This document shows positions 1-64,000 of a stretch of 64,000 nucleotides of DNA, one piece after another. The stretch spans positions 682,001-746,000 of the forward strand of contig NZ_FNWH01000006.1 of assembly GCF_900106585.1 (NCBI RefSeq), written 5' to 3'. Positions within the stretch are counted from its first letter, which is position 1, and each line of letters begins with the position of its first letter. The notes beneath the pieces were generated by a model, which saw only the letters and a program-made list of their open reading frames with translations, did not search any database and had not been told where the DNA came from. A program made the translations under genes and the position numbers. The DNA is from Acidaminococcus timonensis. Its GTDB lineage: Bacteria > Bacillota > Negativicutes > Acidaminococcales > Acidaminococcaceae.

Positions 1-49
1 ATGGCTGCGCGTTCTGTCCGTACAGTTATTTTTGCAAAAAAGAATAGAA

Positions 50-161
50 GTCAGATGTCAGATGTCAGCCTGGACCAGCAGGCCGTTTGTCCGATTTGCT
101 TGTCCCGGTTTTTTCTGACATCTGGAGCTCCCGCAGGGAGCGAGTCTGACTTCTGACATCT
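50..161. repeat. Inverted heptamer-repeat element in the leading intergenic region
   Basis: Two and a half tandem copies of the 7-mer GTCAGAT lie at 50-68. The inverse heptamer CTGACAT occurs at 115-121 and again as an imperfect doublet at 146-161, so the two arms can pair. A small hairpin (GCTCCC/GGGAGC, 127-140) sits between the right-hand copies. The structure ends just before the ribosome-binding site of the next gene. It belongs to the dispersed 7-bp repeats described under findings. Nothing else was recognised in bases 1-176. Confidence 0.6.
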
Positions 162-176
162 CAAGGAGGGATTTCC

Positions 177-842
177 ATGTTACAATTCCACTATATCCAT
201 CATTCTGCCTTTACCCTGAGTGACGGCAGGACCACCCTGCTGTTCGATCCCTATCTGGAGGGCAATCCGGAGGGGCTGGAACCTTCCGACATCAAAGCGG
301 ATGCCATCCTGGTGTCCCATTACCATGGGGACCATCTGGGCGCTGCCTATGAAATCGCCAAAGCCAATGACGCCCTGATCATCTCCACGGCGGAAATCGC
401 CAATGATGCAGCATCCCATGGCCTGCGCTCCCACGCCATGCACCTGGGCGGCACCCATACCTTCCCCTTCGGAAGGGTACGCCTGACCCCGGCCTTCCAC
501 GGCAGCGGCATTGCCGGCGGCCATGCCTGCGGCTTCATCGTGGAATTCGGCGGCAAGACCGTCTACTTCGCCGGCGACACCAGCGTGTTCGGTGACATGG
601 CCCTGCTGCCCCGGCTGGAAAAGATCGACTATGCCCTGCTGCCCATCGGGGACAACTTCACCATGGGACCCAAAGACGCCCGCCTGGCGGCTGAACTGCT
701 GCAGGCGCCCGTGGTGATTCCCATCCACTACAGCACCTGGCCTGTGATCGCCCAGGATCCGGAAGCCTTTAAGGCCGATGTGGAAGCCACCACCACCAGT
801 AAAGTATGGGTGGTGAAACCGGGCAGCACCGTGGAATTGTAG
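177..842 (+). CDS. Metal-dependent hydrolase of the UPF0173 MBL-fold family
   Basis: A 221-residue metallo-beta-lactamase-fold protein. The metal-binding signature H-x-H-x-D-H is seen at His48, His50, Asp52 and His53. A later Asp in an AGDTS segment and a His in an IPIHYSTW segment complete the usual binuclear site. Length and layout match the UPF0173 (YtkL-like) hydrolases, whose physiological substrate is unknown. The ATG follows a strong AAGGAGG site. No signal peptide is visible, so it should be cytosolic. The next gene has its own promoter, so this looks monocistronic. The family call is firm, the function is not. Confidence 0.85.
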   Translation: MLQFHYIHHSAFTLSDGRTTLLFDPYLEGNPEGLEPSDIKADAILVSHYHGDHLGAAYEIAKANDALIISTAEIANDAASHGLRSHAMHLGGTHTFPFGRVRLTPAFHGSGIAGGHACGFIVEFGGKTVYFAGDTSVFGDMALLPRLEKIDYALLPIGDNFTMGPKDARLAAELLQAPVVIPIHYSTWPVIAQDPEAFKADVEATTTSKVWVVKPGSTVEL

Positions 843-891
843 AAAAAGTGTAAGAAAAACCCCCGATTTGTTACACAACCGGTATCCTTCC

Positions 892-920
892 TTTACAACA
901 GCCCGCAAGTACAGTACAAT
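892..920 (+). promoter_or_regulatory. Sigma-70-type promoter for the SSS symporter
   Basis: TTTACA (892-897), a 17-bp spacer and TACAAT (915-920), about 50 bp upstream of the symporter start. Confidence 0.55.
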
Positions 921-967
921 GGAATCTGTTGAATTCCCGTAGGACTTTTACTACTATTTTTGGGGTG

Positions 968-2389
968 ATGTTGTTGAATTGGTATTTGGCGGTTATTATC
1001 GGGTATGCGTTTTTACTGATCCTGCTGGGACATCTGGTGGGGAAACATGTGAAAGGAGCCTCTGACTTCTTTGTAGGCGGACGGTCTTTTGGGGCAGGGC
1101 TCCTTTTTACGACTCTGATTGCAGCCAACATCGGGGCCGGGTCAACGGTTGGGGTCACCGGGCTGGCCTATAAGTTCGGGGTCTCCAGCTGGTGGTGGAT
1201 CGGCTGCAGCGGCCTGGGGTCTCTGATCCTGGCCTACATTGTGGGGCCTGCCGTGTGGCGGGTGGCCAAGAAGCACAGTCTGTATACCATGGGGGATTAC
1301 CTGGACCTGCGGTACGGCCGTCCCTTCCGGGGTGTGACGTCCACCATGATGGCCATCGGGACCCTGGCCCTGTTTTCCGGTCAGCTGCTGGGCATTGCCT
1401 GGATCCTGAATGTGGTGGCCGGCGTGGAGAAACTGTACGGCATCATCATTGCGGCCGTGGTGGTGACGCTGTACTTCTCCGCCGGAGGCATCAAGAGTGC
1501 GGCCATTGTGAACATCATCGAACTGATCGTGATCCTCCTGGGGTTCTGTGTGGCCACTCCCTTCGCCCTGCAGTACGTAGGGGGCTGGGAAGGACTCCAC
1601 ACCGCGGTGGCAGCCCATATGGACACGGCCGCTACCGCCCGGTATTTTTCCTGGGACGGCATGGGGAGTACGGCCATCCTGGGGTATTTCCTGATGCTGA
1701 CTCCAGCTTTCTGCATTTCTCCGGGCCTGATCGGCAAGGTGTATGCAGCCAGGGATGAAAAAGCCGTGCGCCGGGGAACCCTGTGGAACGGCATCGTGCA
1801 GCTGCTGTTCGCCTTCCTGCCCACCATCATCGGCATGTGCGCCTTTGCGGCGTTCCCTGAGCTGGGCAACCAGGAACTGGCCCTGCCCAAGGCCATGAAG
1901 GAAATGATGCCCTTCGGTATTTCAGCCCTGGCTCTGGCGGCCATTTTCGCTGCAGAAGTAAGTACCTGCGATACGGTACTGTACATGCTGGCCACCAGCC
2001 TGTCCAAGGACCTGTACCAGACTTTCTTCCGGCCCGATTTGGACGATGCGGGCCTTTTGAAAGTGAGCCAGAAGCTCACCGTGGTCTGCGGCGTCGTGGG
2101 CGTATTCATCGCCTATTATATGGCCAACATCATTACGGCCCTGGCCATTTTCTACAGCTTGATGACCGTGTCCCTGGCGGCCCCCTTCCTGTTCGGCCTG
2201 TTCCAGGAGAAAGCCTCCACCAAAGGGGCTTTCTGCTCTGCCATCATCGGCGTGGCCGTGGTGCTGGGCCTGAAAATCTTCAACGGGGGCAAGGGCATCG
2301 GCATCCTGAATGCCACCAGCCTGGGCATCCTGGTAGCGGCGGTGATCATGCTGGCAAGCCTGTGGGTGGTGCCGAAAAAGGAAAAGTGA
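968..2389 (+). CDS. Sodium:solute symporter (SSS family)
   Basis: About 473 residues with roughly 13 hydrophobic segments, typical of Na+/solute symporters related to the proline and pantothenate carriers. The first helix begins within ten residues of the start, and a GGRSFG segment follows helix 1 as in SSS proteins. It should import a small organic solute with Na+, but the substrate cannot be read from sequence. The start is uncertain: ATG at 968 is chosen, while TTG codons at 971 and 974 and an upstream in-frame TTG at 929 are possible. The GGGGTGATG at 962-970 may itself act as a ribosome-binding site for a TTG start. It is flanked by its own promoter and by a heptamer repeat. Confidence 0.85.
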   Translation: MLLNWYLAVIIGYAFLLILLGHLVGKHVKGASDFFVGGRSFGAGLLFTTLIAANIGAGSTVGVTGLAYKFGVSSWWWIGCSGLGSLILAYIVGPAVWRVAKKHSLYTMGDYLDLRYGRPFRGVTSTMMAIGTLALFSGQLLGIAWILNVVAGVEKLYGIIIAAVVVTLYFSAGGIKSAAIVNIIELIVILLGFCVATPFALQYVGGWEGLHTAVAAHMDTAATARYFSWDGMGSTAILGYFLMLTPAFCISPGLIGKVYAARDEKAVRRGTLWNGIVQLLFAFLPTIIGMCAFAAFPELGNQELALPKAMKEMMPFGISALALAAIFAAEVSTCDTVLYMLATSLSKDLYQTFFRPDLDDAGLLKVSQKLTVVCGVVGVFIAYYMANIITALAIFYSLMTVSLAAPFLFGLFQEKASTKGAFCSAIIGVAVVLGLKIFNGGKGIGILNATSLGILVAAVIMLASLWVVPKKEK

Positions 2390-2422
2390 AGAGGGAAGAG
2401 AAGGCCGGTGTGGCCGTACATT

Positions 2423-2443
2423 CACTACCCACTAACCACTAAA
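2423..2443. repeat. Heptamer tandem repeat (CACTAxC)3
   Basis: CACTACC, CACTAAC and CACTAAA stand in direct tandem between the symporter and the next gene. Confidence 0.6.
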
Positions 2444-2462
2444 CGCAAGGAGTACACAACCA

Positions 2463-3749
2463 TTGAAAACCAACCATAAACGTCTTCTGCTGGGGCTTGT
2501 CACGGCGGCTGTGCTGCTGCCGGGCACTGCTTCTGCGGCTCCTTTGAACGCAGTTCTGGCGCCCAGGGATCCCGCCGTGGAACCGGTTTCCCTGGACGAG
2601 ACCGCACCTGCTGCCGGCTCCCGGCCGGCGGGGGAGAAACCGGCCCGGGCCAGGAAGGAACACCGGCACCAGCAGGAAACTCTGGAAAAAAAAGAACAAT
2701 CGGATCAAACCGGTACCCAGGGGACCAAAAGCTTCCTGGAGCGGCTGCGGGAGAAATTCCGGGGCCACGGTGACGGCGGCACCCGGGAGGAAGCCGGACC
2801 GGAGGGAAAACCGGCCAAACTGGAAAAATCCGTCCCACCGGAAAAACCGGCTCTGGACGAAAAAACTGAGAAACCGGAAAAACAGGCAAGGGACAGAAAA
2901 CCTGAGAAACCGGCCAAACCGGAAAAACCGGCAAAGCACGAGAAATCCGGAAAACCGGGCAGGGATCTCCCTCCTGCGGACTTGACCAGACTGGGACCGG
3001 CGGACCCGGACAGCCTGGTGATCCGCAAGGGTCTGCTTTCCATCACCGGCAAAAAAATGCAACTGCCCAGGTATTACAACCCGGACAAGCTGCTGCGCCT
3101 GGAAAACCAGGACAAGGCGGTGGAGGATCCCAGCCTGAAGATCATCATCAATGCACTGACCACCACTGCCAGCCTGTGGAACCTGCCGGCCAACTACCGG
3201 CAGGAACCCATTGCCGGGCCCGGAGAGGTCACCCGTGACCAGGCTGTGACTCTGCTGCGGCGCTACAACCAGGACCTGCCCATCAAGGCCACCCCGGAAC
3301 AGATCGTGGATCTGTATTACCAGGAAGCCGGCCGGGAGGGGCTGCGCTGGGATGTGGTGTTCTGCCAGGCCCTGCTGGAGACCGGATTTTTCCATTTCGG
3401 CGGCACGGTGGTCCCCGAGCAGAACAACTTCTGCGGCCTGGGCACCACCAGCGCCACGGTGCGGGGAGCCTATTTTGCCACGCCCCGGGAGGGGGTACGG
3501 GCCCATGTGCAGCATCTGATGGCCTATACCACTGACCGGCTGCCCCAGACGCCGGTGATCGATCCCCGGTACTATCTGGTGTACAAAACAAAACTGCAGA
3601 ATCACAGCTTCTTCACCCACTGGTCCCAGCTGAACGGCAAATGGGCCACGGGCAGCTACTACGCAGAAAAGATCCTGAACCTGCATGAACAGATGAAACA
3701 GATCGTTGCCATCAGCGATACCGATTGGGATGGAGGCCTTTTGAAATGA
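2463..3749 (+). CDS. Secreted glucosaminidase-domain cell-wall hydrolase
   Basis: A 428-residue exported protein starting at TTG after AAGGAG. Residues 1-25 form a signal peptide (KTNHKR, hydrophobic core, ASA cleavage site). Residues 40-180 are a low-complexity Lys/Glu/Pro linker with many EKPxKP units, likely extended in the envelope. The C-terminal third has the hallmarks of the glucosaminidase family (pfam01832): a QALLETGFF segment with the presumed catalytic Glu, then NNFCGLG, then a PREGVRAHVQHL region. It probably cleaves glycan strands of peptidoglycan. Its stop codon overlaps the start of trmL (ATGA). Confidence 0.8.
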   Translation: MKTNHKRLLLGLVTAAVLLPGTASAAPLNAVLAPRDPAVEPVSLDETAPAAGSRPAGEKPARARKEHRHQQETLEKKEQSDQTGTQGTKSFLERLREKFRGHGDGGTREEAGPEGKPAKLEKSVPPEKPALDEKTEKPEKQARDRKPEKPAKPEKPAKHEKSGKPGRDLPPADLTRLGPADPDSLVIRKGLLSITGKKMQLPRYYNPDKLLRLENQDKAVEDPSLKIIINALTTTASLWNLPANYRQEPIAGPGEVTRDQAVTLLRRYNQDLPIKATPEQIVDLYYQEAGREGLRWDVVFCQALLETGFFHFGGTVVPEQNNFCGLGTTSATVRGAYFATPREGVRAHVQHLMAYTTDRLPQTPVIDPRYYLVYKTKLQNHSFFTHWSQLNGKWATGSYYAEKILNLHEQMKQIVAISDTDWDGGLLK

Positions 3750-4216
3750 TGCATGTTGTACTGGTAGAGCCGGAAATTCCCGGCAACACGGGAAACATTG
3801 CCCGCCTGTGTGCGGCCACGGGAGCGTCCCTGCATCTGGTGCGTCCCCTGGGCTTTTCGGTGGACGATAAATATCTGAAACGGGCCGGGCTGGATTACTG
3901 GCACCTGGTGGATGTCCATTACTACGATTCGGTGGAGGAAGTCCTGGCCGAATACCCGGACAGCCCCCGGTTCCTTCTGACCACCCATGCCCATCATTCT
4001 TACAGCCGTGTCCATTACGGTCCGGATTCCCTGCTGATCTTCGGCAAGGAAAGTGCCGGACTGCCGGAAGCGTTCCGCAACGCCCATGCGGATGAGTGTG
4101 TACGCATCCCCATGGTCAGCGAGGCACGGTCCCTGAACCTGGCCAATTCGGTGGCCATTGTGCTGTACGAGGCCTTACGACAGAATGATTTTGACCTTCA
4201 GGAGGGAACCATATGA
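3746..4216 (+). CDS. trmL: tRNA (cytidine(34)-2'-O)-methyltransferase TrmL
   Basis: 156 residues, a SPOUT-class methyltransferase that 2'-O-methylates the wobble base of certain leucine tRNAs. The EPEIPGNTGNIARLC segment at the N terminus, GKESAGLPE in the middle and the SLNLANSVAIVLYE knot region are the classic TrmL motifs. The ATG at 3746 overlaps the previous stop and follows TGGAGG by nine bases; ATG 3749 is an equally possible start. It is the first gene of a run of overlapping genes leading into the folate genes, with a 4-bp overlap to the next one. Confidence 0.93.
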   Translation: MMHVVLVEPEIPGNTGNIARLCAATGASLHLVRPLGFSVDDKYLKRAGLDYWHLVDVHYYDSVEEVLAEYPDSPRFLLTTHAHHSYSRVHYGPDSLLIFGKESAGLPEAFRNAHADECVRIPMVSEARSLNLANSVAIVLYEALRQNDFDLQEGTI

Positions 4217-4575
4217 TCTGTATCAAGGAATTCGAGTTCGACGCGGCCCATTACCTGCCCAACTATCACGGCAAATGCGAACATCTCCATGGCCACACCT
4301 ACAAGCTGGTGGTGAAAGTGGAAGGCAGGCCCGATGAAGAAGGCATGGTGCTGGATTTTGTCCAGTTCAAACATACGGTGAACGAGCTGGTGGTGGACAA
4401 ACTGGACCACCACTGCCTGAACGACATCCTGCCCAACCCTTCGGCGGAAAACATTGCCCTGTGGGTGTGGAAGCAGCTCCACGATGTGCTCCACGGGCCC
4501 AACTATGCCCTGCATGAGGTCCAGGTCTGGGAGACGAAGACCAGCGGGATCGTATATCGAGGTGAAGTATGCTGA
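4213..4575 (+). CDS. queD: 6-pyruvoyl-tetrahydropterin synthase homologue (QueD or dual PTPS-I/III type)
   Basis: 120 residues, a tunnel-fold enzyme of the COG0720 family acting on 7,8-dihydroneopterin triphosphate. Zinc ligands are His13, His26 and His28. The active-site segment reads C22-E-H-L-H-G-H, containing both the Cys typical of QueD and an adjacent Glu. QueD makes the queuosine precursor; PTPS-III variants make 6-hydroxymethyl-dihydropterin for folate. The gene overlaps folE2 and is followed by folP and folK, with no folB visible. This argues for a folate role, perhaps dual folate and queuosine. The family is certain; the exact product is inferred. Confidence 0.88.
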   Translation: MICIKEFEFDAAHYLPNYHGKCEHLHGHTYKLVVKVEGRPDEEGMVLDFVQFKHTVNELVVDKLDHHCLNDILPNPSAENIALWVWKQLHDVLHGPNYALHEVQVWETKTSGIVYRGEVC

Positions 4576-5336
4576 AAGACGTACAGGCACAAAAAGACGA
4601 GCGGAACATTGCCCTGAAACATGTGGGCATCAGGAACCTGCGCTGGCCCATTGTGCTGGCTGACAGGGAAAAGGGCACCCAGCCCACGGTGGCCACGGTG
4701 AGCCTGGCGGTGGATCTGCCCCGGGAACAGCGGGGCACCCACATGAGCCGGTTCGTGGAATGCCTGAAGCAGGTGGGCCCCATCCGCCCCTTCGAACTGG
4801 AACAGGTGCTGGACGGGCTGAAGCAGAAGCTGGAGGCCCGGAAGGCCATGCTGCAGTTCGACTGCCCCTATTTCATCACGAAAAAGGCGCCGGTCAGCGG
4901 CATCGAAAGCTACCTGGATGTGGACTGCCATTTCAAGGCGGAAAAAGGGGAGACCTTCTCCCTGGAAGTGGGGGTGGACGTGCCCATCCATACCCTGTGC
5001 CCCTGCTCCAAGGAAATCAGCCGATACGGGGCCCACAACCAGCGGGCCTGGGCAAGGATGCGCATCCGCAGCACCGGACCTGTATGGATCGAGGAACTGG
5101 TGGCCATGGCGGAGAAGGGGGCTTCCACCCCGCTGTATTCCCTGCTGAAACGGCCGGACGAGAAATGCGTCACGGAGATGGCCTATGAGAATCCCCGGTT
5201 CGTGGAGGATGCGGTCCGGGAAATCGCCCTGCAGCTGGAGGCCGATGATCGCATCGACTGGTATGAAGTCACTGTGGAGAGCGAAGAGAGCATCCACAAC
5301 CACAATGCCTTTGCAACCGTAGAAAAAGAGGTGTAA
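4569..5336 (+). CDS. folE2: GTP cyclohydrolase FolE2 (type IB)
   Basis: 255 residues, the metal-flexible GTP cyclohydrolase that converts GTP to 7,8-dihydroneopterin triphosphate, the first step of folate synthesis. The TLCPCSKEISRYGAHNQR segment holds the Cys and His residues conserved in FolE2, and VDLPREQRGTHMSRF is another family signature. It overlaps the end of the pterin synthase gene by 7 bp and is separated from folP by 4 bp, so translation is likely coupled. FolE2 enzymes are often used where zinc is scarce, but no Zur site was recognised. Confidence 0.95.
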   Translation: MLKDVQAQKDERNIALKHVGIRNLRWPIVLADREKGTQPTVATVSLAVDLPREQRGTHMSRFVECLKQVGPIRPFELEQVLDGLKQKLEARKAMLQFDCPYFITKKAPVSGIESYLDVDCHFKAEKGETFSLEVGVDVPIHTLCPCSKEISRYGAHNQRAWARMRIRSTGPVWIEELVAMAEKGASTPLYSLLKRPDEKCVTEMAYENPRFVEDAVREIALQLEADDRIDWYEVTVESEESIHNHNAFATVEKEV

Positions 5337-5340
5337 TGTC

Positions 5341-6537
5341 ATGTACCTGTCCATTCCGCCTGCGCGGATCCGGTATGAAATGGAAAAGATGGATGTCCAT
5401 CCTGTGGGCATCGAACTGATGGCTCCCAAGGCCCGGGTGGAACCCCTGAAGCTGCTGGACGTGCGCACGCCGGCTGCCAACATCATCAAACAGGAGATGC
5501 TGGCCCTGGGCGGGGACTGTGTGAATCCCAAGGGTACCATCAACTGCAGCCTGGACCGGGTGGATGTGATCCTTTTGGGCAACCGGCGCCAGTACCGGAA
5601 CCTGGTGAAGAAACTGGGAACCATGGCCAACTGGTTCGGGATCCAGGCCATTATGGACGATCTGTGGGAATTCCTGGAACCGGGGACACTGGTGACGGTA
5701 CTGGCTGACGGCCGGAAGCTGACCTATGAAAAGATGCGGGTCATGGGAATTTTGAATGTGACGCCGGATTCTTTCTATGCCGGTTCCCGGATCAGTGGGG
5801 AACAGGCCCTTTTGGAGAAAGCGGAAACCATGCTCCGGGATGGAGCGGACCTGCTGGATATCGGCGGGGAATCCACCCGTCCGGGAGCGGATCCTGTGTC
5901 TCCGGAAGAGGAAAAACGCCGGGTGACGGGGGCCCTTTCCGCTCTGCGAAAACAGTTTCCGGAGGCCGTTCTCAGTGTGGACACCTACCATGCTGAGACG
6001 GCGGAAGCGGCCCTGGCAGCCGGTGCGGACATCATCAATGATGTGACGGCCGGTACCGGTGATCCCCGGATGCTTACTGTGGCTGCGGCTGCCAAGGCCC
6101 CCCTGGTGCTCATGCATATGCGGGGGACGCCCAAGACCATGCTCAGCAGCGAAAACAAGCAGTACCACAATGTGGTGGGAGACGTGGCCCGTTACCTGCT
6201 GGAACGGGCCGGTGCCTGCGCCGCTGTGGGACTGGGCAGGGACAAGGTGATCTTGGATCCGGGCCTGGGCTTTGCCAAGGACAGGGACGGAAACCTGGCC
6301 CTGTGCAACGGGCTGGCCGAACTGACGGGGCAGGGCATTCCGGTGCTTCTGGCCGGCAGCCGCAAAGGCTTCATCGGCAAGGTGCTGGGGGATCTGCCTG
6401 CAGACGACCGTCTGGAGGGCACCATGGCCCTGTCCGCCTGTGCCGTGTATGCCGGGGCCCAGATGGTCCGGGTCCATGATGTGAAAGAAAATGTCCGGAT
6501 CATCCGGATGCTGGAGGCGATCCGGGCATGCCAGTAG
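5341..6537 (+). CDS. folP: Dihydropteroate synthase with N-terminal extension
   Basis: 398 residues, longer than the usual 270-280. Residues 131-398 are the TIM-barrel synthase: MGILNVTPDSF near the start, then DIGGESTRPGA, a SVDTYHAE strand, HMRGTP, DPGLGFAKD and AGSRKGFIG. It condenses hydroxymethyl-dihydropterin pyrophosphate with p-aminobenzoate. The first ~130 residues form an extra domain without a recognised catalytic motif; such extensions occur in FolP of several Firmicutes. The gene overlaps folK by 10 bp. Confidence 0.94.
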   Translation: MYLSIPPARIRYEMEKMDVHPVGIELMAPKARVEPLKLLDVRTPAANIIKQEMLALGGDCVNPKGTINCSLDRVDVILLGNRRQYRNLVKKLGTMANWFGIQAIMDDLWEFLEPGTLVTVLADGRKLTYEKMRVMGILNVTPDSFYAGSRISGEQALLEKAETMLRDGADLLDIGGESTRPGADPVSPEEEKRRVTGALSALRKQFPEAVLSVDTYHAETAEAALAAGADIINDVTAGTGDPRMLTVAAAAKAPLVLMHMRGTPKTMLSSENKQYHNVVGDVARYLLERAGACAAVGLGRDKVILDPGLGFAKDRDGNLALCNGLAELTGQGIPVLLAGSRKGFIGKVLGDLPADDRLEGTMALSACAVYAGAQMVRVHDVKENVRIIRMLEAIRACQ

Positions 6538-7748
6538 CATACATTGCCCTGGGCAGCAACCTGGGGGACAAAGAGAAGAACCTGGAACAGGCCCTGGACC
6601 GGCTCCGGAAACACGGGGTGCAGGTGCTGGCCGTATCTCCCTGGATCGCCACCGCTCCCTATGGGGTCACGGATCAGCCGGACTTTTTGAACGGAGCGGC
6701 GAAAGTGGAGTGGGGCGGTGACGCCGAAAGCCTGCTCCATACGCTCCTGGGCGTGGAACAGGAAATGGGACGGCAGCGCAGGCGGCACTGGGGCGAGCGG
6801 AACATCGACCTGGACCTGTTGCTGTTCGGGGACCAGATCCTCCACACCGACGATTTGAACCTGCCCCATCCCGACATGGCCAACCGGAGCTTCGTGCTGG
6901 AACCCCTTTGTGCCATCGGGCCGGAAGTGGTCCATCCGGTGCTGAAAAAGACCATCCGGGCGCTGTGGCAGGCTCTTCAGGAAAAAGAACATGAAACCAA
7001 ACAGGAAAGCAGGGAACAGAACATGCAAGATCGTTTGAAGACTGGGGTCGTCCTGGTCCTTCTCTATACCATTTTATTTGCCATTGCAGAATCCGTACAA
7101 ATCGTTCCGGGCCTGAGCGGCCTGCGTCTGGCGGGGATGCTTTCCGTCCCCTACGGGCTGATCTTCGGCCGGCTGGGAGCCATCTCGGCGGCTCTGGGAG
7201 CAGCCCTGGGCATGGTGGTCACCGGGGGCAACTCCAATTTCATCCCCATTGAATTTTTGGGAGCGCTGCTGTCGGCCTATCTGCCCTTCCGGGTATGGCA
7301 GGGCATGCGCAGTCCCCAGGAACCCTATCTGTGTGTGGAAGATGAACGGACCGGCATGATGTACTTCGTGCTGAGCCTGATCGGCACCGTTCCCATGGCC
7401 GTGTTCCCGGCAGTGGGCGGCGATCTGTATAAAATCGTACCTTTCCCGGCGTCCTATCCGAAGATGTTCCTGGCCAGCCTGGTGTGCACGGTGGTGGGGG
7501 GCTTTATCGTGTATCTGTTTGCGGCACCCCGCATGTTCCGGGGCCCGGGGGAAGCCCTGTGGAACCGGATCAGGGATCCCAAAGGCACCACCCGGAATCT
7601 GGCCGTGGCCATGATCCGGATCACCCTGACCGGGGGCTTCCTGGGGCTGGGCCTGGCTTTCATCTTTCCCAATGAATTCGAACTGATCATCGTGGAATAT
7701 GTGATGGGCATCTTCGCAGCCATCCTGTTCATCCTGACGGCTGTGTAA
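6528..7748 (+). CDS. folK: FolK pyrophosphokinase fused in frame to a polytopic membrane domain
   Basis: 406 residues in one uninterrupted frame. Residues 1-155 are a full HPPK: ALGSNLGDKE at the start, WGERNIDLDLLLFGD and LPHPDMANRSFVLEPL in the middle. This makes the substrate for FolP. A charged linker follows, then from Met166 (base 7023) about six hydrophobic segments rich in Gly and Pro, not recognised. A weak site (CAGGGA) precedes the ATG at 7023, so the membrane protein might also be made separately. The second half resembles small integral membrane transport components but has no diagnostic motif. No stop lies between the halves. Confidence 0.8.
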   Translation: MPVAYIALGSNLGDKEKNLEQALDRLRKHGVQVLAVSPWIATAPYGVTDQPDFLNGAAKVEWGGDAESLLHTLLGVEQEMGRQRRRHWGERNIDLDLLLFGDQILHTDDLNLPHPDMANRSFVLEPLCAIGPEVVHPVLKKTIRALWQALQEKEHETKQESREQNMQDRLKTGVVLVLLYTILFAIAESVQIVPGLSGLRLAGMLSVPYGLIFGRLGAISAALGAALGMVVTGGNSNFIPIEFLGALLSAYLPFRVWQGMRSPQEPYLCVEDERTGMMYFVLSLIGTVPMAVFPAVGGDLYKIVPFPASYPKMFLASLVCTVVGGFIVYLFAAPRMFRGPGEALWNRIRDPKGTTRNLAVAMIRITLTGGFLGLGLAFIFPNEFELIIVEYVMGIFAAILFILTAV

Positions 7749-7763
7749 CTGCAAGAGGGAACT

Positions 7764-8972
7764 ATGTACCGACTGACATTACTCATCCAGGTCGTGCTGC
7801 TGGTCACATTTTTGTGGACCTGCGCCACCGTGGCCTTGGGAATGCTGACCCGGAAAAAACCGCGGCCGGTGGTGGCGGGGCCCAGTACCTTTGCGGTCCT
7901 GGTCTGCGCCCATAACGAAGAAGGGGTGGTGGGCAAGCTGCTGCGCGCCCTGGAAGAGCAGGACTATCCGGGCGAGAGGGTCCGGGTGTTCCTGCTGGCG
8001 GACCACTGTGATGACCGCACAGCGGAGGTGGGACGCCGGTTTTCCCGGGTGACGGTGCTGGAGCGGAATGAAGGGCCCCGGACCGGCAAGGGGGCCGTCC
8101 TGAACTGGGGCATTCCCCGGATCCTGAAACAGTACGGGGGCCAGTTCTCCCATATGGTGATCTTCGATGCGGACAACCTGCCGGACAAAGGCTTTTTGTC
8201 CGCCCTGGACGACAGCTTCCGCCACGGGGCCCGGCTGGTGCAGGGCAACCGGCTGCCCCTCAACCCCTATGACAACCTGATCACCCAGTGGTACAGCATG
8301 TACTGGCTCAGTGTGGATGTGTTCAGCAAACCCAAGTACAATGTGGATCTGCCGGCCATTGTGTCCGGTACCGGCTTTGGCTTCGACGTGAAGCTGCTGG
8401 ACCGGGACGGATGGCAGACCCGCACCATTGTGGAGGACCTGGAATTTTCCATGCAGCAGAACTTCAAAGGGGTGTTCTCCGAGTACCAGGACAGAGCCCG
8501 GTTCTACGACGAGCAGCCAGTGACTCTCCGGGCCATGGTGAGCCAGCTCCGGCGGTGGATGACCGGAAATTACGAAATCGCCCGGACTTACTGGCACCGG
8601 TGGCTGCAGCATTTCCTGGCCAGACCGGACGTGCGGCTCATCGACAACTTCGTGCCCATGCTCATGTGCGTGGTGTTCGGGTTCTATTTCCTGGGCAATG
8701 TGGCCTGGTGGGTGGAACGGGTGCTGAACGGTCTGCCCATGATGCATCTGAAGGATATCCTGTGGTGGTGCCTGCTGTATGTGCTCAGCCTCATCATGGG
8801 GACAAACGCTGTGCGGGGCGGGGATCTGAGCGTGAAGAAAATGCTGCCCGGCATCCTGACCGGAGGGTTCTTCTGCATCTTCCTGTCGCTGATCGCCGTC
8901 TACTCCCTGTTCCGGCCCCAGCGGAAATGGATTCCCATCGCCCATGTGCATAGGGGCGGTCCGGAAGTGTGA
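7764..8972 (+). CDS. Processive family-2 glycosyltransferase, membrane bound
   Basis: 402 residues. An N-terminal membrane helix (about 5-27) precedes a GT-A catalytic domain. VCAHNEEGVVGKLL begins the nucleotide-sugar site, FDADN is the metal-binding DxD motif, TIVEDLEF carries the presumed catalytic base, and QLRRW is the Q-x-x-R-W signature of processive enzymes. Three or four C-terminal helices follow. The enzyme should polymerise or transfer sugars at the inner face of the membrane. It is 15 bp downstream of the FolK-membrane gene and 27 bp upstream of a small secreted protein, so these may act together in an envelope process. Sugar and product are unknown. Confidence 0.87.
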   Translation: MYRLTLLIQVVLLVTFLWTCATVALGMLTRKKPRPVVAGPSTFAVLVCAHNEEGVVGKLLRALEEQDYPGERVRVFLLADHCDDRTAEVGRRFSRVTVLERNEGPRTGKGAVLNWGIPRILKQYGGQFSHMVIFDADNLPDKGFLSALDDSFRHGARLVQGNRLPLNPYDNLITQWYSMYWLSVDVFSKPKYNVDLPAIVSGTGFGFDVKLLDRDGWQTRTIVEDLEFSMQQNFKGVFSEYQDRARFYDEQPVTLRAMVSQLRRWMTGNYEIARTYWHRWLQHFLARPDVRLIDNFVPMLMCVVFGFYFLGNVAWWVERVLNGLPMMHLKDILWWCLLYVLSLIMGTNAVRGGDLSVKKMLPGILTGGFFCIFLSLIAVYSLFRPQRKWIPIAHVHRGGPEV

Positions 8973-8999
8973 ACCTGTTTTGCCAAGGAGGGAAACGAC

Positions 9000-9338
9000 A
9001 TGAAAATCCTGCGTGGGGGCCTTCTGGCCCTTCTCCTGTGCCTGTTGACGCTGGTGGCGGGAACCACTGTGCTGGCCTCCGGTGCCGTCAGTTCCGATGG
9101 AACCTTCAAGGGCATCCGTCTGTGTGGCAAGGTACGAGTGGTGGAATACAATCCTGACATCCGGGTGCAGGTGGTGACCAGCTTTCCGGATCTGAAGGTC
9201 AAAGTGGTGGATCATTTCCCGGATGAAATCGGGGAATGGCAGTTCGTGGAGTACGGGGAAGATTTCACCGTACAGTTTGTAACCAGTTTCCCGGATATCC
9301 GGATCAAGTACGTGACCAGTTTCCCGGGACTGGGCTAG
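9000..9338 (+). CDS. Small secreted seven-repeat beta protein (septoil-knot-like)
   Basis: 112 residues. Residues 1-26 are a signal peptide ending near LAS. The mature part is built of short repeats of about 11 residues ending in FPD or a near variant: VEYNPD, VTSFPD, VDHFPD, VEYGED, VTSFPD, VTSFPG. This pattern matches my recollection of the 7(1) septoil knot domain, a small knotted beta fold; an HMM search would decide. No catalytic motif is visible. AAGGAGG precedes the ATG. It is the last gene before a terminator and may be a periplasmic partner of the adjacent glycosyltransferase. Confidence 0.72.
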   Translation: MKILRGGLLALLLCLLTLVAGTTVLASGAVSSDGTFKGIRLCGKVRVVEYNPDIRVQVVTSFPDLKVKVVDHFPDEIGEWQFVEYGEDFTVQFVTSFPDIRIKYVTSFPGLG

Positions 9339-9346
9339 CAGAGCAG

Positions 9347-9377
9347 GCGGCTGTCGCTGGATGCGGCAGCCGCTTTT
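9347..9377 (+). terminator. Rho-independent terminator
   Basis: GCGGCTG/CAGCCGC stem with a 13-base loop followed by TTTT, just after the small secreted protein. Confidence 0.65.
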
Positions 9378-9391
9378 GACGTGGTGTCCCC

Positions 9392-9420
9392 TTGATTTAC
9401 CCCCACCAACATAGTAAAAT
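9392..9420 (+). promoter_or_regulatory. Promoter of the miaB-mutS-mutL operon
   Basis: TTGATT (9392-9397), 17-bp spacer, TAAAAT (9415-9420), directly after the terminator and ahead of miaB. Confidence 0.6.
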
Positions 9421-9474
9421 GAAGTATTGACGATAAACGAACATATTTTCAAATGGAGAGGAACCAAGAACCCT

Positions 9475-10803
9475 ATGACCAAGCATTACACCATTTTGAA
9501 CTATGGCTGCCAGATGAACGAAAGCGACTCGGAACATTATGCCGGCCAGCTTTCCGATCTGGGCTATCACTATACGGAAAATTATCACGATGCGGACGTG
9601 ATCCTGATCAACACCTGCTGTGTCCGGGAAAGTGCGGAAAAGAAGATCCTGGGCAAAATTGGGGAAATGAAACAGGTGAAACGGGAAGATCCCCATAAAG
9701 TCCTGTGTGTCACCGGCTGCATGGCCCAGAAGGACGGGGAGGCGTTCCTGAAGAAGTATCCCCAGGTGGACCTGCTCATCGGCACGGCCCATGTGAACAA
9801 CTTCAGCGCCATCCTGCAGGAGTACCTGGCCCAGACCCACCGGAAATCGGGGATGTTCAATGACCTGACCGTCATGCCCCGGGAGTTCGAGGGCCATTTT
9901 GTACGCAAGAGCAGTTATGCGGCCTGGGTGCCCATCATGTACGGGTGCAACAACTTCTGCACCTACTGCATCGTGCCCTATGTGCGGGGACGGGAACGGA
10001 GCCGCAGCGCCGAGGCCATCTGCAGCGAAATCCGCAGTGCCGTATCCCAGGGCTACCGGGAATTCACCCTGCTGGGGCAGAACGTGAACTCCTACGGCAA
10101 GGACCGGGGGGACACCCATGCCTTTGCCGCCCTGCTGCGCCAGGTGGATGCCATCCCCGGGGTGGAACGGGTGCGCTACATGACCAGCCATCCTCGTGAC
10201 ATGAGCGAGGAACTGATCCGCACCGTGGCGGACAGCAAACACGTGTGCCATCATTTCCACATCCCGGTGCAGAGTGGCAGCACCCGGATCATGCAGGCCA
10301 TGAACCGGGGATATACGCGGGAATCCTATCTGAAGCTGGTGGAGACCATCCGGAAGTACGTGCCGGATGCCACCCTGACCACCGACATCATCGTGGGGTT
10401 CCCGGGGGAGACGGAAGAGGATTTCCAGCAGACCCTGAGCCTGTTTGATGAAGTGAGCTACGATGCGGCGTATACCTTTATCTATTCCCGGCGTTCCGGG
10501 ACTCCGGCGGCCAAAATGGGGGACCAGGTGCCTCTGGCGGTGAAGAAAGACCGCCTGAACCGGCTCATGGAACTCCAGAACCGCCACAGCCTGAAACACA
10601 ACCAGAAACTGGTGGGGCAGACCCTTCCTGTGATGGTGGAGGGCCTGAGCCACAACAACAAAACCATGTGGAGCGGCCGGACCGACGGCAACAAGCTGGT
10701 CCTGTGGCCTGTGGGGGAACGGTTCTTCGATGCAGGGGAAGTGGTGCCTGTGAAGATCGAAACCGCCCAGACCTGGCTGCTTAAAGGAAGTGCTGCCTTA
10801 TGA
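9475..10803 (+). CDS. miaB: tRNA-2-methylthio-N6-dimethylallyladenosine synthase MiaB
   Basis: 442 residues, a radical-SAM methylthiotransferase acting on i6A37 of tRNA. The N-terminal domain has the three cluster cysteines (NYGCQMN, NTCCVRE, VTGCMAQ). The radical-SAM motif is CNNFCTYCIVPYVRGRE, and the last ~65 residues form a TRAM domain. The ATG at 9475 begins directly before the YGCQMN strand; an in-frame TTG at 9427 would add 16 residues with no family support. Its partner MiaA is encoded 5 kb downstream in the same transcription unit. The stop overlaps mutS (ATGA). Confidence 0.96.
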   Translation: MTKHYTILNYGCQMNESDSEHYAGQLSDLGYHYTENYHDADVILINTCCVRESAEKKILGKIGEMKQVKREDPHKVLCVTGCMAQKDGEAFLKKYPQVDLLIGTAHVNNFSAILQEYLAQTHRKSGMFNDLTVMPREFEGHFVRKSSYAAWVPIMYGCNNFCTYCIVPYVRGRERSRSAEAICSEIRSAVSQGYREFTLLGQNVNSYGKDRGDTHAFAALLRQVDAIPGVERVRYMTSHPRDMSEELIRTVADSKHVCHHFHIPVQSGSTRIMQAMNRGYTRESYLKLVETIRKYVPDATLTTDIIVGFPGETEEDFQQTLSLFDEVSYDAAYTFIYSRRSGTPAAKMGDQVPLAVKKDRLNRLMELQNRHSLKHNQKLVGQTLPVMVEGLSHNNKTMWSGRTDGNKLVLWPVGERFFDAGEVVPVKIETAQTWLLKGSAAL

Positions 10804-13424
10804 CGACGTTGACTCCCATGCTCCAGCAATACCTGGAGATCAAGGAACAGCATAAGGATGAATTGCTGTTCTTCCGACTGGGAGACTTTTATGAACTGTT
10901 CAACGACGATGCCATCACCGCCAGCCGGGAGCTGAACCTGACCCTGACGAAACGGGCCGGGGGCAAGGCCGGGGCCTCCAGCACCATGCCCATGTGCGGG
11001 GTGCCCTTCCACAGCGTGGACGGGTATCTGGCCAAGCTGATCCGGAAAGGGTACAAGATCGCCATCTGTGACCAGATGGAGGATCCCAAAAAGGCTGTGG
11101 GCATTGTGAAGCGGGAAGTGACCAAGATCCTGACCCCGGGCACCATTTTAAGTGACGCGGTCCTGGATGAGAGCCACAACCAGTACCTGGCCTGCCTGGA
11201 GCAGGAGGGGGACCAGCTGTGCCTTTCCTATGCCGATGTTTCCACCGGGGAATGCGCCTGGTATCTGGCCGGGGGCAAAGACCGGCAAGAAGCGGTGCTG
11301 GACCAGCTGTACCGGATTTCGCCGGCGGAACTGGTGCTCACCACGGGTACGGAAGCGTTCCAGGACCTGCTGGACAAAATGCAGCAGAAACTGCCCGACT
11401 GCATGGTGAACCAGTACGATCCCATCCCGGGCCTGGATTATTTCAGCCAGCATTTCGGGGCGGATCCGGCGGGTCGGATCCCTCTGGTGCACGAAACTGT
11501 GGAAGCCATGCTGGGCTATATCCATGAGAATGTGAAAAGCGATCTGGCCCAGATCAACCATCTGCGGGAAATCACCACGGACGCGGTGATGAACCTGGAT
11601 GCCACCGCCATCCGCAATCTGGAACTGGTGAAGAACATGAAGGACGGCACCCGCCACGGCACCCTGCTGGATGTGCTGGACTACACCCGCACGGCCATGG
11701 GGGCCCGGCAGCTGCGGCAGTGGGTGGAGGCACCCCTTCTGGACACCGCCCGGATCACCCTGCGCCAGCAGGCTATCGGATATATGGTGCTGGAAAGCCA
11801 AACCCACAATGCCACCCAGTTCCGTACCCGTCTGGGGGAGGCCCTGGGAGAGATCACCGACCTGGAACGGATTTTATCCCGGATCGAAGTGGGCTCTGCC
11901 AATGCCCGTGACCTGGCGGCTCTCCGGACGGCCCTGCGGGCTCTGCCCCAGGTGAAGCAGCTGCTCAGTGAGTGCAGCGAGGGCCTGCTCCACACCCTGG
12001 ATACCCGCATCGCCCTCCACCAGGATCTGCTGGAGGAACTGGAACGGGGAATCGTAGATGATCCGCCCTTTACCGTACGGGAGGGGGGCATGATCCGCAA
12101 AGGCTTCAACGCCGAGCTGGACGAAGTCCACGACATTGCCGAAAACAACAACCAGTGGATGGCCGACTTTGAACAGCGGATCAAGGACCAGACCGGCATC
12201 AAGAACCTGAAGGTGGGCTACAACAAGGTCTTCGGGTATTATATTGAAGTTTCCAAAGGCCAGATTTCCCAGGTGCCTGATTCTTTCATCCGCAAGCAGA
12301 CCCTGGTGAACGGAGAACGGTATATCGTCCCCGAGCTGAAGGCTTTTGAAAACAAGATCCTCAGCGCCAGGGAAAAGATCCAGCAGCTGGAATACTACCT
12401 GTTCAACCAGATCCGCCAGGATGTGCGGGACCATCTGGTGGAAGTGCAGGAGACGGCCCGGGCCCTGGGGGAACTGGACGTGCTGTATTCCCTGGCCATG
12501 GCGGCCTTCAAGGGCAGCTACGTATGCCCCCGGCTGAACAACCGCCAGGAGATCACCATCAAAGACGGCAAGCATCCGGTGGTGGAAAAGCTGCTGGAAC
12601 GGGAGCTGTTCGTGCCCAACGACGTGCACCTGAACTGCACCGATGAACGGCTGATCATCCTCACCGGCCCCAATATGGCCGGCAAATCCACCTACATGCG
12701 CCAGGTGGCGCTGCTGACCCTGATGGCTCAGATGGGCAGCTTCATCCCGGCCCGGGAGGCGGACATCTGCCCGGTGGACCGGATCTTCACCCGGGTGGGG
12801 GCCAGTGACGATCTGGCTACGGGCCAGAGCACCTTCATGGTGGAAATGAACGAAGTGGCCAACATTTTGAAATACGCCACCAGCCGCAGCCTGATCATCC
12901 TGGACGAAGTGGGCCGGGGGACCAGTACCTATGACGGCATGAGCATCGCCCGGGCTGTGGTGGAATACATCAATGACAAGATCAGGGCCAAGACCCTGTT
13001 TGCCACCCACTACCACGAACTGATCGAGCTGGAGAAGCTGGATCCGGGGATCAGGAACTATTCTGTAGCTGTGAAGGAAAAAGGCCATGATGTGGTGTTC
13101 CTGCGACGGATCGTACCCGGGGGCACCGACAGGAGCTATGGCATCCATGTGGCCAGACTGGCCGGGCTGCCGGAAAAAGTGGTGAAACGGGCGGATGAGC
13201 TGCTGGAGGAATACACCAGCCAGGGAGCGGCTCCGGCACCGGCTGCCAAGGCGGCCCCTGCACCGAAGAAAGGACAGGAGGATTTGCAGCCCAGCCTGTT
13301 CGGGGACGTGATCGGCGACACCCTGCGCAGCCTGGATGTGATGACCATGACCCCCCTGGAGGCCCTGAATACCCTGTATAAACTCCAGGAAGAGGCCAAG
13401 CGGGAAAGGGGGCAGGCTGAATGA
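10800..13424 (+). CDS. mutS: DNA mismatch repair protein MutS
   Basis: 874 residues, full length. The mismatch-binding domain begins with the F-x-E-type loop in RLGDFYELFNDDA. The ATPase has Walker A TGPNMAGKSTYMRQ, Walker B LIILDEVGRGTSTYDG and the ATHYHEL signature. An Ala/Pro-rich linker near residues 805-825 leads to the C-terminal tail. MutS recognises mispairs and recruits MutL, whose gene overlaps it by 4 bp (ATGA). Confidence 0.98.
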   Translation: MTTLTPMLQQYLEIKEQHKDELLFFRLGDFYELFNDDAITASRELNLTLTKRAGGKAGASSTMPMCGVPFHSVDGYLAKLIRKGYKIAICDQMEDPKKAVGIVKREVTKILTPGTILSDAVLDESHNQYLACLEQEGDQLCLSYADVSTGECAWYLAGGKDRQEAVLDQLYRISPAELVLTTGTEAFQDLLDKMQQKLPDCMVNQYDPIPGLDYFSQHFGADPAGRIPLVHETVEAMLGYIHENVKSDLAQINHLREITTDAVMNLDATAIRNLELVKNMKDGTRHGTLLDVLDYTRTAMGARQLRQWVEAPLLDTARITLRQQAIGYMVLESQTHNATQFRTRLGEALGEITDLERILSRIEVGSANARDLAALRTALRALPQVKQLLSECSEGLLHTLDTRIALHQDLLEELERGIVDDPPFTVREGGMIRKGFNAELDEVHDIAENNNQWMADFEQRIKDQTGIKNLKVGYNKVFGYYIEVSKGQISQVPDSFIRKQTLVNGERYIVPELKAFENKILSAREKIQQLEYYLFNQIRQDVRDHLVEVQETARALGELDVLYSLAMAAFKGSYVCPRLNNRQEITIKDGKHPVVEKLLERELFVPNDVHLNCTDERLIILTGPNMAGKSTYMRQVALLTLMAQMGSFIPAREADICPVDRIFTRVGASDDLATGQSTFMVEMNEVANILKYATSRSLIILDEVGRGTSTYDGMSIARAVVEYINDKIRAKTLFATHYHELIELEKLDPGIRNYSVAVKEKGHDVVFLRRIVPGGTDRSYGIHVARLAGLPEKVVKRADELLEEYTSQGAAPAPAAKAAPAPKKGQEDLQPSLFGDVIGDTLRSLDVMTMTPLEALNTLYKLQEEAKRERGQAE

Positions 13425-15373
13425 GCGCCAAGGTCCAACTGCTGGATCAGAATACCAGCAACCAGATCGCAGCCGGGGAAGTGGTGGAAAAACCTGCTTC
13501 CGTGGTGAAGGAACTGGTGGAGAATTCCCTGGATGCCGGTGCCACCCAGATCGATGTGAGCATCTTCGCCGGGGGCACGGAGTTCATCCGGGTGCGGGAC
13601 AACGGTTCCGGCATGGATGAAGAGAACGCCCGCATGGCCATCCTGCGCCACGCCACCAGCAAGATCGTAAAGGCGGACGACCTGCTGACCCTGCACACCC
13701 TGGGGTTCCGGGGGGAGGCCCTGCCCAGCATTGCCTCTGTCAGCCATTTTACCCTGCTGACAAGGGAAGCCGACTCGGATTTTGCCACCCGCATCACCAT
13801 CGACGGGGGCGAAGATATGGACGTGGAGACCATGGGCGGCGATGTAGGCACCACCATTACGGTGAAGGACCTGTTCTATAACGTGCCGGCCCGGCGGAAG
13901 TTCCTGCGGACGGTGAATACGGAAGGCCGCTACATCAGCGAGATCCTGGGCAAGATTGCCCTTTCCCGGCCCGATGTGCACCTGACATTGACCCGGGATG
14001 ACAAAGAAGTGATCAATACTCCGGGGAGCGGAGATATCCTGGACACCATTGAAGCCCTGTACGGCAAGGCGGTGACCCGAGAACTGCTGACGGTGGAGTA
14101 TGAGCAGGACGGGATCAAAATCACCGGCTACATCAGCCGGCCCACCCTGCTGAAGGGCACCCGCCAGTGGCAGACCCTGTTTGTGAACGGCCGGTGCATC
14201 AACAACCGGATGGTGAGCAAGGCCATCGACCACGCCTACCAGAGCCAGATCCCCAAGGCCGGATTTCCCTTTGCGGTGCTGAACATCGGCATCGACACCC
14301 ATCTCATCGACATCAATGTGCATCCCCAGAAAAGCGAAATCAAGTTCGGGGATGAAAGCGCTGTATACCGGGCAGTGTACCATGGCCTGTGCAATGCCCT
14401 GACCCAGCCCATGGCCGGACGGGAAACGAAGGATGGTTCTGTGGAGTTGGCCCAGCCGGGTCCCCAGAGGGAGGAAAAACCCTTCCTGCGGCCCCAGGCG
14501 GCGCCTCCGGAGCAGAAGCCCCTGTTTACCGGAGGTGACCGGGGGTTCCAGCCCCGCAGCCAGACCTTCGGACGCAGCTTTGCCTCCAGCCCCGGCGGCA
14601 GCTATGGTCAGCCCGTGTGGAAGGTGCCGGACCAGGTGTCCGAAGAGGCCGGAGAAAAGTTTTTCGAAGCCCAGCGGGCCGTGGGCGCCCGGCAGGAGCC
14701 GGAGGTGGATCCGGTAACCGGGGAAGTTGCGCCCCAGAGCGCTCCTGCCGCAGGGGATGCGGAGGTGACGGAGGCTTCACTGGAAAACGCCTGCAACAGC
14801 GGGGTGGATATGATCTGGCCCCTGGGCCAGGTGGACAGGACCTTCATCATCGCCCAGTCGGAGACGGCTCTGTACCTGATCGACCAGCATGCGGCCCACG
14901 AACGGATCATGTACGACAAGTTCGTGCGCCAGCAGCAGGAGATCCCCTCCCAGCAGCTGCTGCTCCCTCTGTTCCTGAATGTGACCAAGCCCGACGTGGA
15001 CGCCATCGAGGAATACCGGGACCAGTTTCTGAAGCTGGGGGTGGATGTGGAACCGGCGGGGGAGAGCACCCTGCGGGTTTCGGCCCTGCCCGCCGACGTG
15101 GCCAACGGCCAGGCGGAAGGGTTCATCGATGATATATTGAAGCTTTTGTCCGAGAACAAGAACATCAGGACCAGCGATCTGCGGGAGAGCGTGCTCCATT
15201 ACGCCGCCTGCCACAGTGCCATCCGGGCCGGGGAAGTGCTGAACATCCGGCAGATGCGCCAGGTGATCCTGGAGCTTCTGAACACCGAGCATCCCTTCAC
15301 CTGTCCCCACGGCCGGCCCTGCATGATCCAGTTGAACAGTGACGAACTGTTCCATATGTTCAAGAGAACGTGA
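13421..15373 (+). CDS. mutL: DNA mismatch repair protein MutL
   Basis: 650 residues. The GHKL ATPase domain (1-330) has VVKELVENSLDAGA, DNGSGM and GFRGEALPSI. A variable Pro/Gln-rich linker covers about 335-460. The C-terminal domain carries the endonuclease motif DQHAAHERIMYD, with Asp where DQHA(x)2E(x)4E has a final Glu, plus ACHSAIRAG and CPHGRP. This implies a nicking MutL of the MutH-independent type, as in most bacteria. It follows mutS with a 4-bp overlap. Confidence 0.97.
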   Translation: MSAKVQLLDQNTSNQIAAGEVVEKPASVVKELVENSLDAGATQIDVSIFAGGTEFIRVRDNGSGMDEENARMAILRHATSKIVKADDLLTLHTLGFRGEALPSIASVSHFTLLTREADSDFATRITIDGGEDMDVETMGGDVGTTITVKDLFYNVPARRKFLRTVNTEGRYISEILGKIALSRPDVHLTLTRDDKEVINTPGSGDILDTIEALYGKAVTRELLTVEYEQDGIKITGYISRPTLLKGTRQWQTLFVNGRCINNRMVSKAIDHAYQSQIPKAGFPFAVLNIGIDTHLIDINVHPQKSEIKFGDESAVYRAVYHGLCNALTQPMAGRETKDGSVELAQPGPQREEKPFLRPQAAPPEQKPLFTGGDRGFQPRSQTFGRSFASSPGGSYGQPVWKVPDQVSEEAGEKFFEAQRAVGARQEPEVDPVTGEVAPQSAPAAGDAEVTEASLENACNSGVDMIWPLGQVDRTFIIAQSETALYLIDQHAAHERIMYDKFVRQQQEIPSQQLLLPLFLNVTKPDVDAIEEYRDQFLKLGVDVEPAGESTLRVSALPADVANGQAEGFIDDILKLLSENKNIRTSDLRESVLHYAACHSAIRAGEVLNIRQMRQVILELLNTEHPFTCPHGRPCMIQLNSDELFHMFKRT

Positions 15374-15380
15374 CAGGGAA

Positions 15381-15417
15381 GAACCCACTACCAGCCCTGT
15401 GGGATGGTGGTGGGTTC
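15381..15417. repeat. Hairpin module GAACCCACTACC ... GGTGGTGGGTTC
   Basis: An inverted repeat between mutL and the methyltransferase gene, arms 15381-15392 and 15406-15417. The same arm sequences occur around 30.35, 30.6 and 43.75 kb. No U-run follows, so it is more likely a repeat element than a terminator. Confidence 0.55.
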
Positions 15418-15456
15418 TTCCTCCACAATCCACTACACGTATACAGGAGGAACGCT

Positions 15457-16260
15457 ATGTCCATTTATGCTGTCACCACCATTCGCAACCCGGGAGGGGA
15501 CCTGCTGCAGCAGGCCCGCGTCTGGGCCCGGGACCTGCACCTTCCCCTGATTCCCCGGCCCCTCCATGGCAGCATGGAGACGTTCCTGGCAAAAAAAGGA
15601 CTGAAGGCCGTGCTCATCGCCTCCCATCTGGGGCCGCAGGTGATGACGGAAGAGGGGCTGCTGCGTTACCATCCCAACATGAGCGTGCCCCGCATCCGTA
15701 CCCTGAAACGGGGCGGCAGCGACCACCTGATGGAGGCCTGCGGCCTGCAGCCCGGCATGCGGTTCCTGGACTGCACCCTGGGCCTGGCCGCCGATTCTGC
15801 GGTGGCTTCTTTTGTGACAGGTCCCACTGGCAAGGTGGTGGGCCTGGAGGCCTCTCCGGTCTTGTACCAGCTGGTGACCCAGGGGCTGCAGGAATATGCC
15901 ATCGATGACCCGGACATCACCGCTGCCCTGCGGCGGATCCAGACCCGCTACGGCAGGGCTGAGGAGCTGATGCCCACATTTCCGGCGGATTCTTTCGACG
16001 TGGTTTACTTCGACCCCATGTTCCGCCGGCCCATCGGCAACTCGTCCAGCATGCAGCCCCTGCGGCCTGCCACCTATCACAGGCCCCTGGACCGGTCCAT
16101 GGTGGAGGAGGCCCTGCGCCTTGCCCCCAAAGTGGTGGTCAAGGAACGGGATGAGGATCTGCTCCGCAGCCTGGGAGCCCGGGAGGTGCTGGGAGGAAAA
16201 TACAGCAGGGTGCGCTACGGCGTCATCCACAGAGAGGAGGGAGCCCGGTGGGGGAACTGA
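15457..16260 (+). CDS. Class I SAM-dependent methyltransferase (RsmJ-like family)
   Basis: 267 residues. The start at 15457 follows CAGGAGG; an upstream in-frame ATG at 15370 lacks such a site and runs through a hairpin repeat. Residues 95-230 hold a Rossmann methyltransferase core: FLDCTLGLAADSAVAS (SAM loop), VGLEASP (acidic end of strand 2) and VVYFDPMFRRP, where the DPxF motif resembles N- or C-methyltransferases of nucleic acids such as RsmJ. Its place between mutL and miaA suggests an RNA target, but the substrate is unknown. It overlaps miaA by 13 bp. Confidence 0.8.
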   Translation: MSIYAVTTIRNPGGDLLQQARVWARDLHLPLIPRPLHGSMETFLAKKGLKAVLIASHLGPQVMTEEGLLRYHPNMSVPRIRTLKRGGSDHLMEACGLQPGMRFLDCTLGLAADSAVASFVTGPTGKVVGLEASPVLYQLVTQGLQEYAIDDPDITAALRRIQTRYGRAEELMPTFPADSFDVVYFDPMFRRPIGNSSSMQPLRPATYHRPLDRSMVEEALRLAPKVVVKERDEDLLRSLGAREVLGGKYSRVRYGVIHREEGARWGN

Positions 16261-17192
16261 AAAAACCGAAAGTCATCGTCATCCTGGGCCCCACGGCCAC
16301 AGGCAAGAGCCACTGCGGCATCGCCCTGGCCCGGAAGCTGGGCGGGGAGATCATATCCGGAGATTCCATGCTGGTATTCCGCCATATGGACATTGCCACC
16401 GCCAAGCCCACGGCAGAGGAACTGGCCCTGGTACCCCATCATCTGGTGGATATCCTGGAACCGGCTGAGAAATATTCTGTGGTGGATTTCCAGCAGCAGG
16501 CCGACGCCTGGATCCGGGACTGCAACGCCCGGGGAAAAATGCCCCTTCTGGTAGGAGGGACGGGCCTGTACATCAAGGCCCTGCTGGAGCATTACGATTT
16601 CTCCAGTGTGGACGAATCGTCGGCATTGCGCGAAAAATTGAACGCTTTTGCAGACCGGGAGGGGAACGGGGCCCTTCACGCCAAACTGGAAAAACTGGAT
16701 CCGGCCAAAGCAGGGGAATTGAAGATTAACGACAGAAGGCGTATAATAAGAGCCATAGAGACAACCCTGGGTGGGGACCGGGTATCGGCGGAAAAAGCCG
16801 CAGAAAGCCCCTACGATGCGGTTGTCTTTGGTTTGCAGATGCCTCGTGCTTCTTTGTATGACCGGATCAACCGGCGGGTTGATCTGATGGTGGAACAGGG
16901 CCTTTTCGAAGAAACCCGGAAGCTTCTCCATATGGGGGTGCCCCTTACGGCACAGTCCATGAAGAGCATCGGCTATCGGCAGGTGGTGCAGTATTTCCGC
17001 GGAGAGTGGACACGGGAAGAAAGCATCGCCAAACTGAAACAGGCTACCCGGAACTTTGCCAAACGGCAGATCACCTGGTACAAGAAAATGCCCTACATCC
17101 AGTGGCTATCCCTGGATGATCCTCCTGATTACGCAGCCTGTGTGGCTGCGATGCTCCAGAAGCTGGAGGAGATGCAGTTCATTCCAAACTGA
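16248..17192 (+). CDS. miaA: tRNA dimethylallyltransferase MiaA
   Basis: 314 residues, transfers a dimethylallyl group to A37 of tRNAs reading U-starting codons, giving the substrate of MiaB. The P-loop GPTATGKS is at residues 14-21, followed by [18 protein letters not shown] (usually DSMQVYRGMDIGTAKP) and [11 protein letters not shown]. The start is GTG, overlapping the previous gene and preceded by GAGGAGGGA. An internal insertion covers the tRNA-contact region. Hfq follows 17 bp downstream, the common miaA-hfq order. Confidence 0.95.
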
Positions 17193-17209
17193 AAAGAGAG
17201 GGAATCATT

Positions 17210-17476
17210 ATGACGACCGGCAACAGACCATTGAATCTACAAGACAGTTTTCTGAACAAAGTTCGCAGCGAAAAAAAGACCATTGTGATTTACCTGATGA
17301 ACGGCTTCCAGGTCCGGGGCAAGGTGTGGGGGTTCGACAACTTTACCGTGATCCTGGAAAGTGAGGGGAAGCAGCAGCTGATCTACAAGCATGCCATCTC
17401 CACCATCGCGCCTGTGGAAAACGAGGCCATCTTAGTCCTAAAAAAAGGAAATGATCAGGGTGTCTCTCACGAATAA
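17210..17476 (+). CDS. hfq: RNA chaperone Hfq
   Basis: 88 residues. [20 protein letters not shown] is helix 1 and Sm1; KHAISTI is the Sm2 motif (canonical YKHAIST). It should form the hexameric ring that pairs small RNAs with mRNAs. The C-terminal tail is short, as in Firmicutes proteins. It lies directly after miaA and overlaps the recombinase gene by 26 bp. Confidence 0.96.
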
Positions 17477-18356
17477 TCTGGAAAAAGAAATCAGCATTTT
17501 CCTGGAGTATCTGACAGTAGAAATGGGCCTGGCGAGCAATACCCGCGAATCTTACGGGCGGGATCTGCGACTGTTCGCCGGGTGGATCAAAAAGCCCCTG
17601 GAGCAGGTGACCCGGGAGGATATCCTGCGGTATATGAAAATGCTGAAAATGCACAACTATGCCCCCAGTTCCTCCTCCCGGAAACTGGCGGCCCTGAAAT
17701 CCTTCTTCCGGTTCATGACGGCGGAAGGCTTCCTGCAGGAAGATCCGTCGGAAGTGGTGGAGGCCAGCACCAAGGGGCTGACCCTGCCCAAGGTCATGAG
17801 CCAGGAGGAGGTGAAACGCCTGCTGGCGGCGCCGGATCTTTCCACCCCCGAAGGCTTCCGGGACCGGACCATGCTGGAGGTGATGTATGCCACCGGCATG
17901 CGGGTATCGGAACTTTTGAGCCTGAAACGGGTGAACGTGAACCTGGAGACCCGGTACGTGATTGCCTACGGCAAGGGGTCCAAAGAACGGCTGATCCCTC
18001 TGGGCCAGTATGCCATCCAGTTTTTGAAGAAATATCTGGAGAAGGTGCGGCCCCTGTTCATCAAGGCCGGAAAGGATGACGGCAGCCTGTTTTTGACCAT
18101 CCGGGGTGCCGGCATGACCCGCCAGCGGTTCTGGCAGATCATCAAAGCCTACGGAGTGAAGGCGGGCATTACCAAACCCCTGACTCCCCATATCCTGCGC
18201 CACTCCTTTGCCACCCACATGCTGAACAACGGAGCCGATCTGCGCACGGTGCAGGAACTGCTGGGCCATGCGGATATTTCCACCACCCAGATTTATACCC
18301 ACCTGACTGACAACCGCCTGAAAGCGGTCTTTGACAAAACCCACCCGAGAGCATAG
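17451..18356 (+). CDS. xerD: Site-specific tyrosine recombinase XerC/XerD
   Basis: 301 residues. The N-terminal SAM-like core-binding domain (about 1-90) is followed by a catalytic domain with the Arg of [22 protein letters not shown] (His-x-x-Arg), [17 protein letters not shown] (His and the nucleophilic Tyr). Length and motifs fit the Xer recombinases that resolve chromosome dimers. XerC and XerD cannot be separated safely by eye. The start is ATG 17451 after AAAGGAA, within hfq; GTG 17460 is an alternative. Confidence 0.9.
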
Positions 18357-18369
18357 AGAGGTGAAGCAT

Positions 18370-19230
18370 ATGTTCAAGACAACCCTTCTCATGGGCCTGA
18401 TGACCGCCCTTCTGATGGTCATCGGGGACTACATCGGAGGCAGCAGCGGTATGACGTTCATGCTGGCCTTTTCCATCCTGTCCAATGTGCTGATGTACTG
18501 GTACAGTGACAAGCTGGTCATCAGCCAGTACAACGCCCAGCCGGTGGACGCCGGAAGCGCCCCCCAGCTGTACGGCATCGTGGAAGGCCTGGCACAACGT
18601 GCGGGGCTGCCCATGCCGAAAGTCTATGTGATCGATACGGCCCTGCCCAATGCCTTCGCCACCGGGCGGAATCCGTCCCATGCCGCCGTGTGTGTGACCA
18701 CCGGCCTCATGGAGCTGCTGGAACCCCGGGAAATCGCCGGCGTACTGGGCCACGAAATGAGCCATGTGCTCCATAATGATATCCTGATCAGCACCATTGC
18801 CGCCGGCATGGCCGGTGTCATCTCTGTGATGGCCCGATTTGCCTTCTGGTTCGGGGGCAGCCGGGATGATCGGCGCAACAATCCTCTGGCCGGTGTGCTG
18901 ATGCTGGTACTGACCCCCATTGCCGCTGCCATCATCCAGCTGGCCATTTCCCGGACCCGGGAATACATGGCTGACTATTCCGGCGGCGAGCTCAGCGGGG
19001 ATCCCGATGCCCTGGCGGACGCTCTGGAAAAGATCGAGGGCTATGCCCGGTACCGGACCATGCCCAATGCTACGGAGGCAACGGCCCATATGTTCATCAT
19101 TTCGCCGTTCTCCGCCAAAGACGCCCAGGCCCTTTTCAGTACCCATCCGCCTACCGAAAAGCGGATCGAACGCCTGCGACAGGAAGCCCAGGAAATGCGC
19201 AGCCGGGGCATGATCGACCCGGTGGTGTAA
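18370..19230 (+). CDS. htpX: Membrane zinc metalloprotease HtpX
   Basis: 286 residues of the M48B family, which degrades misfolded membrane proteins. Two N-terminal helices (about 4-20 and 27-45) precede the zinc motif His128-Glu-x-x-His132 in GHEMSHVLHND. Two more hydrophobic segments follow, and the third zinc ligand is probably the Glu of SRTREYMAD. The start at 18370 is nine bases after AGAGAGG; upstream in-frame codons run into xerD. It is the last gene of the operon that starts at miaB. Confidence 0.94.
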   Translation: MFKTTLLMGLMTALLMVIGDYIGGSSGMTFMLAFSILSNVLMYWYSDKLVISQYNAQPVDAGSAPQLYGIVEGLAQRAGLPMPKVYVIDTALPNAFATGRNPSHAAVCVTTGLMELLEPREIAGVLGHEMSHVLHNDILISTIAAGMAGVISVMARFAFWFGGSRDDRRNNPLAGVLMLVLTPIAAAIIQLAISRTREYMADYSGGELSGDPDALADALEKIEGYARYRTMPNATEATAHMFIISPFSAKDAQALFSTHPPTEKRIERLRQEAQEMRSRGMIDPVV

Positions 19231-19241
19231 GGGGGAAAAAA

Positions 19242-19281
19242 GGGGGGTGTTGCACGTCCTGTGCAACACCCCCCTTTTTTT
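19242..19281 (+). terminator. Strong rho-independent terminator after htpX
   Basis: A perfect 14-bp stem (19242-19255 with 19261-19274), 5-base loop and seven T residues. It closes the miaB-htpX operon. Confidence 0.92.
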
Positions 19282-19540
19282 ATAAATCGTTACAATGTCC
19301 ACGATCTGCCATATAGGATGCCTTATTTATACCATCCTGCAGGTCAATGTGTTCTGTATACGAACAATCTTCGTTGTGTAACTAATAAGATAACGGTTAT
19401 AGTTATTAATATTCAGACTATTCCCTTGAATTTGTGACTTTATTGTGCTACAATGTTCCCGTAACGAAGGTCAGCCGGGCTGGAGCCGGCTGACGCGCTG
19501 CATGGTTTCATCATTTTTTATTTAGAGGGGGTTTCAAAAA
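19282..19540 (+). promoter_or_regulatory. gltS upstream region: promoter, palindrome and leader hairpin
   Basis: The promoter is TTGAAT (19426-19431), 17-bp spacer, TACAAT (19449-19454). About 70 bp upstream lies the palindrome TGTTC-N7-GAACA. In the leader a 9-bp hairpin (19470-19478 with 19486-19494) precedes a T-rich stretch and the AGAGGGGG ribosome-binding site. The hairpin could affect expression, but no regulator is identified. No gene is visible in this AT-rich stretch. Confidence 0.6.
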
Positions 19541-20782
19541 ATGGAGAGGATGATTATTAAATTATCCATGTTCCACACATTGGCATTGGGTGTACTTTCC
19601 ATCTGGTTCGGTGACTGGCTGAGAGCCAAATTCCCGTTCCTGAAGAAGTACTGCCTGCCTGGTGCAGTTGTCGGCGGTACGATTTTTGCCATTATCAGTT
19701 TATTGCTTTACAACGCGGGCATCTGCGAACTGCAATTTGACTACAAGGTAGCCAACAGCCTGTTCTACTGCATCTTCTTTGCCGCCAGCGGTGCGGCAGC
19801 CAGCCTGAGTCTGCTGAAGACCGGCGGGAAATATGTGATCCTGTTCTGCATTTCCGCTGCCGTCCTGGCCGCTCTTCAGAACGGTATCGCACTGGGCCTG
19901 GGCTCTGTACTGAAGGTTCCGCCTCTGCTGTCCATGATGACCGGTTCCATTCCCATGACCGGGGGCCACGGCAACGCCGCAGCCTTTGCTCCCATCGCCG
20001 TACAGTTCGGCCAGAGCAATGCCATGGAAGCCGCCATCGCTGCAGCCACCTTTGGTCTGATCTCCGGCGCCATCATCGGCGGGCCTTTTGGCCGATTCAT
20101 CGTCCGGAGACATCACCTGGAAGATCCTGCCCTGGATGGGAAGGGTGAAATGGAAGAAGAATCCGGGAAGTCCACCATGGGCAACCTGATGCACAAGGGC
20201 GATGTGGTCCAGGCCATGTACCTGATGTGTTTTGCCCTGGGGGTTGGCGGTGCCGTGTTCACCGTGCTGAAAGCCCTGCACATCTCCTTCCCGATCCACG
20301 TATGCTGCATGTTTGCCGGCATCCTGATCCGTCTGTTCTTCGACGCCAAGAAGGGCGCAGATCATACGGCCCTGTATGAAGGCATCGATACCGTTGGGGA
20401 CTTCTCCCTGGGTCTGTTCGTGTCCATGTCCATCATTTCCATGAAACTGTGGACCCTGGCCGGCATGGGCCTCCAGCTGTTCATCCTCTGCATGGCCCAG
20501 GCCATTTTCATCATCTTCTACTCCTATTTCGTGGACTTCTTCGGAATGGGCAAGAACTACGACGCGGCGGTCATCGCCGTTGGCCACACCGGATTCGGTC
20601 TGGGCGCCGTGCCTGTATCCATGGTGACCATGACGGCGGTGTGCAAGAAGTACCGGTATTCCAAACTGGCCTTCTTCGTGGTACCGGTGATCGGCGGGTT
20701 CCTGAGCAACATCACCAACGCCATCATCATTTCCAAATTCCTGGATATTGCACATGCCATGCAGATGGCCATGGGCCTCTAA
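19541..20782 (+). CDS. gltS: Sodium/glutamate symporter GltS
   Basis: 413 residues with about 11 hydrophobic segments in two inverted halves. The GSIPMTGGHGNAAAF segment in the first half and VGHTGFGLGAVPVS in the second are the paired re-entrant motifs of the ESS family. It imports L-glutamate with Na+. In a glutamate-fermenting anaerobe this would be a main energy-substrate uptake route, which fits its strong own promoter and terminator. A charged loop (about 190-210) links the halves. Confidence 0.95.
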   Translation: MERMIIKLSMFHTLALGVLSIWFGDWLRAKFPFLKKYCLPGAVVGGTIFAIISLLLYNAGICELQFDYKVANSLFYCIFFAASGAAASLSLLKTGGKYVILFCISAAVLAALQNGIALGLGSVLKVPPLLSMMTGSIPMTGGHGNAAAFAPIAVQFGQSNAMEAAIAAATFGLISGAIIGGPFGRFIVRRHHLEDPALDGKGEMEEESGKSTMGNLMHKGDVVQAMYLMCFALGVGGAVFTVLKALHISFPIHVCCMFAGILIRLFFDAKKGADHTALYEGIDTVGDFSLGLFVSMSIISMKLWTLAGMGLQLFILCMAQAIFIIFYSYFVDFFGMGKNYDAAVIAVGHTGFGLGAVPVSMVTMTAVCKKYRYSKLAFFVVPVIGGFLSNITNAIIISKFLDIAHAMQMAMGL

Positions 20783-20799
20783 CCAGGAAGCTGTCTGAG

Positions 20800-20835
20800 A
20801 AAATACGGTCTGACTCCAGCAGGCCGTATTTTTTT
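20800..20835 (+). terminator. Rho-independent terminator after gltS
   Basis: AATACGG-type stem closing with CCGTATT and a run of seven T. Confidence 0.85.
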
Positions 20836-20902
20836 GCGCTGAATTTCCCCGGAAAAACGTGCTATAATAGGGAACGTTGTTATAAAGAAGGAGGCGTTAC
20901 CC

Positions 20903-21613
20903 ATGTATCTTGCCGGCTGGCAGAAACTTTCCCTGGTGGATTTCCCGGGACGGGTGGCCTGTACCCTGTTCACCGGAGGCTGCAACCTGCGGTGCCCCTA
21001 TTGCCACAACAGCGAGCTTCTGGAGGGGGATATACCCCAGGTGGAACTGCAGGAGGTACTGGACTATCTGGACAAGCGTCAGGGGATCCTGGACGGCGTG
21101 GTGGTCAGTGGGGGAGAACCCTGTATGCAGCCCGGCCTGCTGGAATTCCTGGCGGTATTGAAGGACAGGGACCTTCTTGTGAAGCTGGATACCAACGGAT
21201 GCTATCCGGATGTGCTGCAGCAGGCCCTGGAGCGGGGCCTGGTGGATTATGTGGCCATGGATCTGAAAAACAGCCCGGAGGAATACGCCCTTACCACCGG
21301 CACCGATTCCGTGCCCCTGGAAAAGATCCGGGAAAGCGTGGAACAGCTGCTGACCCAAAAAATCCCATTTGAACTACGGACCACGGTTGTGGTACAATTA
21401 CATAGTAAACATTCGTTCGAAAGAATGAGGGATTTTCTCCTGCCGCTGGTTGCCAAAACTGGAAAAAAGATTCCCGATTTCTATCTCCAGGCCTTCAAGG
21501 ATCGGGAGACCGTTCCCTTTGCAGGCTTTTCGGCCCCTGACCGTAATACCCTGGAAGCCTACGGGTCCCTGCTTGCAACGGTTGCCAACAATGTCCACTT
21601 GAGAGGGGTATAG
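20903..21613 (+). CDS. nrdG: Anaerobic ribonucleotide reductase activating protein (radical SAM)
   Basis: 236 residues. GGCNLRCPYCHN holds the C-x3-C-x2-C cluster of radical-SAM activases, and VVVSGGEPCMQPG is the SAM-contact motif. At about 236 residues it matches the longer activase type seen in anaerobes rather than the ~155-residue E. coli NrdG. It should install the glycyl radical on NrdD, encoded 120 bp downstream. A TATAAT box lies at 20863-20868 with no good -35 element. AAGGAGG precedes the ATG. Confidence 0.9.
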   Translation: MYLAGWQKLSLVDFPGRVACTLFTGGCNLRCPYCHNSELLEGDIPQVELQEVLDYLDKRQGILDGVVVSGGEPCMQPGLLEFLAVLKDRDLLVKLDTNGCYPDVLQQALERGLVDYVAMDLKNSPEEYALTTGTDSVPLEKIRESVEQLLTQKIPFELRTTVVVQLHSKHSFERMRDFLLPLVAKTGKKIPDFYLQAFKDRETVPFAGFSAPDRNTLEAYGSLLATVANNVHLRGV

Positions 21614-21684
21614 ATACAACATTTAGTATACAACGTTGTATAGACCCACTACATATTGACATTTCATGAATGACGGGCTAGAAT
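21614..21684 (+). promoter_or_regulatory. nrdD promoter with upstream palindromic operator
   Basis: The promoter is TTGACA (21656-21661), 17-bp spacer, TAGAAT (21679-21684). Just upstream is a perfect 16-bp palindrome, TATACAACGTTGTATA (21627-21642). One arm, ATACAAC, is repeated 14 bp further upstream (21614-21620). This arrangement suggests a regulator-binding site, but it does not match the NrdR box closely. Confidence 0.6.
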
Positions 21685-21733
21685 GAAAGAGCATCATGAA
21701 ATTGCAAATTGGAAAGAAAGAGGGAATGAAGCC

Positions 21734-24142
21734 ATGTATTCCGTGGTCAAACGCGATGGCAAGATCGTTGATTTTGACGTGACCAAGATCAGCAACGCCA
21801 TTACCAAAGCATTCAAAGCACTCAAGAAGAACTATCATCCCAGCATCATCAACATGCTGGCGTTACAGGTGACGGCTGACTTCGATCCCAAGATCAAGAA
21901 CGATCTGATCAGTGTGGAAAGCATCCAGGACAGTGTGGAAAAGATCCTGTCCGACTCCGGCTATGCCGATGTGGCCAAAGCCTACATCCTGTACCGGAAA
22001 CAGCGGGAGCAGGTCCGCAACGTGAACTCCTCCCTGCTGAACTACAAGGAGCTGGTGGACAATTACCTGAAGGTGAACGACTGGCGGGTAAAGGAAAACT
22101 CCACGGTCACCTATTCCGTGGGAGGCCTGATCCTGTCCAACAGCGGCGCCATTACTGCCAACTACTGGCTGAACGAAATCTACGACAAGGAAGTGGCCGA
22201 CGCCCACAAGAGCGCTGCCATGCACATCCACGACCTGAGCATGCTCACCGGCTACTGTGCCGGCTGGAGCCTGAAACAGCTGATCCAGGAAGGGCTGGGG
22301 GGCATTCCCGGAAAGATCACTTCTTCGCCGGCCAGCCATCTGTCCACCCTGTGCAACCAGATGGTGAACTTCCTGGGGATCATGCAGAACGAATGGGCCG
22401 GGGCACAGGCCTTTTCCTCTTTCGATACCTATCTGGCACCTTTTGTGAAAAAGGACAACCTGAGCTATAAAGAAGTGAAACAGTGTGTCCAGAGCTTCAT
22501 CTACGGGGTCAATACCCCCAGCCGGTGGGGTACCCAGGCACCCTTCTCCAACATCACCCTGGACTGGACCTGCCCGGAGGATCTGAAGGACGTACCGGCC
22601 ATTGTGGGCGGTAAGGAACAGGACTTCACCTATGGGGACTGCAAGAAGGAAATGGACATGGTGAACAAGGCCTTCATCGAAAACATGATCGAAGGCGATG
22701 CCAACGGCCGGGGCTTCCAGTACCCGATCCCCACCTATTCCATTACGAAGGACTTTGACTGGAGCGATACGGAGAACAACCGGCTGCTGTTTGAAATGAC
22801 GGCCAAATACGGGACTCCCTACTTCTCCAACTACATCAACTCCGACATGAAGCCCAGTGACGTGCGGAGCATGTGCTGCCGGCTGCGCCTGGATCTGCGG
22901 GAACTGCGGAAAAAATCCGGCGGGTTCTTCGGATCCGGAGAATCCACAGGCAGCGTAGGCGTGGTGACCATCAACATGCCCCGGATCGCCTATCTGGCCA
23001 AAGATGAAAAAGACTTCTACGACCGTCTGGACCATATGATGGACATTGCCGCCCGCAGCTTGAAGACCAAGCGGACCGTGATCACCAAGCTGTTGGATGC
23101 GGGACTGTATCCCTACACCAAACGGTATCTGGGCACCTTCAAGAACCACTTCAGCACCATCGGCCTGATCGGCATGAACGAAGTGGGCCTGAACGCCAAC
23201 TGGCTGCGGAAGGACCTGACCCATCCGGAAACCCTGCAGTTCACCCATGAAGTGCTGGTGCACATGCGGGAACGGCTGAAGGATTACCAGGAGGAGTACG
23301 GGGATCTGTACAACCTGGAAGCTACTCCGGCGGAATCCACCACCTATCGTCTGGCCAAGCACGACAAGGAACTGTATCCGGACATCATCACCGCCAATGA
23401 ACATGGCACCCCGTACTATACCAATTCGTCCCACCTGCCCGTGGGGTATACGGACGATCTGTTCACTGCCCTGGACAAGGAGGACGACCTGCAGACTCTG
23501 TATACGTCCGGCACGGTGTTCCATGCCTTCCTGGGCGAAAAGCTGCCCGACTGGAAGAGTGCCGCCGGCCTGGTGAAGAAGATCGCCTCCAACTACAAAC
23601 TGCCGTATTTCACCCTGTCTCCCACCTACAGCATCTGCCGGGAACACGGGTATCTGGACGGCGAACAGTACACCTGCCCCTATTGTGGCAAAAAGACCGA
23701 AGTGTACAGCCGGATTACCGGGTACTATCGTCCGGTGCAGAACTGGAATGACGGCAAGGTGCAGGAATTCAAGGATCGGAAGGTGTACAACCTGGAAGAT
23801 TCCCATCTGACCCACGGAGCCCCGCAAAAGGAGCGCCCGGTGTTCCAGAAGCCCCGTCTGAAGACGGCTGACGCCGGGACCCGGAACGTGGCCAGGACCC
23901 AGGGAAAGGAACCGGCCTGGATCCTGTTTGGCACCCATACCTGTCCCAACTGCAGGATGGCGGTGCGGGAACTGGAGAAATCCGGAGTGGACTTCAAGGA
24001 AATCTTTGCCGAGGAGCATCCGGAACTGGCCGAAAAATACCAGGTCCAGAGTGCACCCACCCTGCTGGTAGGGGAAGGGGATACCCTGAACAAAATCGAA
24101 GGCTTTGGCCCCATCCGGGCGTTTATTAAGGAACAGATGTGA
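21734..24142 (+). CDS. nrdD: Anaerobic ribonucleoside-triphosphate reductase NrdD with C-terminal redoxin domain
   Basis: 802 residues, class III reductase making deoxynucleotides without oxygen. The N terminus is an ATP-cone (VVKRDGKIVDFDVTKISNAI). The glycyl radical motif RITGYYR puts the radical at Gly663, preceded by zinc-binding cysteines (CPYCGKKT). From about residue 725 a thioredoxin/glutaredoxin-like domain with CPNC (Cys737, Cys740) is fused. This suggests an internal disulfide reductant instead of formate. The start at 21734 follows AGAGGGAAT; ATG 21683 overlaps the -10 box and is unlikely. Confidence 0.95.
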   Translation: MYSVVKRDGKIVDFDVTKISNAITKAFKALKKNYHPSIINMLALQVTADFDPKIKNDLISVESIQDSVEKILSDSGYADVAKAYILYRKQREQVRNVNSSLLNYKELVDNYLKVNDWRVKENSTVTYSVGGLILSNSGAITANYWLNEIYDKEVADAHKSAAMHIHDLSMLTGYCAGWSLKQLIQEGLGGIPGKITSSPASHLSTLCNQMVNFLGIMQNEWAGAQAFSSFDTYLAPFVKKDNLSYKEVKQCVQSFIYGVNTPSRWGTQAPFSNITLDWTCPEDLKDVPAIVGGKEQDFTYGDCKKEMDMVNKAFIENMIEGDANGRGFQYPIPTYSITKDFDWSDTENNRLLFEMTAKYGTPYFSNYINSDMKPSDVRSMCCRLRLDLRELRKKSGGFFGSGESTGSVGVVTINMPRIAYLAKDEKDFYDRLDHMMDIAARSLKTKRTVITKLLDAGLYPYTKRYLGTFKNHFSTIGLIGMNEVGLNANWLRKDLTHPETLQFTHEVLVHMRERLKDYQEEYGDLYNLEATPAESTTYRLAKHDKELYPDIITANEHGTPYYTNSSHLPVGYTDDLFTALDKEDDLQTLYTSGTVFHAFLGEKLPDWKSAAGLVKKIASNYKLPYFTLSPTYSICREHGYLDGEQYTCPYCGKKTEVYSRITGYYRPVQNWNDGKVQEFKDRKVYNLEDSHLTHGAPQKERPVFQKPRLKTADAGTRNVARTQGKEPAWILFGTHTCPNCRMAVRELEKSGVDFKEIFAEEHPELAEKYQVQSAPTLLVGEGDTLNKIEGFGPIRAFIKEQM

Positions 24143-24152
24143 TTTCAAGCAA

Positions 24153-24184
24153 AACAGGCTGCCCATAAGGGCGGCCTGTTTTTT
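24153..24184 (+). terminator. Rho-independent terminator after nrdD
   Basis: AACAGGCTGCCC pairs with GGGCGGCCTGTT around an ATAA loop, followed by TTTTTT. Confidence 0.88.
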
Positions 24185-24191
24185 CATTCGG

Positions 24192-24213
24192 CTAGTGACT
24201 AGTGACTAGTGAC
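24192..24213. repeat. Heptamer tandem repeat (CTAGTGA)3
   Basis: Three perfect copies of CTAGTGA between the nrdD terminator and the ssrA promoter. Confidence 0.75.
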
Positions 24214-24232
24214 AGCTGGAAGCGGCCGGCAT

Positions 24233-24262
24233 TTGACAGCCGTTTCCAGCCCATGCTATAAT
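24233..24262 (+). promoter_or_regulatory. ssrA promoter
   Basis: Consensus TTGACA (24233-24238), 18-bp spacer, consensus TATAAT (24257-24262), ending 19 bp before the mature tmRNA 5' end. Confidence 0.8.
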
Positions 24263-24281
24263 ACATATTACACACCAACCC

Positions 24282-24630
24282 GGGGATGTACCGGTTTCGA
24301 CGGGGGTAGATGGTGTGCGATAAGCGAGCTGGGATCCCGCCAACCCCATAAAACGGTGGAAACGCGTTATAAACGCAGACGATTCTTACGCTTTAGCAGC
24401 TTAAATTGCTAACGTCTCGCCTCTCCCTTCCTGCAGGAGAAGCTGAGACGACACTTGCAGGATACCTGTGCTCCAATTCTCGGAGGGGGACAGGGAAATC
24501 CATCGAGATAGCACGTCGGTAAGCCCGTCTGCAGGCATATCGGCTGCGAAATAAAATATGCAGTCTGCGCTCGGAGAAGTTCGCATGGCAATGCTTTCGG
24601 ACAGGGGTTCGACTCCCCTCATCTCCACCA
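24282..24630 (+). ncRNA. ssrA: Transfer-messenger RNA (tmRNA)
   Basis: About 349 nt. The 5' GGGGATG pairs with 3' CATCTCC of the acceptor stem, which ends in an encoded CCA. The 5' domain has the GGTTTCGACGGGGG signature and the 3' end a GGTTCGACTCCCC T-arm. The tag reading frame is 24375-24404, with resume codon GCA, and encodes A-D-D-S-Y-A-L-A-A then TAA. It rescues stalled ribosomes. The tag is one residue shorter than the E. coli form, assuming GCA is the resume codon. Confidence 0.96.
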
Positions 24631-24747
24631 TGTAGGAATTCCAGTGGAGAACACTTTAAAGAAAGAGGCTGTGAAACAGATGTTTTGATGTGACCCCAAA
24701 AAGTTAGACCTTAGTAACGAGATGGTTTTTACCGTCTCGTTACTTTT

Positions 24748-25593
24748 TTATGCTGCCTGCAAGGAAAGCCTGTATTGAACAGGACTTTTCCAGCCCAGTT
24801 TTTCCTTGATTCTTTGCTCGTTATAGTATTTGATGTATCGTTCGATAGCGCCTTTTAATTCTTTGTAGCTGTAGTAGGTCACTCCGTAATATATTTCCTG
24901 CTTCAGTAAGCCGAAGAAGTTTTCCATTACAGCGTTATCATGACAGTTGCCTTTTCGAGACATGCTCTGAAAAATTCGTTCGTTTTTTAGTCTTTTGGTA
25001 TAGAATTTCATTTGGTATGCCCAGCCCTGATCGGAGTGAAATGTTCTTCGATACGGACAATCAGCAGTAATTTTGATTGCTTTGGCTTGAGCTTCCAGTA
25101 TGCTGTTAGCCGAAGGATATTTGGCTATTCCATAGCTGATGATTTCATTATTGAACATGTCCAGGAAAGGATCCAGATAAAGCTTGCGCAGAGTCAAATG
25201 TCCCTGTGAATCTGCTTCATAGTATTTGAATTCTGAAGTGTCGGTCGTAATCTTCTGGTGAGGGATATTCGTCTCAAAACGACGATGTATCCTATTTGGA
25301 GCAATGGTTCCTACCTTACCCTTATAGGAGCTGTATTTACGGCTCTTCCGGGTAAAAGATGTTACCTGAAGGCTCAGTTTCTGCATGATACGTTGAACTT
25401 TCTTCTTGTTCACGCAAATCCCTTGGTTCTTTAGCTCACCGGTCATGCGACGGTATCCATAATCTTTATGCTGGCTGCGGATTTCCTGTATTTTCTCCTC
25501 TACTTCCTGGTCTGGATTCTCGCGGTCAAACCGTTTCTGCCAGTACATATAGGTTGCTTTGGGCATTTGCGTATAGGAGAGAATGTCTTTCAA
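24748..25593 (-). CDS. IS3-family transposase OrfB (DDE integrase core)
   Basis: 281 residues as an open frame from a TTG overlapping the orfA stop. An HTH_21-like segment (QEIRSQHKDYGYRRMTGEL) precedes the rve integrase core. TTDTSEFKYYE provides the first Asp, FHSDQGWAYQ the second and GNCHDNAVMENFFGLLKQE the final Glu. In IS3 elements OrfB is normally made as an OrfAB fusion by a -1 frameshift; here the frames overlap by 4 bases. No obvious A6G slippery run was found at the junction. Confidence 0.93.
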   Translation of the reverse strand: MKDILSYTQMPKATYMYWQKRFDRENPDQEVEEKIQEIRSQHKDYGYRRMTGELKNQGICVNKKKVQRIMQKLSLQVTSFTRKSRKYSSYKGKVGTIAPNRIHRRFETNIPHQKITTDTSEFKYYEADSQGHLTLRKLYLDPFLDMFNNEIISYGIAKYPSANSILEAQAKAIKITADCPYRRTFHSDQGWAYQMKFYTKRLKNERIFQSMSRKGNCHDNAVMENFFGLLKQEIYYGVTYYSYKELKGAIERYIKYYNEQRIKEKLGWKSPVQYRLSLQAA

Positions 25594-26168
25594 CTTGAAT
25601 GATCCTCGGAGACTGGAGATGATTTTCGCAACTCTCTCATTTTTGCTTCGTCCTCTAAACGCAGTCTCCTCAGTTCTTTTAAAAAAGCATTCTCTATTCG
25701 GAGTTTAAGGTTTTCATTCTCTAACTCCTGGACATGTTCCACACTGATGTTGACCATCGGTTGTTGAACCTGGGTATCTGTTTTTTTGGGTTTTGATTGG
25801 CTCAAAGTCTTTTTCCTACCTTTTTTATGTGACCGTAACGCATCCGGCCCCGCAATTTTAAATTCATTGACCCATCTGGAAATCAATGACGGATTGTTGA
25901 TTCCTACACGAATTGCCAATTCCTGATATGAGATTTCATTTGTTAAGTAAGACTCTACCACAGAAAGTTTTTCTTTGAAAGAGTATATTTTTTGAGAGCG
26001 AGATCTCTTCAGACCATTATCTCCAAATGCCTTGTAAGCAGCAGCCCACTTTAGCAGCTGGCTGCTACTTGCCATCCCATATTTACGTGAAATAGAAATA
26101 CACCCTTTGTCACTGTTCAAGTATTCCAGTACTATTTTTTTCTTAAATTCATAGCTGTGTCTTGCCAT
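25590..26168 (-). CDS. IS3-family transposase OrfA (helix-turn-helix)
   Basis: About 192 residues from ATG 26168. Two helix-turn-helix units are seen (SRKYGMASSSQLLKWAAAY and AIRVGINNPSLISRWVNEF), then a basic linker and a C-terminal coiled coil with leucine heptads (VEHVQELENENLKLRIENAF). It should bind the inverted repeats. The frame remains open upstream to an ATG at 26186, but the start at 26168 matches IS3 OrfA proteins. It appears intact. Confidence 0.9.
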   Translation of the reverse strand: MARHSYEFKKKIVLEYLNSDKGCISISRKYGMASSSQLLKWAAAYKAFGDNGLKRSRSQKIYSFKEKLSVVESYLTNEISYQELAIRVGINNPSLISRWVNEFKIAGPDALRSHKKGRKKTLSQSKPKKTDTQVQQPMVNISVEHVQELENENLKLRIENAFLKELRRLRLEDEAKMRELRKSSPVSEDHSS

Positions 26169-26275
26169 AAAAAAACTAACCCCCAATTGTTAGATTTTTG
26201 GTCTAACAATTGGGGGTCAGCTCAGTTTCACAGCCTCTTTTGTCATGCGTCTCGTGACCCGTGACGGGCCGTCAG

Positions 26276-26310
26276 GCCCTCAAAGCAGGCGGGTCACCGA
26301 CCCGCCCTTA
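26276..26310. repeat. Hairpin repeat GGCGGGTC-ACC-GACCCGCC
   Basis: A palindromic unit directly after the larA stop on the minus strand. The reverse complement of the same sequence occurs at 43551-43577. It may serve as a terminator for larA but lacks a T-run, so I treat it as a dispersed repeat. Confidence 0.5.
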
Positions 26311-27585
26311 CTCTCTCACCACCACGCTGATCCCGTTGGGGATGCAGGTGAGCGATGCGTCTTCGCCTTTGATCTCCCGGGCCAGCTTGTAGGCCGTCGT
26401 GAGGTCTGGGGCGTACGTCATCTTCAGCCCTTCAATCAGGGTCTTCTGTTCCGGTTCCGCCACGAAGATCACCCGGTGCTTGCGGACGATCCGGGCCAGG
26501 ATCTGGGATTCCCACTGGTCGGGGACGGTCTTTTCCTGGGGCGTGGCCAGGCACTTCTGGTAGGCGTCCTCGATGGTGGGGGCATCGGCAATGGTGTGGT
26601 AGAACGCCTCCCCGCCGCTGCCGTCACTGCAGCTGGCCAGCATGATGATCACGCCGCCTTCCTTCACCGTGGCTTCCGCTGCCGTCATGCCCTTCACGGC
26701 CTGGTAGGCGTTCTGGTCCAGGGGATAGCCCCCGTTGGTGGAAATTACGATGTCCGCCCAGGCCGGTTTCACGCACACGTAATCGGCGATGAAATCACAG
26801 CCGGCCCGGTGGGCCGTCAGGAAGTTCCCGGCAAAGGCCGCCACGGTCTTCTTGTTTTCGTCGATGACCACGTTACAGATAAACGCCAGGTGAGCCATTT
26901 CCGCAGCGGCCACCATATCCCTGTGCAGGGGATTGCCGTCCAGGATGCCGGAGCGGGCGTGGGGGTCGTCGATGAATTTGGAGCAGTGGTTGCCCATAAC
27001 GGTAACGGCGTCCGCCACCCCGGGCAGCACGGATTTCCGCCCGCCGGAGAAACCGGCGAAGAAATGGGGTTCGATGAAGCCTTCGGCCACCAGAAGGGAC
27101 GTATGTACGGCCGCCTTGTCGATGATGCAGTCCGGGCCGGAGGGCAGCACGCCGATCTTCATGTTCGTAGCCGGATTGTGGGCGTCGTGGATGATGATCT
27201 TGTCCTTGAATTCGTCATACAGGGCGTCGCCCAGTTTTTCTTTCAGTTCGCTGACACTGGTGGGACGGTGGAACCCGGTGGCCACCAGCAGCTTGATGTC
27301 GATACTTGGGTTGCCCCGGCGCAGCTCCTCGATCATGGCCGGCAGGATATCCCGGCTGGGCACAGGGCGGGTGTGGTCGGAGATGATGATGACGCAGTCC
27401 GGTTTACCCTGGGCCAGTTCACTGAGCCGGGGAGAGTCGATGGGGTGTTCCAGGGCCCGGCGGACGATATCCCGGCCGTCGCCGCTGCTCTTTAATTCGC
27501 CGATGCGGCTGGTGAGCACGGGCGTAGCGTCCGGTACCTCCAGGTCCAGAGTGGTCCGGGCGTAGAAAAACTTCACGGTCTTCAT
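26308..27585 (-). CDS. larA: LarA-family nickel-dependent racemase/epimerase
   Basis: 425 residues. SDHTRPVPSRDILP, ATGFHRPTSVSEL, IHDAHNP and EPHFFAGFSGGRKSVLPG are LarA-family signatures, the last including the Lys that carries the pincer nickel cofactor in lactate racemase. Lactate racemase interconverts D- and L-lactate, but LarA homologues also act on other 2-hydroxyacids. In an organism making 2-hydroxyglutarate another substrate is possible. The start at 27585 follows GGAAGGGA; ATG 27606 is less likely. No cofactor genes (larB, larC, larE) are in this window. Confidence 0.85.
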   Translation of the reverse strand: MKTVKFFYARTTLDLEVPDATPVLTSRIGELKSSGDGRDIVRRALEHPIDSPRLSELAQGKPDCVIIISDHTRPVPSRDILPAMIEELRRGNPSIDIKLLVATGFHRPTSVSELKEKLGDALYDEFKDKIIIHDAHNPATNMKIGVLPSGPDCIIDKAAVHTSLLVAEGFIEPHFFAGFSGGRKSVLPGVADAVTVMGNHCSKFIDDPHARSGILDGNPLHRDMVAAAEMAHLAFICNVVIDENKKTVAAFAGNFLTAHRAGCDFIADYVCVKPAWADIVISTNGGYPLDQNAYQAVKGMTAAEATVKEGGVIIMLASCSDGSGGEAFYHTIADAPTIEDAYQKCLATPQEKTVPDQWESQILARIVRKHRVIFVAEPEQKTLIEGLKMTYAPDLTTAYKLAREIKGEDASLTCIPNGISVVVRE

Positions 27586-27701
27586 AAACGATCCCTTCCT
27601 TTTCAATAAATACAGGCTATTGCAAACTTTCTTATTATTCTACCATAGGAGAAGGGGCGTGGCAAACGGGGAGGCCTGCCCAGGTATCTGCCCCTCGACT
27701 C

Positions 27702-27731
27702 TTGCCAGAATTCTTATACTTGTTATATAAT
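27702..27731 (+). promoter_or_regulatory. Promoter of the 50-residue protein gene
   Basis: TTGCCA (27702-27707), 18-bp spacer, TATAAT (27726-27731), 35 bp before the chosen start. Confidence 0.55.
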
Positions 27732-27765
27732 GACTAAAACAACTGCACGAAAGGAGCGTCCGCTC

Positions 27766-27918
27766 ATGAACGATATGGAACAACTGGCCTGGGACATGGC
27801 CGTGGACTGGAAGGAAAAAGGGTATAAGGACCGGGAATCCTATGCGGCTGACCTGTATCAGCTGATTGAGGAAGAACAGCAGCGGTACGAGCACATGGAG
27901 GCCCAGGAAGAATATTGA
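27766..27918 (+). CDS. Small acidic protein of unknown function
   Basis: 50 residues with a strong GAAAGGAG site ten bases before the ATG and its own promoter. The protein is acidic and probably helical (DMAVDWKEKGYKD, QLIEEEQQRYEHMEAQEE). No known domain was recognised. An in-frame ATG at 27730 overlaps the -10 box and is rejected as the start. It stands alone before the thrS T-box leader. Confidence 0.65.
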   Translation: MNDMEQLAWDMAVDWKEKGYKDRESYAADLYQLIEEEQQRYEHMEAQEEY

Positions 27919-27936
27919 TTTTTTTTCAGGGAACCC

Positions 27937-27964
27937 TTGACAGATTTCCCTGCAGTGCTATAAT
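27937..27964 (+). promoter_or_regulatory. Promoter of the T-box/thrS unit
   Basis: TTGACA (27937-27942), 16-bp spacer, TATAAT (27959-27964). Confidence 0.75.
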
Positions 27965-27971
27965 GAAAACA

Positions 27972-28213
27972 ATTTCAAAAACCAATGGTGATGACAAGGA
28001 CAACCTGTCAGGGTCACGATACAGAGAAGCCCGGTAGCTGAGAAGGGCGTGGAAACAAATGGCAGTCAACCACCTTTGAGCCATCTGCTGAATCAAGTAG
28101 GCAAGATCGTAACCCCTGCGTTAAAGGGAACCGAGAGGATCCGGTACAGCCGGATCAATAAGGGTGGAACCGCGAGCTTATGGCCCGTCCCTGTGAGGGA
28201 CGGGTCTTTTTTT
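27972..28213 (+). promoter_or_regulatory. T-box leader riboswitch controlling thrS
   Basis: The T-box sequence AGGGTGGAACCGCG is at 28161-28174, followed by a terminator (CCCGTCCC/GGGACGGG, 28184-28204) and a T7 run. The 5' part folds as a long stem I; a candidate threonine specifier codon ACC lies at 28069-28071. Uncharged tRNA-Thr should pair with the specifier and the T-box bulge, favour the antiterminator and let thrS be transcribed. The class and gene match are certain; the exact specifier is my reading. Confidence 0.93.
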
Positions 28214-28255
28214 ATGCCGTCCTGATCTTGTTGGAACTTTAAGGAGGAAATAGTT

Positions 28256-30166
28256 ATGAGCAACATCAAAGTCAGCCTGCCTGATGGCAGCGTCAGAGAA
28301 TTCGAAGCCGGCATCAGCCTGCACGACATTGCCAAGAGCCTGAACCAGAAGCTGGGCAAACAAGCCCTGCTGGCCAAAGTGGACGGCGAAAACAAGGATC
28401 TGGTGGATACCCTGGATCATGATGCCAAGGTGGAATTCATCACCCCGGACAGCGAGGAAGGCCTGCATGCCATCCGTCATACCGCTTCCCATGTGATGGC
28501 CCAGGCCATCCAGCACCTGTTCCCCGGCACCAAATTCGCCATCGGACCGGCCATTGAAAAAGGCTTCTACTATGACCTGGACAGCGACCACGTGTTCACG
28601 CCGGAAGATCTGCGGGCCATTGAAAAAGAAATGAACAAGATCATCAAAGCCAACTATCCGCTGGTCCGCAAGGAACTGTCCCGGGCAGAGGCTCTGGCCG
28701 AATTCAAAGCTGCTGATCAGCCCTACAAGGTGGAACTGATTGAAGACCTGCCGGAAGATGCTGTGATCAGCACCTACACCCAGGGCGATTTCACCGACCT
28801 GTGCGCCGGTCCGCACTGCCCGTCCACCGGCCGTGTGAAAGCCTTCAAACTGATGAGCATTGCCGGTGCCTACTGGCGGGGTGATGAACACAACAAGATG
28901 CTGCAGCGGATCTATGGTACGGCTTTCGCCAGCAAAGAAGACCTGGAAGCATACCTGCACATGATGGAAGAAGCTGAAAAACGGGATCACCGGAAACTGG
29001 GCAAACAGCTGGGCCTGTTCATGCTCAGCGATTATGGCCCTGGCTTCCCCTTCTTCCTGCCCAACGGCATGATCATCCGGAATACCCTGATCGATTACTG
29101 GAGAGAAGTCCATCGCAAATACGGCTACCAGGAAGTCATGACCCCCATGATCATGAACCGGCAGCTGTGGGAAACCTCCGGCCACTGGGATCACTACAAG
29201 GAAAACATGTACTTCACCAAAATCGACGGTGAAGATTACGCCATCAAACCCATGAACTGCCCCGGCGGTATGCTGGTTTACGCCAACGAACCTCACTCCT
29301 ACAAGGAACTGCCTCTGCGGGTGGGCGAACTGGGCCTGGTCCATCGTCATGAACTGTCCGGCGCCCTGCATGGCCTGTTCCGTGTCCGCTGCTTCACCCA
29401 GGATGATGCCCACATCTTCATGATGCCCAACCAGATCGAAGATGTGATCCAGGAAACCATCCGTCTGTTCGACGAAGTATACGCCACCTTCGGCCTGACC
29501 TACCATGCAGAACTGTCCACCCGTCCGGACAACTCCATGGGCGATGATGCTACGTGGGAAATGACCACCAACGCCCTGCGCAAGGCCATGGACGATTTCG
29601 GCCTGAAATACAGCATCAACGAAGGCGACGGCGCCTTCTACGGCCCGAAGATCGACTTCCATCTGAAGGATTCCATCGGCCGGACCTGGCAGTGCGGCAC
29701 CATCCAGCTGGATATGCTGCTGCCGGAGAAATTCAACCTGACCTACACCGGGGAAGATGGCCAGAAACATCGTCCTGTGATGATCCATCGCGTGGTGTAC
29801 GGATCCATTGAACGGTTCATCGGGATCTTGATCGAAAACTATGCCGGTGCTTTCCCGGCCTGGCTGGCTCCTGAACAGGTCCGGGTAATGCCCATCACGG
29901 ACAAGTTCAACGACTACGCCAAGAAGATCGTGGATCAGCTGGAAGCCGTGAAAATCCGTGCTCATCTGGATGACCGGAACGAAAAGATCGGCTACAAGAT
30001 CCGTGAAGCCCAGGTCAAGAAAGTTCCGTACATGCTGGTTGTGGGCGAAAAAGAAGTGGAAAGCGGTACGGTTTCCGTCCGCAGCCGGGACAATGGGGAA
30101 CAGGGTGCCATGCCTGTTGCTGACTTCATTGCCAAACTGCAGGATGAAATCAAGAACCGGAAATAA
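28256..30166 (+). CDS. thrS: Threonyl-tRNA synthetase
   Basis: 636 residues, full length, class II synthetase. Domains in order: TGS (1-62), the N2 editing domain with HTASHVMAQAI and TDLCAGPHCP (zinc-like His/Cys editing site), catalytic core with MNCPGGM, FRVRCFTQDDAHIF (motif 2) and motif 3 around VYGSIERFIGILIENYAG, then the anticodon-binding domain. It charges tRNA-Thr and deacylates Ser-tRNA-Thr. AAGGAGG precedes the ATG. The convergent junction downstream carries a composite repeat. Confidence 0.98.
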   Translation: MSNIKVSLPDGSVREFEAGISLHDIAKSLNQKLGKQALLAKVDGENKDLVDTLDHDAKVEFITPDSEEGLHAIRHTASHVMAQAIQHLFPGTKFAIGPAIEKGFYYDLDSDHVFTPEDLRAIEKEMNKIIKANYPLVRKELSRAEALAEFKAADQPYKVELIEDLPEDAVISTYTQGDFTDLCAGPHCPSTGRVKAFKLMSIAGAYWRGDEHNKMLQRIYGTAFASKEDLEAYLHMMEEAEKRDHRKLGKQLGLFMLSDYGPGFPFFLPNGMIIRNTLIDYWREVHRKYGYQEVMTPMIMNRQLWETSGHWDHYKENMYFTKIDGEDYAIKPMNCPGGMLVYANEPHSYKELPLRVGELGLVHRHELSGALHGLFRVRCFTQDDAHIFMMPNQIEDVIQETIRLFDEVYATFGLTYHAELSTRPDNSMGDDATWEMTTNALRKAMDDFGLKYSINEGDGAFYGPKIDFHLKDSIGRTWQCGTIQLDMLLPEKFNLTYTGEDGQKHRPVMIHRVVYGSIERFIGILIENYAGAFPAWLAPEQVRVMPITDKFNDYAKKIVDQLEAVKIRAHLDDRNEKIGYKIREAQVKKVPYMLVVGEKEVESGTVSVRSRDNGEQGAMPVADFIAKLQDEIKNRK

Positions 30167-30180
30167 GGTTCCAGACAGGA

Positions 30181-30302
30181 GGCGCTGTGAAAAAATCATC
30201 CACAGCGCCTTTATTTCGCCAGCGTCAGCTGGCTTCCATCGGCTAGTGACTAGAGACTAGTGACGGGGTTGTGAAAAAGCATTTTTTCACAACCCCTTTT
30301 TT
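30181..30302. repeat. Composite convergent-junction element, copy 1
   Basis: In order: hairpin GGCGCTGTG/CACAGCGCC followed by TTTATTT; hairpin GCCAGC-GTCA-GCTGGC (30218-30233); three CTAGTGA-type heptamers (30243-30263); hairpin GGGGTTGTGAAAAA/TTTTTCACAACCCC (30265-30296) with a T6 run. The outer hairpins look like terminators. A second copy in the opposite orientation lies at 54871-55009. Confidence 0.85.
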
Positions 30303-30348
30303 CGTGGTCGGTACAGCAATCCGGGCCCAGTCTGCAGAGGGGGGGAGC

Positions 30349-30620
30349 GAACCCACCACCGTTGCGCCGGGGCGCAACGGTCCCCCGCCCTTGAAAAGGG
30401 CGGATAGGTAAGCAAGAAGCCCTGCGAACCCAAGAACACAGACAATCAGCAACGCGTGCAAACGACAACAGGAATATCCGCTCTTGAAAAGGGGGATGGT
30501 TAAGCAAGAAGTCCTGCGAACCCAAGAAAACAGACAATCAGCAACGCGGGTCAAACGACAACAGGAGTATCCGCCCTTTATAAGGGCGGGGGACCATGCG
30601 GATGCATGGTGGTGGGTTCC
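30349..30620. repeat. Inverted-repeat element with two 93-bp tandem units
   Basis: Outer arms GAACCCACCACC (30349-30360) and GGTGGTGGGTTCC (30608-30620) are inverse. Each arm is followed inward by a short hairpin (30361-30378; 30596-30607) and a GGTCCCCCGCCCTT-type block. Between them stand two direct repeats of 93 bp starting at 30390 and 30483, about 90 percent alike by eye. No gene is convincing here. It resembles a non-autonomous REP/MITE-like element. Confidence 0.75.
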
Positions 30621-30694
30621 GTACTGCACCCTGTCCAGAGTTCGTACTGTACGATTCCTCCAGAGCCTGCCCGTCAGGGAAAACTTTTCCAGGC

Positions 30695-30836
30695 TCATTG
30701 GGCCTGCTGTTGGGCATAATACACCAGCTGCACCTGTTCTCCCGGCTGGTACAGTTCCCCGGGTCCGGGGATGGAGGTAGATTTCCCGGGGGGTTCCGAT
30801 CTGTTCAATGGACCCTTTCCGCATGACGATGATCAT
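30695..30836 (-). pseudogene. Possible small gene with a frameshift
   Basis: A start ATG at 30836 has an excellent GATAGGAG site eight bases upstream. The frame begins MIIVMRKGSIEQIGTPREIY. A shift of one base near a CCCGG/GGGG-rich stretch (about 30755-30775) gives GELYQPGEQVQLVYYAQQQAQ and a stop at 30695, which reads more like a protein end than the unshifted frame. The unshifted frame runs on into the repeat element. The product is unknown; the reading is tentative. Confidence 0.35.
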
Positions 30837-30970
30837 AAAAAATCTCCTATCCCCATTTGCATTGTTCTTTCTATTCATTGTAGAAAGAAAATGTAAAAGA
30901 GGGATAGGAGGCATGTAAAAAATGGAGCACTGTTTGTAAAATCTTTGTGCAGGCGACAGGACTGTCCGAT

Positions 30971-32434
30971 TTAATCGTCGTCGATGTCGTCCGTACCCGT
31001 GCTCCCTTCATTCGGTTCCTGGTTCGCCTCACTGGCCGCTTCCTGGATCTTTTGCAGGATGCCGTTCCACTGGCTGCTGATGGCTGCTGCCATCAGGCGT
31101 TTGCCCCGGAAGTTCAGATGGAGCCCGTCCAGGGCGTACCGGGTGGGCAGGTCCCGGGTTTCATCGAACTGGGTCCCCAGGTCGATGTACCAGGGCAGAC
31201 TGCGAATCCATTGGTTGACCTTGGCCAGTTCTTCTTTCCAGCCTTCGGCGGTGGGTTCGTCGAAGGCTTTTTTGATGTTGGCCGGGTTTACCGGCGGCAG
31301 GGTCATGAAAATGGGGATGATGCCGTTATCTTCACACTTCTGCTGGATGCCCTTGAGGTCGCTGATCACACTTTCGCCGCTGGTCCAGCCCCGGAGACTG
31401 TTGCTGCCGGTCATGATGATCAGATAGGTGGGATGGAAGGGTACCACATCCTTGTCGAATCGGGCCAGGGTGGCTTCGCTGGTGTCGCCGCTTTCTGCCA
31501 GGTTTACGCTGTCAAAGGGCAGGTAATACTGGTAGCTGTAGGAAAAATCGCTGGGAGAATAGGAAAGATCGCCGCCACCATGGGAGATGCTGTCTCCCAG
31601 GGTGGCCACCTGCCAGTTGTCTTCCGGGTTGCAACGCATGGGCTGGGGCGGGCAGAACTGGCCCACCGGATTGCCCTTGTCGTCCATGGCCCGCACCCGC
31701 CAGTACATGGTATAGGGAGCGGTGTGGGATTCATTATCGTACCAGTCAAAACCGGTGGATTTGCCCCGCTCCAGCAGCTGGTCCTCTTCTGCTTCCTTTA
31801 CAGGGGAGACCTTGTTGGTGTTCAGCACTTCCACCTCATAATTGCGGATGCCGTGGAGGGGCACCCAGTTGTACACCGGATACAGCAGGGTGGTGCCGTT
31901 TCCGCTGTTGAATTTGCTGATGGGCTCCGGGTACAGGGCCTGCTTGTGATCCGGGTCCACATATACGGTTTCCACAGCAGAGGGAGCGGAGATGGGTTGT
32001 TCCTCCAGGTTGAAGGACTGGATCCGGACCTTCACATCTCCCCGGGTGTCCCGGGGCAGACCCAGGTTATATCCGGCTACGTAGGTCCGTTCGGCGGGCA
32101 GGGCCGTCCCATTGGGCAGGGTGACCGTTACATTGTAGTACACGGTGCCCAGGATGGGTTTCCAGCGCAGGGTGGAGGTGCAGGTGGCCGGGTTGGACCG
32201 GGTGTAGTGGGTGGTGAACTGGGGTACCGGCAGGCGGTGAAGAATGGGCGATTTTGTCCGGGCATTGTTCGAAGTTTTCATAGCCGGAGAGGCAGCAACC
32301 GGTACGGTGCCTGCCCCCGAAACGGTCGGTACCGGTTTGGGTGCAGGCAGGGGAGCAGCGGCCCAGGCAGCCGAAGAAGCGGCCAGAGTGAGGAGCAGGG
32401 AAAGACGGATGGTATGGGAAACAAGCAATTTCAT
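30971..32434 (-). CDS. Secreted SGNH/GDSL-type hydrolase
   Basis: 487 residues. Residues 1-26 are a signal peptide ending AWA, followed by a Pro-rich spacer. Residues 70-260 contain two fibronectin-like beta segments (TSTLRWKPI..., YWRVRAMDD). The SGNH domain starts at about 274: TLGDSISHGGGD gives nucleophile Ser282, TGSNSLRG gives the Gly/Asn oxyanion residues, and DGLHLNFRGK the Asp-x-x-His pair. It probably deacylates an extracellular or envelope ester or polysaccharide. The acidic tail (TDDIDDD) is unusual. Confidence 0.82.
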   Translation of the reverse strand: MKLLVSHTIRLSLLLTLAASSAAWAAAPLPAPKPVPTVSGAGTVPVAASPAMKTSNNARTKSPILHRLPVPQFTTHYTRSNPATCTSTLRWKPILGTVYYNVTVTLPNGTALPAERTYVAGYNLGLPRDTRGDVKVRIQSFNLEEQPISAPSAVETVYVDPDHKQALYPEPISKFNSGNGTTLLYPVYNWVPLHGIRNYEVEVLNTNKVSPVKEAEEDQLLERGKSTGFDWYDNESHTAPYTMYWRVRAMDDKGNPVGQFCPPQPMRCNPEDNWQVATLGDSISHGGGDLSYSPSDFSYSYQYYLPFDSVNLAESGDTSEATLARFDKDVVPFHPTYLIIMTGSNSLRGWTSGESVISDLKGIQQKCEDNGIIPIFMTLPPVNPANIKKAFDEPTAEGWKEELAKVNQWIRSLPWYIDLGTQFDETRDLPTRYALDGLHLNFRGKRLMAAAISSQWNGILQKIQEAASEANQEPNEGSTGTDDIDDD

Positions 32435-32832
32435 GGTAATGGATTCCTTCTTTATCTAAGATCGTTGTCTTCCTATTGTAACACAGAATGAGGAGAAACG
32501 TTACAGGGCACCGGGGGCAGGGACGTTGGACGGGAGAAAAGGAGCTGCCAGGGGATTCTGGAAGTGCTGATTCCGAACATAATAAAGTTAATAAATTATA
32601 TTATCCATATCATACCGAACTGCACACCATATTGTATACAGTATAATCCAGTCTGTACAGTTCAATTTGTTACAAATCAGCTACAATTTAAACATTAAAT
32701 TGTGAACTATCTGTGAACCGATTTACCTGGACTGCATTTCGAGTATAATCGTATTTGTTCGAAGTAATACGAACTGTATAAACAAAAATCGTTATAATGA
32801 TTGCAAATCAAACGAAAGCAGGGATGGCTATG
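32435..32832 (+). promoter_or_regulatory. AT-rich intergenic region with ABC importer promoter and palindromes
   Basis: About 400 bp without a gene. A promoter TTTACC (32722-32727), 16-bp spacer, TATAAT (32744-32749) faces the ABC operon. Directly after it stands the inverted repeat GTTCG-N8-CGAAC (32758-32775), well placed for a repressor. A second TATAAT (32793-32798) lacks a good -35. The palindrome ATTTGTTACAAAT lies at about 32665-32677. The regulator is unknown. Confidence 0.55.
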
Positions 32833-33558
32833 ATGATTAAACTGGAACACGTCAACAAATACTTTGGCAACAACCACGTATTGAAAGACGTCAACCTGGA
32901 AGTGAAAGAAGGAGAGAAGCTGGTCATCATCGGGCCATCGGGTTCAGGGAAATCCACCACCGTACGGTGCATGAATTTCCTGGAGGAACCTACGGACGGG
33001 CATGTGTACATCAATGGTACGGAATTGACCCGAAAGAATCGGACCCAGGTGATCCGTGACAATCTGTCCATGGTATTCCAGCAGTTCAATCTGTACCCGC
33101 ATATGACGGTGTTGCAGAACCTGACGCTGGCACCCATGAAACTCCGTCACAAGAGTAAGGAAGACGCGGAAAAGACCGCCTACCATTATCTGGAAGTGGT
33201 TGGGCTGCGGCACAAAGCCAATGTATATCCCACCACCTTATCCGGCGGGCAGCAGCAGCGGATCGCCATTGCCAGAGCCCTGTGCGACGAAAGCAAGATC
33301 ATCCTTTTCGATGAACCCACTTCCGCACTGGACCCGGAGACCATCCAGGAAGTGCTGGATGTGATGATCAAGCTGGCCAAAGAGGGAAACATCACCATGG
33401 TGGTGGTCACCCACGAAATGGGGTTCGCCCGGCAGGTGGCCGACCGGATCATCTTCATGGAAGATGGCCAGATCATCGACGAGGGGACCCCGGATCACTT
33501 CTTCGTGAACCCCACCAACGAACGGGTGAAGAAGTTCTTAAGCAAGATTATCCGCTGA
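32833..33558 (+). CDS. glnQ: Polar amino-acid ABC transporter, ATP-binding protein
   Basis: 241 residues. Walker A is [14 protein letters not shown], the Q-loop is in [12 protein letters not shown], the signature is [15 protein letters not shown], Walker B is [14 protein letters not shown] and the H-loop His is in [10 protein letters not shown]. The [12 protein letters not shown] segment is typical of GlnQ/HisP-type amino-acid importers. Starts at 32824, 32830 and 32833 are possible; 32833 gives the standard [12 protein letters not shown] opening. It powers the two permeases encoded downstream. Confidence 0.93.
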
Positions 33559-33619
33559 AAACCAGCCAGCGATAATCATAGAGCAAGGAAGCAAGGCAGC
33601 AAATGAGGGAGGAATTATC

Positions 33620-34498
33620 ATGAAAAAATGGAGCAAACTGAGCAAGATCCTGACTTTGGGCGTAACGGTCCTGATGGCCGCTTCCATCTTTGCAGGCTGC
33701 GGAGATGAGAAGAAGAGCGCCGACAGTGGTAAATCCTCCAACGTGGCGGAAGATGTAGCCGCCATCAAGAAACGTGGGGTATTGAGAGTAGGCGTCAAGA
33801 ACGTCACCAAAGGGTTCGGCTACCAGGATCCTGCCACCGGCAAGTTCAGCGGCCTGGAAGTGGACCTGAGCGAAGCCCTGGCCAAGAAATTGGGCGTGGA
33901 TGTGGAATATACGCCGGTTACGGCTGCCACCCGTACGGCACTTCTGGACAGCGGTGATATCGACATGGTGGCCGCAACCTTCACCATCACCCCGGAACGG
34001 AAAAATTCCTGGGATTTCACCACTCCCTATTATACGGACCATGTCGGGGTCCTGGTTGAAAAGGCCAGCGGCCTGAAGACCCTGGCCGACCTGAAAGGCA
34101 AAGTGGTGGGCGTATCCTCCGGATCCACCTCCGCCAAAGCTCTGGTCAAGGCCATGATCGATGCGAAGATCATCGACGGCGAAGGGTTCGATCCCAAGAC
34201 CTTCGATGCAGCCACCTGGAACAAAGGCGTTAGCTTCAAGCAATACGCTGATTACCCGGCCATTTCCACGGCACTGACCTCCGGCGAAGTCCAGGCGTTC
34301 TGCGTCGATAAATCCATCCTGGCCATCTACTGCACGGATGATCGGACCTTCCTGAAGGAACAGTTCGCACCCCAGGAATACGGCCTGGCCACCAAGAAGG
34401 GTTCCGGCATGAGCAAGGTTGCCGAAGAAGCCGTCCAGGGCTGGCTGAAAGATGGCACCATCAAGAAACTGGAAGCCAAGTACGGGCTTGATAAATAA
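33620..34498 (+). CDS. Amino-acid ABC transporter substrate-binding lipoprotein
   Basis: 292 residues of the SBP_bac_3 family. The signal peptide ends in a lipobox (FAGC), so Cys23-Cys26 region lipidation anchors it outside. KRGVLRVGVKNVTKGFGYQD opens lobe 1, and DMVAATFTITPERKNSWDFTTPYY is the classic ligand-contact segment of Glu/Gln/His-type binding proteins. A region of CVDKSILAIYC contributes to the hinge. The ligand is probably glutamate, glutamine or aspartate but cannot be fixed by eye. Confidence 0.9.
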   Translation: MKKWSKLSKILTLGVTVLMAASIFAGCGDEKKSADSGKSSNVAEDVAAIKKRGVLRVGVKNVTKGFGYQDPATGKFSGLEVDLSEALAKKLGVDVEYTPVTAATRTALLDSGDIDMVAATFTITPERKNSWDFTTPYYTDHVGVLVEKASGLKTLADLKGKVVGVSSGSTSAKALVKAMIDAKIIDGEGFDPKTFDAATWNKGVSFKQYADYPAISTALTSGEVQAFCVDKSILAIYCTDDRTFLKEQFAPQEYGLATKKGSGMSKVAEEAVQGWLKDGTIKKLEAKYGLDK

Positions 34499-34582
34499 CA
34501 GATTGGTTCGAAGGAAGCGGCAATCCTCCATCCGACAGCGACGATGAAGCGATTGCCCTTCCCTTTCATAGGAGGCAATATT

Positions 34583-35278
34583 ATGGGCGGGTTATTTTCA
34601 GAAAAGGCGTGGGCCATTGTCCTGGCTCACAAAGCAAACTTCATCCAGGGCTTTGGGGTAACACTGGAAAGTGCCATCGGGGGCATCCTGATCGCGCTGG
34701 TCCTGGGCGTCCTGCTGGGGCTCATGGGAGTCAGCACCAGGAAGCTGCCCCGTACCATCAACCGGATTTACGTAGAAGCCATCCAGAATACGCCGCTCAT
34801 CCTGCAGCTGTGTCTTCTGTATTATGCATGTTCCTTCTCCGGTCATAAAATCGGGATCCTGACAGCCGGCATCGTTGCCCTGGGGATCTACCACGGCGCC
34901 TACATGGCAGAAGTGATCCGGGCGGGCATCGAAGCCGTGCCCAGAGGCCAGTTCGAAGCGGCCGATGCACAGGGCTTTGATTACACCCAGAAAATGGCGT
35001 ACATCATCCTGCCCCAGACCATCAAGATCATCCTGCCCCCCAGTGTGAACCAGGTGGGCAACCTGATCAAGAACACGGCGGTGCTGTACATCATCGGCGG
35101 CGCCGACCTGATTTCTTCCACCTACAACTTCGTGACCGGGGCCACCACCGGCGGCGCTTATGCACCGGCCTATATCGTATGCGGGGTCCTGTTCTTCGTG
35201 ATGTGTTTCCCGCTGTCCACCCTGGCCGGCAAATGGGAAGCCAAATTGAAGGCCCAGGATGAAATGATGAATGCCTGA
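34583..35278 (+). CDS. Amino-acid ABC transporter permease 1
   Basis: 231 residues with five predicted helices. The EAA loop reads EAADAQGFDYTQKMAYIILPQ, where the ATPase docks. The ATG at 34583 follows GGAGG closely; ATG 34544 would add 13 residues with no site. HisM/GlnP-type permeases form a heterodimer, here with the next gene product. Confidence 0.9.
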   Translation: MGGLFSEKAWAIVLAHKANFIQGFGVTLESAIGGILIALVLGVLLGLMGVSTRKLPRTINRIYVEAIQNTPLILQLCLLYYACSFSGHKIGILTAGIVALGIYHGAYMAEVIRAGIEAVPRGQFEAADAQGFDYTQKMAYIILPQTIKIILPPSVNQVGNLIKNTAVLYIIGGADLISSTYNFVTGATTGGAYAPAYIVCGVLFFVMCFPLSTLAGKWEAKLKAQDEMMNA

Positions 35279-35292
35279 GGAGGGAATGACTT

Positions 35293-36075
35293 ATGAATAC
35301 ACTGGCTGGCAGTTTTGCCTTACTGAAAAATCCTGCGATCATGTCCTTCATGCTGAAGGGCGTCCTGTTTACCGTGGTGCTGGCCGTGGTTGCCGTCAGC
35401 GCCAGCCTGGGGGTGGCCTCGGTGCTGGCCCTGGTACGGAATTACTGCACCAAACCGGCAGAACGGCTGCTGCGGTGGGCTGCCACGGCCTACATCGAAC
35501 TGTTCCGGAACACTCCGCTGCTGTTCTGGATCTTCATCGGCACCGTGTTCTTCCCGGCACCCCATCTGGGCCGGCTGTTCGGGCTCAGCAGCGTGGAGAC
35601 CAAGCTGCTGTTCAAATGCACCATTGCCCTGACCATTTTTGAAAGCGCCATCATCGCGGAAATCATCCGCGGCGGGCTGAACGCCATCAGCAAAGGCCAG
35701 TTCGAAGCGGGGTATGCCCAGGGCTTCAACATGGTCCAGGTGATGTGGTACATCATCCTGCCCCAGGCCTTCCGGAAGATTGTTCCCACCCTGATGAGCC
35801 AGGTGATCACCATCATCAAGGATACCTCCTTCATGGCCAATGTGGCCACCATCGAACTTATGGCCAGGGTCAACAAGGTGCTGGGCGGCGCCGCCATGTA
35901 CAACGGCACCGGCACCATCAACGTCTCCGATGTATTCGTCCTGTTCGGATTCGCAGCCCTGGTGTACTTCGTGATCAACTACACCCTGAGCTGTGTGGTC
36001 CGCCACATGCAGGCCAATCTCCAGCGGGAGGCAGAACCGGTTGTGGTACCGGAAGTGGCGACCAGCGAAGTGTGA
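35293..36075 (+). CDS. Amino-acid ABC transporter permease 2
   Basis: 260 residues with five to six helices and an EAA loop EAGYAQGFNMVQVMWYIILPQ. YIELFRNTPLLFWIF is the conserved N-terminal RNTP motif of this permease family. The last ~20 residues are cytoplasmic and acidic. It begins 14 bp after permease 1 and ends the four-gene importer operon, which closes with a terminator. Confidence 0.92.
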   Translation: MNTLAGSFALLKNPAIMSFMLKGVLFTVVLAVVAVSASLGVASVLALVRNYCTKPAERLLRWAATAYIELFRNTPLLFWIFIGTVFFPAPHLGRLFGLSSVETKLLFKCTIALTIFESAIIAEIIRGGLNAISKGQFEAGYAQGFNMVQVMWYIILPQAFRKIVPTLMSQVITIIKDTSFMANVATIELMARVNKVLGGAAMYNGTGTINVSDVFVLFGFAALVYFVINYTLSCVVRHMQANLQREAEPVVVPEVATSEV

Positions 36076-36100
36076 AAGAACCAGTGAAGAGTAAAAAGAA

Positions 36101-36133
36101 AAACGGGTCGGCGTGAGTGCCGGCCCGTTTTTT
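36101..36133 (+). terminator. Terminator of the ABC importer operon
   Basis: AAACGGGTCGGC pairs with GCCGGCCCGTTT, ending in a T6 run. Confidence 0.9.
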
Positions 36134-36148
36134 GTGTTCTTTTGAAAA

Positions 36149-36368
36149 CCACGCCATAGTGGCGTGGCTCCGGAAAGCTTATAGCTATGAAAAAAACTCC
36201 CAATGTAGTACGCTGCAATTGACCTGTCAGTCATGCAAAGTAAAACATTAGGAGGTGCACTACAATGCCAAGTGGGCAAAGCAATGTTAACCATAGTTTA
36301 GCACACACAAGATGGAATTGTAAGTATCATATTGTGTTTGCTCCAAAGTATCGGAGAAAAAGTCAAGT
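36149..36368 (+). mobile_element. IS200/IS605-family 5' fragment
   Basis: The end hairpin CCACGCCA-TAG-TGGCGTGG (36149-36167) typical of IS200 is followed by the start of a TnpA gene at 36265 with an AGGAGGTG site. The frame reads NHSLAHTRWNCKYHIVFAPKYRRK, the canonical Y1-transposase N terminus. Identity stops abruptly at about 36363, where an IS30 fragment begins. The catalytic HUH and Tyr residues are missing, so it is dead. Confidence 0.85.
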
Positions 36369-36743
36369 CCATATCTTGCCCACCACAGTATCCGCTTCCC
36401 AGTGGCCACGGACGGAACGGTTCGCTGCACTGGCAGGACGCTCTTCGATGGGGTGCGATATGACGAACTTGCCACGATGTTCTTCGCTGCCTTTCTTGTG
36501 ATGCCGTTTCCCGTGATGCCGTAGTTTCCGAAGTACGAACTTCGCTGAAGCTTCTGGCGGGTTCAGCAGTCCTGCGTGGATAGCGCGGTAGATCGTCGGA
36601 ATGCTGACGAGACGGCAACCATGCTCCAACTGGATCCGTCCGACAATCTCCTCTGGCGACCAGTGGTACTCCACGATACAGGTTTGGATGTAAGCGTGCA
36701 GTGGCGCATAGGCTCTCCTTTTGTTATAGGTAGTTCTTTTCAA
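36363..36743 (-). pseudogene. IS30-family transposase fragment
   Basis: About 120 residues matching the middle of an IS30 transposase: YHWSPEEIVGRIQLEHG, IPTIYRAIHAGLL and RGHWEADTVVGK with the first catalytic Asp. The N-terminal helix-turn-helix is lost, and the C-terminal half is cut off at the IS200 junction. The 36744-36900 stretch contains IS-end-like sequence and no gene. Confidence 0.82.
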
Positions 36744-36905
36744 ACACCATTATAGCAAAGAAGTCTATGTGTCATTTTAATTTGGTTGTCTAGGAGCTGT
36801 TGCACTTAGATTGTAAATCCATCACGATAGCTGCTCATCTTAGAGAAGAAGGAATTTATCCGGCGCGGTGGAGTAAGGACGGTGTACATGGCTTTCGGGC
36901 CGCCG

Positions 36906-38237
36906 TCACGGGCCTGTGATTACCTTGCGGTAAATGACAAGGGAAATGATCGCAGTAATCGCTTCCGTGATCCAAAACGCATTCCAGACGCCAACCGCTC
37001 CGAAAAACCTGCTGAGTAAAAATGCAGCCGGGATGATGACCACTACATACCGGCAAAGGGAAATCAGTAAGGAGGGAGTTCCTTTCCCAAGTCCCTCCAA
37101 TGCGCCGGAAGATGTAACAGAAATCGCCGAGACGATAAACCCGGCCCCGATGATGCGTAAGGCGGTTTCCCCGGCCTGAATCGTCGCTTTTGTGTGGGTA
37201 AACAGCCCCATCAACTGTCCGGGGATCAGCAGACATATTACTGTCCCAAACACCATAATGATGCCACTCATGCACAAAACGATCTGATAAATCTGGCTGA
37301 CCCGTTTGTGCTCCCTCGCGCCGTAGTTATAGCCAATCAGGGGGCGCATCCCCTGCACAATGCCATTCGCTGGCAGATAGATAAAGGTCTGCAATTTGTA
37401 ATAGATTCCTAAAACCAGAATATACACTTCGGAATATGCCGCCAAAATCGCATTGAGCGCCGAAATCAAAAGAGACGGAAGCGCAAGATTCAGGGTTGCG
37501 GGAATGCCGATGGAGTATAGCTTTATTACCATCTTTTTGCTGGGCAGAATGTACTGCCTGCGGATATGCACGCGAATTGGCCACACAAGATAGACTACAA
37601 GGTAAATCGCAAGCGTCAGAGTCTGCCCGATGCCGGTTGCCAGTGCAGCGCCTTCGATTCCCATTTCCGGGAATAGGCCATAGCCAAAAATCAGAACGGG
37701 ATCTAAGACAATGTTTGTGATGCACCCGCATATCAGGCTTATCATGGTCGTTTTCATGTTTCCTACTGCCTGGAACAATTTCTCAAACGCCATGCTGACG
37801 GTAACAATGAATGTAAAGGCGAACGCAACGACAGAATAGCGGACGCCAAGTTCAATGACCGCTTCGGATGAAGTGAACATCTGCAGGAAAACCGGCATGA
37901 TCGTAATACAGCAGACTGTCATAACAACGCCATGAATCACGGCAAGCACAAGTCCCTGTGTGGCGGCCTGATCCGCTTTTTCATGATCCCCAGCGCCCAA
38001 ATGAAAGGCGATTACGGCGTTGATTCCAACGCCAAATCCAATTCCAACAGCATTGATAAAATTTTGAACCGGGTAAACCAGTGATAACGCCGTGATAGCT
38101 TCCTCGCTAATCTGTGCGACGAAAAAGCTGTCGATAATGTTGTATAGAGAATTAACCAGCATGGATAAAACCATAGGCAGGGTCATGGATAAAATCAGTG
38201 GTAATATCGGTTTTTCTTTCATGAAAGTGTCATTCAT
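36906..38237 (-). CDS. MATE family efflux transporter (island copy 1)
   Basis: 443 residues with 12 hydrophobic segments in two MatE repeats. LPMVLSMLVNSLYNIIDSFFVAQ and GFGVGINAVIAFHLGAGDHEKA are typical of the DinF/NorM-like branch common in Clostridia. It should export cationic or toxic compounds using a Na+ or H+ gradient. The start overlaps the stop of the upstream MATE gene (ATGATG after AAGGAGG), so the two are translated together. It is visibly more AT-rich than the chromosome around it, suggesting acquisition. Confidence 0.9.
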   Translation of the reverse strand: MNDTFMKEKPILPLILSMTLPMVLSMLVNSLYNIIDSFFVAQISEEAITALSLVYPVQNFINAVGIGFGVGINAVIAFHLGAGDHEKADQAATQGLVLAVIHGVVMTVCCITIMPVFLQMFTSSEAVIELGVRYSVVAFAFTFIVTVSMAFEKLFQAVGNMKTTMISLICGCITNIVLDPVLIFGYGLFPEMGIEGAALATGIGQTLTLAIYLVVYLVWPIRVHIRRQYILPSKKMVIKLYSIGIPATLNLALPSLLISALNAILAAYSEVYILVLGIYYKLQTFIYLPANGIVQGMRPLIGYNYGAREHKRVSQIYQIVLCMSGIIMVFGTVICLLIPGQLMGLFTHTKATIQAGETALRIIGAGFIVSAISVTSSGALEGLGKGTPSLLISLCRYVVVIIPAAFLLSRFFGAVGVWNAFWITEAITAIISLVIYRKVITGP

Positions 38238-39598
38238 CATTTTCCTCCTTGGAATACCTTGTGAGATATTTTGCGGCGATGCCATGCCATCATCACAAGC
38301 GCAACGAGCAAAGTGGCGGTTTCAGCAACCGGAAATGCAAGCCAGATCCCGTTCAGATGGAACAATCTGTCCAGACACCACAAGGCGGGAACAAGGAAAA
38401 GCATCTGCCTGCATAATTGGATTGTCATGCTGAAGCCTACTTTTTCTGTGGCCTGAAAATAGGTGGAAATCATGGTGGAAAGGCCGCAAAACAGATAGCT
38501 TGCCGCCATCATCCGCATAGCGGATATTCCAAAGGAGCGCATGGCTTCCGACGCCGTAAATAATCCCAAAAGCTGCGCCGGAAAGAGGATGACGGCCAAT
38601 GTTCCCAGTATCATCATACCGGAGACCAAAGCGGTTCCGTAGCGGAAAGCAGAGTGCAGCCTATCTCTGTTTCCCGCACCGTAGTTAAACCGCATAATAG
38701 GAAGACAGCCCTGGATCAGCCCGTTGACCGTCATGACAATCAACTGCTGCACCTTAAAATACGCACCGAAGAAAGCGATTGCCGTATCGGAATAGGCGAC
38801 CAGAAAAAAGTTTACAAAAGTCACCATAAAAGAACTAAGGGCATTCATAATAAAAGACGGCAGTCCAAGGGTGAAAATACGGCCAATCAGCCACTTTTGC
38901 AAATGAAATCCTTTGATCTTTATCCGCACTTTCTGCTTTTTGCCCAGCAGCAAGGCAAATGCTAAAATCATGGATAACAAATAGCCCGCAACAGTAGCCA
39001 CCGCAGCGCCACGGATTCCCATAGCCGGAAAACCACCAATACCAAAAATTAGGAGTGGATCGAATACAAAATTAACGACCACTCCTGCAATCTGGAACCA
39101 CATAGGCGCAACCATGTTCCCAGTAGCCTGTATCATCTTCTGGATTGCGATATGCACCATGTTTGGAATTTGCATGAACGAACATACGCTCATATAGTCA
39201 AGACTCAACTGATAAATTTCTTCGTTATTGGTGAATGCCCCAAAGTAGGGTTTCATAATCAGTAATGACAGAAGATTGAGCAAAGCACCAATTCCAAAGG
39301 CCAGTAACAATCCATGTGTGACGGTAGTATTTGCCTCATTCTGCTTTCCCTGTCCAAGATACCCTGCAATCAGTACATTCACGCCAACGCCGATCCAGAT
39401 AGATGTCGCATTCATCAAAGTTGTAATGGGAAACGACAGGGAAACCGCCGTCAAAGCATTTTCACTCAGACGCGCTACAAACGCGCTGTCTATCAGATTA
39501 TAGGAATATTGCAGAAACATGGAAATCAGCGGCGGTATCGACATTTGCCAGATGAGTTTTCCAACGGGCGCAACCGCCATTTTGTTATTGGTCTGCAT
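38237..39598 (-). CDS. MATE family efflux transporter (island copy 2)
   Basis: 453 residues, 12 hydrophobic segments. IPPLISMFLQYSYNLIDSAFVARLS and GVNVLIAGYLGQGKQNEA mark the MatE fold. The chosen ATG at 39598 is preceded by GAAGAGGGAA; the frame stays open 84 codons upstream through a nitroreductase remnant, which is not part of this protein. Homology to copy 1 is moderate, so the pair may form a heteromeric or sequentially evolved pump. Base composition matches copy 1. Confidence 0.9.
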   Translation of the reverse strand: MQTNNKMAVAPVGKLIWQMSIPPLISMFLQYSYNLIDSAFVARLSENALTAVSLSFPITTLMNATSIWIGVGVNVLIAGYLGQGKQNEANTTVTHGLLLAFGIGALLNLLSLLIMKPYFGAFTNNEEIYQLSLDYMSVCSFMQIPNMVHIAIQKMIQATGNMVAPMWFQIAGVVVNFVFDPLLIFGIGGFPAMGIRGAAVATVAGYLLSMILAFALLLGKKQKVRIKIKGFHLQKWLIGRIFTLGLPSFIMNALSSFMVTFVNFFLVAYSDTAIAFFGAYFKVQQLIVMTVNGLIQGCLPIMRFNYGAGNRDRLHSAFRYGTALVSGMMILGTLAVILFPAQLLGLFTASEAMRSFGISAMRMMAASYLFCGLSTMISTYFQATEKVGFSMTIQLCRQMLFLVPALWCLDRLFHLNGIWLAFPVAETATLLVALVMMAWHRRKISHKVFQGGK

Positions 39599-39788
39599 AC
39601 TTTCCCTCTTCTCCATAAATTGTCCGAACAATATAGTTTTGTTTGCGTGCTGCGGGCTGACCGGCTTCCTGGGCCGGATAAATCCCTGCTTCCAGTACAG
39701 CGTCCAAAGCCTTGGAAGGGACAGATTCCGATTTATAAGCCCGTACACTACGGCACGTCTTGATAAGAGACAAAAAATTTTTTCCCAT
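39585..39788 (-). pseudogene. Truncated nitroreductase-like gene
   Basis: About 67 residues. NFLSLIKTCRSVRAYKSESVPSKALDAVLEAGIY is the N terminus of the nitroreductase family (FMN phosphate-binding Arg/Ser segment). After that the sequence loses similarity and stops 14 bp inside the MATE gene. GGAGG lies 11 bases before the ATG. It is probably a deletion relic at the head of the MATE transcript. Confidence 0.6.
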
Positions 39789-39835
39789 ACAGATATAGTC
39801 CTCCATTCTGCTAATACTTCCGAGATACAGGCAAC

Positions 39836-39873
39836 AAAAAAGCCACACAACTATCACAAGATAGCTGTGTGGC
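39836..39873 (-). terminator. Leader terminator/attenuator ahead of the MATE pair
   Basis: On the minus strand a 14-bp stem (39873-39860 with 39855-39842) is followed by six T residues. It lies only about 40 nt downstream of the promoter start, so it would end most transcripts early unless relieved. Confidence 0.75.
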
Positions 39874-39921
39874 AAAAAGATGATCGAATCCGGAAAAGCC
39901 CACTAAAATTTTACGTTTATT

Positions 39922-39950
39922 ATTATAGCGAACTTGAAGGAGTCTGTCAA
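39922..39950 (-). promoter_or_regulatory. Consensus promoter of the MATE island
   Basis: On the minus strand: TTGACA (39950-39945), 17-bp spacer, TATAAT (39927-39922). A full consensus match. Between here and 40070 nothing else was recognised. Confidence 0.85.
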
Positions 39951-40073
39951 GCATCAATCTTCTTGAGTTTTCGCTGCCTTATTCACGAAACTCTAGTAAA
40001 GTTTATGTAAGAATTCGTACAGATTTGTAAATTCCTGTCAGATTTGTAAAATCTTTGCCAAATTCTGTTTTCA

Positions 40074-40102
40074 TTGCATTCCTCCGGTTAGCTTGGTATA
40101 AT
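40074..40102 (+). promoter_or_regulatory. Promoter of the 26-residue peptide gene
   Basis: TTGCAT (40074-40079), 17-bp spacer, TATAAT (40097-40102). Confidence 0.65.
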
Positions 40103-40155
40103 ATGAGTAAACAATCATACAGCAGGAAAGGGCCTGCAAGGGAGGGCTTACCACC

Positions 40156-40236
40156 ATGAAACAGCACAAATTCTGGGCCTGGGCAACCGTCTTTGCCTTT
40201 GCCATGACCATGTTCACCGGTATGAAACGGAAATAA
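40156..40236 (+). CDS. 26-residue membrane peptide
   Basis: ATG preceded by AAGGGAGGG ten bases upstream. The peptide has basic ends (MKQHK, MKRK) around one hydrophobic aromatic segment rich in Phe and Trp, long enough to cross or lie in the membrane. It has its own promoter and is followed at once by a terminator, so it is a complete tiny gene. I recall similar very short peptides in Clostridia and Negativicutes, but no function is known to me. Confidence 0.65.
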   Translation: MKQHKFWAWATVFAFAMTMFTGMKRK

Positions 40237-40242
40237 GCACAG

Positions 40243-40278
40243 GGGGTGTGAAAACAACAGTTTCACAGCTCCTTTTTT
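40243..40278 (+). terminator. Terminator after the small peptide gene
   Basis: GGGGTGTGAAA/TTTCACAGCTCC stem with a T6 run. It lies before the peptidase gene, which therefore either depends on readthrough or has a promoter not recognised. Confidence 0.8.
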
Positions 40279-40304
40279 ATTTGGAAAGAAAGGAAGAAAA
40301 AATC

Positions 40305-41771
40305 ATGCCTTGCACAACCTTGCTTGTGGGAAAAAATGCATCCTACGATGGCTCTACCCTGATGGCCCGGAACGAGGATTCTCCCTCCGGCCAGTTCACC
40401 CCGAAGAAATTCATCGTGGTGAAGCCTGAGGACCAGCCCCGGCACTACAAAAGCGTCCTTTCCAAGGTGGAAATCGACCTGCCGGACAACCCGCTGCGCT
40501 ACACGGCCATGCCCAATGCCCAGAATAACGAGGGCATCTGGGGCGAATGCGGCATCAACGCGGCTAACGTGGCCATGACGGAAACGGAAACCATCACCAC
40601 CAACCACCGGGTGCTGGGCGCCGACCCGCTGGTGCCCGGGGGCATCGGAGAAGAGGATCTGCTGACCATCGTCCTGCCTTATATCCGCTCTGCCCGGGAA
40701 GGGGTACTGCGGCTGGGGGCACTTTTGGAACAGTACGGCACCTACGAAATGAACGGCATCGGCTTCCAGGATGTGAACGAGATCTGGTGGCTGGAAAGCA
40801 TCGGCGGCCACCACTGGATTGCTAAAAAGGTCCCCGACGACGAAGTGGTGGTCATGCCCAACCAGCAGGGCATCGACTTCTTCGACCTGGTGGATGCCTT
40901 CGGCTCCAAGAAGGAACACCTGTGCTCCGCCGACCTGCTGGACTTCATCCGGAATAACCACCTGGACCTGACCCCAGACGATGACCGGGAAGGGGGCCTG
41001 GAAGAAGACCGGAGTTTTGACTGCCGCAGTGCCTTCGGCAGCCACGACGATGCGGACCATACCTACAACACACCCCGGGCCTGGTACATGCTGAAATGCC
41101 TGGCACCGTTCACGTTCCACTGGGATGCTCCAGACGCACCCTTCAAGCCGGAAGATGACGACCTGCCCTGGTCCCTGCCCCCTGACCGGAAGGTGACTGT
41201 GGAAGATGTGAAATACATCCTCAGCAGCCATTACCAGGGCACGCCCTACGATCCCTACGGCCACAAGGGGGATCCCAGCCTGCGGGGCAAGTACCGTCCC
41301 ATCGGCATCAACCGGACCAACTTCCTGGGTCTGACCCAGATCCGGCCCTATGTGCCCGAGGACCGGCGTGCCCTCATGTGGGTGGCGGAAGGCTGCAATG
41401 TGTTCAACGTGATGGCGCCCTTCTACACCAACGTGGACAGGACCCCGGCCTACCTGGCGGAAACCGGCGAGCTGCCCGACACCAGTCAGTTCTATTGGGC
41501 CAACCGGCTCATCGGGGCCCTGGCGGACGCCCATTTTGCCAAAACTTCTAATAGTATCGAACGGTACCAGAACGCTGTGGGCGGCAGGGCCCATGCCCTT
41601 GTGAAAGCCGGGGATGACGGAAAGGCGGAAGGCCCTGTGACCGCCTATCTGGAAGGGTGCAACGAAAAAATGGCGGCCATGCTCCAGGAAGAGACCCGGA
41701 AGGTGCTGGGCCAGGTGCTGTACGAAGCCAGCAATGGCATGAAAAACGGCTTTGCCCGGTCCGATGCATAA
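40305..41771 (+). CDS. C69-family dipeptidase
   Basis: 488 residues of the N-terminal nucleophile type. MPCTTLLVGKNASYDGSTLMARNED places the catalytic Cys at position 3, so the first two residues must be removed on maturation. WWLESIGGHHWIAKKVPDDEV and INRTNFLGLTQIRP are further PepD signatures. No signal peptide, so it should be cytosolic and split dipeptides. In an amino-acid fermenter it feeds catabolism. The start at 40305 follows AAAGGAAG. Confidence 0.92.
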   Translation: MPCTTLLVGKNASYDGSTLMARNEDSPSGQFTPKKFIVVKPEDQPRHYKSVLSKVEIDLPDNPLRYTAMPNAQNNEGIWGECGINAANVAMTETETITTNHRVLGADPLVPGGIGEEDLLTIVLPYIRSAREGVLRLGALLEQYGTYEMNGIGFQDVNEIWWLESIGGHHWIAKKVPDDEVVVMPNQQGIDFFDLVDAFGSKKEHLCSADLLDFIRNNHLDLTPDDDREGGLEEDRSFDCRSAFGSHDDADHTYNTPRAWYMLKCLAPFTFHWDAPDAPFKPEDDDLPWSLPPDRKVTVEDVKYILSSHYQGTPYDPYGHKGDPSLRGKYRPIGINRTNFLGLTQIRPYVPEDRRALMWVAEGCNVFNVMAPFYTNVDRTPAYLAETGELPDTSQFYWANRLIGALADAHFAKTSNSIERYQNAVGGRAHALVKAGDDGKAEGPVTAYLEGCNEKMAAMLQEETRKVLGQVLYEASNGMKNGFARSDA

Positions 41772-41832
41772 ATCTGCGTAATCTATGGTATAATAAAGGG
41801 TACAAACAAACCACCATACGGGAGGGATTTCC

Positions 41833-42222
41833 ATGTCTGTGGAACCTGTTTTACCCCACAACCACGGAGAAAATATCAACGTCGTCTTACAGGATCTGCC
41901 GAAGAATGCCGATTTTTCGGCGGTTTCCACCCTGTTCAGCAGCCTGGCCGATGCCAACCGGATCAAACTGTTCTGGTTCCTGTGCCATATGGAAGAGTGT
42001 GTGATCAACCTGTCCGCCCTGATGCAGATGAGCAGCCCGGCCTTGAGCCACCATCTGAAGATCCTGCGGGAAAAGGGGCTGATCACCAGCCGCCGGGCCG
42101 GGAAAGAAATGTACTATAAAGCTGCCAATACGGAAGAAGTGCGGTTGCTGCACCATATGATCGAACTCCTGATCGACATCACCTGTCCGGAAAAGGAACA
42201 GGGGGAGAAAGCGGAACCATGA
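41833..42222 (+). CDS. ArsR-family transcriptional regulator
   Basis: 129 residues. The winged helix-turn-helix spans DANRIKLFWFLCHMEECVINLSALMQMSSPALSHHLKILREKGLI. One Cys sits near the helix-3 metal site (EECV), but the classical CxC is absent, so a metal role is unproven. It overlaps the next gene, a MATE pump, by 4 bp and should control it. AGGGAGGG lies before the ATG, and a TATAAT at 41788-41793 may be its -10 box. Confidence 0.87.
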   Translation: MSVEPVLPHNHGENINVVLQDLPKNADFSAVSTLFSSLADANRIKLFWFLCHMEECVINLSALMQMSSPALSHHLKILREKGLITSRRAGKEMYYKAANTEEVRLLHHMIELLIDITCPEKEQGEKAEP

Positions 42223-43565
42223 CCCGTACGGCTGCAAAAAAGGAAGGCAGTCTGTGGCAACAGATCGGTGCCTTCTGCCTTCCTTATTTATGTTCCTGCT
42301 TCTTACAGACCTTATACGGCATGGCCGACCTGTTCATCATCGGCCAGTTCGAAGGGGCCGGCAGCATCACCGCCGTTTCCATTGGCAGCCAGGTGATGCA
42401 CATGGTCACCGTGATGATCGTGGGCCTGGCCATGGGCACCACTGTGCACATCGGGCGCAGCATCGGTGCGGCCCGGCGGGACCTGGCGGCGAAATTCACC
42501 GGCAATACCATCACCCTGTTTTTGGGCGGGTCCCTGGTGCTGGCGGCGCTGCTGGTGGGATTGGTGGACCACGTGGTGGGCTGGATGGATACACCGCTGG
42601 AGGCCGTGCAGGGGACCCGGGATTACCTGACCCTCTGCTACCTGGGTATCCCGTTCATTACGGCTTACAACGTCATCAGCTCCATTTTCCGGGGCATGGG
42701 GAATTCCCGCACCCCCATGTATTTCGTGGCCGTGGCCTGTGTGGCGAACATCCTCCTGGACTACCTGTTCATGGGGGCGTTCCATATGGGGCCCGCCGGG
42801 GCGGCTCTGGGCACAGTGCTCAGCCAGGCCATCAGCGTCATCATCTCGGTGTGGATGGTGCGGAAGCATAATCTGGAGATCCCGCTTACCCGGGCGGACT
42901 TGAAGCCCTGCGGGGACATCCTTAAAAAGATCCTGCGGGTGGGGGTGCCCATTTCCGTCCAGGACGGGTTCATCCAGATTTCCTTCTTGGTGATCACCGT
43001 CATCGTCAACGCCCGTGGGGTGGTGGATGCCGCGGCTGTGGGCATCGTGGAAAAGTTCATCAGCTTCGTGTTCATGGTGCCCAGTGCCATGCTGGCCACC
43101 GTGTCGGCCCTGGGAGCCATCCGCATCGGCGCCGGAAAGCCTCAGCAGGCTGTGGAGATCCTGCATGCCGGGCTGGAGACTGTGGTGATCTACGGGGTGG
43201 TGCTGGCCCTGCTCATCCAGTTCTGCGCCTATGGGGTGGTGGGTCTCTTTACCACCGAACCTGCGGTGATTGCCGCCGGGGGACCCTATTTGAAGGGGTA
43301 CATCCTGGACACCCTTTTCGCCGGCATCCATTTCTGCTTCAGCGGCTATTTCACTGCCAACGGAAGGTCCGAGATCTCCTTTTTGCATAACATCACATCC
43401 ACTGTGTGCGCCAGGATCCCCCTGGCCTACCTGGCTTCCCGGACTTTTCCCCATACCCTGCTGCCCATGGGCCTGGCCACTGCCAGCGGTTCCCTGGTCA
43501 GCGTGGCCATCTGCCTGGTGGCCTACAGGGTGTTGAAGCCGCGGTTTGTAGGGGCGGGTCGGTGA
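42219..43565 (+). CDS. MATE family efflux transporter under ArsR control
   Basis: 448 residues, 12 hydrophobic segments. FCLPYLCSCFLQTLYGMADLFIIGQFEG and GTTVHIGRSIGAARRD are the paired MatE motifs. Unlike the two island pumps it has the GC-rich composition of the local chromosome. The ATGA overlap with the ArsR gene suggests drug- or metal-responsive expression. Confidence 0.92.
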   Translation: MTRTAAKKEGSLWQQIGAFCLPYLCSCFLQTLYGMADLFIIGQFEGAGSITAVSIGSQVMHMVTVMIVGLAMGTTVHIGRSIGAARRDLAAKFTGNTITLFLGGSLVLAALLVGLVDHVVGWMDTPLEAVQGTRDYLTLCYLGIPFITAYNVISSIFRGMGNSRTPMYFVAVACVANILLDYLFMGAFHMGPAGAALGTVLSQAISVIISVWMVRKHNLEIPLTRADLKPCGDILKKILRVGVPISVQDGFIQISFLVITVIVNARGVVDAAAVGIVEKFISFVFMVPSAMLATVSALGAIRIGAGKPQQAVEILHAGLETVVIYGVVLALLIQFCAYGVVGLFTTEPAVIAAGGPYLKGYILDTLFAGIHFCFSGYFTANGRSEISFLHNITSTVCARIPLAYLASRTFPHTLLPMGLATASGSLVSVAICLVAYRVLKPRFVGAGR

Positions 43566-43836
43566 CCCGCCTGCGCAAGGGGGACCAGACAATGGAAGTC
43601 TCGAGTTTCGAGCCGAAGAAGAAAATCTGCCCTTTTGGGGGCGGATTTTGTTGAATAAGGAAAACATTGCTAACAAACAGTCCTTCACGCGACGGCTGTG
43701 ACGAACAGGAACAGCCTAGTCCTGGGGAAAAGGGAAGGGGGACCAGCCGAATGGCTGGTGGATGGGTTTTTACATCGTACATTCGGCTAGTGAACCGTAC
43801 CGGCCGCAAGGCCCGCTTAGCAGAAAACAGGGACCC
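43551..43836. repeat. Intergenic cluster of hairpin repeats and terminator
   Basis: Holds, in order: the GGGCGGGTC/GACCCGCC palindrome (43553-43573, overlapping the MATE stop); a terminator-like hairpin AAAATCTGCCC/GGGCGGATTTT (43622-43649); the module AAGGGGGACC-hairpin-GGTGGATGGG (43735-43766); and one CGGCTAGTGA heptamer unit (about 43787). No gene was seen. Confidence 0.7.
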
Positions 43837-43862
43837 TCACGGATGTGAAGGTCCCTGTTTCC
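43824..43862 (-). terminator. Terminator of the AraC-family gene
   Basis: AAACAGGGACC pairs with GGTCCCTGTTT; on the minus strand TTTTC follows. The stem includes the end of the coding region. Confidence 0.6.
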
Positions 43863-44736
43863 TATATGCCCTCGGCGTACACCCGAACTGCCTGCCAAAC
43901 GCTTCTATATAATAACTGGCGCTCTGGAATCCGCAGTTGTACGCGATTTCGCTGATACTCTGGTCCGTGGTGGTCAGCAGCCGGATGCTCTGCTCCAGCC
44001 GCAGCTCCCGCAGGTAATTGAAGATGGTCTCGCCGGTGAACCGCTTGAAGATCCGGCAGCATTCACCCTCGGTATAGGCCGCTGCTCCGGCCACCTGGGC
44101 CAGGGTGATCTTTTCGCTGTAATGGGCCGTCAGGTAGCCCAGAATCCGCTGGGCCACGGCGTTGGCCTGGGAACGGTGCCGCACCACAGGTACATCGGGC
44201 CGGTGCCGCAGTACTTCCCCAAAAATCTCATACAGCCGGGCTGTGATGAATAATTCCCAGCCCGGTTTTTTCTGCTCGCTTTCCCGGTAGATTTCCCGGA
44301 TGCGCTGGAGCAGGGCGGCCTGCCAGGGTTCTTTCCGGTAGAGCGGCACCTCCACCAGGGCCGGATCGTCCAGGGCGGGGAGTACGTATTTCTGTTCCAG
44401 CACACTGCCGGCGAAGCCGCACAGCAGCCGGGGATGGATGTCCAGGCAGATGTACGTGCTGTCCGGATCTGCAAGGGGACGGGCCATATGCAGGTAGCCG
44501 CTGTTGATGAAGATCCCGTCGCCGGTATGGAGTTCATACGTGTTCTCGTTCACGGAAAACGTGACGGCGCCCCGGGTGACGCAGCAGAACTGCAGCTCCT
44601 CGTGCCAGTGCAGCCGGGTGTAGCCCAGCACATTATGGCTCAGCATGGAATGATAGACAGCCATGGGAAAGCCTACGGTCCCATGGCGGGTGGATTCCCG
44701 GTTGGAAGCATCCACAGGGATTGTAGGGATTTGCAT
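43837..44736 (-). CDS. AraC-family transcriptional regulator
   Basis: 299 residues. Residues 30-130 form a cupin sensing domain (LHWHEELQFCCVTRGAVTFSVN, GDGIFINSGYLHMA). Residues 200-295 hold two helix-turn-helix units, KITLAQVAGAAAYTEGECCRIFKR and SISEIAYNCGFQSASYYIEAFGRQFGCTPRAYR. It is divergent from the symporter/peptidase/DpaL operon and is the natural candidate for its activator. Its likely inducer is an amino acid or acyl amino acid. Confidence 0.88.
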   Translation of the reverse strand: MQIPTIPVDASNRESTRHGTVGFPMAVYHSMLSHNVLGYTRLHWHEELQFCCVTRGAVTFSVNENTYELHTGDGIFINSGYLHMARPLADPDSTYICLDIHPRLLCGFAGSVLEQKYVLPALDDPALVEVPLYRKEPWQAALLQRIREIYRESEQKKPGWELFITARLYEIFGEVLRHRPDVPVVRHRSQANAVAQRILGYLTAHYSEKITLAQVAGAAAYTEGECCRIFKRFTGETIFNYLRELRLEQSIRLLTTTDQSISEIAYNCGFQSASYYIEAFGRQFGCTPRAYRKQGPSHP

Positions 44737-44759
44737 GAAGATAACCTCCTTTGTTCCTA

Positions 44760-44845
44760 ATTATACCCATAAAAAATAAAAACGCAATTGTGTTATACTT
44801 TTTCACAATGGCCCGATAGAATTCCATTTCAGATTTTCTTATAAT
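44760..44845. promoter_or_regulatory. Divergent control region between the AraC gene and the amino-acid operon
   Basis: On the minus strand TTGCGT (44787-44782), 16-bp spacer, TATAAT (44765-44760) serves the regulator gene. ATTGTG-N11-CACAAT (44787-44809) is a perfect inverted repeat at that promoter. TATAAT (44840-44845) is a possible forward -10. The inverted repeat could bind the AraC protein or a CRP-like factor. Confidence 0.55.
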
Positions 44846-44997
44846 AAAACCATGAAAACGCAAGGGCGGATCAGTATTCCACCCGCCACATCGGTTTAGT
44901 TTTCACACCGCAAGATATCACTCAATTCTGAACAGTGCGCAGATTCCGGAATTGCAGAATGACTGGTATCGCCATTTTCAATAAGGGGGAGTCTATT

Positions 44998-46407
44998 ATG
45001 GAAATCGTACGCCAACTGAACGGCATTTTCTGGGGCTGGCTGGTGGCCGGCATCCTGCTGTGCACCGGTCTGTTCTTTACCTTACGCCTGCATTTTCCGC
45101 AGATCCGCTATTTCACCCGGTTGTTCGGCAACCTGCTCTGCAGCATGCGCAGCGATTCGAAGGAACCGGGTGGTGTATCGGGCTTCGGTGCCCTGTGTGC
45201 GGCCGTGGGTGGCCAGGTGGGTACCGGTTCCCTGGTGGGGGTGGCCACGGCTCTGGCTTCCGGCGGTCCGGGTGCCATTTTCTGGATGTGGATGACCGCC
45301 ATCCTGGGTATGCCCATCAGCTTCGCCGAAGCGGTCCTGGCCCAGCTGTTCCGGGTGAAGAATCCGGACGGTACCTATCGGGGCGGCCCGGCCTATTATA
45401 TGGAAATGGGGCTGCACTGCAAACCCCTGGCTATCCTGTACTCCATCAGCATCCTGGTGGGCATCGGCTTCTTCTACTGCATGATCCAGAGCAACTCCAT
45501 CTCGGTGGCCCTGACGGGTGTAGCGCCGGTGTCGCCTCTGTTTGCGGGTATCCTGCTGCTGATTTTGGTGGCTCTCGTCATCTTCGGTGGCATTAAACGG
45601 CTGTCTGAAGTGGCGTCCTACATCGTACCGTTCATGGCTTTGGGGTATCTCCTGATGGCCATCTACGTAATGATCGCCCACGCCGGCATGATCCCCGCCA
45701 TGCTCGAACAGATCTTTACCTGTGCATTCACCGGGAAGGCGGCGGTGGGCGGTGTGGCCGGCTACACCGTGAAACAGGCTTTCCGCTATGGTGTGGCCCG
45801 GGGGCTGTTCTCCAACGACGCCGGTAACGGCACGGCTCCCAGCATGCATGCCACGGCAGTGGTGCCCCATCCTGTAAACCAGGGCTTTGCCGCCATGCTG
45901 GGTACATTCATCACCACCATCATCATCTGCAGCTGCACCGCCTTCTGCATCCTGCTCAGCAACCAGCTGGGCAGCGGGGAAACGGGCATCGCCCTGACCC
46001 AGATGGCCTTTGAAAGCAACCTGGGCAGTATCGGCCGGTGGATTGTCTTCCTGGCCATGTTCCTGTTCGGTTTCACCACCCTGCTGGCCGATATCTACTA
46101 TGGCGAAGTAAACCTGATGATCCTGGTGAAGCATCCGAAAGCGGTGACCGTGTACCGTCTGCTGTGCTGTGCTATCATCATCGCCGGCGCCATCGCTCCG
46201 GTACCGGTGGTGTGGGACCTGGTGGACTTTGCCAGCGCGTTCATGGTATTCTTCAATGTCATCGCACTGGTGGGCCTGTCCCGCTATGTGGTCTACGCCC
46301 TGAAAGATTACGCAAGGCAGTGGAACTACAGAAAGAATGACAACAACCGTCCTGTCTGGGATTTTACCCACCAGATCGGGCCTGATGATCTCAAAGAACA
46401 GAATTGA
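44998..46407 (+). CDS. Alanine/glycine:cation symporter (AGCS family)
   Basis: 469 residues with about 11 helices. GGVSGFGALCAAVGGQVGTGSLVGVATAL is the canonical AGCS signature, and YGVARGLFSNDAGNGTAPSMHATA is the second. Imports alanine, glycine or a related small amino acid with Na+ or H+. Start at 44998 after AGGGGGAG; an upstream ATG at 44935 is not supported. With the next two genes it would feed a deaminating pathway, so a 2,3-diaminopropionate-type or N-acyl substrate is possible. Confidence 0.92.
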   Translation: MEIVRQLNGIFWGWLVAGILLCTGLFFTLRLHFPQIRYFTRLFGNLLCSMRSDSKEPGGVSGFGALCAAVGGQVGTGSLVGVATALASGGPGAIFWMWMTAILGMPISFAEAVLAQLFRVKNPDGTYRGGPAYYMEMGLHCKPLAILYSISILVGIGFFYCMIQSNSISVALTGVAPVSPLFAGILLLILVALVIFGGIKRLSEVASYIVPFMALGYLLMAIYVMIAHAGMIPAMLEQIFTCAFTGKAAVGGVAGYTVKQAFRYGVARGLFSNDAGNGTAPSMHATAVVPHPVNQGFAAMLGTFITTIIICSCTAFCILLSNQLGSGETGIALTQMAFESNLGSIGRWIVFLAMFLFGFTTLLADIYYGEVNLMILVKHPKAVTVYRLLCCAIIIAGAIAPVPVVWDLVDFASAFMVFFNVIALVGLSRYVVYALKDYARQWNYRKNDNNRPVWDFTHQIGPDDLKEQN

Positions 46408-46430
46408 AAGAACAAAAGGAGGAGATTTCC

Positions 46431-47579
46431 ATGGATTTCAAAGAACAACTGACGACCTGGCGTCATTATCTGCATCAGCACCCGGAAACGGCCTTTGAGG
46501 AACACGTGGCACCGCGCCTGGTGGCCGACGAAATGCGCAAGGCCGGTATCGACGTGGTGGAAGGCGTGGGCAAAACCGGCGTGGTGGGCACCCTGCGCTG
46601 TGGCGAAGGCAAGGGCTGCATTGGCATCCGGGCGGATATGGACGCCCTTCCCATCACGGAAAAAAGCACCCATGACCATGTATCCCTGAATCCGGGGAAA
46701 ATGCACGGCTGCGGCCACGACGGTCATACCATCACCCTGTTGGGAGCGGCCCTGCTGCTGGCCAAAGAGAAAAACTTCAACGGCACCGTACGCTTCATCT
46801 TCCAGCCTGCAGAAGAACCGGGGCGGGGCGCCCAGGCCATGATCGACGACGGCCTGTTTGAGCGGTTCCCGGTGGACGAGATCTACGGCCTGCACAATGC
46901 GCCGTTCCTGCCGGCGGGAAAAATCGCTACCAGGGTAGGCGGCATGGCAGCCAGCGAGGATGACTTTGCCTTCACCATTACCGGCAAGGGCGGCCACGCT
47001 TCTTCTCCCCACGAAGGGAACGATCCGCTGGCCAGCTTTGCAGAAATCTACCTGGCCCTGCAGACCATCGTCAGCCGGAATGCGGCTCCCCAGCGGCCGG
47101 TGGTGGTTTCCTGCACGGAAATCGAGACGGACGGCGCCCACAATGCCATCCCCACCCATGTGACAGTGCGGGGGGACGCCCGGACCACCACACCCCGGGA
47201 TCAGCAGCTGGTGGAAACCAGGATGCGGGACATTGTGGAAGGAGTCTGCAACATGAACCACGCCGGCTGTGAATTCAGCTACAGCCACGAATTCTTCCCG
47301 GTAGTGAACACGGAAGCCTGCGTGAAGACCGCGGTAAAAGCGGCCCAGGCCGTATTCGGCGAAGGCAATGTGGACGGCAGCTGTGAACCCTGGATGGCCT
47401 CGGAAGATTTCGCCGCCTTCCTGCAGCATGTACCCGGGTGCTTCCTGCTGCTGGGCAGCGGCCGACAGGCTACAGGCAATGTGAGCCTGCACCAGAACAT
47501 TTTCGACTACAATGACGACGTACTGGAGCTGGGAGCCCGGTTTTGGGCCAAACTGGCCCAGCAGCGCCTGGCGAAATAA
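46431..47579 (+). CDS. M20-family amidohydrolase (N-acyl amino acid deacylase type)
   Basis: 382 residues. WRHYLHQHPETAFEE, GIRADMDALPITE, HGCGHDGHTITLLGAA (metal-binding Cys/His/Asp) and FQPAEEPGRGAQAMIDDG (catalytic Glu) are M20D motifs. The insert from about 180 to 290 is the lid/dimerisation domain. The enzyme should remove an acyl group from an amino acid or cleave a peptide-like bond. It starts 24 bp after the symporter with an AAAGGAGG site. Confidence 0.92.
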   Translation: MDFKEQLTTWRHYLHQHPETAFEEHVAPRLVADEMRKAGIDVVEGVGKTGVVGTLRCGEGKGCIGIRADMDALPITEKSTHDHVSLNPGKMHGCGHDGHTITLLGAALLLAKEKNFNGTVRFIFQPAEEPGRGAQAMIDDGLFERFPVDEIYGLHNAPFLPAGKIATRVGGMAASEDDFAFTITGKGGHASSPHEGNDPLASFAEIYLALQTIVSRNAAPQRPVVVSCTEIETDGAHNAIPTHVTVRGDARTTTPRDQQLVETRMRDIVEGVCNMNHAGCEFSYSHEFFPVVNTEACVKTAVKAAQAVFGEGNVDGSCEPWMASEDFAAFLQHVPGCFLLLGSGRQATGNVSLHQNIFDYNDDVLELGARFWAKLAQQRLAK

Positions 47580-47593
47580 AGGAGGGAACCATC

Positions 47594-48790
47594 ATGCAGG
47601 AAACCATCAAAATGGTGTCCCACAAACCTGCCGGCCACAGCCGGTGGGACGGAACGTTTACGAAAAAAGTGGCAGAAACCGCCCGGAACTTCCATCAGAC
47701 CATCCCGGGCTATGCGCCCACGCCCCTGGCCGATCTGAAGGGCCTGGCCGGCACCCTGGGCATCGGCGCCCTGTACGTGAAGGACGAAAGCTACCGGTTC
47801 GGTCTGAACGCCTTCAAGGGCCTGGGTGGCAGTTTCTGCATCGCCAACTATCTGGCCCGGAAGCTGGGCCTTGCCATCGAAGACGTGACGTTCGCCAAAT
47901 TGCAGGAACCGGCCGTCCACGAAAAGATCAAGGACCTGTGCTTCGTCACCGCCACCGACGGCAACCATGGCCGGGGCATTGCCTGGACCGCTCACTGCCT
48001 GGGGGTGAAGAGCAGGGTGTTCATGCCCAAAGGCAGCAGCCTGGAACGGCTCCACAACATCCAGGCCCTGGGCAGCGACGCCTGCATCACGGAATATAAC
48101 TACGACGACACCGTGCGCCACGCCACGAAGGTGGCCGAGGAGAACGGCTGGCCCCTGGTGCAGGATACGGCCTGGCCGGGCTACGAAACCATTCCCTCCT
48201 GGATCATGCAGGGGTATACTACCATGGCTCTGGAAGCGGTGGAAGCCCTGCCGGAAGCGCCCACCCACGTGTTCCTGCAGGCCGGGGTAGGGGCCATGAG
48301 CGGTGCCGTGGCCGGGTTCCTGGCGGATTATTACGGCGATAAAAAGCCCGTGATCACCATCGTGGAACCCAACAAAGCCGACTGCATCTTCCATACGGCA
48401 GCTGCGAATGACGGCAAGCTGCATAACGTTACCGGCGACCTGCATACCATCATGGCTGGCCTGGCCTGCGGGGAACCCTGCACCATCGGCTGGGAGGAAT
48501 TGGATGCCCATGCAGAACATTTCGCCAGCGTACCCGACTGGGTGGCGGCTAAGGGCATGCGGATTTTGGCCAACCCGGTGGAAGGGGACGACAGAGTGAT
48601 TTCCGGCGAAAGCGGCGCCGCCACCACAGGGTTCGTGTGCGAACTGCTGCAGAACGAAAGCCTGGATCTGCTGCGGGCGCAACTGGGCCTCACAAAGGAA
48701 TCCCGAATCCTGTGCTTCAGCACCGAAGGCGCCACCGACCGGGCCAATTACCGGAGGATCGTCTGGGACGGAGCGTGGAGCAGCGACTGA
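47594..48790 (+). CDS. dpaL: Diaminopropionate ammonia-lyase
   Basis: 398 residues, the same length as E. coli YgeX. A fold-type II PLP enzyme: the Schiff-base Lys75 is in GLNAFKGLGG, and TDGNHGRGIAWTA is the substrate/PLP loop. Degrades 2,3-diaminopropionate to pyruvate and two ammonia. The start at 47594 follows AAGGAGGG. In E. coli ygeX also neighbours an M20 peptidase gene (ygeY), and the same pairing is seen here with an uptake system. Confidence 0.95.
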   Translation: MQETIKMVSHKPAGHSRWDGTFTKKVAETARNFHQTIPGYAPTPLADLKGLAGTLGIGALYVKDESYRFGLNAFKGLGGSFCIANYLARKLGLAIEDVTFAKLQEPAVHEKIKDLCFVTATDGNHGRGIAWTAHCLGVKSRVFMPKGSSLERLHNIQALGSDACITEYNYDDTVRHATKVAEENGWPLVQDTAWPGYETIPSWIMQGYTTMALEAVEALPEAPTHVFLQAGVGAMSGAVAGFLADYYGDKKPVITIVEPNKADCIFHTAAANDGKLHNVTGDLHTIMAGLACGEPCTIGWEELDAHAEHFASVPDWVAAKGMRILANPVEGDDRVISGESGAATTGFVCELLQNESLDLLRAQLGLTKESRILCFSTEGATDRANYRRIVWDGAWSSD

Positions 48791-48857
48791 ACCGCCCGCC
48801 CCCGGACGCCGGGTGTGCGATCGTAACGGATACAAACCCGTCCGAACGTGTTTTTCC
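48791..48857. repeat. Dispersed intergenic repeat, copy upstream of fprA
   Basis: Contains CCGCCCGCCCCCGG, then GTGCGATCGTAACGG and CCCGTCCGAACG. The same ordered blocks recur at 50321-50380 on the far side of fprA in the same orientation. Confidence 0.55.
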
Positions 48858-48864
48858 ATTCAAC

Positions 48865-48894
48865 AAAATCCGCCCTTTTGGGGGCGGATTTTTT
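48865..48894. terminator. Terminator after dpaL
   Basis: AAAATCCGCCC pairs with GGGCGGATTTT, followed by a T6 run. A near-inverse copy of the hairpin with its CAACAAAATCC flank lies at 43622-43665. Confidence 0.85.
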
Positions 48895-49025
48895 CCATCG
48901 GCTAGTGGCCCTTGTGGGTTCTTTCTCCGTTCCGTTGCTGCAACAACGGATTCCATGGCCAACCTGCGTTATCCTATACCCATGAAACAACGATAAAAAA
49001 CATTCCGACAGGAGGTTGAAATATC

Positions 49026-50216
49026 ATGGGTAAACTGGTGAAAAACAATGTGAAATGGGTGGGCTATCTGGACTGGGAACTGGAACAATTCCACGGCGAT
49101 GAATATTCCGTGCTGCACGGCTCCAGCCAGAACGCCTATCTGATCCAGGAAGAAAAGAACGTACTGGTGGACACCGTCTGGCTGCCCCACCGTGATACCT
49201 TCGTGGAAAACCTGAAAAAGGAAATCGACCTGAAGAAAATCGACGCCATCGTGGTGAACCATGGCGAACAGGACCACAGCGGCTCCCTGGCCCGGCTGCT
49301 GGAAGAGATCCCCGGCACCCCGCTCTACTGCACCGCGGCTGCCGTCCAGAGCCTGGAAGGGCAGTACGGCAAACGGGGCTGGAACTTCCACGTGGTCCAC
49401 ACCGGTGACAGCCTGGATATCGGCAACGGCAAGAAGCTGATCTTCGTGGAAATGACCATGCTGCACTGGCCTGATTCCATGGCCACCTACCTGACCGGTG
49501 ACAACATCCTGTTCTCCATGGATGCTTTCGGCCAGCACTATGCCGTGGAAGAGATGTTCAACGACACCGCCGACCAGGCCATCCTGGATCACGAAGCCAT
49601 GAAATACTTCGCCAACATTCTGAACCCGTTTGCCCCGTTCGTCACCCGCAAACTGGCCGAAATCAGCAAGCTGAACCTGCCCATCGACATCATCGCTCCT
49701 GCCCACGGTGTCATCTGGCGGGACCATCCGGAACAAATCGTGGAAAAATACGCCAAATGGGCGGCTGCCTACCAGGAAGACCAGATTACCGTGGCCTATG
49801 ACACCATGTGGAACGGCACCATGAAACTGGCCCACGCCATTGCCGACGAAATCCATCGCCAGGCCCCTGAAACGAAGGTGAAGGTGTACAACATCGCCCA
49901 TACGGACAAGAACGAACTGATGCTGGAAGTGTTCAAATCCAAGGCCATCGCCGTAGGTTCTCCCACCTGCGTCAACGAAGTGCTGACCAGCGTGGCCGGC
50001 TGGCTGAACTTCCTGAAGACCCTGAAGTTCAGGAACAAGAAAGCCGCTGCCTTCGGCTGCTATGGCTGGAGCGGCGAAAGCGTGAAACTGCTGCAGGAAC
50101 GCCTGAAGACCGCCGGCTTCAACGTAGTGGACGAAAGCGTAAGAAGCAAATGGAACCCCGGCGAAGAAGACTTCAACAAGGTGCCGGAGCTGGTACGGGC
50201 ATTGCTGGGGAAGTGA
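49026..50216 (+). CDS. fprA: A-type flavodiiron protein
   Basis: 396 residues. The MBL-like diiron domain carries His79-x-Glu81-x-Asp83-His84 (NHGEQDHSG), a later MTMLHWPDSM His and APAHGVIWR. Residues 255-396 form a flavodoxin domain binding FMN (GSPTCVNEV..., GCYGWSGES). Reduces oxygen to water, or nitric oxide, protecting anaerobes. No rubredoxin is fused or adjacent. ATG follows ACAGGAGG. It is flanked by two copies of one intergenic repeat. Confidence 0.94.
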   Translation: MGKLVKNNVKWVGYLDWELEQFHGDEYSVLHGSSQNAYLIQEEKNVLVDTVWLPHRDTFVENLKKEIDLKKIDAIVVNHGEQDHSGSLARLLEEIPGTPLYCTAAAVQSLEGQYGKRGWNFHVVHTGDSLDIGNGKKLIFVEMTMLHWPDSMATYLTGDNILFSMDAFGQHYAVEEMFNDTADQAILDHEAMKYFANILNPFAPFVTRKLAEISKLNLPIDIIAPAHGVIWRDHPEQIVEKYAKWAAAYQEDQITVAYDTMWNGTMKLAHAIADEIHRQAPETKVKVYNIAHTDKNELMLEVFKSKAIAVGSPTCVNEVLTSVAGWLNFLKTLKFRNKKAAAFGCYGWSGESVKLLQERLKTAGFNVVDESVRSKWNPGEEDFNKVPELVRALLGK

Positions 50217-50226
50217 CTAGTGGTTA
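50213..50226. repeat. Heptamer repeat overlapping the fprA stop
   Basis: GTGACTA followed by GTGGTTA; the first unit contains the fprA TGA stop codon. Confidence 0.45.
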
Positions 50227-50300
50227 GATGAGCCATTTGGAATCGGATGTTCGATACAAAATCTGACAATCGAATTGTGATGTATGGTCCATAATCATCC

Positions 50301-50380
50301 GTAGGGGCTTGCCAGCGGCAAGCCCGCCCCCGAAACGTATCGTGCGACCGTAACGCACAGAGACTTCGCCCGAACGCCTC
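50301..50380. repeat. Dispersed intergenic repeat, copy downstream of fprA
   Basis: Begins with the hairpin GTAGGGGC-TTGCC/GGCAAG-CCCGCC, then CCCCCG, GTGCGACCGTAACGC and CGCCCGAACG. Related to the 48791-48857 unit. No gene lies in 50217-50520. Confidence 0.55.
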
Positions 50381-50390
50381 TTATATACAC

Positions 50391-50423
50391 AAAACCCTGT
50401 CCTCAAATCGAGGGCGGGGTTTT
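50391..50423 (+). terminator. Terminator after fprA
   Basis: AAAACCCTG...CCTC pairs with GAGG...GGGGTTTT around AAATC, followed by TCTC; the stem has two mismatches. Confidence 0.65.
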
Positions 50424-50433
50424 CTCATTCCTA

Positions 50434-50515
50434 TTGTCACTGTTCAAGTATTCCAGTACTATTTTTTTCTTAAATTCATAGCTGTGTTTTGCCATAAAAA
50501 ATTGCCCCCCAATTG
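50434..50515 (-). mobile_element. IS3-family remnant (5' end of orfA)
   Basis: About 82 bp nearly identical to 26106-26200, covering the start of orfA (minus strand) and the CCCCCAATTG of the right end. The rest of the element is absent. It marks a former insertion of the IS seen complete at 24.7-26.2 kb. Confidence 0.85.
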
Positions 50516-50526
50516 AAAAGAACACA

Positions 50527-50772
50527 ATGGTACAATCAGAGCTCTACTACATTGGGCAGAAGACAGGGGAACCGGTGGCCAATCCGACGGTTGCGGAAAT
50601 GAAAGCCATTGCAGAAAAGTATCATTTTCCAACAACGGCGGATCAGGATGTGCTGGGGCTTGCTTACACCTATGGTAAGGATGCTTTTGAGGAACAGAAA
50701 ATGGAGCAGGCCCGGGCGGGCGGTTCACCGAATCGCTGCCTTCTACCTCTCTCCCCTCCGTTTCTGTTATAA
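50527..50772 (+). pseudogene. Short orphan reading frame, probable gene remnant
   Basis: 81 residues. The middle (NPTVAEMKAIAEKYHFPTTADQDVLGLAYTYGKDAFEEQK) looks protein-like, but the end runs into the next promoter and reads as noise. No ribosome-binding site is visible before the ATG. It abuts an IS remnant, so it may be the end of a gene destroyed by insertion and deletion. No family recognised. Confidence 0.35.
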
Positions 50773-50801
50773 TGGACTCAAAACAGAAGGAGGGATACAG
50801 A

Positions 50802-51257
50802 ATGTTGGAGGTTGGAACGAAAGCACCGGATTTTACATTGCCGGATCAGGATGGAGTGCTCCATTCCTTATCGGAGTACCTGGGTAAAAAGGTAATTTTA
50901 TATTTTTATCCCCGGGACAACACGGCCGGCTGCACGAAGCAGGCCTGCGGATTTGGGGAACTGTACCCGCAATTTACGGAAAAGGGAGCTGTGATCCTGG
51001 GTGTCAGCAAGGATTCTGTTGCTTCGCACAAGAAGTTCCAGGAAAAATACCACTTGCCGTTTACACTGCTGTCCGATACGGAAAAGACAGTCCTGCAAGC
51101 GTACGACGTATGGAAGGAAAAGAAACTGTACGGAAAAGTTTCCATGGGCGTGGTCCGCAGCACGTATCTCATCGATGAAAACGGAATCATCGTCAAGGCC
51201 CTGGGCAAGGTGAAACCAGCTGAGAATCCGACCCAGATGCTGGAGTCGCTGGCATGA
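50802..51257 (+). CDS. bcp: Thiol peroxidase of the Bcp/PrxQ type
   Basis: 151 residues. YFYPRDNTAGCTKQACGFGE carries the peroxidatic Cys and the resolving Cys five residues later, as in Bcp. Reduces hydrogen and organic peroxides with thioredoxin. A TATAAT box lies at 50768-50773. ATG at 50802 follows AAGGAGGG. It overlaps yaaA by 4 bp, forming a peroxide-defence pair. Confidence 0.93.
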   Translation: MLEVGTKAPDFTLPDQDGVLHSLSEYLGKKVILYFYPRDNTAGCTKQACGFGELYPQFTEKGAVILGVSKDSVASHKKFQEKYHLPFTLLSDTEKTVLQAYDVWKEKKLYGKVSMGVVRSTYLIDENGIIVKALGKVKPAENPTQMLESLA

Positions 51258-51904
51258 AGATCATCCTTTCTCCTGCAAAGCAGATGCAGATCGACCGGGA
51301 AAGCGGTTGCAGCCTGGCGGAAGAGAACCACAACCAGCTGCTGGGGGCCCGGCTGGAGCAGGCGGTGACACCGGCTCTCCTGGCCTATGTGGGTATCCAA
51401 TACCAGTATATGGCACCCACGGTGTTCGAGGACGGCCAGCTGGAGTATGCCCAGGACCGGGTGCGGATCCTGTCGGGGCTGTATGGGGCATTGCGGCCCC
51501 TGGACGGGGTGATTCCCTATCGGCTGGAGATGCAGGCCAAGGGAGCGCCGGAGGGATACAAGGACCTGTACCAGTTCTGGGGCGACCGGCTGTACAGGGC
51601 TGTGCGGGATGAAAGCGGCGTGATTTTGAACCTGGCCTCCAAAGAATACAGCAAGGCTGTAGAAAAATACCTGCAGCCTGGTGACCGGTTCGTCACGGTG
51701 GTGTTCGGTGAACGGGTCGGAGAAAAAATCGTGCAAAAGGGCGTCTATGCCAAAATGGCCCGGGGTGAAATGGTACGGTATATGGCAGGCATACAGGCTG
51801 AAGCACCGGAAGATATCCAGGACTTTTGCTGGAGCAGATACCATTTCAGCGCGGAAGAGTCGGACGAGAGACGGATGGTGTTCGTAAGGAAAGCAGCACG
51901 ATGA
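51254..51904 (+). CDS. yaaA: Peroxide stress protein YaaA
   Basis: 216 residues, somewhat shorter than the ~257-residue E. coli protein. MKIILSPAKQM opens the family, LSGLYGALRPLDGVIPYRLEM and NLASKEYSKAV are DUF328/UPF0246 motifs. YaaA lowers intracellular free iron during peroxide stress. Being coupled to the peroxidase gene fits this role. A cysteine-poor, cytosolic protein. Confidence 0.92.
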   Translation: MKIILSPAKQMQIDRESGCSLAEENHNQLLGARLEQAVTPALLAYVGIQYQYMAPTVFEDGQLEYAQDRVRILSGLYGALRPLDGVIPYRLEMQAKGAPEGYKDLYQFWGDRLYRAVRDESGVILNLASKEYSKAVEKYLQPGDRFVTVVFGERVGEKIVQKGVYAKMARGEMVRYMAGIQAEAPEDIQDFCWSRYHFSAEESDERRMVFVRKAAR

Positions 51905-51956
51905 TTGCCGGGAGGATGGTCATACGCCAGTTTCGGAAAAAGGTTTCTTAAACTAC

Positions 51957-51970
51957 TGATATCTGATATC
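51957..51970. repeat. Heptamer repeat (TGATATC)2
   Basis: Two perfect copies directly before the shared terminator. Confidence 0.5.
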
Positions 51971-51971
51971 T

Positions 51972-52006
51972 AAAAAAAGCTGGCAGCGGAAGCTGCCAGC
52001 TTTTTT
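51972..52006. terminator. Bidirectional terminator between yaaA and the APC carrier
   Basis: AAGCTGGCAGC pairs with GCTGCCAGCTT; A7 precedes and T6 follows, so it can end transcripts from both convergent genes. Confidence 0.88.
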
Positions 52007-52012
52007 CTTTTC

Positions 52013-53454
52013 TTATGCTCTCTCTTTTTTCGCCAGTTCCGGCAGGATGAATCCGATACCGATCAGCACCAGCGGGGTGATGATGTTCATGGCGAACTGG
52101 AAGTACCAGGTGTCGGTACCGGCCTGTACGCCTCTGGGAACATGCCCATGATGCAGGCAAAAGCAGTGAAGGCGAAGCACCAGAACCCGGCCACCATGCC
52201 CAGGCCCCTGCTCTTTACGAAATGGTATTCAGAAACGTACTTGTCAGCATGCTTCTTCAGCATCATATAGGCGAAGAATACCCACAGGTACCGCAGGGGC
52301 ATGCACACGGCGTTCAGACGGATCAGCCAGTTGTACAGGCTGGTCATGTCCCCGATCCCCAGGGCGGGTACGATCAGCAGGATGGAGACCAGCACGGCGG
52401 TCAGCTTGTAGCCGGTGACGGGCACGCCTTTGGCATTCATTTTGGTGAACACTTTGGGAACGTATTCCGGGTTCACGTCAGCCAGCAGGATCTTGATGGG
52501 GGCATCGATGGAAATGGCCAGGGTGGCGGCCTGTCCCAGGGCGGTGCAGATGGCGTAGATCACCACAAAGGTGCTGCCGATGCCGTAATATTCACCCAGC
52601 TTGGCAAAGCTGTAGTAGGCACCGTTCATCATCAGGTCCTTGGGGATGTTGTTGGGATCGAACATCAGGCCCATGGCAAAGGTGCCCAGCAGGGCGGTCA
52701 CTGCCACCATGGTGGCCATGAAGATCATGGATTTGGGATATTCGGAAGCCGGATGCTTCAGGTTGTTGACATAGGGGCTCAGCCGTTCACAGCCGCCCAC
52801 GGCGAATACCAGGATGCCCAGGGTGGTCATGTAGTCGAAGTCGAAGGTGGGCATCAGGGTATCCCAGTTCAGGCTGTAGCTGAAGGTTTTTGCGGTGGTC
52901 AGATGGGGAGCGGCCAGGGCCAGCAGGATGTACAGGATGCTCATGACGAACATGAAGGAGCCGGCCAGGGCGCCGATCCGTTTCAGGGCACCCACGCCCT
53001 TGGAGGCATACCACAGGAAGAAGAAGAAAATCACAAGGGCGATGATCTGCAGCACCAGGGGCGACATCATCTTGGTCAGGGTACCGTTCTGCAGTGCGGC
53101 CCAGCCAAAGGCGATGACGATGTTCTGGGGTTTCTGGGCCAGGTAGGGCATGTGGACAATCCAGTAGGTCCAGCCGGCGAAATAGGCCAGTTTGGCTCCG
53201 CTGGTGGAGCGGATCCAGGAGGATACGCCGCCTTTGCTGTCTTTGAAGGTGGATCCCATTTCACCGACCATGAGTACATAGGGGATGAAATAGAGGGCGA
53301 ACATCAGGATCCAGGACACGACGGCCTTCAGACCCTGGTTGGCATACCCGTTGACGATGTTCCCGAACCCCCAGACGGAGGTGAAGGTCATCAGCCCCAG
53401 GGCAGGCCAGGTCAGTACTTTGTTGCTTCCAGTAGATGGGTTTTGTTTGTCCAT
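52013..53454 (-). CDS. APC-family amino-acid antiporter with apparent 3' frameshift
   Basis: The frame from ATG 53454 encodes 455 residues to a stop at 52087, with 11 helices. KVLTWPALGLMTFTSVWGFGNIVNGY and GGVSSWIRSTSGAKLAYFAGWTYW are typical of the glutamate:GABA-type antiporter branch. The last residues (AYRPVPTPGTSSSP) are not membrane-like. One base added near 52136-52139 restores RGVQAGTDTWYFQF, a clear twelfth helix (NIITPLVLIGIGFILPELAKK) and a stop at 52013. It is therefore a sequencing error or a recent mutation. AAGGAGG precedes the start. Confidence 0.82.
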
Positions 53455-53531
53455 ATGGTAAAGCCTCCTTTTGAAAGATGATTCAATTATATCATGAATG
53501 GAACGGCTGGAACAGCAAATTGCGGAAACTT

Positions 53532-53560
53532 TTGAACTATTTTGTTTCTTATGGTACAAT
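53532..53560 (+). promoter_or_regulatory. Promoter of the M18 aminopeptidase gene
   Basis: TTGAAC (53532-53537), 17-bp spacer, TACAAT (53555-53560). Confidence 0.65.
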
Positions 53561-53580
53561 AAGAGCCATGGAGGTGTATT

Positions 53581-54864
53581 ATGAATCAAACCACAAAAGA
53601 ACTGCTGAACCTGATCCAAAACAGTACGTCCCCGTACCATACAGTGGCAGCCAGCAAGAAGCTGCTGCTGGAAAATGGCTTCACCGAGCTCAAGCCGGGG
53701 TCCGACTGGGCTCTGGCTCCAGAGAGCAAGTATTTTGTAACCGTATTCGATTCTTCTCTGTTTGCTTTCCGCACAGGCCGGAAGGGCACCCGGGGCCTGA
53801 AGATTGCAGCGGCCCACACGGATTTCCCCTGCTTCCGCCTGAAACCGGCAGCAGAAGTCAGCACCCAGGGCTATGGGACCCTGAACGTGGAGGGCTACGG
53901 CGGCATGATCGTGTCCACCTGGATGGACCGTCCCCTGTCCCTGGCCGGCAAGGTGGTGACCCGCACGGCGGATCTCTTCAAACCGGAAACCCACCTGGTG
54001 GATTTCAAGCGTCCGCTGCTGACCATGGCAAGCCTGGCCATCCACATGAACCGGGAAGTGAACGATGGGTATAAATGGAACAAACAGAAGGATGTGCTGC
54101 CCCTGGCCACCATGCTGGGGCAGGACAGCAAGGACAAAACGTTCTTCCAGAAATTCCTGGCCCAGGAACTGGGCGTGAAGGCAGAGGACATCCTCTCCTT
54201 TGAACTGGGTACCTATCCGGTGGAAGAGGGCTGCACCTTCGGCCTGAAGGATGAATTCATCTCCTGCGGCCGTCTGGACAACCTGACTTCCGTCATGGGC
54301 TGCCTGAAGGGCATCATGGACTGTACGGATACGGAGGGCCTGAAGGTGGCCTGCCTGTTCGACAACGAGGAAGTGGGCAGCAACACGAAGCAGGGGGCCG
54401 ACAGCCTGGTGCTGAACAACCTGCTCCACCGGATCTACGGCAAGCTGGGTCTCAGCCAGGAAGCTCTGTACGAAGACATGGCCAACGGCTTTATGCTCAG
54501 CGTGGACGTGGCCCATGCCCTGCATCCCAACTATGTGGACAAATGCGACATCACCAACAAGCCCCTTCTGGGCGGCGGCGTGGTACTGAAACAGGCCTGC
54601 AGCCAGTCTTATGCAGGGGATGCGGAAGCAGTGGCTGTGGTGAAGGGACTCTGTGAGGCCAACCACATTCCCTGCCAGCTGTTCGTAAACCGCAGCGACA
54701 TCAAGGGCGGGTCCACCCTGGGTTCCATGGCGTCGGCCCTGACGCCCATCCGGACCATGGATATCGGCGTGGCGCTGCTCGCCATGCACAGTGCCCGGGA
54801 AACCATGGGGGCGGCTGATCAGGATGCCCTGCAGGATCTGATTACGGTGTTCTTCGGGAAATAA
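53581..54864 (+). CDS. M18-family aminopeptidase
   Basis: 427 residues. AAAHTDFPCFRLKP gives the first metal ligands (His-Asp), CLFDNEEVGSNTKQGADS the catalytic Glu pair, and LSVDVAHALHPNY the Asp/His ligands. Usually a dodecameric zinc aminopeptidase that trims acidic or neutral residues. Cytosolic, probably part of peptide use. ATG follows GGAGGTG. Confidence 0.94.
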   Translation: MNQTTKELLNLIQNSTSPYHTVAASKKLLLENGFTELKPGSDWALAPESKYFVTVFDSSLFAFRTGRKGTRGLKIAAAHTDFPCFRLKPAAEVSTQGYGTLNVEGYGGMIVSTWMDRPLSLAGKVVTRTADLFKPETHLVDFKRPLLTMASLAIHMNREVNDGYKWNKQKDVLPLATMLGQDSKDKTFFQKFLAQELGVKAEDILSFELGTYPVEEGCTFGLKDEFISCGRLDNLTSVMGCLKGIMDCTDTEGLKVACLFDNEEVGSNTKQGADSLVLNNLLHRIYGKLGLSQEALYEDMANGFMLSVDVAHALHPNYVDKCDITNKPLLGGGVVLKQACSQSYAGDAEAVAVVKGLCEANHIPCQLFVNRSDIKGGSTLGSMASALTPIRTMDIGVALLAMHSARETMGAADQDALQDLITVFFGK

Positions 54865-54870
54865 TATGCA

Positions 54871-55009
54871 AAAAGGGGTGTGAAAAAATGCTTTTTCACA
54901 CCCCGTCACTAGTCACTAGTCACTAGTCACCAGCCGATGGAAGCCAGCTGTCGCTGGCGAAATAAAGGCGCTATGGATGATTTTTTCACAGCGCCTTTAT
55001 TTTTTTTTA
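54871..55009. repeat. Composite convergent-junction element, copy 2 (inverted)
   Basis: In order: hairpin GGGGTGTGAAAAA/TTTTTCACACCCC (54875-54904); GTCACTA heptamers, three and a half copies (54905-54930); hairpin GCCAGC-TGTC-GCTGGC (54943-54958); hairpin AAAGGCGCT/AGCGCCTTT (54964-54998) with a T9 run. It is the reverse complement of the 30181-30302 element and also separates convergent genes. Confidence 0.87.
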
Positions 55010-55972
55010 CAGCTTTTCTCTGTTTTCCAGGATGATATTCCTGGCTTTTTCCATATTGGTCCGCAGGGCCCTGACCACCTCTGCGAATTTTTCTTTTTCT
55101 TCGTCATTCAGCGGCAGTTCGATGACTTTTTCCATGCCGTCCTTACCGATGATGGCGGGAACTCCCACAAACAGATCCTGCTGTCCATATTCTCCATCCA
55201 GTTCCACGGAGCAGGGGAGGATGCGCTTTTCGTCGTGGAGAATGGTTCGCACCAGGGTGGCAGCGGCACCTGCAATGCCGTATTCCGTGCACCATTTCCC
55301 GGCCACGGTGATCCAGCCGCCCTTGACGGCCTGCTTCTGGATGGTCTCCCGGTGGAACTTGACCCCCCGCAGGGCTTCGAACTGTTCCACAGTCAACCCG
55401 GAAAAGTTCAGCATGGACCAGGGAATGAACTGATGGTCTCCGTGCTGCCCGATCATATAGGCGTTGAAGCTGCGGCTGTCCAGGCCGGTGATGTCACGGA
55501 GGGCGTGCTGCAGCCGGGCAGAATCCAGCAGGGTGCCCGTGCCCAGCACCTGGCTCCGGGGCAGGCCGGACAGGTTGGCAATCTCACAGGTGATCAGATC
55601 GCAGGGATTGGTGATATTCACGAAGATGCCGTTAAAGCCGGCGTCCATAATGGACGGGATGATCCTGGCCACCTGGAGCACACTGTTTTTCAGTTCGTCA
55701 TCCCGGTTGAAGTTTTTGCAAAGCTCGATGTCGCCCACTGCATTGACGATGATGTCGCAATCTTTCAGTCCGGCGTAGTCCACGGCCCTGTATACGGTCC
55801 GGTTGGGCATGAAGGGAGCTGCATCGTTCAGGTCGTTGCATTCACTGGCCAGTTTCTTTTCGTTGGTATCGCAAAGCAGGATTTCATCAGCAACGCCCAT
55901 CAGGCCCAGGGTATAAGCCACATGGGCACCTACATGACCCACACCGACGATTCCCACCATTCGTTTTTCCAT
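55007..55972 (-). CDS. L-2-hydroxyacid dehydrogenase of the LDH family (HicDH-like)
   Basis: 321 residues. GVGHVGAHVAYTLGLMG binds NAD. VNITNPCDLIT and GTGTLLDSARLQHAL carry the substrate Arg, and GQHGDHQFIPWS the catalytic His. The mobile loop reads FNRDDELKNS instead of the LDH Arg-bearing loop, as in L-2-hydroxyisocaproate dehydrogenases. It should reduce a 2-oxoacid to an L-2-hydroxyacid. AGGAGG precedes the start, which is 3-4 codons before the nucleotide-binding strand. Confidence 0.88.
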   Translation of the reverse strand: MEKRMVGIVGVGHVGAHVAYTLGLMGVADEILLCDTNEKKLASECNDLNDAAPFMPNRTVYRAVDYAGLKDCDIIVNAVGDIELCKNFNRDDELKNSVLQVARIIPSIMDAGFNGIFVNITNPCDLITCEIANLSGLPRSQVLGTGTLLDSARLQHALRDITGLDSRSFNAYMIGQHGDHQFIPWSMLNFSGLTVEQFEALRGVKFHRETIQKQAVKGGWITVAGKWCTEYGIAGAAATLVRTILHDEKRILPCSVELDGEYGQQDLFVGVPAIIGKDGMEKVIELPLNDEEKEKFAEVVRALRTNMEKARNIILENREKL

Positions 55973-56109
55973 ATTCTTGTGCCTCCTGGTTCAAAAGTGT
56001 AGCGATTGTGTTCCGGTCTTTTTCATTGTAACATGGTTTCATTGGAAGGAACAGGTCAGGAAAACAAGTATACAAGATACAAGAAAAATGTCTTGTCATC
56101 TTCTTTTGC

Positions 56110-56715
56110 TCATCCTTCGGTCAACCGCTGCAGGGCCAGGCTGGCTTTTTTATACACCAGGTAGGTCAGGAAGGACACCACCGTATATTTAAGCAGGTTA
56201 AAGGGCAGAATGGTGAGCAGCAGGAAGTCGGTCAGGGAATGGACCAGGGGGTTGGTGGCGCTGGCCATTTTTAAAATAGCCCCCAGGGGGATCTTATACA
56301 GCCGCACATACATGGGAATGGCCAGGTACCGGTTGGCCACCACGGCAAACAGGCTGGCCACCACGGTGCTCAGCAGCAGGGCGGTGAGGGCACCGGACTT
56401 GGTCCGGTGCAGGTGGTAGAAAATGGTGGCCGGCAGCACGTAGGCCAGGGCACACAGGAGGTTCATCCCTTCTCCCACAAAGGCGGAAGAACTGCCCACC
56501 AGCACCAGTTTCAGCAGGATCTTGATGACCTCTGTAAAGGCTCCGGCCAGAGGGCCCAGAAAGAACCCGGCAAACAGGGCAGGCAGATCGGAAATCTCGA
56601 ACTTCATATAGGCCGGTGCGAAGGGCAGGGGAAACTCGAAGGCCATCAATAAGGAAGATAACGCCCCCAGCACGGCGATGAACACCAGCGCCCGGGGAGA
56701 CAGTGCACGATTCAC
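56110..56715 (-). CDS. ribU: ECF transporter S component for riboflavin (RibU-like)
   Basis: 201 residues from GTG 56715, which follows AAAGGAGTG; longer readings (to 56901) lack family support. Six hydrophobic segments. FEFPLPFAPAYMKFEISDLPALFAGF is the riboflavin-type S-component motif, and GPLAGAFTEVIKILLKL completes it. It would bind riboflavin or FMN precursors and needs the shared ECF ATPases, which are not in this window. No FMN riboswitch was recognised upstream. Confidence 0.84.
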   Translation of the reverse strand: MNRALSPRALVFIAVLGALSSLLMAFEFPLPFAPAYMKFEISDLPALFAGFFLGPLAGAFTEVIKILLKLVLVGSSSAFVGEGMNLLCALAYVLPATIFYHLHRTKSGALTALLLSTVVASLFAVVANRYLAIPMYVRLYKIPLGAILKMASATNPLVHSLTDFLLLTILPFNLLKYTVVSFLTYLVYKKASLALQRLTEG

Positions 56716-56878
56716 AGGAAAACACTCCTTTATATATTGGATAGGAAAAATCACTGACAGTGTAGCAAATCCCGGAAACCCTGTCAAATTCCGTGACAGA
56801 CTGGCAAATTTATTGTAAAATAACATGGATACTTTCAGAGGATCGCACCATTGGATGGAGGAAAGGAGCCGACAGGAT

Positions 56879-57730
56879 TTGGCAAAACATTTGATCGTCA
56901 ATGCGGATGATTTCGGCCGTCATGTGCTGATCGACCGGGCCGTGGAACTGGGCGTGGAAAAGGGGCTGATTCGATCGGCCACGGTGATGGTCACCGGCGG
57001 GGCCTTTGCAGATGCGGTGGCCCTGGCCCGCCGTACCCCCGCCCTGGGACTGGGCATTCATTTTACACTGGTGGACGCCCGGCCCGTGCTTCCTGCCCGC
57101 CAGATCCCCAGCCTGATCGATCCTGCCACCGGCCGGCTGTGGCCTGACCATAATGCCTTCGTGAAACGGTTCCTGTCGGGCCGGATCAAACTGCCGGAGG
57201 TGGCCAGGGAATGCCGGGCCCAGCTGGACGCATTCCTCAGCACGGGCCTGGTTCCCACCCATGCCGACAGCCACCAGCACATGCATGTGCTGCCCGGGAT
57301 CATGGACATCGTCATCGACCTGTGCCTGGATCACGGCATCCCGGCCGTGCGGATCCCGGCCATCCCGGTGAGCCTTTTGGCGACCCGTCCGGGCAACCTG
57401 GGAGAGCAGGTGGGGCGGATGGGGCTCCATGTACTGGCGGAGCGGGCGAGACACAAGGCCCTGGCCGCCGGGTTGCGGGCTCCGGACCATTTCGGGGGCA
57501 TTGTAGCCGGCACTGCCGTGGACAAAAAAGCCCTGCGCACCATTCTGCTCCAGATGAAGGAAGGCACCATGGAAATCATGCTCCACCCGGGTACGAACAA
57601 CCAGGTGCTGATCCCGGCCACAGCCTGGGACCACGATTTCGAAGCGGAACTGGACGCCGTCACCGATCCCGGCCTGGTGGAGCTGGTGCACCAGCTGGGC
57701 ATTACCGTGGGCAATTTCAGTGATTTATAG
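56879..57730 (+). CDS. ChbG/YdjC-like carbohydrate deacetylase
   Basis: 283 residues from TTG 56879, placed ten bases after AAAGGAG; ATGs at 56855 and 56825 lie before that site. The opening KHLIVNADDFGRH holds the two metal Asp residues, GIHFTL a His, and THADSHQHMHVLPG the His pair. Family members remove acetyl groups from chitooligosaccharides or related sugars. Its place upstream of fruK-fruA, with 20 bp between, suggests sugar catabolism, but its substrate is unknown. Confidence 0.85.
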   Translation: MAKHLIVNADDFGRHVLIDRAVELGVEKGLIRSATVMVTGGAFADAVALARRTPALGLGIHFTLVDARPVLPARQIPSLIDPATGRLWPDHNAFVKRFLSGRIKLPEVARECRAQLDAFLSTGLVPTHADSHQHMHVLPGIMDIVIDLCLDHGIPAVRIPAIPVSLLATRPGNLGEQVGRMGLHVLAERARHKALAAGLRAPDHFGGIVAGTAVDKKALRTILLQMKEGTMEIMLHPGTNNQVLIPATAWDHDFEAELDAVTDPGLVELVHQLGITVGNFSDL

Positions 57731-57750
57731 GATATAGGAAGGACGTTACC

Positions 57751-58653
57751 ATGATCTATACTGTTACCTTCAATCCCTCCCTGGATTATGTGGTCACCGT
57801 GCCGCACCTGGAAGTGGGGGCCATCAACCGTACGAAAGGGGAGGAAATCTTCCCCGGGGGAAAGGGCATCAACGTGTCCTGGGTGCTCCGGAACCTGGGC
57901 ATCCCCACCCGGATCCTGGGCTTCAAAGCCGGCTTTACCGGAGAGGAGATCCAGCATCTGGTGGAAGCACAGGGCATTGCCTGCGACCTGCTGCCGGTGG
58001 AAAAGGGCTTTTCCCGGATCAATGTGAAGGTGCGGTCCCGGGAAGAGACGGCCATCAACGGCCAGGGACCGTCCATCGGGGAAGCCGACCTGGCACGGCT
58101 GCTGAAACAGCTGGAGACCCTGGAGCCCGGGGATATGCTGGTGCTTTCAGGCAGCGGCCCCAGCGGCTGTGCGTCCACCCTGTATGGGAGAATCGCCCGG
58201 CTGATGCAGCAGCGGGATATCCCCTGTGTGGTGGACGCCACAGGGGAATTGCTGGCAAACGCCCTGGAGGCGGGTCCTTTCCTGGTGAAGCCCAACAAAG
58301 AGGAACTGGAGGACCTGCTGGGACGGAAGCTGGCTACGGAAGCCGACCTGGTGGAGGGGGCCCGGGAGCTGCGGAAACGGGGTGCCCGGAACGTACTCAT
58401 CAGCCTGGGGGGCGACGGGGCCCTGCTGGTGGACGCCTTCGACGGGGTCCATCGCCATACGGCACCCGCCGGACAGATGGTGAACACGGTGGGGGCCGGT
58501 GACAGCATGGTGGCCGGTTTCCTGGCGGGCTATCTGAAGCATCACGATTATGCGGAAGCGCTGCACTGGGGCATCTGCGCCGGCAGCGCCACGGCTTTTT
58601 CCATGCATCTGGCTACAGGGGAAGCGATTGAAGAACTGGTAAAGGGGAATTGA
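57751..58653 (+). CDS. fruK: 1-phosphofructokinase
   Basis: 300 residues, PfkB-family kinase. TFNPSLDYVVTVPHLEVGAINR at the start, GGKGINVSWVLRNLG for sugar binding, VKPNKEELEDLLG in the middle, and NTVGAGDSMVAGFLAGYL with the catalytic Asp. Phosphorylates fructose 1-phosphate made by the following PTS permease. GGAAGG precedes the ATG; one base separates it from fruA. Confidence 0.93.
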   Translation: MIYTVTFNPSLDYVVTVPHLEVGAINRTKGEEIFPGGKGINVSWVLRNLGIPTRILGFKAGFTGEEIQHLVEAQGIACDLLPVEKGFSRINVKVRSREETAINGQGPSIGEADLARLLKQLETLEPGDMLVLSGSGPSGCASTLYGRIARLMQQRDIPCVVDATGELLANALEAGPFLVKPNKEELEDLLGRKLATEADLVEGARELRKRGARNVLISLGGDGALLVDAFDGVHRHTAPAGQMVNTVGAGDSMVAGFLAGYLKHHDYAEALHWGICAGSATAFSMHLATGEAIEELVKGN

Positions 58654-58654
58654 T

Positions 58655-60568
58655 ATGCAGATCACGGATCTACTGAAACGGGAAAGCGTGGAACTGAACG
58701 GTTCCGCCACGGACAAAAAAGACGCTCTGGAGAAGATGGTCGCCCTGATGGTGAAACAGGGCAACATTGCGGACCCGGAGACCTATAAGAAGAAGGTATT
58801 CGCCCGGGAAGAAGAGGGCAGTACCGGCGTGGGCGAAGGGGTGGCCATTCCCCACGCCAAGACGGCGGCCGTGACGAAGCCCGGCCTGGCGTTCATGCGC
58901 TGTAAGGACGGCGTGGAATTCGACAGCCTGGACGGGCAGCCTGCCAAACTGTTCTTCCTGATCGCCGCACCGGATACGAAGGACAATGTGCACCTGGACG
59001 TGCTGAGCCGGCTGTCCACCCTCCTGATGGACCCGGACTTCATCGACGGGCTCATGGCCGTGGACACCGTGGATGCACTGTACGAAATGATCGCCAAAGC
59101 GGAAAAGGAAAAGTTCCCGGAAGAGGAGCCGCAGGAAGAAGCACCGGCCGCGGCAGAGGAAGCGAAACCGGAAGGGTACCAGGTTCTCGCCGTGACGGCC
59201 TGCCCCACGGGCATCGCCCATACGTACATGGCCGCTGAAAGCCTGGAACAGCACGCTGCCAGACGGGGCATTTCCATCAAGGTGGAAACCAACGGCCAGA
59301 GCGGGGTGAAGAACGCCCTGACGGCGGACGATATCGCGAACGCCACGGGCATCATCGTGGCGGCGGACAAATACGTGCCCATGAACCGGTTCAAGGGCAA
59401 ACGGGTGGTCATCGTGAAGGTGGCGGACGGCATCAACAAGGCCGACCAGCTGCTGGATGAGGCCCTGAGCGGCAATGCCCCCGTATTCGAGGGCGAAGAA
59501 GGCGGTGAGGCCGGCCCGGAAGCGGAAGCCGCGGAAGAGAGCCAGGCCCGCAAAGCCTATAAGCACCTGATGAACGGGGTCAGCCACATGCTGCCCTTCG
59601 TCATCGGTGGGGGCATCCTGATCGCCCTGGCCTTCCTGTTCGACATGGGGGCCGCCGGTACGGCGAACTTCGGCAGCAGCACGCCCCTGGCCAAGTTCTT
59701 CAAGGATGTGGGCGGTCTGGCCTTCAGCTTCATGATGCCCATGCTGGCCGGGTTCATCGCCGCCAGTATTGCGGACCGGCCGGGCCTTTTGGTGGGATTC
59801 GTGGCCGGAGCCATGGCCGCAAATGGCGGCAGCGGGTTCTTCGGGGCCCTGGTGGGCGGTTTTGCGGCCGGGTATCTGATCCTGGGACTGAAAAAGGCCC
59901 TGGGCTTCCTGCCGGATTCCCTGGAAAACCTGAAACCCATCCTGCTGTACCCGGTGCTGGGTCTCATGATCATGGGCGCCCTGATGGTGCTGGTGATCAA
60001 CCCGGTGATGGGCGCCGTGAACCAGTGGGTGAACGGGGGGCTGACCTCCATGAGCGGCGGCAGCAAGGTGCTGCTGGGCCTGGTGCTGGGGGGCATGATG
60101 AGCATCGACTTTGGCGGCCCTCTGAACAAGGCAGCCTATGTATTCGGTACGGCTTCTCTGGCCGGGGCCGATGGACAGGCTGTCAGCTCGCCCTTCATGG
60201 CCTCTGTGATGATCGGTGGCATGGTGCCGCCTCTGGCCATTGCCGTGGCCTGCCGGATGTTCCCGAAGAAATTCACGGAGCAGCAGCGGAACTCCTCCCT
60301 GACCAACTTTGTCATGGGCCTGAGCTTCATTACTGAAGGGGCCATTCCCTTTGCGGCAGAAGATCCCAGCCGGGTGATCCCTGCCTGCTGCATCGGGGCA
60401 GCGGTGGCCGGCGCTCTGTCCATGGTGTTCGGATGCACCATCCCCGCACCCCACGGCGGCATCTTCGTGTTCGGAGTGGTCCACAACTGGCCCATGTACC
60501 TGGTGAGCCTGGCCGTAGGCACAGGCGTAGGGGCCGTGCTGCTGGGTGTGCTGAAGAAAAATAAATAA
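58655..60568 (+). CDS. fruA: PTS fructose-specific enzyme IIABC
   Basis: 637 residues in three domains. IIA (1-150) has the phospho-His in GEGVAIPHAK; IIB (about 170-270) has the phospho-Cys in TACPTGIAHTYMAAE; IIC (300-637) has about nine helices. Gly- and Ala-rich linkers join the domains. Takes up fructose as fructose 1-phosphate. Phosphate comes from HPr and enzyme I encoded just downstream. No FruR-like regulator is next to it. Confidence 0.94.
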   Translation: MQITDLLKRESVELNGSATDKKDALEKMVALMVKQGNIADPETYKKKVFAREEEGSTGVGEGVAIPHAKTAAVTKPGLAFMRCKDGVEFDSLDGQPAKLFFLIAAPDTKDNVHLDVLSRLSTLLMDPDFIDGLMAVDTVDALYEMIAKAEKEKFPEEEPQEEAPAAAEEAKPEGYQVLAVTACPTGIAHTYMAAESLEQHAARRGISIKVETNGQSGVKNALTADDIANATGIIVAADKYVPMNRFKGKRVVIVKVADGINKADQLLDEALSGNAPVFEGEEGGEAGPEAEAAEESQARKAYKHLMNGVSHMLPFVIGGGILIALAFLFDMGAAGTANFGSSTPLAKFFKDVGGLAFSFMMPMLAGFIAASIADRPGLLVGFVAGAMAANGGSGFFGALVGGFAAGYLILGLKKALGFLPDSLENLKPILLYPVLGLMIMGALMVLVINPVMGAVNQWVNGGLTSMSGGSKVLLGLVLGGMMSIDFGGPLNKAAYVFGTASLAGADGQAVSSPFMASVMIGGMVPPLAIAVACRMFPKKFTEQQRNSSLTNFVMGLSFITEGAIPFAAEDPSRVIPACCIGAAVAGALSMVFGCTIPAPHGGIFVFGVVHNWPMYLVSLAVGTGVGAVLLGVLKKNK

Positions 60569-60573
60569 GGGCA

Positions 60574-60600
60574 GTCACGAGTCTCTAGTCACTAGTCCGC
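60574..60600. repeat. Imperfect heptamer repeat (GTCACTA)4
   Basis: GTCACGA, GTCTCTA, GTCACTA and GTCCGCA in tandem after fruA. Confidence 0.5.
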
Positions 60601-60638
60601 AGCCGAAGGTGAAAAAATTCGCCTTCGGCTCATTTTTT
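60601..60638 (+). terminator. Terminator after fruA
   Basis: AGCCGAAGG(T) pairs with (G)CCTTCGGCT, followed by CATTTTTT. Confidence 0.85.
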
Positions 60639-60713
60639 GTCCTTCTCTTTCTTCTCGTCCCTCCATCTGGTATAATAGAGTGTAAAAGTGTCAAAACCAA
60701 GGAGGCAATCATT

Positions 60714-60971
60714 ATGGTTCAATTTACGTATACGATTCAAGATCCCCAGGGCATCCATGCACGTCCTGCCGGCATGCTGGTGAAGGAAGCTGCCAAATTC
60801 CAGTCCAAATGCTCCGTGGCCGGCAACGGAAAGACCGGCGATTTGAAACGCATCTTCTCCCTGATGGGCATGGGCATCAAACAGGGAATGGAACTGTCCG
60901 TTACGGTGGAAGGCCCCGACGAAAAAGAAGCCGCCGCGGCTCTGGAAGCCTTCCTGAAAGCCAATCTGTAA
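60714..60971 (+). CDS. ptsH: Phosphocarrier protein HPr
   Basis: 85 residues, standard length. His15 lies in GIHARPAG, the phosphoryl-accepting motif. The position of regulatory Ser46 is Arg46 (LKRIFSLMG), so control by HPr kinase should be lost. Start 60714 follows GGAGG; a TATAAT is at 60671-60676. An upstream ATG at 60609 is in the terminator and rejected. It forms an operon with ptsI. Confidence 0.94.
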   Translation: MVQFTYTIQDPQGIHARPAGMLVKEAAKFQSKCSVAGNGKTGDLKRIFSLMGMGIKQGMELSVTVEGPDEKEAAAALEAFLKANL

Positions 60972-60987
60972 GAGAGGAGGATTGCCC

Positions 60988-62622
60988 ATGAAGCTAGTTC
61001 AGGGCAAGGGAGCTTCCGCCGGCGTGGCTGTAGGGCCCATCCTGGTAAAACCGGCCGGGAAGGACGCTGCAATCCATCTCACCACCAGCCTGGATCCCCA
61101 GCAGGAACTGAAACGGTTCAGGGATGCCCAGGAACAGGTGGTGGAAAGCCTGGAAATCCTGAAAGAAAAAGCCCGTCAGCAGGTGGGCGAAGAAGAAGCC
61201 GGTATCTTTGAAGTCCATCAGATGATGGTCCAGGATCCGGATCTCTGTGATGCCATCACCGGCTTCATCACCGGCGAACATTTCACTGCGGAAGCCGCCG
61301 TGAAGGAAGCGGGCAGGCAGTTCGCCGCCATGCTGGAAGCCATGGACGACGAATACATGCAGGCCCGGGGTGCTGATGTGCGGGCCATCTGCGGCCAGCT
61401 GGAAGACGCCCTGTCCCGGGGCAGCGGCAGCTGGACGGATCTGCTGACCCGTCCCAGCATCATCTGCGCCGATGACCTGACCCCCAGCGAAACCCTGCAG
61501 CTGGACAAAAAGCTGATCCTGGGCTTTGTCACCAGCGGCGGCAGTGCCACCAGCCATACGGCCATCCTGGCCCGGACCATGAAGATCCCGGCCGTGGTCC
61601 ATACCGACGTCCAGCTGGATGAAAGCTGGAACGGCAAAATGGGTGCCATGGACGGGGCGGCCGGCCGTTTCTACCTGGAACCGGGGGAAGAAGTGCTGGA
61701 CGACCTGAAGGTGAAACTGGACCGGCATCTGGCGGCCCAGAACGCCCTGGAGGCTTTCCGGGGCAAGCCCACCATCACGGCGGACGGCAAGCCCATTGCC
61801 CTGTACGGGAATATCGGTCAGCCGGAGGACATCGACCTGGTGCTCCAGAACGACGGAGAAGGAGTGGGCCTGTTCCGCAGCGAATTCCTGTACCTGGGAC
61901 GGGAAGACTATCCTACGGAAGATGAGCTGTTCGAAGCCTACTGCACTGCAGCCCAGGAACTGGAGGGGCGGAAGCTGATCATCCGCACTCTGGATATTGG
62001 CGCCGACAAAAAGGTGGACTACTTCAAACTGCCGCCGGAAGAAAACCCGGCCCTGGGCTTCCGGGCCATTCGGATCTGTCTGAAACGGCCGGAGATCTTC
62101 TATACCCAGCTGCGGGCCATCCTGCGGGCTTCGGCCTACGGCCAGGTGTCGGTCATGTTCCCCATGATCATCAGCGTGGAGGAAGTGCGAGCCGCCAAAG
62201 AGCTTCTGGAAGCCGCCAAGGTGAAACTGCGGGCAGAAGGCATCCCCTTTGACGAAACGCTGGAAGTGGGCGTTATGATTGAAACCCCGGCGGCGGCCCT
62301 GATCAGCGATGATCTGGCCCAGGAAGTGGATTTCTTCAGCATCGGTACCAACGACCTGGTACAGTACACCCTGGCCGTGGATCGGCAGAACGCCGAACTG
62401 GAAGACCTGGCCAGTGCCGGCCATAAGGCCGTGCTGCGCCTGATCCAGAATACCGTCAAAAACGGTCACGCCGGTGGCTGCTGGGTGGGTATCTGCGGAG
62501 AAGCGGCCGCGGATCCCAAGCTGATCCCCTATTTCATCGCCATGGGTGTGGACGAGCTGAGCATGAGCCCCGGCAAGATCCTGGGAGCCCGGAAACTGAT
62601 CAGTACCACCCATGCCCTGTGA
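60988..62622 (+). CDS. ptsI: PTS enzyme I
   Basis: 544 residues. The swivelling domain carries the phospho-His in GGSATSHTAILARTM (about residue 190). The TIM barrel has GVGLFRSEFLYLG, IIRTLDIGADK, FRAIRICL and SIGTNDLVQYTLAVDR. It transfers phosphate from PEP to HPr. ATG 60988 follows GAGGAGG. Confidence 0.96.
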   Translation: MKLVQGKGASAGVAVGPILVKPAGKDAAIHLTTSLDPQQELKRFRDAQEQVVESLEILKEKARQQVGEEEAGIFEVHQMMVQDPDLCDAITGFITGEHFTAEAAVKEAGRQFAAMLEAMDDEYMQARGADVRAICGQLEDALSRGSGSWTDLLTRPSIICADDLTPSETLQLDKKLILGFVTSGGSATSHTAILARTMKIPAVVHTDVQLDESWNGKMGAMDGAAGRFYLEPGEEVLDDLKVKLDRHLAAQNALEAFRGKPTITADGKPIALYGNIGQPEDIDLVLQNDGEGVGLFRSEFLYLGREDYPTEDELFEAYCTAAQELEGRKLIIRTLDIGADKKVDYFKLPPEENPALGFRAIRICLKRPEIFYTQLRAILRASAYGQVSVMFPMIISVEEVRAAKELLEAAKVKLRAEGIPFDETLEVGVMIETPAAALISDDLAQEVDFFSIGTNDLVQYTLAVDRQNAELEDLASAGHKAVLRLIQNTVKNGHAGGCWVGICGEAAADPKLIPYFIAMGVDELSMSPGKILGARKLISTTHAL

Positions 62623-62638
62623 GAAAGGGAAGGGACAT

Positions 62639-63361
62639 ATGATCGATCTGGATTTGAAACAGGCCGCGGACAAAGCCATTGCCCTGCAGCCTCAGAAGCG
62701 GGTGCTGCCCCTTCTGTATCAGGACCAGGCGCTGTTCATCAAGCGGAAAATCTCCAACCACCGGAACGCCTTTGCCAAAAACAGTGTGGAGGCGGCGTTC
62801 TGGTGCGAGGTGTATAAAATCAGTACGGTGAACCAGTATTTTCCCCTGGCACCGGAAATCGTGCTGCTGCAGGATGAGTATTTCGTCATGAAGGCGGTGG
62901 GCAAGACCCTGCAGGGCGTGGCCAAGGAAGCACCCTGGGCGGACTGCCGGGTCAAGGCCTTTGCCCGGACGGGAGAAGCCCTGGCCCGGCTCCATCAGAT
63001 GGGGCTGCACCACGGGCGCCCGGCTCTGCGGGACATTGCCTACGACAAGGAGGAAGACAGGATCACCTTCCTGGACTGGGAAAACGAGAAACGGTTCGTT
63101 ACGGCTGATCCCCGGGCCATTGACCTGATCCTGTTCGTCCACAGCTGCTTCCGGGAGCGGTGGAAGGACCGGACGCTTTTGGACGCGGCCATGGGAGCCT
63201 ACTGCAACAGTCCCATTGGACGGGAGATGGTGCGCCAGGCCCAGAAACTGATCCGGGAGCACGGGACGGCCTTTGCCTTTTGCGAAAAGCTGCGGCGGTT
63301 CGGCTGGCGGGATGTGAACAGCCTGGACGATGCACGACGGTATATTATGGAAAGGGAATGA
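62639..63361 (+). CDS. Kinase-like protein of the LPS/InaA family
   Basis: 240 residues. ALFIKRKISNHRNAFAKNS looks like the nucleotide Lys region, EALARLHQMGLHHGRPALRDI the catalytic loop and FLDWENEKRF the DFD-like metal site. The canonical His-x-Asp of the loop is replaced (HHGRPALRD), so activity is uncertain. Such InaA/KdkA-type proteins act on lipopolysaccharide or are of unknown role. It fits an outer-membraned Negativicutes cell. Close to ptsI and trmK, 17 and 5 bp away. Confidence 0.7.
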   Translation: MIDLDLKQAADKAIALQPQKRVLPLLYQDQALFIKRKISNHRNAFAKNSVEAAFWCEVYKISTVNQYFPLAPEIVLLQDEYFVMKAVGKTLQGVAKEAPWADCRVKAFARTGEALARLHQMGLHHGRPALRDIAYDKEEDRITFLDWENEKRFVTADPRAIDLILFVHSCFRERWKDRTLLDAAMGAYCNSPIGREMVRQAQKLIREHGTAFAFCEKLRRFGWRDVNSLDDARRYIMERE

Positions 63362-63365
63362 AACC

Positions 63366-64000
63366 ATGAATTTCGGACCTCGATTGGAAGCGGTTGCGGC
63401 TCTGGTGCCACCCTGCCACAGGCTGGTGGATGTGGGGACCGACCACGCTTACCTGCCGGTGCTACTGCTGCAGCAGGGCAGGATCCAAAGCGCCATTGCC
63501 GGGGATGTGGTGCCGGGGCCCTGTGATGCTGCCCGGCATACGGTCCGGTCTTTCCACCTGGAAGACCGGATTTCTGTACGTCAGGGAAGCGGCCTGACCG
63601 TGGTCCGGCCCGGCGAGGTGGAAGCGGCCGTCATGGCCGGCATGGGGGCTGAGACCATGCTGCAGATCCTGAGAGAATCTCCGGAAATCTGGCAGCATCC
63701 CGGCTTCCGTCACCTGATCCTGCAGCCCATGAGCGACAGCGAACGACTGCGCCACTGGGCGGAGGACGCCGGCTGGGCCATCTGCAGGGAAGACCTGGTG
63801 GAAGAGGGGGGGCGGCTGTACGAGCTGCTGCACCTGACCCCTTCCCCGGGCTGGAAATACCCCGGAGGCTGCTGGGAAGTGGGGGATGATCTGGTGCGCC
63901 GGAACCATCCCCTGCTGCCCGCCCTGCTGGCGGAACGGTGTGCCAAATACCGCCATCTGCTGGAACAGATGGACAAAAGTCCCCGGGCCAGGGCCAGCGA
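63366..64000 (+). CDS. trmK: tRNA (adenine(22)-N1)-methyltransferase TrmK, truncated by window end
   Basis: 211 codons are present and no stop appears before the window end, so the C terminus is missing. NFGPRLEAVAALVPPCHRLVDVGTDHAYLPV is the SAM-binding start, AIAGDVVPGP the acidic loop, VMAGMGAETMLQIL and LILQPMSDSERLRHW the catalytic region of the TrmK family, found in Gram-positive and related bacteria. Methylates A22 in tRNA. Confidence 0.88.
   Translation, partial: MNFGPRLEAVAALVPPCHRLVDVGTDHAYLPVLLLQQGRIQSAIAGDVVPGPCDAARHTVRSFHLEDRISVRQGSGLTVVRPGEVEAAVMAGMGAETMLQILRESPEIWQHPGFRHLILQPMSDSERLRHWAEDAGWAICREDLVEEGGRLYELLHLTPSPGWKYPGGCWEVGDDLVRRNHPLLPALLAERCAKYRHLLEQMDKSPRARAS

Follow-up and report, generated by a model that had tools for sequence, protein, structure and literature searches.

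A CExxHGH PTPS predicted to bypass FolB in the folate operon of Acidaminococcus timonensis, alongside a separate QueD for queuosine

The folate operon of Acidaminococcus timonensis contained a gene for a PTPS (COG0720) with a CExxHGH motif, which likely performs the FolB step of folate synthesis and leaves queuosine to a separate QueD, with a main role that, by analogy with known enzymes of the family, would be PTPS-III-like. Bypass of FolB is a predicted activity that is well supported by genomic context. The observations behind it were the gene order of the operon, the motif of the encoded protein, a lack of FolB and FolE1 matches, and conservation among relatives. The gene lay in a window of 64,000 nucleotides (the whole stretch of DNA that was analyzed), taken from a genome of 2.30 Mb in six contigs that was 99.91% complete.

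Table 1. Genes of the folate operon (positions in the window) and the separate queD (position on contig C6).
Feature	Position	Strand	Family matches and remarks
trmL-type tRNA methyltransferase	3725..4216	+	TIGR00185 190.0 bits, slightly below cut-off of 190.6; PF00588 117.9 bits
CExxHGH PTPS (COG0720), 120 aa	4213..4575	+	PF01242 130.6 bits (cut-off 22.4)
folE2, GTP cyclohydrolase	4569..5336	+	NF010200 287.4 bits; PF02649 305.4 bits
folP, dihydropteroate synthase	5341..6537	+	TIGR01496 315 bits, residues 134-393 of 398
folK (HPPK) domain, lacking a terminal stop codon	6528..7022	+	TIGR01498 140.6 bits, residues 4-132
Membrane protein in frame with folK, possible ATG of its own at 7023	7023..7748	+	No assigned family
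queD, second PTPS, 108 aa, motif KCTRLHGHN (CTRLHGH)	C6:1415431-1415745		PF01242 98.4 bits

The genes were arranged in the order trmL-PTPS-folE2-folP-folK-membrane protein on one strand, neighboring genes overlapping or being separated by a few bases; the ATG of the PTPS gene overlapped the trmL stop codon as ATGA. Open reading frames and family matches confirmed the original prediction that folE2, folP and folK were contiguous and stood beside a COG0720 protein with C22-E23-x-x-H-G-H, the motif being read directly and the family assigned by PF01242. FolE2 is predicted to supply the substrate of the PTPS. FolE1 (PF01227) had no match in the genome, and the same search was positive in 11 of 14 control genomes. 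FolP carried about 130 extra N-terminal residues ahead of its DHPS domain (window positions 5341-5740), and relatives from the genus aligned to it over its full length. No riboswitch reached Rfam gathering scores in the window or in four other loci (L161, L114, L171 and L187). A tmRNA gene was present elsewhere in the window (24282-24630; Rfam RF00023, 163.5 bits).

The motif of the PTPS read G20-K21-C22-E23-H24-L25-H26-G27-H28, with C22 to H28 encoded by bases 4276-4296, and the longer stretch H13-Y-L-P-N-Y-H-G-K-C22-E23-H-L-H26-G-H28-T29 combined the cysteine of QueD with the glutamate of PTPS-III. The PF01242 domain and HGH motif placed the protein in COG0720/PTPS; it shared with PTPS-III a Glu at the ExxHGH place, a folate neighborhood and a genome lacking a FolB match, and with PTPS-I/III the CExxHGH motif itself. 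We take its key residues to be C22, E23, H13/H26/H28, D65-H66 and E107. Its closest named relatives were from Acidaminococcus massiliensis (87% identity), A. fermentans (85%) and A. provencensis (83%). As the protein also exceeded the cut-off of TIGR03367, a QueD equivalog model (102.6 versus 89.25 bits), that model used alone would name it QueD, and this misnaming should serve as a warning. The motif alone is no proof of a folate role, since CExxHGH was also found in a queuosine-only neighborhood (queC, queE and queF; L081); equally, the motif is compatible with bifunctionality without demonstrating it.

On the model of the Plasmodium enzyme and of the family as a whole, FolE2 would convert GTP to 7,8-dihydroneopterin triphosphate, and the PTPS would cleave the side chain of this product directly, yielding 6-hydroxymethyl-7,8-dihydropterin in place of FolB. 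E23 would be the base responsible for the changed course of the reaction, H13, H26 and H28 would bind the zinc, and the steps after the PTPS would fall to FolK and FolP. The separate QueD, encoded beside queC, queE and queF, would serve synthesis of the queuosine precursor, and because of it the folate enzyme is probably mainly PTPS-III-like, whatever side activity remains.

The claim that folB was missing was borne out, with no PF02152 match anywhere in the nearly complete genome and FolB found by the same profile search in 10 of 14 control genomes. FolB was likewise absent from all 59 genomes of the family Acidaminococcaceae, that of A. timonensis included, and was present in 232 of 300 class genomes. 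We searched the same 300 genomes for a DNA pattern of the CExxHGH motif (GKCExx-L-type-HGH) and found it in 60; within the family it occurred in 52 of 59 genomes, exactly those with any PTPS match. Jointly, 58 genomes carried the pattern only, 230 FolB only, 2 both and 10 neither, counts that are dominated by one order and reflect few, non-independent evolutionary events, not 58. The pattern-only genomes were the 52 of the family plus six others (G127, G167, G183, G224, G066 and G083). Thus, the CExxHGH pattern and FolB nearly excluded each other across the class, though not strictly, because in two genomes (G217 and G261) FolB occurred together with a CExxHGH gene located in a folate operon. 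In these two, which belong to another family of the class, the CExxHGH gene adjoined folP and folK (L188 and L189). The 10 genomes with neither comprised seven family genomes without a PTPS match, G078, also without PTPS, and G121 and G161, in which PTPS was present but lacked the Glu. The most complete of the seven were G023 (91%) and G047 (93%); G047 had a FolK match, yet neither a PTPS nor a FolB match. Draft gaps or another solution to the FolB step are possible in such genomes.

Conservation of the neighborhood was evaluated in 80 loci kept from 173 relatives found, 28 of which (L003-L030) belonged to this family or its order, judged by record title. In all 28, trmL was upstream of the PTPS gene and folE2 downstream, and the operon arrangement is therefore not due to chance. 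folP followed in 27 and folK in 25, and the missing genes (in L014, L019 and L023) were cut off by the end of the locus. Outside the family, the gene lay beside folP, folK and/or folE2 in all eight pattern-bearing genomes of the class (L207, L208, L210, L211 and L213-L216), one of which, G083, had an additional copy without assignable neighbors (L217). The PTPS gene was situated between folP and folK, with gaps of up to ~1.8 kb between genes, in six loci of Patescibacteria type (L033, L034, L039, L041, L042 and L045). This context, together with the absence of FolB throughout the family, supports the original prediction insofar as it had a CExxHGH COG0720 enzyme replacing FolB.

Its further suggestion of one enzyme serving both queuosine and folate synthesis was unsupported here. 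A search for a second queD in the genome found one between queC and queE in a queF-queC-queD-queE cluster (TIGR03139, TIGR00364, TIGR03367 and TIGR03963), with QueD just above its cut-off (89.4 bits versus 89.25). The same four genes were also at one place in eight other genomes of the genus (L153-L160). Because the genome has this separate QueD, the folate enzyme need not do both jobs. Across the 59 family genomes, QueE was above cut-off in 11, and in a twelfth (G042) a partial match scoring 73.6 bits lay next to queC and queD; these 12 were the same 12 that had a second full-length PTPS (>90 bits, non-CE motif). QueE was found in none of the 40 family genomes, many of them drafts, whose only full-length PTPS was CExxHGH, with a best TIGR03963 score of 50.1 bits on a scale where QueE of other types scored from 73.6 (G042) to 85 bits (G183).

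QueC proper (>150 bits) was present in 19 of those 40 genomes. A dual role was expected in these 19 and was rejected, as no QueE was found in them with TIGR03963 (searched over 59 genomes) or TIGR03365 (searched over 30 chosen genomes that included the 19). Six of the 19 (G013, G014, G016, G017, G018 and G034) encoded queC with queT and queF and without queD or queE (L114 464-2223, L171 and L174; QueT was identified by PF06177 in L114 only). This set likely serves salvage of 7-carboxy-7-deazaguanine, as it fits the salvage genes in a table of PMC6593275. A queC-queT pair was seen in L116. Neither queT nor queF was found beside queC in the 12 others of the 19 whose surroundings were examined, G038 (L120) being outside both counts. 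The context that we regarded as forcing queuosine use on a PTPS-I/III (QueE present, no other QueD) is our own criterion and not a published definition; it was not the context of the A. timonensis enzyme, and nowhere in the family was the CExxHGH enzyme shown to be necessary for queuosine.

Within the order, the 95% complete genome G183 was an exception. Here queC adjoined queE (L196), and no QueD match was found in the 14 kb around them (L222). G183 had only two PTPS matches, one of which was the CExxHGH protein in a PTPS-folE2-folP-folK arrangement (L223); the other joined a rubredoxin-like N-terminus, with a weak rubrerythrin match (28.6 bits), to a PTPS-like part with the motif GEAQYLHGH, lacking both Cys and Glu. 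Unless a QueD is missing from the assembly, the CExxHGH orthologue of G183 may serve both pathways, making G183 a better place than A. timonensis for testing duality. A frame with a rubredoxin-like N-terminus and a PTPS-like GEAQYLHGH domain, without catalytic Cys or Glu, was recorded at L218 1348-1962, with the same motif in L219 and L220; weak PTPS matches (42-61 bits) in 160-214 aa frames of nine family genomes may be of the same kind.

It is possible, though doubtful, that the CExxHGH enzyme of the order is bifunctional and was ancestrally the sole PTPS for both pathways, with Acidaminococcus and a few relatives gaining QueD later. If so, the group would show a promiscuous enzyme being relieved of one job, and G183 may keep the ancestral state. 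That the A. timonensis enzyme itself is a true PTPS-I/III, also making 6-carboxytetrahydropterin for queuosine in vivo and redundant with QueD, is unlikely given the QueD of its own queuosine cluster and the strict pairing of QueE with a separate QueD across family genomes (12 of 12, with QueE in 0 of the 40 that have CExxHGH only), even though CExxHGH retains the QueD cysteine, the protein passes the QueD model, the sole full-length PTPS of G183 is of this type, and hybrids able to work in both the queuosine and folate pathways are reported in PMC5041015. We therefore retain a mainly PTPS-III-like role as the preferred reading. We consider it highly improbable that the protein is an extra QueD by ancestry only and that an unrelated aldolase encoded elsewhere carries out the FolB step. 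Other lineages do have aldolases distinct from FolB, and the QueD equivalog match would agree with such an origin, but the folate-operon order kept across the family, the near-exclusion with FolB and the position between folP and folK in the Patescibacteria-type loci argue against it.

None of these conclusions depends on the PTPS tree, which was built from 117 proteins and again from 113 after removal of L043, L045, L050 and L059, and which had few columns, many open forks and long branches that met. The QueD of the genus formed its own clade with a support of 100, and the folate enzyme was not contained in any small set with strong support. Other QueDs, in a clade of 19 rows, were placed within the folate clade, which we took as a long-branch effect. 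Motifs were also counted by neighborhood over the 117 rows, mainly close relatives. CE with HGHT occurred in 52 folate, 0 queuosine, 1 mixed and 5 unassigned neighborhoods, and CE with HGHN in 4, 1, 1 and 14, respectively; proteins without the E occurred in 0 folate, 22 queuosine, 1 mixed and 16 unassigned neighborhoods. We do not claim a new signature from these counts.

At the distal end of the operon, the expected end of folK at 7023 did not hold, as the frame had no stop codon there and remained open to 7748 (406 aa). In six Acidaminococcus relatives (L003-L008), folK comprised 155-173 aa, and a gene of its own encoded the membrane protein. The open folK frame of A. timonensis, at 422 aa, was the only one of this length among nine genomes of the genus (172-267 aa in the others). 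Among 30 other folK loci examined, two, from other genera of the family, showed a similar run-on in frame and without a stop, into a peptidase M20 domain in G053 (L150 1465-3162) and into an aldo/keto reductase in G040 (L132 286-1911). That the partner differs in each of the three cases suggests that the folK stop codon was lost repeatedly, though sequencing or assembly causes are also possible. Open folK frames of 488-561 aa were seen in G011, G012 and G051. The ATG at 7023, preceded by a purine-rich stretch, may start the membrane protein alone. This protein was found in seven Acidaminococcus genomes, with 40-83% identity between the window copy and its six relatives, and had no NCBIfam match at 0.001 and no Pfam match at E values up to 5. 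Its predicted fold (pLDDT 64, pTM 0.56) had no PDB match at E ≤0.001; the best was the RibU S subunit (E 0.33), a weak likeness to ECF S subunits that is insufficient for naming the protein.

The CExxHGH PTPS offers a way to fill the place of FolB in the folate pathway of a family of gut bacteria. It also shows that CExxHGH should not be read as "dual" before a second QueD has been looked for, and genomes that share this orthologue but differ in whether they have a separate QueD provide a clean comparison set. Among the papers searched, none linked Acidaminococcus to both folate biosynthesis and folB, or to PTPS-III. CExxHGH hybrids are already in print, and the gene described here adds another such enzyme: PMC5041015 assigns ExxHGH to PTPS-III and CxxxHGH to PTPS-I, and states that CExxHGH can exist as a hybrid. 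The A. timonensis enzyme resembles the PTPS-I/III hybrids of COG0720 in its motif, folate neighborhood and lack of a FolB match, and differs in that a separate QueD encoded with queC, queE and queF makes it unneeded for queuosine. With QueD/PTPS-I, such as E. coli QueD (4ntm; CxxxHGH), it shares the family, the cysteine and the QueD model match, whereas its Glu after the Cys and its location in a folate operon instead of a queuosine cluster set it apart. With PTPS-III (ExxHGH), it shares the predicted FolB bypass and a Glu at the place equivalent to that in Plasmodium falciparum PTPS (1y13), and E23 aligned with the E of Pyrococcus PH0634 (2dj6), whose class we infer from that motif. In the Plasmodium enzyme, according to PMC2229834, Glu38 replaces the Cys and is required for making the folate intermediate, and E38C abolishes 6-hydroxymethyl-dihydropterin. 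These PTPS-III enzymes lack a Cys next to the Glu (in PH0634 the residue is W), whereas the enzyme of A. timonensis keeps its Cys.
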